NCBI GenBank assembly: GCA_902797175.1
Contig: CADBRX010000114.1
Coordinates: 1 to 50,392 of the forward strand
DNA length: 50,392 nucleotides
Reading direction: 5' to 3'
From: an uncultured Coriobacteriaceae bacterium
GTDB lineage: Bacteria; Actinomycetota; Coriobacteriia; Coriobacteriales; Atopobiaceae
In this document: piece after piece, positions 1 through 50,392 of the stretch
Layout of the letters: every line of letters begins with the position of its first letter
Position numbering within the stretch: position 1 is the first letter of the stretch
The notes under the pieces: model-generated
Seen by the model: the letters and a program-made list of their open reading frames with translations, nothing else
Told to the model about the DNA's origin: nothing
Databases searched by the model: none
Translations under genes and position numbers: made by a program

Positions 1-195
1 AAGGTCATGGAGATCGACCTTGACCGTCGTCGCATCTCCCTGTCCATGAAGGCCGCTGCCGAGACGCTGGGCGTCGAGGTCGAGGTCAAGCCTATGGACA
101 AGCCCGAGGGCGAGGACGAGGCTGAGGTTGCAACCGAGGCCGAGGTCGAGACCGAGGCCGTCGAGGAGGCTCCTGCCGAGGAGACCGCCGAGTAA
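1..195 (+). CDS. rpsA: S1-domain protein, probably 30S ribosomal protein S1 (3' end only)
   Basis: Only the last 64 codons are inside the window; the reading frame is already open at base 1. The visible start, KVMEIDLDRRRISLSMK, is the typical last strand of an S1 RNA-binding domain. After it comes a long acidic tail of Glu, Ala and Val ending in EETAE, a common ending of actinobacterial ribosomal protein S1. S1 binds mRNA and helps load it on the 30S subunit. A perfect GC-rich hairpin follows at 226-247. Because only one S1 motif is visible, another S1-domain protein cannot be fully excluded. Confidence 0.75.
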   Translation, partial: KVMEIDLDRRRISLSMKAAAETLGVEVEVKPMDKPEGEDEAEVATEAEVETEAVEEAPAEETAE

Positions 196-225
196 CAGCC
201 GGCCATCGTCACAAGTTGGTATGTT

Positions 226-247
226 GGGGCCACCTTCGGGTGGCCCC
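226..247 (+). terminator. Hairpin terminator-like element after rpsA
   Basis: A 9-bp perfect stem, GGGGCCACC with GGTGGCCCC, is closed by a UUCG tetraloop, a very stable loop. It lies 30 bases after the rpsA-like stop and before the pcp ribosome binding site. There is no strong U-run after it (TCTGGTAA), so it may be a weak terminator or an mRNA-end stabiliser rather than a full stop. Confidence 0.6.
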
Positions 248-271
248 TCTGGTAAGCGGGGGAGAGGACGC

Positions 272-886
272 ATGCGCGTCGAAGGTCCGATTCTGGTCAC
301 GGGATTTGAGCCCTTTGGGGGAGAGGTGACCAACGCCTCGTGGGAGGCGGTGTGCCTGCTGCCCGACGTCATCGCGGGCCGTCGCGTCGAGCGTCGTCTC
401 CTTCCCGTGGAGTTTGGCCGCTCGGGAGACCTTCTCTGCGCCGAGATGGAGCGCCTGCGGCCCGCCGCGGTCATCGCCGTGGGCGAGGCGGGCGGCCGCG
501 CCCACGTGAGCGTCGAGCGCATCGCGGTGAACCTCATGCAGGCGCGCATGGCGGACAACGCCGGAGCTTCCCCGCAAGGCGAGCCCGTGATTCCCGACGG
601 TCCGGACGCCCTCTTCGCGACGCTTCCTGTCGATGCCTGCGTCGAGGCCGCGCGCGCCGCAGGCGTTCCCACCGACGCCTCCGAGACGGCGGGGCTCTAT
701 GTGTGCAACCAGCTGATGTATCGCCTTCTCTTTGCCGTCCGCCGATCGGGACAGACGCTGCCCGCGGGCTTCGTGCACGTTCCCTACGGAGCCAGACAGG
801 TGCTCGAACGCAGGGAAATGCCCTTCGTGCCTGCGGAGTATTCGGCGCGCGCCCTTGCCGCCATCGCGGCTGCCGCCCTTTGTTAA
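272..886 (+). CDS. pcp: Pyroglutamyl-peptidase I (pyrrolidone-carboxylate peptidase)
   Basis: The 204-residue product matches the usual length of this cysteine peptidase, which removes N-terminal pyroglutamate from peptides in the cytoplasm. The N-terminus MRVEGPILVTGFEPFGG is the family hallmark. The catalytic triad is visible: Glu82 in VSVERIAVN, Cys145 in GLYVCNQLMY and His169 in GFVHVPY. The ATG at 272 is chosen because GGAGAGG lies just upstream (261-267) and the hallmark begins there, although the frame is open further upstream. It precedes an oligopeptide transporter, which fits a role in using imported peptides. Confidence 0.95.
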   Translation: MRVEGPILVTGFEPFGGEVTNASWEAVCLLPDVIAGRRVERRLLPVEFGRSGDLLCAEMERLRPAAVIAVGEAGGRAHVSVERIAVNLMQARMADNAGASPQGEPVIPDGPDALFATLPVDACVEAARAAGVPTDASETAGLYVCNQLMYRLLFAVRRSGQTLPAGFVHVPYGARQVLERREMPFVPAEYSARALAAIAAAALC

Positions 887-1038
887 AGGGTCATTATTAT
901 CTCGCTCGCTTAATTGAAATAGCAATCATCTTGTCCGAACATGTCCTCATGCTCTGGGCGTATTCTGTGCTTTTGCTTCAAAGGGAGAGTGGGGCACGCA
1001 CCCAGGAAATCGCAATGACAGAGAAAGGTAAGGCAAGT

Positions 1039-2676
1039 ATGAGTGAGAACATCAGCCGTCGTAGCTTTGTGAAGGCGTCCGCCCTTGCGGGCACGTCTGC
1101 CATGCTCGCCGCGTGTGGCGGCAACAGTGGCGGCTCTGCGGGTGGCGACGGTGCCGCCAAGAAGGCGCTGTACTTCGGCCAGTCGAACCCCAAGGAGGGC
1201 CTCGACATGCAGAAGTCGACCAACTCGGGCGAGTCCGCCATCGCCGACTCCATCGTCGAGTCCCCGCTGCGCTGGACCGAGGACAACGTGCTCGTGACCA
1301 CGTTCCTCACCGAGATCCCCACCTTCGAGGCAGATGGCGTCACCCTTCCCTGCGAGATCAAGGAGGGCGTCAAGTTCCACGACGGCACCCCTCTGACCGC
1401 CGCCGACGTCAAGTACTCCTTCGAGCGCATGTTCACCCCCGCCACCGCCGCAAAGTCCACCTACATGTACGACATGCTGGCTGGTGCCCAGGAGATGCTC
1501 GCGGGCGAGAGGGACAACCTCGACGAGGGCATCACCATCGAGGACGACCGCCACTTCACCTTCCACCTTGCCGCCCCGATGGTCACCTTCGTCAACAACC
1601 TCGGCATCTCCTATGCCCACATCTTCCCGAAGGACGCCTGCGAGGCCGCAGGCGACCAGTGGGGCCTGGGCCTCAACATGATCGGCACCGGCAAGTACAA
1701 GCTCTCCGAGAACGACGACACCACCGAGGTCGTCCTCGTCAAGAACGAGGAGTACTACGACGGCGAGCCTGCGCTTGACGAGGTCCACTACGTCTTCTAC
1801 GACGACAACTCCACCAAGCTCAACGCCTTCGTCGCCGGCGAGATCGACTGGTGCGACCTCGACGCCTCCCTTCTGGAGGAGTACTCCAAGAACGCCGAGA
1901 CCGCTGACAAGGTCGTCCTGTACGACACGTTGGGCGTCATGTTCATCGCGCTGAACAACTCCTCCGAGAACCTCAAGGATGCCCGCGTGCGTCAGGCCCT
2001 CTCCATGGCCATCAACCGTGAGGAGATCCTCACCAACATCATGGGCGGCGCCGGCAAGGTCGCCTCTGGTTGGCTGTGCCCCATGACCCCGGGCTGGGAC
2101 AAGGACGCCCCCGACCTGCCCTACGACCCCGATGGCGCCAGGGCGCTCCTCGCCGAGGCCGGCGTCACCAACCTCACCCTCAAGTGCGAGACCCGCTCCG
2201 CTGGCTCCTACGTCGACATCATGACGGCCGTGCAGGGCATGTGGAAGGAGATCGGCGTAACGCTTGACGTCCAGGGCGTCGACTCCGGCGTCTGGTCCGA
2301 TGACCGTGCTGCCGGCAACATCGAGGTTGACTGCCTTGGCTGGTTCCCCCTGTACGCGGACGCCGACAACCACCTGTACACCTACTTTGCGCACACCTCC
2401 TCCGACACCAAGTCGGTCTACTACCACAACGACGAGTTTGACGCTCTGGTCGACCAGGCCCGCGTCGAGCTTGATGCCGACAAGCGTGCCGACCTGTACA
2501 AGCAGGCCGAGGACATCGCCATCCGCCGCGACATGGCGTGCATCCCCCTGTGGTGGCCCAAGCGCTCCTTCGTGGCGCAGCCCTACGTGGTCAACCCCAA
2601 GGTCGGCAACCTGATCTACCACATGATCGACGTCGACGTCGATCCGACCCACGAGGCCTACCCGAAGGACCGCTAA
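1039..2676 (+). CDS. Oligopeptide/dipeptide ABC transporter substrate-binding lipoprotein (SBP_bac_5)
   Basis: The product is a 545-residue extracytoplasmic binding protein that captures peptides for the permease encoded next door. The N-terminus has a twin-arginine motif (SRRSFVK) followed by a hydrophobic stretch and a lipobox (LAAC), so it is probably exported folded by Tat and lipid-anchored. SBP_bac_5 signatures follow: FHDGTPLTAADVKYSFERM, the region around NMIGTGKYKL, and LKDARVRQALSMAINREEI. ATG 1039 has AAAGGTAAGG upstream; an in-frame ATG at 1015 is also possible and would add eight residues. It is the first gene of a five-gene transporter set. Peptide is the most likely ligand, but this family also binds nickel and other small molecules. 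Confidence 0.9.
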   Translation: MSENISRRSFVKASALAGTSAMLAACGGNSGGSAGGDGAAKKALYFGQSNPKEGLDMQKSTNSGESAIADSIVESPLRWTEDNVLVTTFLTEIPTFEADGVTLPCEIKEGVKFHDGTPLTAADVKYSFERMFTPATAAKSTYMYDMLAGAQEMLAGERDNLDEGITIEDDRHFTFHLAAPMVTFVNNLGISYAHIFPKDACEAAGDQWGLGLNMIGTGKYKLSENDDTTEVVLVKNEEYYDGEPALDEVHYVFYDDNSTKLNAFVAGEIDWCDLDASLLEEYSKNAETADKVVLYDTLGVMFIALNNSSENLKDARVRQALSMAINREEILTNIMGGAGKVASGWLCPMTPGWDKDAPDLPYDPDGARALLAEAGVTNLTLKCETRSAGSYVDIMTAVQGMWKEIGVTLDVQGVDSGVWSDDRAAGNIEVDCLGWFPLYADADNHLYTYFAHTSSDTKSVYYHNDEFDALVDQARVELDADKRADLYKQAEDIAIRRDMACIPLWWPKRSFVAQPYVVNPKVGNLIYHMIDVDVDPTHEAYPKDR

Positions 2677-2722
2677 TCGGCCTTTCTGCCTGCATCTGCG
2701 CAGGCTAACGAAGCTGTGAGGA

Positions 2723-2760
2723 GCGGCGTCCCGGTCAGTCCAAGCGGTCCGGGGCGCCGC
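2723..2760 (+). terminator. Stable hairpin 1 between binding protein and permease genes
   Basis: Bases 2723-2734 pair with 2749-2760 to give a 12-bp GC-rich stem with one G·U pair and a 14-base loop. There is no U-run. Such hairpins between the binding-protein gene and permease genes often reduce read-through and protect the 3' end of the upstream message, giving more binding protein than permease. That role is inferred from position. Confidence 0.6.
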
Positions 2761-2807
2761 CCACATAAGGTCATTTGGGCAGACGTCACCGAATGTCCTT
2801 ATGTGGG
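2760..2807 (+). promoter_or_regulatory. Long inverted repeat (hairpin 2) upstream of dppB
   Basis: CCCACATAAGGTCATT (2760-2775) is complementary to AATGTCCTTATGTGGG (2792-2807) with a single mismatch and a 16-base loop. It directly abuts hairpin 1 and ends 55 bases before the permease start. It could be a second attenuator/stabiliser or an operator; the sequence alone does not decide. Confidence 0.6.
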
Positions 2808-2861
2808 CGAACGCGCGCGCATGCCCCGTGCGGGCGCTTGTGTGACAAGGAAGGGGATGCG

Positions 2862-3797
2862 ATGAGGGACTACCTGATCAAACGAACAATCGAGGCGCTG
2901 GGGGTGATCCTTGCCATCGCCGCCATCACGTTCTTCGTGCTGAACATCGTCCCCGGCGACCCGGTGCGCGTCATGCTCGGCGAGATGGCGGACGAGGCCA
3001 CCGTCCAGCAGGTGCGCCACACCATGGGCCTCGACCGACCCGTTCTGGAGCAGTTCCTGGGCTGGCTCTCCAAGATGCTCCAGGGAGACCTGGGCACCTC
3101 CTACACCCAGCGCAAGCCCGTCATTGACATCATGGGCAACTCGTTCCAGTACACCGCGCGCCTGGCGGGGTGGGCCTACCTCTTTGCCCTGGCGCTGGGG
3201 CTCTTCATGGGCGTCGTCGCCGCGGTCAACCACGGCCGCTTCCTCGACCGCTTCCTCATGACGCTTGCCGTCGCAGGCATCTCGGCTCCCGCCTTCTGGG
3301 TTGCCGTCATCCTTCAGATCGTCTTTGCGCTCAACCTCAAGTGGTTCCCGCTCGCCGGCGTCAAGAAGGCGTGGGCGTTCTTCCTGCCCACTATCGCGCT
3401 GGGCGTGCGCTACGCGGCGTCCATCGCCCGCGTGACGCGCACGTCGATGCTCGAGGTCCTGAGCCAGGACTACATGCGCACGGCCGAGGCAAAGGGACTT
3501 GCGCGCTGGACCGTCATCTTGGGCCATGGCTTCCGCAACGCCCTCATTCCCATCATCACCATCGCGGGTACCCAGCTGGGAGACATCTTCACGGGCTCGA
3601 TCCTCATCGAGACCATCTTTGCCATCCCGGGCATGGGCTCGATGCTGCTCACGGCCATCAACCAGCGTGACCTGCCGCTCATTGAGGGCGGCGTCATGTA
3701 CATCGCTGCCATCTGCGTCATCGTGTACCTCGTTGTGGACATCCTGTATGCGGTGGTTGACCCACGCATCCGTCTTGGAGGGGAGGTGTCGGAGTAA
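2862..3797 (+). CDS. dppB: Oligopeptide ABC transporter permease, DppB/OppB type
   Basis: This 311-residue integral membrane subunit begins MRDYLIKRTIEALGVILAI, the standard first helix of DppB-type permeases, and carries NIVPGDPVRVMLG and MGLDRPVLEQFLGWL. The EAA loop that contacts the ATPase is seen in DYMRTAEAKGL, followed by HGFRNALIPIIT. ATG 2862 has AAGGAAGGGG upstream; the open frame before it is not conserved family sequence. It starts 185 bases after the binding-protein gene, behind two hairpins, and its stop overlaps the next start (TAATG), indicating translational coupling. Confidence 0.93.
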   Translation: MRDYLIKRTIEALGVILAIAAITFFVLNIVPGDPVRVMLGEMADEATVQQVRHTMGLDRPVLEQFLGWLSKMLQGDLGTSYTQRKPVIDIMGNSFQYTARLAGWAYLFALALGLFMGVVAAVNHGRFLDRFLMTLAVAGISAPAFWVAVILQIVFALNLKWFPLAGVKKAWAFFLPTIALGVRYAASIARVTRTSMLEVLSQDYMRTAEAKGLARWTVILGHGFRNALIPIITIAGTQLGDIFTGSILIETIFAIPGMGSMLLTAINQRDLPLIEGGVMYIAAICVIVYLVVDILYAVVDPRIRLGGEVSE

Positions 3798-4762
3798 TGG
3801 CGTTGCTTACCCCTGACTCCAAGGACGCCAAGCAGGTCGAGGCCGAGCGCGTCGCATCTGACGCCGCCGAGGCACTGACCGCGGAGCGCCTGTCCGCGCA
3901 GAAGGGCGGCAAGCGCCGTGCCCAGAGCTACTGGGCTGTCTCGTGGAACATCTTCAAGAAGAACAAGCTCGGCATGTTCTGCCTGGCTGTGGTCATACTG
4001 CTCGTCCTCATCGCGCTCTTCGCCCCGCTCCTGGCGCCGTATGACCCCTACGCGCAGGAGCTGTCCAACCGCTACCAGGCACCCGGCGGGGCGCATCTCT
4101 TTGGCACCGACGAGTTTGGCCGCGACCTGCTCTCGCGCATGATCTATGGTTGCCGCGTGTCGCTTTCGGTCGGCGTCGTCTCGCAGGCCATCGCGCTCGT
4201 GATCGGCTTCCTGGCGGGCGTGTGCGCCGGATACTTTGGCGGCCGCGTCGACTCGGTCATCTCCTTCATCATCCAGGTCTTCTCGAGCTTCCCGTTTTTG
4301 CTCTTCGCCATCGTCGTGATGTTCGTGCTGGGACCAGGCCTCATCAACCTCTACGTGGCGCTGGGCCTGCTCATGTGGACGGGCACGGCGCGTCTCGTAC
4401 GAGGTGACGTGATGCGCCTCAAGGGCTCCGAATACATCCAGAGCTGCATCCTGTCGGGCGGCAGCAGCTGGCGCGTCATCATCAAGCACCTCCTGCCCAA
4501 CTGCGTGTCCACACTCATCGTGACCTCTACGCTGGGCATCCCTAACGCCATCCTCTCCGAGGCGTCGCTTTCGTTCCTCGGCCTGGGCGTGCAGCCCCCC
4601 ATGGCGTCGTGGGGCCAGATGATCAGCGCGGCGCGCCAGGTCATCCAGTCCAACACCTATTACTCGGTCATCCCGGGTGTCGCCATCATCATCACGGTCA
4701 TGGCATTCAACCTGCTGGGCGATGCGCTCCGCGATGCCCTCGACCCCAAGATGCGCAGCTAA
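3797..4762 (+). CDS. dppC: Oligopeptide ABC transporter permease, DppC/OppC type
   Basis: The 321-residue second permease subunit has a cytoplasmic N-terminal extension of about 50 residues, longer than in many homologues. Then come the DppC-type elements: a membrane segment near 60-80, HLFGTDEFGRDLLSRMIYG, and GAHLFG-type substrate-path sequence. The EAA loop is SEYIQSCILSGGSSWRVIIKH, followed by ASLSFLGLGVQPP, a diagnostic OppC/DppC motif. The start overlaps the dppB stop by one base, with GGAGGGGAGG upstream. Confidence 0.93.
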   Translation: MALLTPDSKDAKQVEAERVASDAAEALTAERLSAQKGGKRRAQSYWAVSWNIFKKNKLGMFCLAVVILLVLIALFAPLLAPYDPYAQELSNRYQAPGGAHLFGTDEFGRDLLSRMIYGCRVSLSVGVVSQAIALVIGFLAGVCAGYFGGRVDSVISFIIQVFSSFPFLLFAIVVMFVLGPGLINLYVALGLLMWTGTARLVRGDVMRLKGSEYIQSCILSGGSSWRVIIKHLLPNCVSTLIVTSTLGIPNAILSEASLSFLGLGVQPPMASWGQMISAARQVIQSNTYYSVIPGVAIIITVMAFNLLGDALRDALDPKMRS

Positions 4763-4773
4763 GGAGGCGAGAG

Positions 4774-5843
<1,070 letters not shown>

Positions 5844-5844
<1 letters not shown>

Positions 5845-6875
5845 TGGCCAAGGAGAAGGAGCTGGGCGAGGTCATCCTCAAGGCGGAACACCTGACCAAG
5901 CGTTATCCCATCAAGAAGGGCCTCTTTGGCAAGGCCGAGAACTACGTGCATGCGCTCGAGGACGTGAGCTTCGAGGTACGTCGCGGCGAGACGTTTGCCA
6001 TCGTGGGCGAGTCGGGCTGCGGCAAGTCCACCACCGGCAAGTGCGTGCTTCGCCTTACCGAGCCCACGAGCGGCAAGGTCACCCTCGACGGGCAGGACTT
6101 CACGGCCCTCTCCGGCGCCGAGCTGACCGAGGCGCGCAAGAAGATGACGCTCATCTTCCAGGACCCGTACTCCTCGCTCAACCCGCGCATGACGGTGGCC
6201 GACATCATTGCCGAACCGCTTGACATCGCCCATACCTACAAGACGCGCGAGGAGCGCGACGCGCGTGTGGAGGAGATCATGGCGAAGGTCGGCCTCGACC
6301 TCGCCTACAAGTATCGCTACCCACACGAGTTCTCTGGCGGTCAGCGCCAGCGCATCGGCATTGCGCGTGCCATCGTGCTCGAGCCCGAGATCGTCATCTG
6401 TGACGAGCCGGTCTCCGCGCTCGACGTGTCGGTGCAGGCCAAGGTGATCAACCTGCTCGAGCAGCTGCAGCATGACTTGGGCCTCGCCTACATCTTCATC
6501 AGCCATGACCTGTCGGTGGTCAAGCACATATCTGACCGCATCATGGTCATGTACCTGGGGCACATGATGGAGCTGGCATCGGCAGACGAGCTCTTTGCCC
6601 ATCCGAGTCACCCCTATACCGAGGCGCTCCTGGGCGTGGTGCCGCGCATCACTCGCGAGAGGATCCAGGACAAGAGGATCCTGACGGGCGACGTCCCGAG
6701 CCCGGCCAACCCGCCTTCGGGCTGCTGCTTCCACACGCGTTGCGCCAACTGCATGAAGGTGTGCTCACAGCGTGCTCCCGAGGAGTTCGAGATCTCCCCT
6801 GGGCACGTGTGTGCCTGCCACCTGTACGACGAGAACCTTACCGAGGAGGAGCGCACCCCCGCACCGGAGGTGTGA
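5844..6875 (+). CDS. dppF: Oligopeptide ABC transporter ATP-binding protein, DppF/OppF type
   Basis: The 343-residue partner ATPase has Walker A GESGCGKS (55-62), signature FSGGQRQRIGIARA and Walker B VICDEPVSALD. The C-terminal oligopeptide extension contains GCCFHTRCANCMKVC, again Cys-rich. Its ATG overlaps the dppD stop by one base, so the two ATPases are translationally coupled. It is the last gene of the transporter operon; a long hairpin begins 26 bases after its stop. Confidence 0.93.
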
Positions 6876-6901
6876 CTTTCCTCTTTGTGACCCAGTCGAG
6901 T

Positions 6902-6976
6902 CCTCGCCATTCCTCTCCAGCTTAGCGCTCGCTGCGTTCGCTCGCTGCACGAAGTAGCTGGAGAAGAATGGCGAGG
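6902..6976. repeat. Long intergenic inverted repeat (21-bp arms), likely bidirectional terminator
   Basis: Arm 6902-6922 (CCTCGCCATTCCTCTCCAGC...) is complementary to 6956-6976 over 21 bases with one mismatch. The mismatch is C-A on the plus strand and a G·U pair on the minus strand. The loop is 33 bases, rich in GCTCGCTGCG-type sequence. It lies between the convergent genes dppF and the minus-strand binding-protein gene. It resembles the element at 46764-46831, which also sits between convergent genes. Confidence 0.7.
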
Positions 6977-7022
6977 TCTCTTCGGCTGAGAAGCTATTCC
7001 AGCAGTCCGTGCTGCTTCGTTC

Positions 7023-7311
7023 GGGACATTTGGGGCGTCCTCGAGCGAGGAAGTGTCCGAAGTGGCACCGCCGGGGACACTTGGGACGTTTTTGAGCCTG
7101 ACGGCGTCCCAACTGGCACGTGCCCGGGACGCTTGGGACGTGTTACAGCCTGACGGTGTCCCAACTGGCACACGCCGGGGACACTTGGGACGTGTTACAG
7201 CCTGACGGCGTCCCAACCCGCACGTGCCCGGGACACTTGGGACGTGTCTGAGGCGGGCGGAGTCCCAACCCGCACGTGCCCGGGACGTTTGGGACGTGTT
7301 TCCAGCCCCGG
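7023..7311. repeat. 52-bp tandem repeat array, about 5.5 copies
   Basis: GGGAC-starting units begin at 7023, 7074, 7126, 7178, 7230 and 7282, a period of 51 then 52 bases; the first copy is degenerate and the last is cut short near 7311. In the four best units TTGGGAC (7081, 7133, 7185, 7237) and GTCCCAA (7106, 7158, 7210, 7262) form an inverted repeat, so each could fold as a hairpin. GCACGTGCC-type sequence joins most units. A period not divisible by three argues against coding. There are no unique spacers, so it is not a CRISPR array. It separates two convergent transport genes. Confidence 0.85.
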
Positions 7312-7333
7312 AACCTGTGGCTGCTCCCCATGC

Positions 7334-7361
7334 AAAACGGCCCCAGCTTTTGCCGGGGCCG
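7334..7361 (-). terminator. Intrinsic terminator of the minus-strand binding-protein gene
   Basis: On the minus strand CGGCCCCGGC pairs with GCTGGGGCCG (one G·U) around an AAAA loop, followed by TTTTG. Stem positions are 7352-7361 with 7338-7347. It lies 32 bases after the stop of the solute-binding gene at 7393-9009 and has the classic stem plus U-run form. Confidence 0.85.
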
Positions 7362-7392
7362 CAGGCGTGCACAACAAATCTTGGCGGTTGCC

Positions 7393-9009
7393 TTATGCCT
7401 TCGTGACGTGCTTGAAGTGGAAGTCGACCAGCACCTCGAGACCGCTGAAGCCTTCGCGCAGGACGTAGGGGTTCTGCGGCCAGTCCACGGGGATGGTGCC
7501 AAAGTCGGTGCGCACGAGCAGGTTGTCGGCCTTGATGGTGTTCTCGGTGACCTCGGCCTCATCCATGGCGCTGCGGGCAGCCTGGACGTAGGCATCGAAC
7601 TCGGGGTTGTTGTAGAACGAGCTGCGCAGGGAGGCCTTGTCGCTCGTGAAGTAGGAGCCCATGTGCTCGACGCCCACGAAGGACAGCGTCGACCAGGTCA
7701 CGAGCGTGCAGACGAGGTTGCCCGCCGCACGGTCGTCACGCCACTGCTGCGGGTCCATGGTCTCGACCTTGCAGTCGACGCCGATCTCCTTCCATACGGC
7801 CTGGATGGCAACCATGACGTTCTCGTCCTGCGGACGGACCTTTGAGGTGAAGGAGATGGTGGGGCTGCCGGCCTCGACGAGGAGCTCCTTGGCGCGGTCG
7901 ACGTTGTATTCGAGGACGGTGCCGTTGGGGTCGGAGCCGGACTCCGAGGGCGGGATGAAGCCCGTGCAGGGGAGCGCGGCGCCGGACAGGATGGTGTCGC
8001 AGAGCTCCTGGCGGTTGATGGCGAGCGAGAGGGCCTCGCGCACCTTGATGTCCTGGAACTCGGGGCCGTTGAGGTTGAGGTTGAGGAACTGCGTGGCGGC
8101 GGGGGTGTAGTACACGAGGGCAGACGAGACCGCCTCGTCGTCCTTGTACTGCTCGAGCAGCGACGTGTCGACGAAGCAGAGGTCGATGTCGTCGTTCTGG
8201 AAGCTCATGACGCGCGAGCCGGCGTCGTCGATGTAGGTGATCTCGATGCGGTCGAGCGCCGGGCGTCCCTCGTGGTAGTCGTCAAAGGCGACCAGCACGC
8301 ACTCGGTGGAGTCGTCGTTGCTCTCGATCTTGAAGGGACCCGTGCCGATGAAGTTGGTGCCGATGCCCCAGTTGTCGCCGGCGGCCTCGCAGGCGGCGGC
8401 GGGATAGATGGAGGCATAGAACTGGCAGAGCATGCGGACGAAGGAGGAATAGACCTGCGTCAGCGTGATGGTGAAGTGAGTGTCGTCGGTGACGGTGAGG
8501 CCGGCGAGCTCGGTGGCCTTGTCGTCGATGATGTCCTGGGCGCCCACGATGTAGGTGTAGGAGTCGGTCTGGCTCTTGAGCTTGAAGAGGCGCTCGAAGG
8601 TGTACTTCACGTCGTTGGCCGTGAGCACGGTGCCATCGTGGAACTTGACGCCCTCCTTGAGCTCAAAGCTGTAGGTGAGACCATCCTCGGAGACCTCAGG
8701 CAGCTGGGTGAGCAGCAGCGGGAGGACCTCCTGCGTGTTGGGGTCGAGCGTCACGAGGGTGTCGCACACGTTCTCGGAGATGCCGATGGTGTTGGAGGTG
8801 AGCTGCGTGTCGACGTTGGCGCCAGGGTTAGACGTGCCAAAGCGCAGGACGGCCTCGTCGCCGCCCGCGTTCCCGCTTCCGCCACCGCAGGCCGCGAGGG
8901 GCATGGTGGCAGCGGCGACTGCCGCGCCAAGGGTGCCGCGCAAAAACGAACGGCGGGATAGCTCGGGAGAGAGTGCGTGGGCGAGCACGCCCATACGATT
9001 CTTGCTCAT
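7393..9009 (-). CDS. Second oligopeptide-type ABC substrate-binding lipoprotein (SBP_bac_5), orphan
   Basis: The 538-residue protein is a paralogue of the binding protein at 1039-2676. It shares a twin-arginine/lipoprotein N-terminus (SRRSFLRG, then PLAACGGG), FHDGTVLTANDVKYTFERLF, NFIGTGPFKI and IKVREALSLAINRQEL. ATG 9009 is preferred because GGAAAGGA precedes it; an upstream in-frame Met at 9036 lacks this. No permease or ATPase genes are adjacent on its strand, so it probably delivers another ligand to the neighbouring Dpp complex. It is transcribed alone, with its own terminator at 7334-7361. Confidence 0.9.
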   Translation of the reverse strand: MSKNRMGVLAHALSPELSRRSFLRGTLGAAVAAATMPLAACGGGSGNAGGDEAVLRFGTSNPGANVDTQLTSNTIGISENVCDTLVTLDPNTQEVLPLLLTQLPEVSEDGLTYSFELKEGVKFHDGTVLTANDVKYTFERLFKLKSQTDSYTYIVGAQDIIDDKATELAGLTVTDDTHFTITLTQVYSSFVRMLCQFYASIYPAAACEAAGDNWGIGTNFIGTGPFKIESNDDSTECVLVAFDDYHEGRPALDRIEITYIDDAGSRVMSFQNDDIDLCFVDTSLLEQYKDDEAVSSALVYYTPAATQFLNLNLNGPEFQDIKVREALSLAINRQELCDTILSGAALPCTGFIPPSESGSDPNGTVLEYNVDRAKELLVEAGSPTISFTSKVRPQDENVMVAIQAVWKEIGVDCKVETMDPQQWRDDRAAGNLVCTLVTWSTLSFVGVEHMGSYFTSDKASLRSSFYNNPEFDAYVQAARSAMDEAEVTENTIKADNLLVRTDFGTIPVDWPQNPYVLREGFSGLEVLVDFHFKHVTKA

Positions 9010-9212
9010 GGTCTGTCCTTTCCGTAGGTTACGCACCTGTTGGTTAGACGATACGTTAAAGATGCGGCTATATACAAGTGCTGTAGTTGGGATTTAACGA
9101 ATGACGCCCCTCTCTGTAGTTTTGGAGCGGAAATGTGCTCGCATCAAGGGTGCGTCACAATGGTGGGGCACACACGTTGAGCGAGGCAGCGTCTCGCAGG
9201 GAGGAGACGATC

Positions 9213-10463
9213 ATGAGCGATGTGGTCGATCGCTTTATCAGGTACTGCGAGGTCGCCTCGCAGTCGGACCCGCTGACGGCCGACAAGGTGCCCTCCACCG
9301 CGTGCCAGTTTGACATTGCCGAGGTCATTGCCCATGACCTACGCGAGCTGGGCGCAGAGGACGTCCATGTCGACGAGCATGCCTACGTGACGGCCCATTG
9401 GCCGGCGAGCGAGGGCTGCGAGGACTTGCCCACGTTGGGGTTCTGCTGCCACATCGACACGGCATGGCAGTCCTACGGCGACCCCGTCCATCCCCAGATT
9501 CGTCGCTACGAGGGAGGAAGGCTCGTCATCGGCACGGGACGCGACGGCCGTGAGGTGTGGGTGAGCCCCGAGACCAACAAGCACCTCGAGCACATGGTGG
9601 GCTGGGACCTCATCACGACCGACGGCACGTCGCTTCTGGGCGGCGACGACAAGGCGGGCGACGCGATGTGCGTGTCGCTGCTCAAGCGCCTGAAGGACGA
9701 CCCGACGCTGCCACACCCTCGCCTGGCGTTTGCGTTCGTCCCGGACGAGGAGATCGGCCATGGGGCGGCGCTGCTCGACCTTGCGGAGTTTGGCGCCACG
9801 TTTGGCTACACCATCGACGGCGGACCGCTGGGGGAGTTCTGCTACGAGACCTTCAATGCCGCGGAGGCGTGCGTGCGGGCTCAGGGCGTGTCGGTCCACA
9901 CGGGCACGGCAAAGGGTGTCATGATCAACGCCTCGGAGGCCATCATGCGCTTCCACCAGCTGCTTCCTGCGGCGGAGCGCCCCGAGTTCACGGAGAACTA
10001 CGACGGCTTCTACTACCTCGAGCGCATGCAGGGCGACTGCGAGGCGGCCATGGCGGACTACATAATCCGCGATCACGACCAGGCAAAGGTTGAGGCGCGC
10101 AAGCAGCTCATGCGCACGGCCGTCGACCTCGTCAACCAGCAGCTTGGCAGCGAGGTTCTGAGCATCGACATCCATGACCAGTACCACAACCTGGCCGACG
10201 TCGTCACGCTGCCCGAGAACGCGCACCTCATCGAGAACGCGCGCAAGGCCTACGCCGCCATCGGGAAGGAAATGACCTGCATCCCCATGCGTGGCGGCAC
10301 CGACGGCTCGCAGCTGTCGTTCAGGGGCTTCCCGTGCGCCAACCTGTCCGCGTGCTACTACAATGCCCACGGTGTGCGCGAATTCGTGCCCGTGCCCGAG
10401 CTGGAGGCCATGGTCGACATGCTCGTCGCCCTGGTGGCGCTCTACGCGGTCCCGCAGCAGTAA
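9213..10463 (+). CDS. pepT: Peptidase T (tripeptide aminopeptidase)
   Basis: The 416-residue M20-family zinc peptidase removes N-terminal residues from tripeptides in the cytoplasm. Metal-site motifs are in place: CHIDTAW, GGDDKAGDA, PDEEIGHGAALLD and YTIDGGPLGE. The C-terminal MRGGTDGSQLSFRGFPC and NAHGVREF are PepT-specific. ATG 9213 has AGGGAGGAGA upstream; the frame is open before that without family similarity. It is divergent from the orphan binding-protein gene and is followed by another peptidase, consistent with breakdown of imported peptides. Confidence 0.94.
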   Translation: MSDVVDRFIRYCEVASQSDPLTADKVPSTACQFDIAEVIAHDLRELGAEDVHVDEHAYVTAHWPASEGCEDLPTLGFCCHIDTAWQSYGDPVHPQIRRYEGGRLVIGTGRDGREVWVSPETNKHLEHMVGWDLITTDGTSLLGGDDKAGDAMCVSLLKRLKDDPTLPHPRLAFAFVPDEEIGHGAALLDLAEFGATFGYTIDGGPLGEFCYETFNAAEACVRAQGVSVHTGTAKGVMINASEAIMRFHQLLPAAERPEFTENYDGFYYLERMQGDCEAAMADYIIRDHDQAKVEARKQLMRTAVDLVNQQLGSEVLSIDIHDQYHNLADVVTLPENAHLIENARKAYAAIGKEMTCIPMRGGTDGSQLSFRGFPCANLSACYYNAHGVREFVPVPELEAMVDMLVALVALYAVPQQ

Positions 10464-10512
10464 CCAGTCCCTGGCAGCATGGCCTGCGGGGAGAAGATAG
10501 AGGAGATGTGCG

Positions 10513-11559
10513 ATGAACTTTGACGTTGACGAGAAGTACCTGGTGGCGGCCCTCAAGGAGCTGGTCGAGTGCGACAGCCCCGTGGGCTACTATCCCGAGA
10601 TCCACGAGCTGCTGGGACGCATCGTGGGCCAATGGGGCTATGAGCTGTATACCGACCGCAAGGCCACGGCCTACGTGCGCGTGCCTGGCCGCGACTCGTC
10701 CAAGACGGTGCTCGTCTGCGCGCACCTCGACACCATCGGTCTCATTGTTCGCGGCATCAACGACGACGGCACGCTGCGCATCCGCATGCTCGGCGGCATC
10801 AACTACCACAACGTCGAGGACGAGACCTGCTACATCCACACGCGCTCGGGAAAGACCATCACGGGGCAGATCATCCACAACAAGCACTCCGTCCACGTGT
10901 GGGAGGACTGCCGCGACGACCCGCGCACCGAGGACACCATGTCCATCTCGGTGCCCGACTGCAAGAGCCCCGAAGACGTCAAGGCGCTCGGCATCACGCA
11001 GGGCGCGATCGTGGGCGTCGACCCGCATTGGAAGGACTTGGGCAACGGTTTCGTCATGAGCCGCCACATTGACGACAAGGGCTGCGTGGCGGCCCTTCTG
11101 GGCGAGCTCAGGTGGCTGGCAAAGACGGGGGAGAAGCCCGCGTTTGACACGATCTTCGCCTTCCCCATGTTCGAGGAGATCGGCCATGGCGGCACCTACG
11201 TGCCCGAGGAGGTCGAGGAGTACGTTGCGGTGGACATCTCCCTGATCGGTCCCGACTACAGCTCGGACGAGCACAGCGTGGCCGTCATCGCCTCCGACGC
11301 GAAGGGGCCCTATGACTGGAACCTCACCAACCGCCTGATCGCCTGCGCCGAGGAGGCGTGCGACGAGGGAAAGTGGAACACCCAGGTGTGCTTCCGCTAC
11401 TCCACGGACGCCAACGCGGCGAGCCATGCGGCCAACAACGTCTACTGGGCGGCGTTTGGCCCCGCGGTCATCAACAGCCACGGCCGCGAGCGCTGCCACG
11501 TGGACGCCCTGATCCAGACCGAGAAGCTCGCCCGCGCCTACATCATGGGCGTGGCATAG
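10513..11559 (+). CDS. M42 family metallopeptidase (glutamyl/deblocking aminopeptidase-like)
   Basis: The 348-residue product has the M42 (FrvX/YsdC/PepA-like) pattern: CAHLDTIGLIV for the first metal ligand, SRHIDDKGCVAALLG for the bridging Asp, MFEEIGHGG for the catalytic and binding Glu pair, and INSHGRERCHVD for the last His. These enzymes are cytoplasmic, dodecameric, two-metal aminopeptidases. GAGGAG lies upstream of ATG 10513. Its position 49 bases after pepT suggests shared transcription and a joint peptide-degradation role. The exact residue preference cannot be read from sequence. Confidence 0.9.
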   Translation: MNFDVDEKYLVAALKELVECDSPVGYYPEIHELLGRIVGQWGYELYTDRKATAYVRVPGRDSSKTVLVCAHLDTIGLIVRGINDDGTLRIRMLGGINYHNVEDETCYIHTRSGKTITGQIIHNKHSVHVWEDCRDDPRTEDTMSISVPDCKSPEDVKALGITQGAIVGVDPHWKDLGNGFVMSRHIDDKGCVAALLGELRWLAKTGEKPAFDTIFAFPMFEEIGHGGTYVPEEVEEYVAVDISLIGPDYSSDEHSVAVIASDAKGPYDWNLTNRLIACAEEACDEGKWNTQVCFRYSTDANAASHAANNVYWAAFGPAVINSHGRERCHVDALIQTEKLARAYIMGVA

Positions 11560-11562
11560 CCC

Positions 11563-12207
11563 ATGTACGTGGTGTATCTTGCCGGGGGCATCGCCTCCGG
11601 CAAGTCGACCGTCGCAGCGGAGCTCGAGCGCCTCGGAGCCTGGCGCATCGACCTCGACCAGATCTCGCGCGAGGTGCTGGAGCCCGGGCAGCCATGCACG
11701 CGCGCGGTCGCAGACGCCTTTGGCGAGGACCTGCTCGACCCCGCGACGGGTGCGCTCAACCGGGCCCTGCTCGCCCGCCGTGCCTTTGCGACGGCAGACG
11801 GCGTGCGACGGCTTGAGGAGATCGAGCTCCCTGCCATTCGCGCGCGCCTTGCAGAGGTGCTTGCCCATGACGCATGCGCCGCACATGAGCCCGACTGCTG
11901 CGTGGTCGAGATTCCCCTGCTCGACCGCATGGAGGATGCCCTGGGCCTGGCGGACGAGGTGGTCGTCGTGGACCTTCCTCTCGACGAGCGTCGCCAGCGC
12001 GCAATCGGGCGGGGGATGACCGCTGACGACTTTGATGCCCGCGCGGCAAACCAGCCGTCTGACGAATGGCTGCACGCTCATGCGGACACGCTCATCCATA
12101 ATGGGGGAACGCTCGAGGAGCTCCTCGACGCGGTGACGGCGTGGTGGGACGACCATGCGTCACAGGGCTGGAGGCACAAGGGAGGTGCCGCCTATGGACG
12201 ACCGTAA
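11563..12207 (+). CDS. coaE: Dephospho-CoA kinase
   Basis: The 214-residue product catalyses the last step of coenzyme A synthesis, phosphorylating the ribose 3'-OH of dephospho-CoA. The P-loop GGIASGKST is at residues 8-16, followed by IDLDQISREVL and LLDPATGALNRALLARRAF, both typical of CoaE. The late segment with HNGGTLEELLDAV corresponds to the family's conserved NxG ending. ATG lies three bases after the M42 stop, and the last 14 bases overlap the next gene, so it belongs to the same operon. Confidence 0.9.
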   Translation: MYVVYLAGGIASGKSTVAAELERLGAWRIDLDQISREVLEPGQPCTRAVADAFGEDLLDPATGALNRALLARRAFATADGVRRLEEIELPAIRARLAEVLAHDACAAHEPDCCVVEIPLLDRMEDALGLADEVVVVDLPLDERRQRAIGRGMTADDFDARAANQPSDEWLHAHADTLIHNGGTLEELLDAVTAWWDDHASQGWRHKGGAAYGRP

Positions 12208-12790
12208 GCTGCGCTTCTGGCGTTGGTTTCGTACGCTTCCCCTCATGGCGGTCCTCATCGTGGGGCTGCTCTCGTTTCTCGTCAGCGTCGCCCCGGGCGC
12301 CCTCCTGCGCAGGGTGCTCTTTCCCGTGAGCTATGAGGATGCGATTGCCGAGTCGTCGGCGCGGCATGGGGTGGACCCCCTGCTCGTGTGCGCGGTCATC
12401 AAGTGCGAGTCGGGCTGGAACCCAAATGCCGAATCGGGCGTGGGCGCCGTCGGCCTCATGCAGGTCATGCCCTCGACGGCGGAGACGCTTGCGGGGCTAG
12501 GGTACGTCGACTCGTCATACTACGACCCCTACAGCCTCACCGACCCTGCGACCTGCATCGAGTACGGCTGCGCGTGCCTTGACTACCTGGACGACCACCT
12601 CGAGACGACCGACCAGGTCATTGCTGCCTACAATGCTGGCCTCGGCACGGTCCAGGAATGGATGGGGGGTGGCATCCCCGACATATCGAGCGCCATCACC
12701 TATCCCGAAACGCGCATCTACCTGGTGAAGGTCAACGAGGTGTACAGCGCCTACCAGCGCCTGTACGACTCCGAGCTGAACCCGCGCTAA
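12194..12790 (+). CDS. Membrane-anchored lytic transglycosylase, SLT domain
   Basis: The 198-residue product has one N-terminal membrane segment (about 15-35) and a soluble lytic transglycosylase domain from about 47. The catalytic Glu72 is in VIKCESGWNPNAES, followed by GAVGLMQVMPSTA and the AYNAG motif. Such enzymes cleave the glycan strand of peptidoglycan to form anhydromuramyl ends. GGAGG upstream of ATG 12194 lies inside coaE; the 14-base overlap indicates coupling. The pairing with coaE is a common arrangement and need not be functional. Confidence 0.9.
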   Translation: MDDRKLRFWRWFRTLPLMAVLIVGLLSFLVSVAPGALLRRVLFPVSYEDAIAESSARHGVDPLLVCAVIKCESGWNPNAESGVGAVGLMQVMPSTAETLAGLGYVDSSYYDPYSLTDPATCIEYGCACLDYLDDHLETTDQVIAAYNAGLGTVQEWMGGGIPDISSAITYPETRIYLVKVNEVYSAYQRLYDSELNPR

Positions 12791-12850
12791 GACTGACTCA
12801 AAAAGGTAGGACCCTGCCCTTGAAGATAAGTCACCGAGCCTTGGTGGCGG

Positions 12851-15385
12851 CTAGTCCTTGGGGGTCAGCGAGCGGTAGACGCCCATCATCACGTCGTCGC
12901 CGTTGAGGTTGAAGAGCGAGCCCACGAGCGGACGTGCCGCCCAGAACACGCCCTCGTCGACGCAGAGCGTCGCCGCGGCGAGCATGCGGCGCTTGTCGGA
13001 CTCGTCGCAGCCCAGGGGGATGCCCTCGCGGGCCAGGACCGAGGCAACCTCGTCGTCAGAGAGGCGGCGGAGCTTGTCGTTGGAGGAGAGCAGGTCGTCA
13101 AGCTCCTCCCGCGCCTGCTGGGACATCTCGGTGTCCCAGGTGAGCGAACGCTGGTAGCACGCCACGCCCAGGTCCTCGCGTCCGAGCTTCCATTCCATGT
13201 AGGCGAGCCGATAGTGGCAGATGGCGGCGTCACGCGGGGTGCTTGCGAGCCTCAGGATTCCCTTGATGAGGTCCGCCGCCTCAAAGATGCGCTCCTGGTG
13301 CTCTAGGACGCGCACCTTGCGCATGGTCGCATGGATGGTGGCGGGGGCGATGCGGATCATCTCGTCCGCATAGCGCATGGCCTTGTCGCCATCTCCCAGC
13401 TCGTCATAGGCGATGGAGAGGTTGCAGATGGCGTTGTAGTAGGCGTCGGGGACGAGCTTGACCGTGCGGCGGTGGTCGTCGATGTCGAGGTCGAAGCGGA
13501 TGCGCTCGGAGATCGAGCCAAAGTAGCGATAGACGGTGTCCGTGTCGTCAAGGTAGGCGCCGAGCGACTCGATGGGGGAGAGGGCCTCGGTGAGCACGCT
13601 GACGGCCTTCTCGGGATCCGACGGGCCGTTGGACTCGTCAAGCGCGTCCTCGGAGGTCTTGACGGCCTGCTCGAGGGAGGTTCCCCTGATGAAGATGCGA
13701 TTGAGCTCCTCGGTGTCCGACGAGTCGACGCTGCCCGCGACCAGCGCCTCGATGGTGCGGTTGCAGGCCTCCGAGACGGTGATGTCCTCGGCCTGGAGCA
13801 TCTTCTCCTTGAGCTTCGACACGATGTCTTCCGTGTTTTCCCAGCCCTGGGCAGAGAGCTCGTCCCATGCGGCAAGGCGCCCGGCGTTCTCGTTGATGCC
13901 AAGTTCGGTGACGTTGCGCGCGCCCGTGATGGAGCGGAGCCGCTCCGAGGTGGGGCGGTCGACAAGCTCGGGATAGGTGAAGCGCCAGCTGGGGGAGACG
14001 AGCTCGTCATCGAGCGTGACGAAGGGCTCGACCTCCTCAAACCAGCCGTCGGCCCCAAATGTGGCGTGGATGGCCTCGTTTGCGGGGAAGGCGTTTCCCT
14101 CGAGGGCGGCCGGGTCGGCAAACAGCGCGGTGAGTCGGGCGATCACGTCGTCGTCAAGGCGAAGCGACAGGAGGGTCTTGTCGCTGCCGTGCTCGCGGCA
14201 GTTGACATACACGGTCTTGATCAGGGGCTCGTCGGCAAGCACCGAATGCGCGATGGCGTGCCGCGCGAGCAGCGTCGAGAGCCTGAGGGCGTAGGAGCGC
14301 GCGAGCGCGACCTGCATCTGGAAATCGGGCGAGAAGATGGCCATGCATCGGGGACGGGGAATCTCCAGCGAGAAGGCGAGGGCTCCCTCTGCGACGTTGA
14401 CGCGCTCCTCGTGTACGACGCGGAAGGGCGTGACGGCGCACTCCGCGGCGGAGGCCACCGACGCGCGGACTGCCCACTCGCCGCCCACGTCGGAGCGGCT
14501 GGCGCCGGGGTAGGCGGCATCAAGGGAGGCGTCAAGGGAATAGCGCTCGATGGACTGGCTGGTCATGGTGCCAAAGATGCGGCGTGCAACCTCGGGGGCC
14601 GAGCCCTCGACCGTGGACGTGGCGGCGAGGCTGCCGAGGTCCTGGTTGACGCTCAGTGCCGCCTCGATGGAGACGAGGCGGTCATATGCCTCGTCGGACA
14701 TCTCGTCCACGTTTTGGCGAATCCAGAAGTGATGGTTGCGCGTCAGGCGTCCCGCCTCGCAGACGGGGGCGTCGTCCCAGGCCATGAGGCCCGTCGCCTC
14801 GAGCATGCTGGCAAGGTGATGACGGGAGGTCGCCTCGTGCGAGCGCTCGTTGCGCACGAGGTCCTTGAGCGAGGCAAAGAGGTTCTCGGAACGCGTGACG
14901 AGGTTGGCGACCTCCTCGGTGGCGGCGCTGCCCTGGGGGGCGCCCGTGGGGGCAGGTGAGGGCGAGGGCACGGGCGTCGGGACGGGCTCGGGGGTGCCAG
15001 AGGCTGCCGGGGCCGCCTGTGACTGCGGTCCTCCCGCGATGACCTCTCGTGAGATGACCTCGGGGGTGTCACCGGCAGGGGTGTCCTGCGTCTGGGGGGC
15101 GGTCGCCTTGGTGGCCGGACCCGATTCGGACAGCTTCTGGTCCTTTCCCTGGCGCACCCCAAGCACGATGAGCAGAACTCCCGTGGCGATGCTCACCAAG
15201 GCGATGGCCAGCACGAACAGGACCAGCCCCAGCTCCTCGCCATCGGTGAGGAAGAAGATGGCCATGATGGCGAAGATCAGGCCGTTGATGATGGCGAGTC
15301 CGCCCAGAATAGAGCAGATGACGGTGAGCGCGGTCCCTCCGCGCTCCGCTCTGTCGATGTGTCGGTCATGCCCATGCGTATCCAT
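12851..15385 (-). CDS. Large membrane-anchored protein with Pro-rich linker and helical-repeat C-terminus, unknown function
   Basis: I do not recognise a family for this 844-residue protein. Near the N-terminus are two hydrophobic segments (roughly residues 18-45 and 52-78), then a low-complexity Pro/Ala/Thr/Ser linker with PEPVPTPVPSPSPAPT. The long soluble part has no catalytic motif I can name. Its C-terminal third (YYNAICNLSIAYDELGDGDKAMRYADEMI, and CHYRLAYMEWKLGREDLGVACYQRSL in segments) looks like tetratricopeptide repeats, implying protein binding. ATG 15385 is preferred, with TTGGAG before it; an upstream Met at 15418 has no ribosome site. It is divergent from uvrB across a 167-base gap. 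Confidence 0.8.
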   Translation of the reverse strand: MDTHGHDRHIDRAERGGTALTVICSILGGLAIINGLIFAIMAIFFLTDGEELGLVLFVLAIALVSIATGVLLIVLGVRQGKDQKLSESGPATKATAPQTQDTPAGDTPEVISREVIAGGPQSQAAPAASGTPEPVPTPVPSPSPAPTGAPQGSAATEEVANLVTRSENLFASLKDLVRNERSHEATSRHHLASMLEATGLMAWDDAPVCEAGRLTRNHHFWIRQNVDEMSDEAYDRLVSIEAALSVNQDLGSLAATSTVEGSAPEVARRIFGTMTSQSIERYSLDASLDAAYPGASRSDVGGEWAVRASVASAAECAVTPFRVVHEERVNVAEGALAFSLEIPRPRCMAIFSPDFQMQVALARSYALRLSTLLARHAIAHSVLADEPLIKTVYVNCREHGSDKTLLSLRLDDDVIARLTALFADPAALEGNAFPANEAIHATFGADGWFEEVEPFVTLDDELVSPSWRFTYPELVDRPTSERLRSITGARNVTELGINENAGRLAAWDELSAQGWENTEDIVSKLKEKMLQAEDITVSEACNRTIEALVAGSVDSSDTEELNRIFIRGTSLEQAVKTSEDALDESNGPSDPEKAVSVLTEALSPIESLGAYLDDTDTVYRYFGSISERIRFDLDIDDHRRTVKLVPDAYYNAICNLSIAYDELGDGDKAMRYADEMIRIAPATIHATMRKVRVLEHQERIFEAADLIKGILRLASTPRDAAICHYRLAYMEWKLGREDLGVACYQRSLTWDTEMSQQAREELDDLLSSNDKLRRLSDDEVASVLAREGIPLGCDESDKRRMLAAATLCVDEGVFWAARPLVGSLFNLNGDDVMMGVYRSLTPKD

Positions 15386-15515
15386 GAGAGTCTCCAAATC
15401 GTAGATAAAAAGTCGCATGTTGTGATTCTATCGCTCATGGACCAGAGGGAGGACTCGCTATCGGTATCTGTGCCTAAGAGGGCGCGTTCCTCGGTGGATG
15501 CTCCTCCAAAAATGG

Positions 15516-15529
15516 GGTACACTAGTTCG
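15516..15529. promoter_or_regulatory. Possible -10 and LexA-like box upstream of uvrB
   Basis: Read on the minus strand this is CGAACTAGTGTACC, matching the Gram-positive LexA consensus CGAACRNRYGTTYC at 12 of 14 positions. It overlaps TACACT (15518-15523), a fair -10 hexamer for uvrB, 30 bases before the GTG start. A LexA site over the -10 would explain damage induction. With two mismatches and no expression data this is tentative; a clear -35 is not seen. Confidence 0.4.
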
Positions 15530-15552
15530 AAAAGACGAAGAGAGGACGCGGC

Positions 15553-17781
<2,229 letters not shown>

Positions 17782-17787
17782 GCTGCC

Positions 17788-18396
17788 ATGATGGGCAAGG
17801 CACACATGGGCGTGGGGGTGGCAGCCGCCTTGGCGCTTCTGCGGCCGACGACCCCGGTGGCATGCGCAGCCGTGGTCATGGGCGCCTCGCTGGGCAGCGT
17901 CGTGTGCGACGTTGACGTCCGCCCGAACGAGAGGGCCAAGGACGCCTTCCGGTGGCGCATGGTCGCGCTGGTGCTTGCCTGCGCCATGCTTGCCTACGAC
18001 TACCTCCATGTGGGTCCCGTCTGTGCCTACCTCAAGGGCCACGTGGCAAGGGAGGTCGCGTCAGGCATCGTGGGCATGATCGCGACCACGGTCCTTGCCG
18101 CGCTGACGTCCCACCGGACGTTTTCCCACTCGCTGGTGGCCCTCGCGTTCTGGGGAGAGTCCATGAAGCTTCTGTGCGAGCCGCTGGCGGTGCCGTTTGT
18201 GGTGGGCATCGCCTCGCATGTCCTCCTCGACCTCACAAACAAGAAGGGGATCCGGCTCTTCTGGCCCCTGAGAAACGATTTTTCGCTGGGCCTCTGGAAG
18301 GCGGATGGGCTCGCAAACGACCTGTTTGCGCTGGTTGGGATGGTCGCCTCCGTCGTGCTGCTCGCATTCTTTGCCACTGGTCGACATGGTTTGTAA
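17788..18396 (+). CDS. Membrane-bound metal-dependent hydrolase, YdjM/DUF457-like
   Basis: The 202-residue protein has several membrane segments and the YdjM-family pattern: MGKAHMGVG at the start, SHRTFSHSLVAL in the middle and SHVLLDLTNKKGIRLFWP near the end. The conserved His and Asp residues are thought to bind metal; the substrate in most bacteria is unknown. ATG 17788 follows the uvrB stop by six bases, so the two are probably co-transcribed; a second ATG at 17791 is equally possible. The ribosome site is weak, consistent with coupling to uvrB. Confidence 0.82.
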   Translation: MMGKAHMGVGVAAALALLRPTTPVACAAVVMGASLGSVVCDVDVRPNERAKDAFRWRMVALVLACAMLAYDYLHVGPVCAYLKGHVAREVASGIVGMIATTVLAALTSHRTFSHSLVALAFWGESMKLLCEPLAVPFVVGIASHVLLDLTNKKGIRLFWPLRNDFSLGLWKADGLANDLFALVGMVASVVLLAFFATGRHGL

Positions 18397-18404
18397 AAAG
18401 TGGC

Positions 18405-18432
18405 TTGCCAAAACGGGCATTGTTGCTACGAT
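18405..18432 (+). promoter_or_regulatory. Candidate sigma-A promoter for the ferredoxin gene
   Basis: TTGCCA (18405-18410) and TACGAT (18427-18432) are separated by 16 bases, a fair match to the vegetative consensus. They begin nine bases after the upstream stop and leave a leader of about 105 bases before the ferredoxin start, with a purine-rich ribosome site at its end. Confidence 0.5.
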
Positions 18433-18543
18433 AGCTTTGCAAGGAGTCCTAGAAGGAAGCGAGGTCGTCGCAAGGGGATGCGCGGCCAAGCGCTAGGAGA
18501 GAGCCGGTCCCGCCGGGGTCGGCACGAGGAGAGGAGAACTCCT

Positions 18544-18711
18544 ATGGCAGTGAACATCGATACCGATATGTGCGTAGGCTGCGGCGCTTGTGTTGACGCC
18601 TGCCCCGTGGGCGCCCTGTCCGTCGAGGACCACGCCGAGGTCAACGAGGACGAGTGCGTCGAGTGCGGCGCCTGCGTCGACGCGTGCCCCTGCGAGGCAC
18701 TGTCCCTGTAA
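18544..18711 (+). CDS. Small 2[4Fe-4S] ferredoxin, clostridial type
   Basis: The 55-residue electron carrier has two CxxCxxCxxxC motifs, at Cys10/13/16/20 and Cys38/41/44/48, so it should hold two [4Fe-4S] clusters. Each motif is followed by Pro as usual. An extra Cys50 directly after CP in the second motif is unusual for this position. Low-potential ferredoxins like this serve pyruvate oxidation and other anaerobic redox steps, fitting an anaerobe. AGGAGAGGAG lies just upstream of ATG 18544. A terminator follows at 18737. Confidence 0.95.
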   Translation: MAVNIDTDMCVGCGACVDACPVGALSVEDHAEVNEDECVECGACVDACPCEALSL

Positions 18712-18736
18712 GACCGTCACTTCAGGTTTTACGAAG

Positions 18737-18764
18737 AGAGGGTCCGCCATCGGGCGGGCCCTCT
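18737..18764. terminator. Terminator between ferredoxin and convergent yaiI-like gene
   Basis: AGAGGGTCCGCC (18737-18748) pairs with GGCGGGCCCTCT (18753-18764) over 12 bp with one U·G pair and a 4-base loop, followed by TCTGCT. The minus-strand gene at 18769-19266 ends five bases away, so the stem probably serves both convergent transcripts. Confidence 0.8.
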
Positions 18765-18768
18765 TCTG

Positions 18769-19266
18769 CTATCTGTGGAGCATGTCGGCAAGCAGCCCTT
18801 CCAGATTGCGCACAAAGCGCCTGCGGTCTTCGGCAGAAAAGGCCGGGTGCTTGTCGCCCTGGATCTTGCTGCGCCGCTTGCTGCGCCGCTCGACCTGCTC
18901 GGCGTGGCGCACGAGCATGAGCGCGTCGATGGTGCGCTGGTCATAGAGCTGACCGCGCACGCCGATGGCTGCGGCCCCGCGCCCGAGCGCCATGGATGCG
19001 AGGCCAAAGTCCTGCGTGACCACGATGTCGCCCTCGTCGAGCTCGCAGGTGATGGCGAAGTCGGCGGAGTCCTTGCCTTGCGCGACCTGCAGGGTGCGTA
19101 CCCAAAACCCGTCGGTGGGCTCGGTCGGGTCACTTTTTCTCACGTGCTTGAGCAGGTTGTGTCCGCTGTCGCCCGCTATGACGCAGGGAACCTGCGCCTT
19201 GCGGGCGGCGTCGACTGCCTCGCGGGTGACGGGGCAGGCATCTGCGTCGATGAAGAGCGTGGGCAT
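18769..19266 (-). CDS. YaiI/YqxD family protein (DUF188, UPF0178)
   Basis: The 165-residue product starts MPTLFIDADACPVTREAV, the defining motif of this NYN/PIN-like family. Other conserved parts are AGDSGHN, FAITCELDEGDIVVTQDFGLASMAL and GVRGQLYD. The acidic residues DADACP and TQD suggest a metal-dependent nuclease-like fold, but no activity is established for the family. It is monocistronic between the convergent ferredoxin gene and the divergent HD-domain gene. Confidence 0.92.
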   Translation of the reverse strand: MPTLFIDADACPVTREAVDAARKAQVPCVIAGDSGHNLLKHVRKSDPTEPTDGFWVRTLQVAQGKDSADFAITCELDEGDIVVTQDFGLASMALGRGAAAIGVRGQLYDQRTIDALMLVRHAEQVERRSKRRSKIQGDKHPAFSAEDRRRFVRNLEGLLADMLHR

Positions 19267-19396
19267 CGGTAAACCCCTTACGAGCGCCGGTGGCTGTGTT
19301 GCGATTCATATGGTACCAGCTCGCGCCAAAGCTCCTTGGGGCACGGGCGCGCCGGCACTGCGTGCTACCATCACCCTGACGAAAGAAGGAGGGGCC

Positions 19397-20008
19397 ATGA
19401 TCGATGAGGCGGTCATAGGGGAGGCCAAGCGCTACGTCGCCCAGGCGTTTGCCGGCGACTCATCGGGCCATGACGTGCACCACACGCTGCGCGTGCACCG
19501 CATGGCATGTCACATCGCGGAGGAGGAGGGTGCCGACGTGGGCATCGTGTCGCTTGCCGCCCTCCTGCACGATGTCGACGACCACAAGCTTTCTCCTCGG
19601 ACGCATGCCACCTTGGGCAATGCGCGCGCGTTTCTGGGGGAGCATCACGTGGCGGAGCGTGAGGCGCAGCGGGTGCTTGCCGCCATCCGCGAGGTGTCGT
19701 TCTCAGAAAACGGCAGCGCCCCTCCCTCGTCAATCGAGGCCGCCTGCGTGCGTGACGCGGACCGTCTTGACGCGCTTGGCGCCGTCGGCATCGCGCGCGC
19801 CTTTGCCTTTGGCGGGGCTCACGGCCGTGCGCTGCATGACTCCGAGGGCGACGACGCCTCTACGACCATCGCGCACTTCTACGACAAGCTGCTGCTGCTT
19901 GAAGAGATGATGAGCACGCGCGCGGGCAGGCGCCTCGCCGAAGGGCGCACGGCTACGATCCGCCGCTTTTTGGAGGATTTCTATGCCGAGTGGGATGGCG
20001 TGCGGTAG
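19397..20008 (+). CDS. HD-domain phosphohydrolase, YpgQ-like
   Basis: The 203-residue protein has the metal-binding HD pattern: GHDVHHTLRVHRMA for the first His, LLHDVDDHK for the His-Asp pair and RDADRLDALGAVGIAR for the last Asp. The layout matches YpgQ-type hydrolases, for which nucleotide pyrophosphohydrolase activity is known in Bacillus; the substrate here is not readable. The ATG at 19397 has AAGAAGGAGG upstream. It starts 130 bases from the divergent yaiI-like gene and is followed by a promoter region for transketolase. Confidence 0.85.
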   Translation: MIDEAVIGEAKRYVAQAFAGDSSGHDVHHTLRVHRMACHIAEEEGADVGIVSLAALLHDVDDHKLSPRTHATLGNARAFLGEHHVAEREAQRVLAAIREVSFSENGSAPPSSIEAACVRDADRLDALGAVGIARAFAFGGAHGRALHDSEGDDASTTIAHFYDKLLLLEEMMSTRAGRRLAEGRTATIRRFLEDFYAEWDGVR

Positions 20009-20040
20009 CACGAAAAGAGCGCGAACCCACCGATTTCTCG

Positions 20041-20069
20041 TTGTTCTTTCGATAGTTTTCTGCTATCTC
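20041..20069 (+). promoter_or_regulatory. Weak candidate promoter for the transketolase genes
   Basis: TTGTTC (20041-20046) and TATCTC (20064-20069) are 17 bases apart. GATAG and CTATC around the -10 also form a short inverted repeat. The match to consensus is only moderate, and other TTGGAC-type hexamers lie closer to the gene, so this assignment is tentative. Confidence 0.28.
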
Positions 20070-20159
20070 CCGTCGCGCACATCTCGCCAAGGACTTTTGG
20101 ACTACAGTTAGCTGGTATTGGACAAGTGACCAACGTTCCAAAAAGGGGGACTTTTGTAC

Positions 20160-20972
20160 ATGGGCACTGACCTCAAGGCAGTTGCGAACCAGATTCGCAT
20201 CGACATCATCGAATCGCTTGCGGCAGCAGGCTCCGGGCATCCTGGTGGCTCGCTCTCCTGCGCCGACATCCTCACGGTGCTCTACTTCGAGAAGATGCAC
20301 ATCGACCCCGAAAACCCCAACGACCCCGACCGTGACCGCCTGGTGCTCTCCAAGGGCCATGCGGCGCCCGCGCTCTACGCGGCGCTGGCCGAGCGCGGCT
20401 ACTTCCCGCGTGAGGACCTCCTCACCCTGCGCAAGTACGGCTCGCACCTGCAGGGCCACCCCAACATGGCGGACACCCCGGGCGTCGACATGTCCACGGG
20501 CTCGCTGGGCCAGGGCCTCGCGGTCGCCAACGGCATGGCGCTTGCCGGCAGGCTGGACAACAAGGACTACTACGTCTACGTCATCATGGGCGACGGCGAG
20601 ATCCAGGAGGGCGAGATCTGGGAGGCGGCCATGGCCGCCAGCCATTACGGCCTGGGCCACGTCATAGGGTTCGTCGACCACAACGGCCTGCAGATCGACG
20701 GCACCAACGACGAGGTCATGACGGTGAACCCCGTCGCCGACAAGTTCGCCGCCTTCGGCTGGAACGTGCTCTCCATCGACGGCCACGACCTCGAGGCGAT
20801 CTCCGCCGCCGTCGACGAGGCAAAGAAGTGCGAGGACAGGCCGACGGTCATCGTGTGCGAGACCGTCAAGGGCAAGGGCGTCTCCTTCATGGAGAACGCC
20901 GTCAACTGGCACGGGGCGGCGCCCAACGCGGAGCAGGCCGCCGTCGCGCTGGCCGAGCTGCGCGGCGAGTAA
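20160..20972 (+). CDS. Transketolase, N-terminal (thiamine-diphosphate-binding) subunit
   Basis: The 270-residue product matches the first third of a classical transketolase. It has SGHPGGSLSCADILTVLYF, LSKGHAAPALYAALAERG, the GDG motif in MGDGEIQEGEIWEAAMAA and the metal-binding Asn in VDHNGLQIDGT. With the next gene it should form the two-subunit enzyme that moves two-carbon units between sugar phosphates in the non-oxidative pentose phosphate pathway. ATG 20160 has GGGGGA at a proper distance; a TTG six bases upstream is possible but too close to that site. Confidence 0.94.
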   Translation: MGTDLKAVANQIRIDIIESLAAAGSGHPGGSLSCADILTVLYFEKMHIDPENPNDPDRDRLVLSKGHAAPALYAALAERGYFPREDLLTLRKYGSHLQGHPNMADTPGVDMSTGSLGQGLAVANGMALAGRLDNKDYYVYVIMGDGEIQEGEIWEAAMAASHYGLGHVIGFVDHNGLQIDGTNDEVMTVNPVADKFAAFGWNVLSIDGHDLEAISAAVDEAKKCEDRPTVIVCETVKGKGVSFMENAVNWHGAAPNAEQAAVALAELRGE

Positions 20973-21012
20973 ACCAACGCCCTTCCACGTCACTTCCCAA
21001 GGAGGATCACCT

Positions 21013-21939
21013 ATGAACTCTGCAACCCGCGAGGCGTACGCCCAGGCAATCGCCGAGCTCTCCGCCGAGAACCCCAACATCGTCGCCCTCGACGCCGACC
21101 TTGCCGCCGCCACCAAGTCCGGCGCGTTCAAGAAGGCCTGCCCCGAGCGCTTCTTTGACATGGGCATCGCCGAGGCCGACATGGTTGGCACCGCCGCCGG
21201 CCTTGCCACCTGCGGCAAGATCCCGTTCGCCAGCAGCTTCTCGGTCTTCGTGACCGGGCGCGCCTTCGAGCAGGTCCGCCAGTCCGTCTGCTACTCCGAC
21301 CTCAACGTCAAGCTCGTCGGCAGCCATGCCGGCCCCAGCTGCGGCGAGGACGGCGGCACCCACCAGGCGGTGGAGGACATCGCCATCATGCGCTCGCTGC
21401 CCAACATGACCGTGGTCGTCCCCGCCGACGACGTCGAGGCCTACGCCGCCACCAAGGCCGCCGTCGAGACGCTCGGCCCCATGTACATCCGCGTGGCGCG
21501 CCTCGCCTCCCCGACGATCCACGACGCCGACACCTACGAGTTCCACTTCGGCAAGGGCGAGGTCCTGCGCGAGGGCACCGACGTCACCATCATCGCCTGC
21601 GGCATGATGGTCCCGCGCGCCCTCGACGCCGCCGATCGCCTGGCCGAGGAGGGCGTGTCCGCGGAGGTCATCAACATGCACACCATCAAGCCGCTCGACG
21701 AGGAGCTGGTGGTTGCCAGCGCCAAGAAGACCGGCAAGGTCGTCACCATCGAGGAGGCCTCCATTGTGGGCGGCCTGGGCTCCGCCGTGTGCGAGGTCCT
21801 CTCCGAGAAGTGCCCGACGCCCGTGCGCCGCATCGGCATGCCCGACATCTTTGGCATGTCCGGCGCCGGCGGCGAGCTGCTTGACATCTACGGCCTGACG
21901 GCAGACCACATCATCGAGTGCTACCGCGAGATGGCGTAG
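21013..21939 (+). CDS. Transketolase, C-terminal (pyrimidine-binding) subunit
   Basis: The 308-residue product covers the middle and C-terminal domains of transketolase. Visible motifs are FFDMGIAEADMVGTAAGLA (with the Glu that activates thiamine diphosphate), FVTGRAFEQVRQSVCY, and SHAGPSCGEDGGTHQAVEDIA. The ATG has AAGGAGGATC just upstream and lies 40 bases after the N-terminal subunit, so both are made from one message. Split transketolases are common in anaerobes and archaea. A strong terminator follows 21 bases after the stop. Confidence 0.94.
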   Translation: MNSATREAYAQAIAELSAENPNIVALDADLAAATKSGAFKKACPERFFDMGIAEADMVGTAAGLATCGKIPFASSFSVFVTGRAFEQVRQSVCYSDLNVKLVGSHAGPSCGEDGGTHQAVEDIAIMRSLPNMTVVVPADDVEAYAATKAAVETLGPMYIRVARLASPTIHDADTYEFHFGKGEVLREGTDVTIIACGMMVPRALDAADRLAEEGVSAEVINMHTIKPLDEELVVASAKKTGKVVTIEEASIVGGLGSAVCEVLSEKCPTPVRRIGMPDIFGMSGAGGELLDIYGLTADHIIECYREMA

Positions 21940-21960
21940 GGACATCGCCAAGGTTGATTC

Positions 21961-21993
21961 GGGCGGGGTCGGAGCAATCCGGCCCCGCCCTTT
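21961..21993 (+). terminator. Intrinsic terminator after split transketolase
   Basis: GGGCGGGGTCGG (21961-21972) pairs with CCGGCCCCGCCC (21979-21990), a 12-bp stem with one U·G pair and a 6-base loop, followed by TTTGTCTCTT. Confidence 0.88.
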
Positions 21994-22034
21994 GTCTCTT
22001 GGCGCGCAGCGCGACCGCACAGGCATGGCGTTCT

Positions 22035-22043
22035 TGCTACAAT
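22035..22043 (+). promoter_or_regulatory. Extended -10 promoter element upstream of the TerD-like gene
   Basis: TGCTACAAT is a close match to the extended -10 consensus TGnTATAAT. No good -35 is found at 16-18 bases, as is allowed with an extended -10. It would give a leader of about 85 bases before ATG 22132. Confidence 0.45.
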
Positions 22044-22131
22044 GGGTGCATGCGGGTAGCTAGCTGGGTTTACTCCTTCCTCTTAAGAATCAATCCAGCG
22101 ATATCACCCGCGCCTGTGCGAGGAGGGCACC

Positions 22132-24168
22132 ATGGATCAGCGCTATCTTGACCACCTCTTCACCCGGGGATTCTTCGTGAGCGAAAAGGGACCGTCAGAC
22201 CATGCCGGCGAGACGGTCCTTTCGCTTGCCAAGCTCTTCAACATCCAGGTGATTGAGCATGGCGAATGGGCGAGCCTCGACATGGTGAGGGTCGCCGAGC
22301 GAAACTTGGGCGTGAACGTCCCCGAGCCCTTCTATCGCGGCTTTCCCGAGTCGGTGCGGAGCCTCTCGGTGGAGCAGAGGCTCGTGGACCAGATCTTGCA
22401 CTATGCGAGGACCTATGGCCTCGGTGACTTTTCCGAGGCGGGGCACTCCCCCCTGGAGGGGGAGGTCGTGCGGTCCTGCTTTGATGAGAAGACCCCCATC
22501 AGGCCCTTCCGCATCATCGACGCGTCCGAGGCGACGCGCCTGGTGGAGGAGCAGGCGCACCTGCTCCTGGCGGGTTCGCGCCCGTTGAGCGAAGGCGACT
22601 ACGCGTTGGTCCTTGCGTGCGTGCGCGACGGGCTTGTCGTCGACGCGTGCGGCTCCAAGGACACCGCGACAAAGCTGCTGATGGACACCAAGGACCTTGA
22701 CCTCACCAGGTTCCTGCAGCTTTCGGACGTGCTTCGCCTTGTCGAGCACATCCAGTTCTCGCATTATGGCAGCACGGACGTCAAGAAGCTGAGCTTTGCC
22801 AACCAAGATCGCAAGCTCGTCTGCAAGGTGATCGATGCGCTCTTCGAGCGAGACGCCGCCGACGTGGAGCGCTGCTTTGAGAAGCGACGCCTCTGGGCGG
22901 GGCTTCTCCATCACGTCCACTACCGACCTGCCAGCCAGAAGGCTGCCGCGTTTGTCGCGGACATCCGGAGCAAACGTGGGCGCTCGGCCTATGCGGCCTT
23001 CGAGGCGCACATGGAAAGGGGAGAGGTCGGGGAGGCGCTCCTGTCGCTCGAGCGGAGCAAGGGTGCCGCAGATGTGCTGCGTCACCTCAACTACCTGCTC
23101 AGCCGCTGCGTGACCGAGGATGATGCACGATTTGTCCTTGACCACCTGCAGAGCAGGAACAGGATCGTGCTGATCCAGCTGCTCTTGATGTATGGCCTCT
23201 ATGACCCAAAGACGCCCAGGACCTTCGTGTTCACGAGCCACAACATGGTGCGGACGCACCTCGAGACGCAGGAAGAGGTCGCCCGTCGCAGGTCGGCCGT
23301 GCCCGAAAGGTGGGTGGGCGCCGCGGTCGAGCACATCCGGTCGCTGCTCGCCGCCTCGTTGCGCAACACGCTGGGCAAGGTCTACGTTGACGAGGGGATG
23401 CGCCGCACGGCCCTTCCCCTCAAGATGGCCAGCTCGATGAGCGGGCTCGGGCTTCTGCCCACGGGGTCGCGCATACCGTTTCCCGCAGACAAGAAGCTTC
23501 GCGCCTTCACCTACTGGGAACTGGTCGATGACATCGACCTGAGCGTGATCGGCCTTTCGGATGACGGCAGGCAGACGGAGTTCTCCTGGCGAAGCATGGC
23601 CTTCAGGCGGCTGGGCGGCATCGTCTTCTCGGGAGACCAGACGTCAGGCTACGCGGGTGGCTCCGAGTACTTTGACATCTACCTCCCCAAGTTCAAGAGC
23701 CACTATCCGCACATCCACTATCTCGTCTTCTGCGACAACGTGTATTCGATGAGCTCGTTTGACAGCTGCCTGTGCACGGCGGGGTTCATGCTGCGCGAGA
23801 AGAGGGACGGCGGCAAGGTCTTTGAGCCCAAGACGGTTGCCTCCTCGTTTGGGGTCACCTGCCCGAGCCGCTTTGCCTACCTGTTTGCCCTCGACCTCGT
23901 GAAGAACGAGTTCGTGTGGCTCAACGTGGCGGCGGGAAGCACCGAGAACGTCGCGGGCGAGACGCGCCTGGCCTTCCTTCAGAAGTACCTCCGCTCGACC
24001 GAGGTCATAAGCCTCTACGACCTTGCGATGATGGCGGCAACCGAGGTGGTGGACGACCCGCTTGAAGCTGACGTCGTGTTCAGCGACAACGAGGTGCCGG
24101 TTCCTGATGGGGCGGAACGCATCGGCAGCACGGACTATGCCCGCGTGCTCCAGCTGCTTCAGGCCTAG
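22132..24168 (+). CDS. Large protein with TerD-like C-terminal domain, possibly related to the MXAN_6230/SCO0854 family
   Basis: This 678-residue cytosolic protein has no signal or membrane segment. The N-terminal 110 residues contain FYRGFPESV (67-75) and HYARTYGLGDFSE, which recall the opening of actinobacterial MXAN_6230/SCO0854 proteins, but no RING-type cysteine cluster is present. The middle is helical. From about residue 445, DIDLSVIGLSDDG, IVFSGDQTSGYAGG (SGD at 500-502) and a segment ending FVWLNVAAG follow the order seen in TerD domains, which bind calcium and occur in stress and tellurite systems. These assignments are by eye. GAGGAGGG precedes ATG 22132. The stop shares the palindrome CTAG with the convergent FAD gene's stop. 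Confidence 0.6.
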   Translation: MDQRYLDHLFTRGFFVSEKGPSDHAGETVLSLAKLFNIQVIEHGEWASLDMVRVAERNLGVNVPEPFYRGFPESVRSLSVEQRLVDQILHYARTYGLGDFSEAGHSPLEGEVVRSCFDEKTPIRPFRIIDASEATRLVEEQAHLLLAGSRPLSEGDYALVLACVRDGLVVDACGSKDTATKLLMDTKDLDLTRFLQLSDVLRLVEHIQFSHYGSTDVKKLSFANQDRKLVCKVIDALFERDAADVERCFEKRRLWAGLLHHVHYRPASQKAAAFVADIRSKRGRSAYAAFEAHMERGEVGEALLSLERSKGAADVLRHLNYLLSRCVTEDDARFVLDHLQSRNRIVLIQLLLMYGLYDPKTPRTFVFTSHNMVRTHLETQEEVARRRSAVPERWVGAAVEHIRSLLAASLRNTLGKVYVDEGMRRTALPLKMASSMSGLGLLPTGSRIPFPADKKLRAFTYWELVDDIDLSVIGLSDDGRQTEFSWRSMAFRRLGGIVFSGDQTSGYAGGSEYFDIYLPKFKSHYPHIHYLVFCDNVYSMSSFDSCLCTAGFMLREKRDGGKVFEPKTVASSFGVTCPSRFAYLFALDLVKNEFVWLNVAAGSTENVAGETRLAFLQKYLRSTEVISLYDLAMMAATEVVDDPLEADVVFSDNEVPVPDGAERIGSTDYARVLQLLQA

Positions 24169-25823
24169 AGTGAGTCGATGAGCCACCCTGCCGCACGGAC
24201 GCCGTCGGTGGCGGCGCTCATGATGCCGCCCGCATAGCCCGCGCCTTCGCCGCAGGGGAAGAGCCCTCGGATGCCCAGCGCCTGTCCGTCTTGGCCGCGC
24301 GTGACGCGTACGGGAGAGCTCGAGCGCGTCTCCACGCCCGTGAGGACCGCATCTGCGGCCGCGAATCCCCCAAGCTTGCGGGCGAGCATCGGGACGGCAT
24401 CACGCAGAGACTGCGTTACGTAGGGCGGCAGGCAGCCGTCGATGGTGCCCCACGCGACGCCGCGGGGATAGGTGGGCAGCACGCCTCCGGCTCCCGTTGA
24501 CGGGACAGCGCCCAGGAAGTCGCCCAAGAGCTGCGCGGGCGCGACGTAGCCCCCTCCGGCGACGTCGTATGCCGCCCGCTCGCAATGGCGCTGCAGCTCG
24601 ACGCCTGCGAGCACGTCGTCGCCGGGCAGGTCGGAGGGGAAGACGTTGGCGAGCAGGCCAGAGTTGGCATTGGTGCCCGCCCGGTCGGAGAGGCTCATGC
24701 CGTTGGTGACGACGCCTTCGGGCTCGCTTGCGGCCGCCACCACAAAGCCTCCGGGACACATGCAGAACGAGAAGACCCCTCGCCCTCCCTCAAGGTGGCA
24801 CGACAGCTTGTAGGGAGCCGCGCCCAGGGCGGGGTGCCCCGCCGCGGGCCCATATTGCGCGCGGTCGATGTCGGCCTGCAGGTGCTCGATGCGCACGCCC
24901 ATGGCAAAGGTCTTGCGCTCGAGCGTCACGTCGTGGCTGCGAAGCAGCTCGAAGACGTCGCGGGCGGAATGTCCCGTGGCGAGCACGACGTGGCTTGTGG
25001 GAATCCGCTCCTCTCGCGCGATGCCGGTCACGGGGTCGACGGAGGCGAGCGTCACGTGTCTGACCCGTCCTCCCGTGACGTCGATGTCCGTAAGGCGGGT
25101 GCGGCAGCGAACCTCGCCACCCGCCGCCTCGATGCGGCGCACGAGGTTCTCTACGACCGTGGGCAGCACGTCGCTTCCGACGTGGGGGTGGGCATCCCAC
25201 AGTATGGTACGCGAGGCGCCGGCCTCGACGAACGCCTCGAGGATCAGGCGATGCACAGGGCTCTTGGTGCCTGTTCCGAGCTTTCCGTCCGAGAAGGTTC
25301 CCGCACCGCCGAGGCCAAACTGGATGTTGCTCTCGGGGTCGAGGACTCCCGTCTCGTTCAGGCGTGTGACGGCTGTGGTGCGCCTGGTCGCGTCGTCGCC
25401 GCGCTCCACCAGAAGGGGCGCAAGTCCTGCCTCTGCGAGCGCCAGCGCACAGAAGAGGCCTGCGCACCCGGCGCCGACCACGACGGGCCGCTGGGCCGGG
25501 ACGGTGCCGCGCAGCGTTGGCAGCGCGGTCCGCGGGCGCTCGACATGGCTCACGCCGCGCACCTGGTGCCTGCGCTCCAGACGGGAAAGGAGCTGGCGCT
25601 CCGCATTCGCATGTCCCGCCAGCTCGATCCAGACGGTGTAGGTGATGAGGATGTCCGCCTTCTTGCGCGCGTCCACGGAGCGCTTTCTGAGCTCGAGGGA
25701 GGAGACGTCGGCAGGGGAGAGGTGCAGCCTCTTCAGGGCCGCCGCACGGACGGCCGCAAGCTCGTGGCGCTCGTCGCCGTCAAGGCGCCTCAGGGGGACG
25801 CGTATCCCGCTTACCTCGATCAT
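24165..25823 (-). CDS. FAD-dependent dehydrogenase-like protein (COG2509 type)
   Basis: The 552-residue flavoprotein has an N-terminal region of about 110 residues before the Rossmann motif VVVGAGCAGLFCALALAEAG (Gly117-Gly122). It carries FGLGGAGTFSDGKLGTGTK, CMCPGGFVVAAASE and CGEGAGYAGGIMSAATDG, all typical of the COG2509 FAD-dependent proteins of unknown substrate. ATG 25823 overlaps the upstream stop as ATGA, so it is coupled to the preceding FAD gene. An upstream in-frame Met at 25874 lies inside the neighbour and is less likely. Confidence 0.88.
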   Translation of the reverse strand: MIEVSGIRVPLRRLDGDERHELAAVRAAALKRLHLSPADVSSLELRKRSVDARKKADILITYTVWIELAGHANAERQLLSRLERRHQVRGVSHVERPRTALPTLRGTVPAQRPVVVGAGCAGLFCALALAEAGLAPLLVERGDDATRRTTAVTRLNETGVLDPESNIQFGLGGAGTFSDGKLGTGTKSPVHRLILEAFVEAGASRTILWDAHPHVGSDVLPTVVENLVRRIEAAGGEVRCRTRLTDIDVTGGRVRHVTLASVDPVTGIAREERIPTSHVVLATGHSARDVFELLRSHDVTLERKTFAMGVRIEHLQADIDRAQYGPAAGHPALGAAPYKLSCHLEGGRGVFSFCMCPGGFVVAAASEPEGVVTNGMSLSDRAGTNANSGLLANVFPSDLPGDDVLAGVELQRHCERAAYDVAGGGYVAPAQLLGDFLGAVPSTGAGGVLPTYPRGVAWGTIDGCLPPYVTQSLRDAVPMLARKLGGFAAADAVLTGVETRSSSPVRVTRGQDGQALGIRGLFPCGEGAGYAGGIMSAATDGVRAAGWLIDSL

Positions 25824-27106
25824 GACAGCGCGCTCCTGGCGGCCGCGGCGCCAGCGACCATGCCGCTCTTCCAAGCCCAGGCAAGGTTGAACCCTCCGCA
25901 GTCGGCGTCGACGTCGAGCGCCTCGCCACAGGCGAAGAGCCAGGGATGGTCGCGCAGGGAAAGCGTCCTGGGGTCAAGCTGGTCCGTCGTGATGCCGCCG
26001 CGCGTGACCTGGGATTGGCGCACGTCGGCTGGCCCGACGACGCGGAAGGGGAGCGCCTTGGCAAGAAGGACGAGCGCCTCCGTATCGGTCTTAGGCATGG
26101 TGCGCCGTGCCTGGGGGAGCTGCCAGCGCTCGCGCGCCAGCCGCTCGATGACCTCGGCGACGGTGGGGTCGATGACCCCATCGAGCGCGCCGGGCACAAA
26201 CGACCCGCTCTGGGACGGGTCGACGATCTGCAGGATCTCGGCCTCTGGCAGGTCGGGCACGAGGTCGAGCTCGACGAGGTCGCCCTTTTCGGCTCGCCGA
26301 GAGAGGTCAAACACCACGATGCCCGAGATGCCGTAGTCGCGAAAGAGAACGCCTCCGCGGTCGCTCCAGCAGCACTCGCTCTGCCCGTCCTTGAAGAGCT
26401 TGACCCGTGCGACGACCTTCCTGCCGTCGAGCACGCGCAGTGGCGACTCGTCGCAGGCGAGGGGGCAAAGCACGGGGACGCGCGGCGAGGTGCGGATTCC
26501 GAGGCCCTCGAGGGAGAGGGCGGTCTTGCCGCCAGCCGCCATGACGAGGGCGCGCGAGCGACAGGTGCTCGGGGCCTCGTCGTCCTCGAAGAGGGCCGAG
26601 AAAGAGACCTCTACGGGGTGGGGACCGTCCTTAGGGTGCGAGACGTGCACCACGGAGCGTGCGGGCGCGAGGACGACGCCGGCGGCGCGTGCGCGGGCAA
26701 GGAGCACGTTGCGCACGCTGGCCGCCTGGAGGCTCAGGGGGTAGAGGAGCCCTTCCTCAGAGCACCAGCGCATGCCGCTGTCGTGGAAGAAGGACAGCAC
26801 GTCCTCAAGCCACGTGGGCCCGCAGACCGCACCCACGAAGGCGGGGTCGTTGTAGCGGGTCGGGTCGAGCCGCTCGTTGGCAAAGTTGCAACGGCCGTTT
26901 CCCGTGGCGAGGATGCGGCGACCGCACTCCGCCTCGCTCTCGAACACGACGACAGAGGCCCCCGCTTCTGCCGCGGCTATGGCGGCGACCAGGCCCGAGG
27001 CGCCACCGCCCACGACGATGACGTCGCAGTCCTTGGGCAGGCGGACAGAGGCAGCCTCGGAAAGCTGCCTCTGTCGCTCCTGGGTTCGCGTTTCCCGCCT
27101 TGCCAT
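25820..27106 (-). CDS. NAD(P)/FAD-dependent oxidoreductase, BaiN/HI0933 family
   Basis: The 428-residue product has the FAD-binding motif VIVVGGGASGLVAAIAAAEAG (Gly33-Gly38), then GRRILATGNGRCNFAN, the family signature, and a C-terminal FACGEALDVDADCGGFNLAWAW. The HI0933/BaiN group includes flavoproteins of largely unknown substrate; some act in bile-acid or flavin chemistry, which cannot be assumed here. It lies 32 bases after the Mrp ATPase gene and overlaps the next gene by four bases (ATGA). Confidence 0.88.
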   Translation of the reverse strand: MARRETRTQERQRQLSEAASVRLPKDCDVIVVGGGASGLVAAIAAAEAGASVVVFESEAECGRRILATGNGRCNFANERLDPTRYNDPAFVGAVCGPTWLEDVLSFFHDSGMRWCSEEGLLYPLSLQAASVRNVLLARARAAGVVLAPARSVVHVSHPKDGPHPVEVSFSALFEDDEAPSTCRSRALVMAAGGKTALSLEGLGIRTSPRVPVLCPLACDESPLRVLDGRKVVARVKLFKDGQSECCWSDRGGVLFRDYGISGIVVFDLSRRAEKGDLVELDLVPDLPEAEILQIVDPSQSGSFVPGALDGVIDPTVAEVIERLARERWQLPQARRTMPKTDTEALVLLAKALPFRVVGPADVRQSQVTRGGITTDQLDPRTLSLRDHPWLFACGEALDVDADCGGFNLAWAWKSGMVAGAAAARSALS

Positions 27107-27138
27107 GGGCTTCGCTTTCTGGCGCCGTTAGCCCAACG

Positions 27139-28005
27139 CTAGGCGTCGCGCCCGGTGATGGCCTCGAGCGCGCCGTCAAGCAGGTGCGCAGGAAGGTGGC
27201 GCTCGATGGTGCCGGCGTCGCAGACCTTTGCGATGGCGGGGTCGATGGGAAGCCGCCCGAGCATGTTGATGCCAAAGTGGTCGGCAGTCTCCTGCGCGGC
27301 GCTTGGGCCAAAGAGCTCGTGCTTCTCGCCACAGGAGGGGCAGACGAAGTAGCTCATGTTCTCGACCAGGCCGATGACGGGGACCTCCATCATGGCGGCC
27401 ATGTTGACGGCCTTGCCCACGATCATCTGGACGAGGTCCTGCGGGCTGGACACGATGATGACGCCCTCGATCGGCAGCGACTGGAAGACCGTCAGCGCGA
27501 CGTCGCCCGTTCCCGGGGGCATGTCGACGAGCAGGTAGTCGAGCTCGCCCCAGTACACGTCCTCATAGAACTGCTTGATGACGCCCATGAGCAGAGGTCC
27601 GCGCCACAGCACCGGGTCGCTCTCGTGCTCGAGGATGAGGTTGGTGGACACCACCTTGATGCCACCGTCGGTGACGGCGGGAACCAGGAGATGCTCGTCC
27701 ATGGCGGCGATGCGCTGCGAGGAGATGCCGAACATCTTGGGGATGGAGGGGCCGGTGATGTCGGCGTCAAGGATGCCGACGGACTTGCCAGCCCGCATGA
27801 GCTCGGTCGCAAGGATGCCGGTGACGAGCGACTTGCCTACGCCGCCCTTGCCGGAGACGATGCCGATGACGTGCTTGACCTGGGAAAACATGTTGAGCTC
27901 AAAGCCGTCGGGACCCTGGCTCTGCTGGGGTCTCTCCTGCTTGTGGGCCTCCTTGCGCGATGCCTCGAACTCGCGGCGGATGGCCTCTTCTTCCTCTGGG
28001 GTCAT
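27139..28005 (-). CDS. Mrp/NBP35 family Fe-S cluster carrier ATPase
   Basis: The 288-residue P-loop ATPase has the deviant Walker A GKGGVGKS (52-59), LDADITGPSIPKMFG, DMPPGTGD, and the paired cysteines of CPSC at 222 and 225 that hold a bridging [4Fe-4S] cluster between subunits. These proteins deliver Fe-S clusters to apo-enzymes. AAAGGAGGAA precedes ATG 28005. It heads a minus-strand unit with two FAD enzymes; whether it matures an Fe-S partner of theirs is not shown. Confidence 0.93.
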   Translation of the reverse strand: MTPEEEEAIRREFEASRKEAHKQERPQQSQGPDGFELNMFSQVKHVIGIVSGKGGVGKSLVTGILATELMRAGKSVGILDADITGPSIPKMFGISSQRIAAMDEHLLVPAVTDGGIKVVSTNLILEHESDPVLWRGPLLMGVIKQFYEDVYWGELDYLLVDMPPGTGDVALTVFQSLPIEGVIIVSSPQDLVQMIVGKAVNMAAMMEVPVIGLVENMSYFVCPSCGEKHELFGPSAAQETADHFGINMLGRLPIDPAIAKVCDAGTIERHLPAHLLDGALEAITGRDA

Positions 28006-28074
28006 GCTGTTCCTCCTTTGGTAACCGTACGTGCAACTTCACTATCTTACCCTGTTTTCCGTACGCTGGCGCGA

Positions 28075-28130
28075 AACGGGCGATGCCGTTGGGCGTCCCG
28101 CTGCCGGGACACCCAACGGCATCGCCCGTT
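28075..28130. repeat. Very long hairpin (26-bp arms, 4-base loop) in the mrp-uvrA divergent region
   Basis: Arm 28075-28100 is complementary to 28105-28130 over 26 positions with a single mismatch, around a CTGC loop. The mismatch (C28094 with A28111) would be a G·U pair in minus-strand RNA. It lies between the 5' ends of two divergent genes, where a terminator is not expected unless a small transcript crosses it. No coding frame is supported here. Confidence 0.8.
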
Positions 28131-28182
28131 CCGCGGGGGAGCAATCGAACATGTTCTGGTTAGGGTGTGATGGACTGTCTTG

Positions 28183-28194
28183 GAACACGTGTTT
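28183..28194. promoter_or_regulatory. LexA (SOS) box candidate upstream of uvrA
   Basis: GAACACGTGTTT fits the core GAACRNRYGTTY of the Gram-positive LexA consensus at every position. It lies immediately upstream of a -10 hexamer at 28209-28214 and 62 bases before the uvrA start, a normal location for SOS repression. uvrA is LexA-controlled in many bacteria. Confidence 0.65.
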
Positions 28195-28208
28195 GTTTCG
28201 AGCAGTCC

Positions 28209-28214
28209 TATACT
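28209..28214 (+). promoter_or_regulatory. uvrA: -10 element of the uvrA promoter
   Basis: TATACT is one base off TATAAT. A consensus -35 is not evident at 16-18 bases because the LexA-like palindrome occupies that space. Transcription from here would begin near 28221, which excludes the upstream in-frame ATG at 28217 and supports ATG 28256. Confidence 0.55.
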
Positions 28215-28255
28215 AGATGTTCATGGACTTTTGCATGACGAAAGGACGGTCCCAC

Positions 28256-31132
<2,877 letters not shown>

Positions 31133-31303
31133 CGCAGGGCACCGTCCGAGCATGGGGAACGTATCCCTTTTGCCCGTTGGCTGCCTATGGCCTCGGATGT
31201 TGCGCTAGCCTAAAGAGTTGGTACTGACGGCTTGGGGCGGGTGGCGGCAGCCGCTTAAGCTTCAAGCCGGATCGTGTTCACGTTCGCGCCGGAGGAGAGC
31301 CTC

Positions 31304-34273
31304 ATGGAGCACTTGGATAGGGGAAGGGCGACGGCATCGCCCGCAGCTAGGGCGCCACGGCGTCGCGTCCCGTACTGGGACAACGTCAAGTTCGTCTTGA
31401 TCTTTTTGGTGGCGCTCGGTCACTTCCTCTACTGCAGGGAGGACCTTCGCATCGTGCGCATGCTCACCATCGGCATCTACACGTTCCACATGCCGGCCTT
31501 CGCCTTTGTGTCTGGATATCTGAGCAAGTCCTGGACCAAGGAGAACCTGGGGCAGAAGCTTCCCCAGCTGGCCAAGCTCGTCGTCGCCTACGTGGTGTTC
31601 AACGGGGTCTTCGTGCTGTGGGCGGCGCGCAGCGGCTCCGACGTCTACCTCATCCATCCGTACTATTCCTACTGGTACATCATGGCGCTGTGCGTGTGGC
31701 GCCTGACCGTGGGATACGTGGGGTCCTTCACGTTGGGGCTGCCCCTGTCCGTGCTGGCCGCGCTGCTCGTGGGCTTCTGGAGCGATGCGGGAAACGCCTT
31801 CGCGTTTGGGCGCACCATCGCCTTCTACCCCTTCTTCCTGGGCGGCTACCTCATGCCGCGTGCATGGGGCGTGCGTGTGGCCGACCTGAAGCCAAAGACG
31901 AAGGCCCTCGTGGGCGGCCTGCTCTGCCTGGCGACCGTCGCCGCCATCGCGGGTTCGTTCATGCTGCTGCACTATGACTACAGCCATGTCCTCATGGATC
32001 CCTACGCCCGCCGCTTCGACGTGGTCTCGCGCGCGGCGATCCTTCTGGTGGCGTGCCTCGCGACCGCGGCCATCCTCGTGGTGACGCCCAACGCGCGCCT
32101 TCCGCTCGTGACCACCATCGGGCGCAACTCGCTCATCGTGTACCTGCTTCACCGATACTTCGTGCTCGTGTTCGAGCGCCTTTTTGCCCCCGGCGCCTCC
32201 GACCTTACCCTCATCGTGGGGTCGATCGTGGGTTCGGTGGCGCTGCTCGCGCTTCTGGGGAACGAGTTTGTGGCCAAGGCGACCAACGGATTCCTCGACG
32301 CGGCGGCGACGGCGCTCACGCGTACGCCCTCGAAGGGCGTCGTGGGCGTGCTCTCCAAGGCGTTCTGCGTGCTCATGGTGGCTGCCGTGGCAGTTGCGCC
32401 CATCTATGCGATGCGCTCCGCGGACACGACGACCACGGGTGCGGGCATGGGCATCTACCAACGCATGGATGCGCAGACCGAAGACGCGCTGTCCGATTCC
32501 TACACCATCCTCTTCTCCGGCGACCTGATCCTGCTGGAGGACCAGGTGCGACGGGCCTACGACGGGGAGGGATACGACTTCTCGGACCTCTTCACCTACA
32601 CCAAGCCCTACATCGAGGCCGCCGACCTCGCCATCGGGGTGTACGAGGGTCCCTCTGCGGGTGCCGAGGCGGGATACTCCTCCGGCAACTTTGACGACTA
32701 CAAGCCCATGTACGTGAACATGCCGGACGAGTTCGCGACGGCGGTGCGTGACGCGGGCTTCGACCTGGTGACCACGGCCAACAACCACCTGCTCGACCGT
32801 GGCGAGCAGGGAGCCCTCCGCACGCTTGACGTGCTTGACGCCGCAGGATTGCAGCACATCGGCTCCTATCGCTCAGAGGAGGAGAACAAGGCGGAGCGCG
32901 TGAAGGTCATCGAGCTCGACGGCCTGAAGATCGCGGTCCTGGCCTACACGTACGGCGTGAACCAGACCGACTCGACGGACTACCCCGACGCGACCTTCGT
33001 CGACGGCGAGTTCTCCTACCTCACCTCCACGATCGTCTCGCCCAACTCCCCGCAGTTTGCCGAGGCCAAGACGGCCGTCCAGGCCGACCTCGCCCGCGCG
33101 AAGGTGCTCGGCTGCGACCTCATCGTCGTGCTGCCGCATTGGGGAACGATGCTGACGCACTCGACGGACGAGCTGCAGCGGACATGGCGCGACATCTTCA
33201 TCGAGGGCGGCGCGGACATCATCTTGGGCGACCACAGCCACGCGGTGCAGCCTAACGTGCTCGAGGAGGTCGACGGCAAGATGACCTTCACGTGCTACTG
33301 TCCTGGCCACTACACCGACGTGTACACCGGGCGCGATGCCGACGCAGCCGCGCTCGTCGAGGTGCATGTCGACCGCGAGAGCAAGCAGGTCATCGGCGCC
33401 TCGGTGGTTCCGATGTGGTGCGAGTCGTCGATGAGCGGCAACTTCCGCGCGCTTCCCATCTACGACATCCTCCATAACGACGAGCTCGGGCGCGAGCTTG
33501 CGACCCATGACCTCGACCGCCTCGACACGGTGCACCGCATCGTGACGTCGGTCATGCTGGGCGAGGAGATGGGCCTCGAGATGGCCCACCCGCGCCTGAC
33601 GATGACGCCCGAGGGCTTCCGCCGCGCGAGCGTCGAGCAGATCGAGGTGACCGAGGAGATGGGCGCAGGCACGCTTGCCGAGGCGCTGCTCAACGCCCAG
33701 GACGTCTGCTTTGTGGGCGACGACGTGACCGCCGGTACGGGAAACGGCGGCTACGGCTGGTATGAGCCCATCGAGAGCCAGGTCAGGGGCAACGTCACGC
33801 GCGTCGCCGAGGGCAACGCCACGGTCCGCACGATGCTGGGCAAGGTGGGCGAGATGACCGAGTCGCCCGCGGACCTCTACGTGATCGCGCTTGGCGCCAA
33901 CGACATCCGCCTCAGGGACTCGAGCGTCTGCGCCATGAATGCCGACGAGTACGTCGCACGCCAGCGCGAGCTGGTCAAGGCCATCCGCGACGTGGCGCCC
34001 AACGCGTGCTTCTGCTTCATCGCGCCGTGGACCTCCACGTCGGGAGACTTGGGCACGCCCCTCTACATCGAGGAGAAGACGACCCTCATCAACGAGTACA
34101 CCTCGGCGCTCGAGGAATTTGCCAAGGCGGACGGCCACCTGTTCGTCAACGCGAACCCGGGCATCAACGACGTCATCGACCGCTACGTGCAGTCGGACTA
34201 TCTTATCGACGCCTTCCAGCCCAACGCGACCGACGGCATCACGCTCTATGCCCGTGCCGCCATGGAGGCCTAG
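31304..34273 (+). CDS. Three-part fusion: membrane acyltransferase, CapA-like domain, degenerate SGNH-like domain
   Basis: This 989-residue protein joins three recognisable parts. Residues about 24-370 form a multi-pass acyltransferase-3 domain with Asp26 and His40 in DNVKFVLIFLVALGHF. Residues about 400-720 look like a CapA/PGA_cap metallophosphoesterase-like domain: FSGDLILLED (Asp407), TANNHLLDRG, LPHWG and LGDHSHAVQP. The C-terminus from about 798 is an SGNH/GDSL-like hydrolase, with FVGDDVTAG (805-811) and ALGANDIR (Asn866). The block-I serine is replaced by Asp807, and the block-V DxxH is DAFQ (969-972), so esterase activity is doubtful. ATG 31304 has GGAGGA upstream. It probably modifies a cell-surface polymer. 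ybaK follows after four bases. Confidence 0.85.
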   Translation: MEHLDRGRATASPAARAPRRRVPYWDNVKFVLIFLVALGHFLYCREDLRIVRMLTIGIYTFHMPAFAFVSGYLSKSWTKENLGQKLPQLAKLVVAYVVFNGVFVLWAARSGSDVYLIHPYYSYWYIMALCVWRLTVGYVGSFTLGLPLSVLAALLVGFWSDAGNAFAFGRTIAFYPFFLGGYLMPRAWGVRVADLKPKTKALVGGLLCLATVAAIAGSFMLLHYDYSHVLMDPYARRFDVVSRAAILLVACLATAAILVVTPNARLPLVTTIGRNSLIVYLLHRYFVLVFERLFAPGASDLTLIVGSIVGSVALLALLGNEFVAKATNGFLDAAATALTRTPSKGVVGVLSKAFCVLMVAAVAVAPIYAMRSADTTTTGAGMGIYQRMDAQTEDALSDSYTILFSGDLILLEDQVRRAYDGEGYDFSDLFTYTKPYIEAADLAIGVYEGPSAGAEAGYSSGNFDDYKPMYVNMPDEFATAVRDAGFDLVTTANNHLLDRGEQGALRTLDVLDAAGLQHIGSYRSEEENKAERVKVIELDGLKIAVLAYTYGVNQTDSTDYPDATFVDGEFSYLTSTIVSPNSPQFAEAKTAVQADLARAKVLGCDLIVVLPHWGTMLTHSTDELQRTWRDIFIEGGADIILGDHSHAVQPNVLEEVDGKMTFTCYCPGHYTDVYTGRDADAAALVEVHVDRESKQVIGASVVPMWCESSMSGNFRALPIYDILHNDELGRELATHDLDRLDTVHRIVTSVMLGEEMGLEMAHPRLTMTPEGFRRASVEQIEVTEEMGAGTLAEALLNAQDVCFVGDDVTAGTGNGGYGWYEPIESQVRGNVTRVAEGNATVRTMLGKVGEMTESPADLYVIALGANDIRLRDSSVCAMNADEYVARQRELVKAIRDVAPNACFCFIAPWTSTSGDLGTPLYIEEKTTLINEYTSALEEFAKADGHLFVNANPGINDVIDRYVQSDYLIDAFQPNATDGITLYARAAMEA

Positions 34274-34277
34274 CGGG

Positions 34278-34781
34278 ATGGCTCGTCGCGACCGTCTGCA
34301 GAAGACCAACGCGATGCGCGAGCTCGAGCGCGCGGGCATCCCCTTTGCCGTGATGGAGTATGCGGCCGATGACGGGAGCCCCTCCAGCGGCTATGGCGTC
34401 CATGTGGCGGAGCTGCTGGGTGAGGACCCCGCGTCCTCGTTCAAGACGCTCGTCACGGTGACCCCCTCGGGCGGTCACGTGGTCTGCTGCATCCCCGCTG
34501 CGGAGGAGCTTGACCTCAAGAAGGCTGCGGCTGCGGCAGGGGAGAAGTCCCTCTCGATGCTGCACGTCCGCGACCTCGAGCCCACGACGGGCTACGTCCG
34601 AGGAGGCTGCTCGCCCGTGGGCATGAAGCGAGCGTTTCCGACGCTGATCGACGAGACGGCGCAGCTCTTTGACGAGATGAGCGTTTCGGGCGGGCGGCGA
34701 GGGCTTTCTATCAAGCTGGCGCCGAATGACCTCGTGACCTTTACGGGCGCCACACTTGCGGATATCTGTCGGGAGGCTTGA
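34278..34781 (+). CDS. ybaK: Cys-tRNA(Pro)/Cys-tRNA(Cys) deacylase, YbaK type
   Basis: The 167-residue editing-domain protein hydrolyses Cys wrongly attached to tRNA(Pro). Family motifs are TNAMRELERAGIPF near the start, FKTLVTVTPSGGHVVCCIPAAEELDLKKAA in segments (the Lys of the active region included), and GYVRGGCSPVGMKRAFPTLID. The start is four bases after the preceding stop, and murJ begins four bases after its own stop, so the three are probably one transcript. Confidence 0.93.
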   Translation: MARRDRLQKTNAMRELERAGIPFAVMEYAADDGSPSSGYGVHVAELLGEDPASSFKTLVTVTPSGGHVVCCIPAAEELDLKKAAAAAGEKSLSMLHVRDLEPTTGYVRGGCSPVGMKRAFPTLIDETAQLFDEMSVSGGRRGLSIKLAPNDLVTFTGATLADICREA

Positions 34782-34785
34782 GAGC

Positions 34786-36408
34786 ATGGCAGAGGCTTTG
34801 GAAGGGGAGACGACCGAGGGCACGGAGGAGCAGGGCGCACGCGCCGAGAGCTCGGCCGCCCTCATGAGCGTGCTCGTGGTGGTGAGCCGCCTGACGGGCT
34901 TTGCGCGCACCTGGGCACAGGCCTATGCGATGGGCGCCACCGTGCTCGCGAGCTGCTATGAGGTCGCCAACAACATGCCGACCCAGATTTACGAGCTGGT
35001 GACGGCCGGCATGCTGGTGACGGCGTTTCTGCCGGTGTACCTCTCCGTCAAGAGGCGCCTGGGCCAAAAGGGCGCCAACGACTACGTGTCAAACCTCACG
35101 TCCATCGTGGTGCTCATCACGGGGGCGGTCACGCTCGTCTCGTTTGCCTTTGCCGCCCAGATCATCTGGACGCAGTCGTTCAGCGCCGCAGAGGACTTCG
35201 ACTCCGCGCTTTCGGTCTGGTTCTTCCGCTTCTTCGTGATCGAGATCGTGCTCTATGCGCTTTCGACCATCTTCCAGGGCGTGGTCAACGCCGAGCGGGA
35301 CTACCTGTGGACCTTCCTGGCGCCCATCTTCAACAATCTGGTCGTGATGGCCTCCTTCATGGGCTACAGCGCCTTTGCCCAGAGCATGCCCAAGCTTGCC
35401 CTGGTCATCCTGGCAATTGGCAACCCCCTGGGCGTGCTGGTGCAGGTCCTTCTGCAGCTGCCGTCCATGCTGTCGCATGGCGTGCGCCTGCGCTGGCGCA
35501 TCGACCTGTCCGACCCCGCGCTCAAGGACACCGTCAAGATCGGCGTGCCGTCCATCGTGGTCATGGTCCTGGGCTTTGTCACCAACTCCTTCCAGATGAA
35601 CGCCCTGCTCTCCTTTACGGCGATCGGTGGCTCCATCGGCACGTACGCGCTGCTGTGGTTCAACCTTCCCTATGCCGTCTTTGCGGTCCCCCTGACGACG
35701 GTGCTCTTCACGGAGCTCTCCGACTACTACGCATCGGAGGACATGGAGTCGTTCAAGGACATGGTGGTCACGGGAACGGGCAAGCTGGCGTTTGCCCTCG
35801 TGCCCTTCGCGATGTTTCTGGCCGTCTTTGCGCGCCAGCTCATAACGCTCATCTCGGCGGGGAGGTTTGAGCCCGACGCCTTGGAGCTGTGCGTGCTATA
35901 CCTGGTGTGGAGGGCCCCGTCGCTGCCGTTCTACGGCGTGGGCATGTATCTCCAGAAGGTGTGCTCCGCCACGCGCAAGATGGAGCTCTATGCGGGCGCG
36001 AGCGTGGTGTGCGGCGTGGTCCAGGTGCTGCTGCTGCAGCTCGTGGCCCCCTCGGCAGGCCTGTGGATGGTCCCGTTCACCTCGTGCGTGTTCTACGCCG
36101 TCTTTGACGTCATCGTGTACGTCTGGCTGCGCAACACCTACGGCAGCCTCGGCCTCACCAAGATGGTCAAGGGCGTCGTCCGTGCGGTGGTGTTTGGCCT
36201 GGCGGGGTCTGCGGTGGCCCTTGCCATCCTGCACGTCGCCCAGGCCTATCTCGGGCTGGGTGGGGGCTCCCTCATGGATTCGCTGATGCTGTGCGTGGTG
36301 GCCGGCATCCCCGCGGTGCTCGTGACCTATGGCGCCGCCGCCGCGCTCCGTGTGCCCGAGGCCTCGACCGTGACGACCGTCGTCAATCGTCTGCTGCGCC
36401 GCGCATAG
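34786..36408 (+). CDS. murJ: Lipid II flippase, MurJ/MviN family
   Basis: The 540-residue multi-pass membrane protein moves lipid-linked peptidoglycan precursor across the membrane. It has the MviN pattern SAALMSVLVVVSRLTGFAR near the start, AYEVANNMPTQIYELVTAG-like sequence (here SCYEVANNMP), FFRFFVIEIVLYALSTIFQG and APIFNNLVVM. An acidic N-terminal tail of about 22 residues precedes the first helix. ATG 34786 has GGGAGG upstream, overlapping the ybaK end. A hairpin terminator follows at 36435. Confidence 0.93.
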   Translation: MAEALEGETTEGTEEQGARAESSAALMSVLVVVSRLTGFARTWAQAYAMGATVLASCYEVANNMPTQIYELVTAGMLVTAFLPVYLSVKRRLGQKGANDYVSNLTSIVVLITGAVTLVSFAFAAQIIWTQSFSAAEDFDSALSVWFFRFFVIEIVLYALSTIFQGVVNAERDYLWTFLAPIFNNLVVMASFMGYSAFAQSMPKLALVILAIGNPLGVLVQVLLQLPSMLSHGVRLRWRIDLSDPALKDTVKIGVPSIVVMVLGFVTNSFQMNALLSFTAIGGSIGTYALLWFNLPYAVFAVPLTTVLFTELSDYYASEDMESFKDMVVTGTGKLAFALVPFAMFLAVFARQLITLISAGRFEPDALELCVLYLVWRAPSLPFYGVGMYLQKVCSATRKMELYAGASVVCGVVQVLLLQLVAPSAGLWMVPFTSCVFYAVFDVIVYVWLRNTYGSLGLTKMVKGVVRAVVFGLAGSAVALAILHVAQAYLGLGGGSLMDSLMLCVVAGIPAVLVTYGAAAALRVPEASTVTTVVNRLLRRA

Positions 36409-36434
36409 GCGCGTCCTAAGAGGTCGCTCGTCCA

Positions 36435-36485
36435 GAAAGCCCCTGGTCGCGGATGGTCAAGGCCATCGCGCAGCCAGGGGCTTTC
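36435..36485 (+). terminator. Hairpin terminator after murJ
   Basis: GAAAGCCCCTGG (36435-36446) pairs perfectly with CCAGGGGCTTTC (36474-36485). The 27-base interior contains a further imperfect stem (ATGG with CCAT), so the whole is one long hairpin. There is no U-run beyond the TTT within the arm. A short GGGGCC/GGCCCC hairpin follows at 36490-36508. Confidence 0.75.
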
Positions 36486-36572
36486 CCAAGGGGCCGTAGG
36501 TGGGCCCCAAGTCCCACGTTTCCTTCTTACGAAATGACGCCCGGTATCGGGTGGACTTGTTTCGGGGATGTT

Positions 36573-36618
36573 TATGATGGCTCACATGAAAAGAGGAAGT
36601 ACTTTAGTGTGCTAAAGT
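36573..36618 (+). promoter_or_regulatory. his operon -10 element and downstream palindrome
   Basis: TATGAT (36573-36578) is a good -10; a weak GTGGAC lies 16 bases upstream. Then ACTTTAG (36601-36607) and CTAAAGT (36612-36618) form a 7-bp inverted repeat around TGTG. It would lie in the first 35 bases of the transcript, suiting an operator. TrpR-superfamily regulators have been proposed for his genes in some Gram-positive bacteria; assignment here is inference. No run of His codons is seen, so classical attenuation is not supported. Confidence 0.45.
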
Positions 36619-36653
36619 GACTTTTCCGAATGCAGACGACGAAAGGCATGGCT

Positions 36654-38306
36654 ATGGTGGGCACCCCCCGTGGGTTCAGAGACATCCTCCCCAGCGAGGC
36701 GCTGGCGCGCGAGCGCATTTCCGAGAAGGTGCGGGCGTGCTTCACGGCGCATGGCTACCTTCCCGTCGAGATGCCCATGCTCGAGGAGCACGCCGCGCTC
36801 GAGCGCGGCGGCCATGTTCCCGCTTCGCCCTTCAGGCTCTTTGACTCGGATGGCGGTCTGCTCGTGATGCGTCCCGACATCACGCTCGCCATCGCCCGCA
36901 TGGTCGCCACGCGCATGCCCCAGAGCGCCTGGCCGCTCAGGCTGCGCTACAGCGCGCCGGTTGCCCGCGAGGAGTCCACGCTTGCCGGGCAGCCACGGCA
37001 GTTCACTCAGCTTGGCGTCGAGCTCGTGGGCGGGGAGGGCATCGCGGGCGAGGTCGAGGTCGTGGCCCTGCTTGCCGAGACGCTCGAGGCGCTCGAGGTG
37101 CCGGCCTGGACGATCGTGTGCGGGTCGGTGACGCCGCTCACGATGCTGCTCTCGAACTGCGCCCCGACGCCGGCGTTCCTTGACCGCGCGCTCGAGCTCG
37201 TGCACGCATCCGACCTGGTCGGGCTCGACGAGCTGGTGGACGGGGCGTCCCTCGCGCCTGGTGCCGCCCACGCGATAAAGCGGCTCCCGCGCCTGGCGGG
37301 CGGAATGGAGGTCCTTGACGAGCTGGATGCCCTGCTCGCGGATGCCTGCGTCCCCGCGGCGCAGGATGGCACGCGCGACCTGCGTGAGCTCTCGCATGCC
37401 CTCTCCGACCTTGTCGGCCGGGGCGTGCTGCGCTTTGACTTCTCGGTCATCAACTCGTTCGACTACTACACCGGCACCGTCTTCAAGGGATACGCGGAAG
37501 GCATCACGGCGGCCATCGCCTCGGGCGGGCGCTATGACGCGGTGCTCGCAAACCAGGGACTCGAGGACACCGCCGCCTGCGGATTCATGCTTTCGCTCGA
37601 GCGCCTCCAGGAGGTGCTGGGCGTGCAGGGAGAGTCGGGCGTCGTGGCGCGCAAGCTTCCGCTGGCCGAGCGCCCCCTGCGCATCGCGGTGCCCAAGGGC
37701 TCGCTCTTCAAGGACGCGGTGCGCCTGTTGGGCGAGGCGGGGCTGCCCGTGGATGAGCTGGCCGACATCGGGCGACGGCTCATCATCCGCGCCGAAGGCG
37801 TGGAGTACATCATCGTCCGCGCACAGGACGCCCCCACCTTCGTGGCGCATGGCGGAGCGGATTGCGGCATCTGCGGGTCCGACTCCATCATCGAGGCGGG
37901 CGTGGACGTCATGCAGCTTGTCGACCTGAACTTCGGCGCCTGCCGCTTTGTCGTGGCGGAGCCCGCCTCGGCTGCCGGCAGCGCCGACGAGGCGTATGCC
38001 TGGCGCGGCACGGTCCGCGTGGCGACCAAGTACCCACGCATCACCACGGCCTACTACGACAGCATCGGACAGCAGGTCGACATCGTCCAGCTGCACGGCA
38101 ACATCGAGCTTGGTCCCATCGTGGGCATGTGCGACCGCATCGTCGACATCACGCAGACCGGCGCCACGCTCGAGCAGAACGACCTCGTCATCGTCGACGA
38201 CGTGATGGAGTGCTCCGCCCGCTTCTTTGCGGGGCCGGCCGCCTACCGTTCGGATATGCGCATTAAGGAGCTGGCCGCGCGGCTGATGCGTGCGGCCCAG
38301 CGTTGA
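36654..38306 (+). CDS. hisZ-hisG: Fused HisZ-HisG: ATP phosphoribosyltransferase regulatory plus catalytic subunit
   Basis: The 550-residue protein carries out the first step of histidine synthesis, joining PRPP and ATP. Residues 1 to about 325 are HisZ, a histidyl-tRNA-synthetase paralogue: TPRGFRDILPSEA, VMRPDITLAIAR, FDYYTGTVFKGY and ASGGRYD. From residue 342, LRIAVPKGSLF begins a short-form HisG of about 209 residues that continues to the end, with GADCGICGSDSI and the PRPP-loop region VDIVQLHGNIELGP. The frame is continuous with no internal stop. HisZ and short HisG are normally separate proteins. ATG 36654 has GAAAGG seven bases upstream; an earlier in-frame ATG at 36630 lacks one. Confidence 0.93.
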   Translation: MVGTPRGFRDILPSEALARERISEKVRACFTAHGYLPVEMPMLEEHAALERGGHVPASPFRLFDSDGGLLVMRPDITLAIARMVATRMPQSAWPLRLRYSAPVAREESTLAGQPRQFTQLGVELVGGEGIAGEVEVVALLAETLEALEVPAWTIVCGSVTPLTMLLSNCAPTPAFLDRALELVHASDLVGLDELVDGASLAPGAAHAIKRLPRLAGGMEVLDELDALLADACVPAAQDGTRDLRELSHALSDLVGRGVLRFDFSVINSFDYYTGTVFKGYAEGITAAIASGGRYDAVLANQGLEDTAACGFMLSLERLQEVLGVQGESGVVARKLPLAERPLRIAVPKGSLFKDAVRLLGEAGLPVDELADIGRRLIIRAEGVEYIIVRAQDAPTFVAHGGADCGICGSDSIIEAGVDVMQLVDLNFGACRFVVAEPASAAGSADEAYAWRGTVRVATKYPRITTAYYDSIGQQVDIVQLHGNIELGPIVGMCDRIVDITQTGATLEQNDLVIVDDVMECSARFFAGPAAYRSDMRIKELAARLMRAAQR

Positions 38307-38317
38307 GAGGGGTTTTC

Positions 38318-39706
38318 ATGAGGACTATCACGCTGACGGGTGACGAACGCCTTTCCCGTGCCGATCTCGAGCGCTCGGGCGCGCTTCCGCGCAGCGTCAT
38401 GGATGCGGCAGAGGCGATCGTCGATGACGTGCGCTCACGCGGGGACGCTGCGGTGCGCGAGTACTGCCTGCGCTTTGACGGCGCCTGTCCCGACTCGTTC
38501 CGTGTCCCTGACGAGGTCGTCCAGGGCGCGCTCGACATGGTCGACCCCGAGTTCCTGAAGGCGCTCACCCTGGCGGCAAACCAGATCCGAGAGTTTCACG
38601 AGCGCGAGCGCGAGCAGTCCTGGTTCACCACGCGCCCCGACGGCACCATCCTGGGCGTGAAGGTGACGCCCGTGCCCTCCGCCGCCGTCTATGTGCCGGG
38701 TGGGCGCGCGCAGTATCCCTCCACCGTGCTCATGGACACGATTCCGGCCAAGGTGGCGGGCGTCCCCCGCGTCGTCATGGTGACGCCGCCCCAGCGCGAT
38801 GGGTCCCTCTCCGCCTACACGCTCGCGGCCGCCGCCGTGGCGGGCGTCGACGAGGTCTATGCCGTCGGTGGCGCCCAGGCCGTCGCCGCCGTTGCCTACG
38901 GCACCGAATCCATTCCGCAGGTCGCCAAGATCGTGGGCCCTGGCAACGCCTACGTCGCGTCGGCAAAGCGCTATGTCTCGGGAGACGTGGGCATCGATAT
39001 GATCGCGGGCCCGTCCGAGGTGTGCGTGCTCGCAGACGCAACGGCAGACCCTGCCATCGTGGCCGCAGACCTCATGGCGCAGGCCGAGCACGACCCGCTG
39101 GCCTCCTGCTATCTCGTCACCGACGCGTCGGGGCTGCCCCAGCAGGTGCTCGCGGCCATCGAGCTGCTCGTGGCCCAGAGCCCGCGCGAGGAGATCACGC
39201 GCACCTCCCTTGCCGACAAGGGCGTCATCGTTGCGTGCGACTCCCTCGACGCGGCGATCGATGCCGTCAACCTCATTGCGCCCGAGCACCTCGAGCTCCA
39301 CTGCGCCGATGCCTTTGCGCTTCTGGGGCGCATTCAGAACGCCGGGGCCATCTTTGTGGGCCCCTGGAGCTCCGAGCCTCTGGGCGACTACGTCGCCGGT
39401 CCCAACCACACGCTCCCCACCGGGGGGACCGCCCTCTTCTCCAACCCCTTGGGCGTCTATGACTTCCAGAAGCGCTCGAGCGTCATCTCCTACACGCGCG
39501 AGGGTCTCAAGCTCGACGGTCCCGCCGTGCAGACGCTCGCGCAGGCGGAGGGCCTGTGGGCGCATGCGCTTTCGGTGGGGATGCGCCTCAAGCTGGATGC
39601 GGGGGAGGAGCGCTTTGACGATCCTCTTGCGGCCTGCGACGAGGCGACCAAGACCGCGTGGCCTCGCCCGCTTGACGAGCCGGGCATTCCCAACCTGAAC
39701 GGCTAG
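38318..39706 (+). CDS. hisD: Histidinol dehydrogenase
   Basis: The 462-residue zinc enzyme oxidises histidinol to histidine in two NAD-dependent steps. Characteristic pieces are YVPGGRAQYPSTVLMDTIPA, VGGAQAVAAVAYGTESIP, IVGPGNAYVASAKR, IDMIAGPSEV, QAEHDPLASCYLVT and GPNHTLPTGGTA. ATG 38318 has GAGAGGGG upstream, 12 bases after hisZG. The C-terminus runs about 30 residues past the usual end (LAACDEATKTAWPRP region). Confidence 0.96.
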   Translation: MRTITLTGDERLSRADLERSGALPRSVMDAAEAIVDDVRSRGDAAVREYCLRFDGACPDSFRVPDEVVQGALDMVDPEFLKALTLAANQIREFHEREREQSWFTTRPDGTILGVKVTPVPSAAVYVPGGRAQYPSTVLMDTIPAKVAGVPRVVMVTPPQRDGSLSAYTLAAAAVAGVDEVYAVGGAQAVAAVAYGTESIPQVAKIVGPGNAYVASAKRYVSGDVGIDMIAGPSEVCVLADATADPAIVAADLMAQAEHDPLASCYLVTDASGLPQQVLAAIELLVAQSPREEITRTSLADKGVIVACDSLDAAIDAVNLIAPEHLELHCADAFALLGRIQNAGAIFVGPWSSEPLGDYVAGPNHTLPTGGTALFSNPLGVYDFQKRSSVISYTREGLKLDGPAVQTLAQAEGLWAHALSVGMRLKLDAGEERFDDPLAACDEATKTAWPRPLDEPGIPNLNG

Positions 39707-39717
39707 GGGGTTTGCGC

Positions 39718-40806
39718 ATGACCGACACTCCGTTTGAGGCGAAGGCGCGTGCGCGAGAGGCGCTCCAGACCTTCGAGCCCTACGATCCCGCCTTCACGCC
39801 CAGCAAGATCAACCTCTCGGCCAACGAGAACACCTACTCCCTGCCCGAGGGGTATGGCCGCGCGTTGGCTGAGGCCATGGCGTCGACGGCGCTCAACCGC
39901 TATCCCGACCCCATGGCAAACGAGCTCCGTGACGCGATCGCCGAGCGCCATGGCGTCGAGCGCAGGGCCATCATCGTGGGAAACGGGGGAGACGAGCTGC
40001 TCTTCAACCTGCTCTTCACGTTCTGCGGGCCGGGCAAGCGCCTCGTATCCTGCCCTCCGGACTTCTCGGAGTATGCCCTCTTTGCGCAGATGAACGAGGT
40101 CGACTACGTGCCTGTGTGGCGGAGGCTGGACGACTTCTCCCTTGACGTGGAGGCGCTCGTGGAGGCGGCGTGCGACGCCGCGCTCGTTATCTTGACCTCT
40201 CCCAACAACCCCACGGGCGACGTGCTCGACCATGCCGTGATCCGTCGCCTGCTCGACGAGACGGATGCCCTCGTGCTTGTGGACGAGGCCTACGTCGAGT
40301 TTGCCCCGGAGGGCACGAGCGTCGTCTCGTGGGTGGCGGATAACCCCCGCCTGATGGTGCTGCGCACCCTCTCCAAGGCATTTGGCCTTGCGGGGCTTCG
40401 CTGCGGCTATCTGGTCGCGGCGCCCGAGGTGGTCGACATGCTCGGCGCCATCCGCCAGATTTACTCGGTTGACGTGCTCGCGCAGGCGGTTGCCCTCGCG
40501 GCCATCCGCAAACGCGACCTCCTCGTGCCCACCATCGAAAAGATCGTGTCGGAGCGCGAGCGCCTCGGTGTGAGTCTATCTGGTATCGAGGGAGTGACCG
40601 TATGGCCCAGTGCTGCTAACTTTGTGCTTGCGCGCATGCGCGATGCGGCACAGGTTAGGGCGCGTCTGCGCGACGAGCACTCCATCTTGGTCCGCGACTT
40701 CAGTGCGGCACCGGGGCTTGAGGGCTGCCTGCGCATCACGGTGGGCACGCCCGAGGAGAACGATTGCGTCGTCAGCGCGTTGACGACCCTGTTGGAAGGG
40801 AAGTGA
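39718..40806 (+). CDS. hisC: Histidinol-phosphate aminotransferase
   Basis: The 362-residue PLP enzyme converts imidazole acetol phosphate to histidinol phosphate. It has [55 protein letters not shown] and the PLP-lysine motif [20 protein letters not shown] precedes ATG 39718. Its stop overlaps the hisB start. A TTG six bases upstream is also in frame but is less likely. Confidence 0.95.
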
Positions 40807-41396
40807 TGATGGCGAGACGAGCTACGCTCACCCGCAAGACGGGCGAGACCGACATCACCGTGACCGTTGACCTCGACGGGCACGGCGCCTGCGACATCGC
40901 GACGGGGGTGGGGTTCTTCGACCACATGCTCACGGCGCTCGGACGGCATTCGCTCATGGACCTCACGGTGCGCTGCGAAGGCGATACCTGGGTCGATGAC
41001 CACCATACCGTGGAGGACGTGGGCATCGTGCTGGGGCAGGCCGTCGCCCAGGCGCTGGGGGACAAGCGCGGCATCCGCCGCTTTGCGGACGTCTCCGTGC
41101 CGCTCGACGAGGCGCTCGTGCTCGCTGCCGTCGACATCTCGGGACGCGGCGAGCTCTATTGGGACGTCGCCATCGGCCCCGACAAGGTGGGGACCTTCGA
41201 CACCGAGCTGGGCAAGGAGTTCTTCATCGGCTTTGCGCGCCAGGCGGGCATCACGCTGCACCTGCGCAAGCTTTGCGGCGACAATGCCCACCACATCCTC
41301 GAGGCGACGTTCAAGGCCTGCGCGCGTGCGCTGCGCGTGGCCTTCGAGGACGACCCCCGCGTCGACGACATCCCTTCGACCAAAGGAAGCCTGTGA
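40806..41396 (+). CDS. hisB: Imidazoleglycerol-phosphate dehydratase
   Basis: The 196-residue monofunctional enzyme (no fused phosphatase) dehydrates imidazole glycerol phosphate using manganese. Its metal-site motifs are [30 protein letters not shown] and [19 protein letters not shown]. Two tandem ATG codons, 40806 and 40809, are possible; GGAAGGG upstream serves either. The first overlaps the hisC stop (TGATG) and the gene ends in another TGATG with hisH, so the block is tightly coupled. Confidence 0.95.
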
Positions 41397-42055
41397 TGGC
41401 ACGCCACCAGATCGCCGTGGTCGACTACCACAAGGGAAACCTGCTCTCCGTGGCGCGCAGCGTCTCGGCGGTTGGCGGGGACGTGTTCATAACCGATGAT
41501 CCCCAAAAGATTCGCGAGGCCAGCGGCGTCATCCTTCCAGGCGTGGGCAGCTTTGAGGACGCCATGAGCTACATGCGTCCCTCATGCCAGGCGGACGCGG
41601 TGGTGTGCTCCGTGCGCAAGGGGGTGCCGTTCCTGGGCATCTGCCTGGGCCTGCAGCTTCTGTATGACCGCGGGAGCGAGCGCAACGGCGACATCACCTG
41701 GGGAGGGGAGTGGGTTCCCGGCCTGGGCGTCTTGAACGGATCGGTCACCAAGCTTGACGCGGGGCGCCTGAAGGTGCCGCACGTGGGATGGGACCAGCTG
41801 CACCTCACCGACCATGGCCGGCAGTGCCCGCTGTTTGTGGACGTGGCCGAGGGCGCAAACGTCTACTTCACGCATTCCTACGCGCTGTCCTCCGACATCG
41901 ACGCGCAGAGCGTCGCGACGCGCTCGCACTACACGAGGAGCTTTGCCTCCGCCGTGTGGCAGGACAACATCTACGGCGTCCAGTTCCATCCCGAGAAGTC
42001 CTCGGCGACGGGCCTGACGATCCTTCGCAACTTCGTGCGCGTCGTGAGGGGGTAG
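41396..42055 (+). CDS. hisH: Imidazole glycerol phosphate synthase, glutaminase subunit
   Basis: The 219-residue class I glutamine amidotransferase supplies ammonia to HisF. It has VVDYHKGNLLSVARS, LPGVGSFEDAM, the nucleophile Cys in FLGICLGLQLLYD, VPHVGWDQL, and the His-Glu pair in GVQFHPEKSS. The start overlaps the hisB stop. Its partner HisF is encoded two genes downstream, separated by hisA and a PLP-enzyme gene. Confidence 0.95.
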   Translation: MARHQIAVVDYHKGNLLSVARSVSAVGGDVFITDDPQKIREASGVILPGVGSFEDAMSYMRPSCQADAVVCSVRKGVPFLGICLGLQLLYDRGSERNGDITWGGEWVPGLGVLNGSVTKLDAGRLKVPHVGWDQLHLTDHGRQCPLFVDVAEGANVYFTHSYALSSDIDAQSVATRSHYTRSFASAVWQDNIYGVQFHPEKSSATGLTILRNFVRVVRG

Positions 42056-42057
42056 CC

Positions 42058-42816
42058 ATGCTGCTCTTTCCCGCCATCGACCTCATCGCAGGGCAGGTGG
42101 TGCGCCTTCGCCAGGGCGACCGCTCCCAGATGGACGTCTACTCGGACGACCCCGTCGCCGTCGCCCTTGACTTTGCCGCCCGGGGGGCGCGTTGGATCCA
42201 CGTGGTCGATCTTTCCGCGACCTTCGGGGAGGATGCCGACGCCCTGACCAAGAACGTCCGGGCCATCGAGGCCATCTGCCATGTCGAGGGCATCTCGGTC
42301 GACACGGGCGGAGGCATGCGCGACATGGCCGCCATCGAGCGTCTGGCCAATGCCGGGGCAAAGCGCATAGCCATCGGCACCGCGCTCGTCCGCGACCCGG
42401 CGTTTGCCCGCGAGGCCGCCGAGCGCTATGGAGAGCTGCTAGTTGCCGACGTGGCGGCAAAGGCGGGCCAGGTGCGCGTGAACGGCTGGCGTGAGGGCGA
42501 GGGAATCGGGGCCGACGAGCTCGTGGCACGCCTGGCCGAGCTCGGCTATCGCCATCTCGTCTTCACCGACGTCGCGCGCGACGGCATGCAGACGGGCATC
42601 GACGCCATGGCGTACCGCCACATCGCACAGGTCGCCGGCTTTCCCGTCGTGGCGTCGGGCGGCATCGCGACGCTCGACGACCTTCGCGCCCTCGCGGAGC
42701 TCGGCCCAGACGTCATCGAGGGGGCCATCACGGGACGAGCCCTCTACGAGGGGGCGTTCACCCTCGAGGAGGCGCTGGAGGCGTTTGGCATGGAAGGGGC
42801 GGACGGGCATGAGTGA
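42058..42816 (+). CDS. hisA: ProFAR isomerase (phosphoribosylformimino-AICAR-phosphate isomerase)
   Basis: The 252-residue TIM-barrel enzyme opens the ribose ring of ProFAR. It starts LLFPAIDLIAGQVVRLRQGD with the catalytic Asp, and has VDTGGGMRDMAAIERL, VFTDVARDGMQTGID and VVASGGIATLDDLRAL. The start lies two bases after hisH, and the last eight bases overlap the next gene. In Actinobacteria the homologous PriA also acts in tryptophan synthesis; which type this is cannot be settled by eye. Confidence 0.93.
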   Translation: MLLFPAIDLIAGQVVRLRQGDRSQMDVYSDDPVAVALDFAARGARWIHVVDLSATFGEDADALTKNVRAIEAICHVEGISVDTGGGMRDMAAIERLANAGAKRIAIGTALVRDPAFAREAAERYGELLVADVAAKAGQVRVNGWREGEGIGADELVARLAELGYRHLVFTDVARDGMQTGIDAMAYRHIAQVAGFPVVASGGIATLDDLRALAELGPDVIEGAITGRALYEGAFTLEEALEAFGMEGADGHE

Positions 42817-44008
42817 GGGCGTCGACCTGCTTGCCGCCCTGCGCGAGGAGCTGGCAAGCCGTACGGGTACCGACCCTGCCGACTGGTACCCCTCGTTTCG
42901 CGTCCGCCATGCCATGCAGGTCGTGCTTTCGGTCCTGCGCGAGATGGAGGGTGACGGCGCGGTTCTCACGCAGCTCCTGACCTGCTGCACGGCGGTCGAC
43001 CCGATCATCCAGGCGGGACTTGTGCCTGCCTACGGGGATATCGGCCAGGATAGCCTTGCCCTCGACCCTGCGTCCGTTGCGGGCGTGGACAATCTCAGGG
43101 CCGTGGTGCTCCAGCACACGTTTGGGCTGTTCGACCATGACGGAGACCTTGCCCTGGGCGATGCCGCGCACCGTGTGGGGGCGCTCCTTCTCGAGGACTG
43201 CGCGCACTGCGCCTGCCACATGGCGATGGCGGGCGACACGCCGCTGGCCGACATATCGTTTCACTCGTTTGGGGTGCAGAAGATGGCCGCGACCGACTTT
43301 GGCGCGCTCACCTGGGTCAATCCCCACATGGCAAATGCCGACCTGCACGATGCCGTCGTGGCGGCGCTTCGCGCGCTTCCGCAGCTGGACGGCCGCCTCG
43401 ACCGTTCCGTGAGAAGCTACGGGTTGCAGATCCGCGTGCTGATGCACCTTCCCGCCCCCGTGCGCCGCGCACTTTGGAACCAACTCGCGCGGTGGCGCGT
43501 CTTTGTCCCCTCGGTATCCGACGAGGAACGCCGCGGGAAGGTGTCCTACACCCCGTCCCTCCCGGGCGATTGGGTGGCTGGCCACATGCTGGATGGCATT
43601 GCCGACCTGCCCAGGCAGGAGGAGCGCAGCCTCGAGGCGACCCGAATCTTCCTGCAGGAGCTCTCGCCCCTGGCAGACGCCGGCTTGCTTTGCATTCCCG
43701 GCGCGGCGCGTGCGCACGAGCTGCCGCTTTTGCGCTTCCCGGTGGTCCTCGAGAGCGCCGAGCGAGCGGACGCGCTGGTCAAGGCCATAGGGGATGCCGG
43801 ATGCTACTGCGACACGTGGGGAAGGCCCGCCCTGTATCCGGGCGCTCTGGACCCTGGCGCCTATGGGCTTTCCCCTGACGGCGACCTGTCAGCGTGGCCA
43901 ACCACGAAGCGCATGGTGGAGGGCGTCGTGCCGCTCTATACGTCCGTCCCCGTGGAGGAGGCCCATCTCGTCTCGCAGACCGTGGCCTCGTTCCTGAAGA
44001 CCTCGTAA
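42809..44008 (+). CDS. DegT/DnrJ/EryC1-like PLP-dependent protein inside the his operon
   Basis: The 399-residue product resembles DegT-type aminotransferases. The segment [22 protein letters not shown] fits their substrate-loop region, followed by [21 protein letters not shown] with Asp130 for the PLP ring nitrogen, and [18 protein letters not shown] with Lys158 as the likely Schiff-base residue 28 positions later. Otherwise it is divergent. Its ATG overlaps hisA by eight bases, and hisF begins 16 bases after its stop, so it is co-transcribed. hisC is present separately, so it is not needed as that aminotransferase. The substrate is unknown. Confidence 0.75.
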
Positions 44009-44024
44009 TAAAGGAGTACCGATC

Positions 44025-44792
44025 ATGCTGACCAAGCGAGTCATTCCCTGCCTGGATGTCAAGGATGGGCGCGTCGTCAAGGGCGTGAACTTCGTTGACC
44101 TGCGTGACGCGGGCGACCCGGTCGAGCTCGCGAGTCTCTATGACCGCGAGGGGGCAGACGAGGTCGTCTTCCTTGACATCACGGCCACGTCGGACGACAG
44201 GGCGACCACCATCGACCTCGCCTCGCACGCTGCCGAGGAGCTGCGCATTCCCTACACGGTGGGCGGCGGCTTCAAGACGGTAGCGGACGCGCGGCGCATG
44301 ATCGCCGCCGGTGCCGACAAGGTGTCGTTCAACTCCGCGGCCGTCAAGGACCCGACCCTCCTCACGCAGGCCTCCATTGCCTTTGGAAGCCAGGCGGTCA
44401 TCTGCGCCATCGACGCGAAGCGCGTGGGCAAGGCGGACAAGTGGGAGGTCTACCTTGCTGGAGGACGTATTGCAACGGGCATTGATGCCGTGGAGTGGGC
44501 TACCGAGGCCGCACGTCGCGGAGCGGGAGAGATTCTGCTCACGAGCATGGACCGCGATGGCACCAAGGACGGCTTTGACCTGGCGCTCACCCGTGCGGTT
44601 GCGCGTGCGGTGCCCATCCCCGTGATTGCGTCAGGTGGCGTGGGCGAGCTGGAGCACTTTGCGGAGGGCATCATCGAGGGAGAGGCAGACGCGGTGCTTG
44701 CCGCGAGCGTCTTCCACTTTGGCACGTATTCCATCCGGCAGGTGAAGGAGTACATGGCGGCGCAGGGGATTCCCGTGCGTCTGGACTTCTAG
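44025..44792 (+). CDS. hisF: Imidazole glycerol phosphate synthase, cyclase subunit
   Basis: The 255-residue TIM barrel uses ammonia from HisH to form imidazole glycerol phosphate and AICAR. It begins [22 protein letters not shown] with the catalytic Asp, and has [49 protein letters not shown] and [20 protein letters not shown] precedes ATG 44025. A 178-base gap with a long inverted repeat follows before hisI. Confidence 0.96.
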
Positions 44793-44803
44793 CAAGGGCA
44801 GGG

Positions 44804-44919
44804 GAGCTGGCGGTAAGGTTCCACGCGAGTTCCGCAGCCCAGGTCGACAGACGCGCGAAGTGCGGCGTCAGCCGACCTGAGGCGAGGACTGTCTGAGCGG
44901 GGAGCCTTACCGCCAGCTC
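44804..44919. repeat. Complex long inverted repeat between hisF and hisI
   Basis: The outer arms 44804-44822 and 44901-44919 are complementary over 19 positions with one U·G pair in plus-strand RNA. Inside, CAGGTCG (44840-44846) pairs with CGACCTG (44873-44879), making a branched or long hairpin. It could limit transcription into hisI. No coding frame here is supported. Confidence 0.75.
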
Positions 44920-44970
44920 GCATGGCTCTGGCCAAAGGATCTTAGCTCGCCTTAACAAAGGAGTTGTCTC

Positions 44971-45336
44971 ATGTTGGAGTCATATGCAGGGGAAGAAGTG
45001 CGTAGCTACTCGGCTGACGAGGTGACGCTCAAGTTCGATGCCAACGGGCTCATTCCTGCGGTGGTGCAGCAGGTGGGGTCGGGCGAGGTCCTGATGGTCG
45101 CTTGGATGAACGAGGAGTCGTTCAGGCTCACGCTCGAGACGGGGACCACGTGGTTCTGGTCGCGTTCGCGGCAAGAACTATGGAACAAGGGGGCGACGAG
45201 CGGAAACATGCAACAGGTGAGGCGCGTGCTGGTTGACTGCGATGCCGACACGCTCGTCATTGAGGTGGATTCCCCGGGGCCTGCCTGCCACACAGGGCAC
45301 AGGAGCTGCTTTTTCAGGGAGCTGAGCTGCGGATAG
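44971..45336 (+). CDS. hisI: Phosphoribosyl-AMP cyclohydrolase
   Basis: The 121-residue enzyme opens the adenine ring of phosphoribosyl-AMP. It has [35 protein letters not shown], the metal-site [12 protein letters not shown] and [13 protein letters not shown] with zinc cysteines. It is the short, HisI-only form: the HisE pyrophosphohydrolase domain is absent, and no separate hisE is in the window. AAAGGAG precedes the ATG. It is separated from hisF by a long hairpin. Confidence 0.95.
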
Positions 45337-45384
45337 CGGTCAAGAAAAGATGGAGCGGCCGTGCCGATTTTACGTGCTTTCGTA

Positions 45385-45413
45385 TTGGCCACGGCAATTC
45401 TGTATGCTATTAC
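45385..45413 (+). promoter_or_regulatory. Candidate promoter of the NlpC/P60 gene
   Basis: TTGGCC (45385-45390) and TATTAC (45408-45413) are separated by exactly 17 bases. Transcription would start near 45420, giving a leader of about 60 bases to ATG 45479. Confidence 0.5.
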
Positions 45414-45478
45414 TTTACGTGTAGCTGACCGCTTCGTGATGAGCACCAAGATCGCGTGGCGAATGCGAGGTGATTTAT

Positions 45479-46741
45479 ATGCATAGTACGCAACGTAGGG
45501 TTGGCAGGGCGGTGGCAAGTGTCGGGCTCTCTCTGACGCTTGCCCTGTCGACTGTGCCGACCATGGCATTTGCCCGTTCCTCCGCAGAGATTCAGTCCGA
45601 GCTCGACTCCGCCAACGCCTACCTGGCCGATATCGCCAGCCAGACGTCCGCAAAGTTTGACGAGCTCGAGTCCATCCAGGCCGACCTGCAGATCACCCGT
45701 GACCAGATCACGGGCATCGAGGACCAGATTGCCGAGAAGGAGGTCGAGCTTGCCGGTGCGCGCGACGTGCTTTCCAAGAGCATGGCCGAGCACTATAAGG
45801 GCCGCGTGGACTTCCTCTCCTTCGTCCTCAACTCCACGTCCTTTGACGACCTTATCTCGCGTATGTACTACGCCAACAAGGTCGCGGCATACGAGTCGGA
45901 CGCCATCCACGAGGTGCTCCGCATCCAGGAGGAGCTCGACCAGCAGCATGCCGAGCTCGAGACCAAGGAATCCGAGCAGGAGGACCTGCTTGGCCAGGCA
46001 GAGCAGAGCTTCAACGAGCTTCAGGCGCTGCAGTCGAGCCAGCAGGCCTACGTGAGCCAGCTCTCCACCGAGGTGCAGGAGGCCCTCGAGGCCGAGCGCA
46101 TCGCCGCGGAGGAGGAGGCTCGCCGCCAGCGTGAGGCTGCCGAGGCAGAGGCCGCGCGCCAGCGTGCCGAGCAGGAGGCGGCCGAGGCTGCCAATGCCGG
46201 CAACGAGTCCGAGCAATCGGGTTCGTCCGAGGAGACGTCGGCTCCCGATCCCGAGCCGACCTCCAGCGGTTCTGGCAGCTCCAGCTCGGGCGGCGGTTCC
46301 AGCTCGGGTGGCGGATCCTCGTCCTACGTGCCCAACTACGGCTCGGGCATCTGGGCCGTCATCGACTACGCCAAGTCCCAGATCGGCGTCAGCTACTCTT
46401 GGGGTGGCTACGCCATCGCCAACCAGGAGTTTGACTGCTCCGGCCTCGTGTGGTGGGCATACACCCAGGCCGGCTACTCGATCCCGCGTGGTCAGCGCAT
46501 GGCCAACGGCTACTATGACTCCATGATCGGCTGGTGCCTCGAGCGCGGTGGCTGGACCACCAACCAGGCAGACCTGCAGCCTGGCGACCTCATGTTCTGG
46601 GGTTCGAGCGTCAACAGCACCGGCCACGTCGGCATGTGCATCGGTGGCGGCATGATGATCCACTCCAACTATGACGGCGTCGAGGTCACCTCCGTGTACT
46701 ACAGCTCGGGCAGCTTCGTGGGTGGCGGCCCCATCGTATAG
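45479..46741 (+). CDS. Secreted NlpC/P60 peptidoglycan hydrolase with coiled-coil N-terminal half
   Basis: The 420-residue protein has a signal peptide (about 1-33, ending TMAFA), a long coiled coil rich in Glu, Gln and Leu (about 36-240), a Ser/Gly-rich linker, and a C-terminal NlpC/P60 domain. The catalytic Cys320 is in EFDCSGLVWWAY, with His383 in GHVGMCI and a third polar residue His395. Such RipA/CwlO-like proteins cut stem peptides and help cells separate. ATG 45479 has GAGGTGAT upstream; an in-frame GTG at 45470 lies inside that site and is unlikely. A perfect 20-bp hairpin follows its stop. Confidence 0.93.
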   Translation: MHSTQRRVGRAVASVGLSLTLALSTVPTMAFARSSAEIQSELDSANAYLADIASQTSAKFDELESIQADLQITRDQITGIEDQIAEKEVELAGARDVLSKSMAEHYKGRVDFLSFVLNSTSFDDLISRMYYANKVAAYESDAIHEVLRIQEELDQQHAELETKESEQEDLLGQAEQSFNELQALQSSQQAYVSQLSTEVQEALEAERIAAEEEARRQREAAEAEAARQRAEQEAAEAANAGNESEQSGSSEETSAPDPEPTSSGSGSSSSGGGSSSGGGSSSYVPNYGSGIWAVIDYAKSQIGVSYSWGGYAIANQEFDCSGLVWWAYTQAGYSIPRGQRMANGYYDSMIGWCLERGGWTTNQADLQPGDLMFWGSSVNSTGHVGMCIGGGMMIHSNYDGVEVTSVYYSSGSFVGGGPIV

Positions 46742-46763
46742 GCCGCATCTGACAGGTAACGTG

Positions 46764-46831
46764 GGGAGGGTCCCCTTTCGTCCTACGCTCAGCGCTTTGC
46801 GAAGTCGCTTCGGACGAAAGGGGACCCTCCC
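46764..46831. repeat. Perfect 20-bp inverted repeat between convergent genes, likely bidirectional terminator
   Basis: Arm 46764-46783 (GGGAGGGTCCCCTTTCGTCC) is exactly complementary to 46812-46831, with a 28-base loop that includes CAGCGCTTTGCGAAG. It lies 22 bases after the NlpC/P60 stop and 64 bases from the end of the convergent racemase gene. Its layout resembles 6902-6976. Neither strand has a long U-run. Confidence 0.82.
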
Positions 46832-46895
46832 GCTCTCTGCCGGCTTGACGGCAGGGGGTATGGTCTTGCTTGTAGCCGTTGGCTTTGTCCAGCCG

Positions 46896-47624
46896 CTACA
46901 TCTCTATGAGTCCACCTGACCTGCGGGCTGTGAGGTAGATGTCCACGCAGCGGTCCGCAAGGATGTCGAGCGAGTCGTACATCCATGTCGGTCGCTTCTC
47001 GAGCTCCTGATAGATGACCGAAAGCTCGGTGCAGCCCACGACCACGGCATCGCAGCCGCCCTTGCGCAGGCGCCATGCCTCGTAGAGGAACTCCTGCTCG
47101 TCATAGGGCTGGTTGGCCTTGACGCAGTCGTAGATGAGATGCGTGATGTGGTCCTGCCCCTCGGCGTCGGGCGCCTTGACCTGGAGTCCCCACTGCTCGA
47201 AGAACCCCTGGAAAACCCCCGACTCGACGGTGCCCTCGGTGGCGAGAAGCCCGACCGTGGCACCGCTGCCTGCCGTCTCGGCAATGCGCTTCGCGGTCTC
47301 TTCCATGATGTTCACGACGGGAACCTCGACGGCCTCGTTGATGGCGTCGTAGAAGTAGTGCGCGGTGTTGCAAGCGATGGCGATGTAGTCCGACCCCGCC
47401 TCCTCGAGCCAGTGCGCGACCTTGGCCATCTCGTCCTGTGGGTTTGGCTGCGCATGGTCAAGGATGTAGGCGGTGCGGTCGGGAATCTGCGGATCGTTGA
47501 AGACGATCATGGGCATGTGGTCCTGGTCGGTCCGCGCCGGGGTCTTCTTGATGAGAAGCTCCATGAAGTATGCGGTCGCCAGAGGGCCGACGCCGCCCAG
47601 GATGCCGAGAACGGGTTTATGCAT
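46896..47624 (-). CDS. Aspartate/glutamate racemase family protein
   Basis: The 242-residue cofactor-independent racemase has LGILGGVGPLATAYFMELL, the first catalytic Cys in AIACNTAHYFYD, and the second in VVGCTELSVIY. It also has MIVFNDPQIPDR, typical of aspartate racemases rather than glutamate racemase MurI. ATG 47624 has AAGGAG upstream; a Met at 47642 overlaps this site. It is divergent from a FemAB-like gene and a D-Asp-ligase-like gene, which suggests it supplies D-aspartate for the wall. The substrate is inferred. Confidence 0.9.
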   Translation of the reverse strand: MHKPVLGILGGVGPLATAYFMELLIKKTPARTDQDHMPMIVFNDPQIPDRTAYILDHAQPNPQDEMAKVAHWLEEAGSDYIAIACNTAHYFYDAINEAVEVPVVNIMEETAKRIAETAGSGATVGLLATEGTVESGVFQGFFEQWGLQVKAPDAEGQDHITHLIYDCVKANQPYDEQEFLYEAWRLRKGGCDAVVVGCTELSVIYQELEKRPTWMYDSLDILADRCVDIYLTARRSGGLIEM

Positions 47625-47737
47625 GTGCTGCTCCTTATGCAACTACGTCACGGATGCCATTGTAGCGGTGTCGTGTGAAGGTGCCCTTTGACATCTGTTG
47701 CTCCGATGCAAATGGGCAACGTGCGCACGAAGGTGTC

Positions 47738-47743
47738 TACAAT
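47738..47743 (+). promoter_or_regulatory. -10 element upstream of the FemAB-like gene
   Basis: TACAAT is one base off consensus. GGCAAC, a weak -35, is 17 bases upstream. A leader of about 45 bases would precede ATG 47795. Confidence 0.4.
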
Positions 47744-47794
47744 GGTCAAGGCTTCAACGTTTGCGGTCGTATCGTTTTTGTTGTGGGAGAGCGC

Positions 47795-48811
47795 ATGATA
47801 GAGGTACGTAGGCTCAACAGGACCTCCTTTGAGGAGCAGCTTGCCGACGCGGGCATGGCTGTTCCCATCGAGCAGACAGGTGCATGGATGGACCTCGAGT
47901 CGACGATCACGGACCGCTCCTTCTGGGGGCATGTCGTCTTCCTGAGCGACGGCGAGGCGCTGGGATGGGCCTCGTTTGCCGACTACCTGACCCATGGGTA
48001 CCACTACCTGCGCTCCCATCATGGACCCATGTGGGTCCGTCCCCTCGACGAGGGGCAGGAGCGGGAGGCGCTTCAGGCCCTCGTCCGCTTCGTGCGCAAG
48101 GCCGACCGCCGCCAGGCCTTCGTGCGCCTGGCCGTCGAGCATGACCTGGACATCTGCCGTCTCACACTTTCGGTCACGCCGTATGACGAGACCGTCATCA
48201 TGGACGTGACGGGGACCCCCGACGACATCCTGTCGAGGATGAAGACCCGGGGCAGGCGCGACGTGCGCAAGGCGCTGCGCGAGAGCCCAGCGACGTATGC
48301 CGACGAGACCGCGCAGGCGGGCACGTCCTTTGACGAGTACTACGACGTCATGGTCGAGACCGCCCAGCGTGACGGCTTCTCGCCCGCGCCCCAGTCGGAC
48401 TACGAAAACATGCTGAGCATCCTGGGGCCCGAGCACGCCCGCGTGTTTGCCGGAAGGATCGAGGGACGGCTCGTCACCTGGACCATCGCCACCGTCTCGG
48501 GCGAGCATGCGGTGCGCTACTACGGTGCGTCGCGCGCCGACGTGCCCAAGCGCAACTATGTGACCGACGGCCTCATCTTCTTTGAGGCCTGCACCTTTGG
48601 CGCCGAGGGCATCCGTGACTACGACATGATGGGCATCGGCTCCGAGCGCTATCCCGGCCTCAACACCCTCAACACGTTCAAGTGCAAGTTCTCAAAGGAA
48701 ACCACCCACGTGGCCCCCGATCGCGACCTTCCCGTCAAGCGGGCGTTCTATGCGTCGCTCAGGGTGGCAAAGCGTGGAATCGACGCGGTCCGTGACCGCA
48801 GGGGGAGGTAG
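47795..48811 (+). CDS. FemAB/FemX-like aminoacyltransferase for the peptidoglycan bridge
   Basis: The 338-residue product has the two-GNAT-fold layout of Fem proteins: an N-terminal half with PIEQTGAWMDLES and WGHVVFL, then LSRMKTRGRRDVRKALRES (the conserved basic helix) and a C-terminal half with YYGASRADVPKRNYVTDGLIFFEAC and YDMMGIG. Fem enzymes add amino acids from aminoacyl-tRNA to the lipid II stem peptide. ATG 47795 has GGGAG upstream. It precedes the ATP-grasp gene by four bases. Confidence 0.85.
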   Translation: MIEVRRLNRTSFEEQLADAGMAVPIEQTGAWMDLESTITDRSFWGHVVFLSDGEALGWASFADYLTHGYHYLRSHHGPMWVRPLDEGQEREALQALVRFVRKADRRQAFVRLAVEHDLDICRLTLSVTPYDETVIMDVTGTPDDILSRMKTRGRRDVRKALRESPATYADETAQAGTSFDEYYDVMVETAQRDGFSPAPQSDYENMLSILGPEHARVFAGRIEGRLVTWTIATVSGEHAVRYYGASRADVPKRNYVTDGLIFFEACTFGAEGIRDYDMMGIGSERYPGLNTLNTFKCKFSKETTHVAPDRDLPVKRAFYASLRVAKRGIDAVRDRRGR

Positions 48812-48815
48812 CCCC

Positions 48816-50036
48816 ATGACCCGTCCGTTCGTTCCCGTCCTCTTGGGCACCGAGGTGGGCGTCTATGGCATGGCGCGCGCCTTCTGGGAGGCATATGGCG
48901 TCAAGAGCTATGCCTATGGGACGTTTCCCCTCACGCCGACGCGCCACTCCAAGTTCATCGAGCAACGCTGCGACGAGCGCTTTGCCGAGCCCGAGCGCTT
49001 CGTGGAGGTGCTCAACCGCGACGCGTCCACCTTTGGCGACGCCCTTCCGCTCGTCATCCCCTGCGGCGACGACTATTCCCTGCTGCTCTCGACGCACAAG
49101 GACGAGCTGGACCCGCGCCTGGTTCCCATCACGTCCGACGCGGGCGTCCTCGACGAGCTGAACGACAAGGCCCGCTTCTATGCCCTGTGCGAGCGCGCGG
49201 GCGTGCCCTATCCGCGCGCGGTGAGCATATCGGGCCCGCAGGACCTTCCCGACGAGCTGCCGTTCCCCTTCCCGATGGCGGTGAAGCCAACCGATGCGGC
49301 GTCGTATCGCGAGCATGAGTTCGAGGGGCAGAAGAAGGCCTTCATCATCGAGAACAGGACCATGCTCGAGGAGGTCGTGGAGCGCATCTATGCGTCGGGT
49401 TACGACGCGCAGCTGGTCGTGCAGGACTTCGTCCCGGGTGACGACTCAAACATGCGCACCATGAACGGCTACGTGCGCCAGGACGGTTCCGTTGCGCTGC
49501 TGGCGCTCGGCCGCCCCATCCTCGAGGACCCCGAACCCATGCGCATCGGCAACTACGTCGCCATCATCTCCTATGGCGACGAGGAGCTCTATGCCACGGT
49601 GGAGAAGCTCCTCTCGCACATCAACTACTTTGGCTTCTTCAATCTCGACATGAAGTACGACCCACGTGACGGCAGCTACAAGCTGCTCGACTTCAACCCG
49701 CGCCAAGGCAGGAGCAGCTTCTTTGTGACGCTGGCAGGCAACAACCTGGCCCGCTTCGTGGTGGAGGACGTGGTGGAGCACAAGGTGGGGCCTGCCGTTC
49801 ACGCGAACGAGGAGTACCTGTGGGTGGGGATGTCGCGCCTGATCGTGCGTCACTACACGCCCAAGGGGGAGGGCCGCGACAAGGCGCTGGCGCTCATGCG
49901 TGCCGGCAAGGTCGGCACGACGCTCTTTGGCGCCCATGACAACGACCCCAGGAGGCTCTACCTCATGGGGCGGCTCTGGGCCAGCTACTTCAGGGACTTC
50001 AGGCGCTTCTTTGGCCATCGCGAGTTCGAGGGCTAG
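48816..50036 (+). CDS. ATP-grasp carboxylate-amine ligase, D-aspartate-ligase (Asl)-like
   Basis: The 406-residue product begins FVPVLLGTEVGVYGMARAFWEAYG, similar by memory to the D-aspartate ligase Asl of Enterococcus faecium, which attaches D-Asp to the stem-peptide lysine. ATP-grasp elements include PFPMAVKPTDAASY, VVQDFVPGDDSNMRTMNGYV and LDFNPRQGRSSFFV with metal-binding residues. GGAGGTAG precedes ATG 48816. A racemase gene nearby could provide the D-Asp. A different acceptor or acid is possible. uvrC starts two bases after its stop. Confidence 0.82.
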   Translation: MTRPFVPVLLGTEVGVYGMARAFWEAYGVKSYAYGTFPLTPTRHSKFIEQRCDERFAEPERFVEVLNRDASTFGDALPLVIPCGDDYSLLLSTHKDELDPRLVPITSDAGVLDELNDKARFYALCERAGVPYPRAVSISGPQDLPDELPFPFPMAVKPTDAASYREHEFEGQKKAFIIENRTMLEEVVERIYASGYDAQLVVQDFVPGDDSNMRTMNGYVRQDGSVALLALGRPILEDPEPMRIGNYVAIISYGDEELYATVEKLLSHINYFGFFNLDMKYDPRDGSYKLLDFNPRQGRSSFFVTLAGNNLARFVVEDVVEHKVGPAVHANEEYLWVGMSRLIVRHYTPKGEGRDKALALMRAGKVGTTLFGAHDNDPRRLYLMGRLWASYFRDFRRFFGHREFEG

Positions 50037-50038
50037 CT

Positions 50039-50392
50039 ATGGTCGACGTCGAGCCCACCTTGGCGGAGCAGGTTGCCCAGGTTCCCACCGAACCGGGCTG
50101 CTACCTGTGGAAGGATGGCTCGGGCACGGTCATCTACGTGGGCAAGGCAAAGAACCTGCGCTCCCGCATGCGCCAGTACGTGACGCTTTCGGACGAGCGC
50201 GAGAAGATCCCCTTCATGATGCAGGTGGTGAGGAGCTTTGACTACGTGGTGGTCGGCTCCGAGCACGAGGCGCTCGTGCTCGAACGCGAGCTCATTGCCC
50301 AGTACCATCCCTACTACAACGTCGACTACAAGGACGACAAGAGCTACCCCTACATCGCCGTCACCGAGTCGGACGTCTTTCCCGCCATCAAG
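50039..50392 (+). CDS. uvrC: Excinuclease ABC subunit C (5' end only)
   Basis: 118 codons are visible, cut by the window end. The GIY-YIG nuclease domain is clear: PTEPGCYLWKDGSGTVIYVGKAKNLRSRMRQY, split over the active-site Tyr and Arg, followed by VVVGSEHEALVLERELIAQ and YNVDYKDDKSYPYI. UvrC makes both incisions after UvrA and UvrB find the lesion. It begins two bases after the ATP-grasp gene and seems to rely on that gene's promoter; no strong ribosome site or LexA-like box is seen directly before it. Confidence 0.95.
   Translation, partial: MVDVEPTLAEQVAQVPTEPGCYLWKDGSGTVIYVGKAKNLRSRMRQYVTLSDEREKIPFMMQVVRSFDYVVVGSEHEALVLERELIAQYHPYYNVDYKDDKSYPYIAVTESDVFPAIK

Follow-up and report, generated by a model that had tools for sequence, protein, structure and literature searches.

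We found that an uncultured Coriobacteriaceae bacterium from the gut (family Atopobiaceae in GTDB) encodes a protein in which an acyltransferase-3 (AT3) membrane domain, a CapA-like domain and a C-terminal SGNH domain are joined, and that the SGNH domain has lost its catalytic serine and histidine while staying under constraint. The most plausible explanation, to which we assign a probability of roughly 0.55, is that this domain is a lineage-specific pseudoenzyme, kept for binding or structure within a machine that would transfer acyl groups to a surface polymer. The gene lies in a stretch of 50,392 nucleotides, analysed as a whole and referred to here as the window, from a 2.25-Mb draft genome of 194 contigs.

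The open reading frame starts with ATG at 31304, has a good ribosome-binding site (GGAGGAG) upstream and ends with the TAG stop codon at 34271–34273. The initial annotation described the product as a single 989-residue protein combining the three domains, and Pfam searches bore this out: Acyl_transf_3 (51.1 bits against a cut-off of 31), PGA_cap (182 bits against 27) and Lipase_GDSL_2 (residues 803–960; 45.2 bits against 32.9) were all found above their cut-offs and in the same order. The view that a CapA domain in the middle is unusual also held, as the architecture is rare, though it occurs in other genomes as well. An assembly artefact or chimera was considered and rejected, since a separate metagenome-assembled genome (MAG) carries the same fusion with the same GDD/DAFQ substitutions.

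Table 1. Coordinates of the fusion gene, its parts and its conserved neighbours in the window.
Feature	Coordinates	Strand	Basis
AT3-CapA-SGNH triple-fusion gene, 989 aa	31304..34273	+	ORF, Pfam, orthologues
Acyl_transf_3 (AT3) membrane domain, residues 23–316, with Lys29-X10-His40	31370..32251	+	PF01757, motif
Last hydrophobic segment, residues 346–364, candidate TMH11	32339..32395	+	Hydropathy
PGA_cap / CapA-like calcineurin-fold domain, residues 401–653	32504..33262	+	PF09587, conservation
Linker between CapA and SGNH domains, residues 731–795	33494..33688	+	Region between Pfam domains
SGNH (GDSL-like) domain, residues 796–989, catalytically degenerate	33689..34270	+	PF13472, profile search matching solved SGNH esterases
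Asp807 (codon GAC) at the catalytic Ser position	33722..33724	+	AGC in G007, G006 and G002; AAC in G009
Asn838 at the block II Gly position	33815..33817	+	Gly in every other homologue
Asn866 of block III GxND (GANDIR), retained	33899..33901	+	Sequence comparison
Gln972 (codon CAG) at the catalytic His position	34217..34219	+	CAT in homologues covering this position, except in the window and G003
uvrA, conserved upstream neighbour	28217..31132	+	Pfam, synteny
YbaK-type aminoacyl-tRNA editing domain protein	34278..34781	+	PF04073; starts 4 nt after the fusion stop
murJ (lipid II flippase family), conserved downstream neighbour	34756..36408	+	PF03023

Orthologous triple fusions were found in seven assemblies altogether, in two of which a contig end interrupts the gene. 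The genus, represented by 18 genomes, accounts for six of them, including both interrupted ones; the seventh, complete and with 40–41% identity, belongs to a different genus of the same family (G093). Elsewhere in the order, G335 has only the CapA-SGNH half, as a 609-residue protein with 42% identity and without a predicted membrane segment or signal; an Asp/Glu racemase, an AMP-dependent ligase, an MBOAT protein and hexapeptide proteins are encoded nearby. Across 246 sampled genomes of the phylum, the SGNH profile gave no further match with an E-value below 1e-20. A mobile or viral origin was rejected: viral contigs searched with the protein and both domain alignments yielded no relatives, and no plasmid record covered most of the protein.

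In all six carriers of the genus the gene follows uvrA and is itself followed by ybaK and/or murJ where the contig continues; most of the other genomes of the genus have ybaK or murJ after uvrA instead. The UvrA tree places the carriers inside one clade of eight (support 100/100). Of the remaining two clade members, G013 lacks a detectable orthologue, its murJ lying immediately behind uvrA, and in G016 the contig stops. This distribution is most simply explained by a single insertion at the clade's base, followed by loss in G013. Farther downstream, positions 36630–38306 of the window hold an open reading frame that fuses a HisZ-like tRNA-synt_His domain (residues 15–326) to a HisG ATP phosphoribosyltransferase domain (397–552); in G007, G006 and G009, too, frames of similar length and start lie downstream of the fusion gene.

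When the SGNH residues and codons were compared, the substitutions reported by the initial annotation were confirmed: GDS has become GDD at Asp807, the final DxxH has become DAFQ (Asp969 to Gln972), and GxND is kept. A third change, Asn838 at block II, had been missed; the sister species keeps glycine there. Among the residues of an active SGNH enzyme (Ser of block I, Gly of block II, Asn of block III and His of block V), the window protein retains only Asn866 of block III, and the catalytic Ser-His-Asp triad, present in G007, G006 and G093, is absent.

Block I reads GDS in G007, G006, G002, G093 and G335 and GDN in G009; the window and G003 share GDD. These last two also share DAFQ as the final motif, for which G007, G006, G009, G093 and G335 have DxxH; the truncated G002 sequence stops before it, and the end of the G009 gene was read from a second contig that starts inside the gene. 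Intact GDS and DxxH thus occur together in four homologues that were read to the end (G007, G006, G093 and G335, the first two from the genus). The alignment showed that GDD and DxxQ are not conserved in the family but shared by the window and its closest relative only, namely G003, which has 89% protein identity and derives from an independent Atopobiaceae MAG from roe deer jejunum (record JAFUBJ010000578.1). The codons found in the genus for serine (AGC), asparagine (AAC) and aspartate (GAC) are one step apart, and the change of histidine to glutamine is CAT to CAG.

Since intact homologues exist, the broken site is a derived loss rather than a feature of the family, and the intact site is ancestral. 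The initial annotation had allowed that such homologues would make this copy merely a mutated one; the homologues were indeed found, but two species share the broken site and the domain is under purifying selection, so that it is more than a random mutation. In the gene tree, G009 groups with the intact clade with modest support, corresponding to two separate losses of the serine. A single loss, with G009 grouped with the window, is not rejected (p-AU 0.17–0.38). The UvrA tree places G009 at the base, a grouping that the gene data oppose weakly (p-AU 0.04–0.13).

In OafA, the S412A and H590A variants leave 0.4% and 0.9% of the signal, respectively, and both residues are essential (PMC7448272); losing both should therefore abolish SGNH catalysis. 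The change of glycine to asparagine at block II need not be harmful alone, because OafB has asparagine there (PMC7448272). We looked for a different Ser/His pair in the window SGNH domain and found no substitute histidine: the only one in the domain, His945, lies outside block V, is not conserved and corresponds to phenylalanine in G007. Judged from these residues, an acyl-enzyme mechanism in this domain is very unlikely. The initial annotation had proposed either a binding or regulatory module or a changed mechanism; a non-catalytic module is the best reading, whereas the position of His945 and its lack of conservation make chemistry by Asp807 unlikely. That Asp807 might act as a nucleophile or acid could be argued from its occurrence, together with Gln972, in two species separated by a dS of about 0.4–0.7, but block V offers no conserved histidine or other obvious base by which an acyl-aspartate could be turned over, and the asparagine of G009 at the same position suggests tolerance rather than selection for aspartate. 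We consider such altered chemistry highly improbable.

The claim that the C-terminus has an SGNH fold was upheld by the Pfam match and by a profile search, which matched solved SGNH esterases. A model built from two sequences (pLDDT 56) gave mainly SGNH esterase matches, with a best Z of 7.4; its confidence is low, and it is taken as supporting only. A CapA-SGNH model built from one sequence (pLDDT 40) was set aside. Axe2 acetyl-xylan esterase and sialate O-acetylesterase resemble the domain both in the profile match and in the low-confidence fold match; unlike these enzymes, the window domain has neither the nucleophile serine nor the base histidine.

To describe selection on the degenerate domain, the window gene was compared with that of G003. 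The dN/dS of the SGNH domain was 0.144 (bootstrap 95% interval 0.076–0.244; dS 0.43), compared with 0.060 for CapA and 0.094 for AT3, as determined for one species pair by a simple Nei-Gojobori count. The SGNH point estimate exceeds the other two, with overlapping intervals. For the intact pair G007 and G006, the SGNH value was 0.108 (0.059–0.171). The degenerate domain is constrained, perhaps slightly less than the intact one. Nine of the 53 SGNH positions that are invariant in the four intact homologues differ in the window or G003, including 807 (Ser), 813 (Arg), 870 (Tyr), 971 (Ile), 972 (His) and, for the window alone, 838 (Gly). When the comparison was reversed as a control, 6 of 50 positions changed, none of them catalytic. 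As a separate observation, dS between the window and G003 is lower in the SGNH part (33689–34270; 0.43) than in AT3 and CapA (0.64–0.68), possibly owing to recombination or chance.

The possibility exists that the domain is simply decaying, having lost its job in the lineage of the window and G003, and perhaps of G009, and being carried along by useful AT3 and CapA domains. The loss of both serine and histidine in two species, and of the serine in G009, would fit such a process, as would the loss of the block II glycine in the window and of the invariant Arg813 and Tyr870. The SGNH part is also the least constrained domain of the degenerate pair, and G013, from the same clade, does without a detectable orthologue. 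As its dN/dS is the highest of the three and only two species are involved, slow decay after loss of function may be under way. However, neither the value of 0.144 nor its upper bound of 0.244 comes near neutrality. Both species also keep the domain at full length with an open reading frame, even though a useless C-terminal domain might easily have been truncated. Decay is thus a conceivable explanation but, on balance, an unlikely one. The AT3 scores, too, are lower in both GDD/DxxQ species (54.7 and 63.3 bits) than in the others (70–73 bits), so the whole protein could be drifting.

AT3 acyltransferases have ten membrane helices, and an eleventh when an SGNH domain follows. By simple hydropathy, the window protein has eight segments and the G007 protein nine, including one just before CapA; this last segment, the candidate TMH11, would place the remainder of the protein outside the cell. 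Lys29-X10-His40 is invariant in all homologues with an AT3 domain, and an R/K-X10-H motif in the first membrane helix has been defined for AT3 acyltransferases (PMC7448272).

In the CapA-like domain, Asp407, Glu448, Asn494, His495, Asp498, His612, His644 and His646 are invariant in all eight sequences. They match, in order, the site residues of MslH and YmdB (PMC10406935); Asn494-His495-Asp498 were aligned with these, and the remaining residues correspond by motif order. The lasso-peptide epimerase MslH shares with the fusion a CapA-related calcineurin fold, with a weak match around the NNH motif, and the same succession of Asp, Glu, Asn-His-x-x-Asp and His-x-His, but its architecture is different, and the fusion scores 20 bits with the MslH equivalog NF038314, the cut-off of which is 700. 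CapA/PgsA of poly-gamma-glutamate capsule systems has the same PGA_cap domain; in the fusion, unlike in those systems, it is joined to AT3 and SGNH and the neighbours are uvrA, ybaK and murJ. None of the genus's 18 genomes, several of them incomplete, yielded CapC (PF14102), under conditions where the Bacillus subtilis control was positive. A role in a polyglutamate capsule (CapBCA/PgsBCA) was therefore rejected, and 'CapA' does not signal such a capsule here.

Another possibility is that catalysis in this lineage falls to the CapA-like metal domain, which would act on a surface polymer as a hydrolase, transferase or epimerase, and that SGNH positions the substrate for it. CapA is the most constrained domain, all eight of its metal-site or catalytic positions are invariant, and the fusion is the sole PF09587 protein found in G003 and in G006. 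The two-domain CapA-SGNH protein of G335, with its gene neighbourhood, points in the same direction, but its lack of a membrane segment or signal means that its role may differ, and CapA domains in such a setting have no known activity. We regard this proposal as doubtful. More doubtful still is a new three-part acyl-transfer machine in which, within one genus, the CapA metal site took over the final extramembrane step and the SGNH carrier became an acceptor-binding pseudoenzyme.

Other CapA and AT3 proteins were seen in the course of the analysis. The G335 cluster (L042, 1–17274) encodes two CapA proteins, one of them the protein fused to an intact SGNH domain, and also a heparinase-like protein; it looks like a surface-polymer modification locus. 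In G292 (L043, 4343–10933), CapA proteins of 655 and 1121 residues adjoin a stand-alone AT3 gene, and the longer one runs, by eye, into repeats and an apparent ATP-grasp-type C-terminus. G093 encodes (L104, C6) an AT3 protein of at least about 890 residues with, by eye, seemingly at least two tandem C-terminal SGNH-like units.

The preferred reading, a retained pseudoenzyme, suggests the following mechanism. By analogy with OatA and OafB, the AT3 domain would use acyl-CoA as donor at the inner face of the membrane and deliver the acyl group outside, where the putatively extracytoplasmic CapA-like metal-enzyme domain and the SGNH domain would lie; action on a surface polymer is likewise proposed from OatA and OafB only. 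The SGNH domain of the wider family has the Ser-His-Asp site that characterises acyl esterases or transferases such as OatA and OafB, and in the intact relatives its serine would accept the acyl group and hand it on. With Ser replaced by Asp and His by Gln, the window domain could probably no longer form an acyl-enzyme. As this acyl step would be missing, transfer would have to go by another route: from AT3 directly to the acceptor, as is assumed for AT3-only enzymes, via CapA, or through another protein. The retained SGNH domain would most likely bind the acceptor polymer or hold the machine together. The same genome also encodes an OatA-like AT3-SGNH protein (G000:C158), separate from the fusion and with GDS and DDGTH, suggesting that ordinary SGNH-mediated transfer is covered elsewhere.

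AT3-SGNH fusions are already well known. A 2022 review of AT3 proteins describes fusions with SGNH and with alanine racemase (VanT), and the word CapA is absent from it (PMC9558356). In open-licence papers we found nothing on AT3-CapA-SGNH or AT3-CapA fusions, or on an SGNH pseudoenzyme of this kind. The AT3 literature asks whether SGNH serves chemistry only or also binding, and how AT3-only enzymes work without SGNH (PMC9558356, PMC7448272). The orthologous group constitutes a natural experiment, in which the same protein at the same locus has an intact, half-lost or fully lost SGNH site, and it offers a setting for testing CapA activity apart from polyglutamate synthesis. Like OatA, OafA and OafB, the fusion has an N-terminal AT3 domain with K/R-X10-H, a last hydrophobic segment and a C-terminal SGNH domain; unlike them, it has CapA inserted between AT3 and SGNH, and the window protein lacks the essential serine and histidine.
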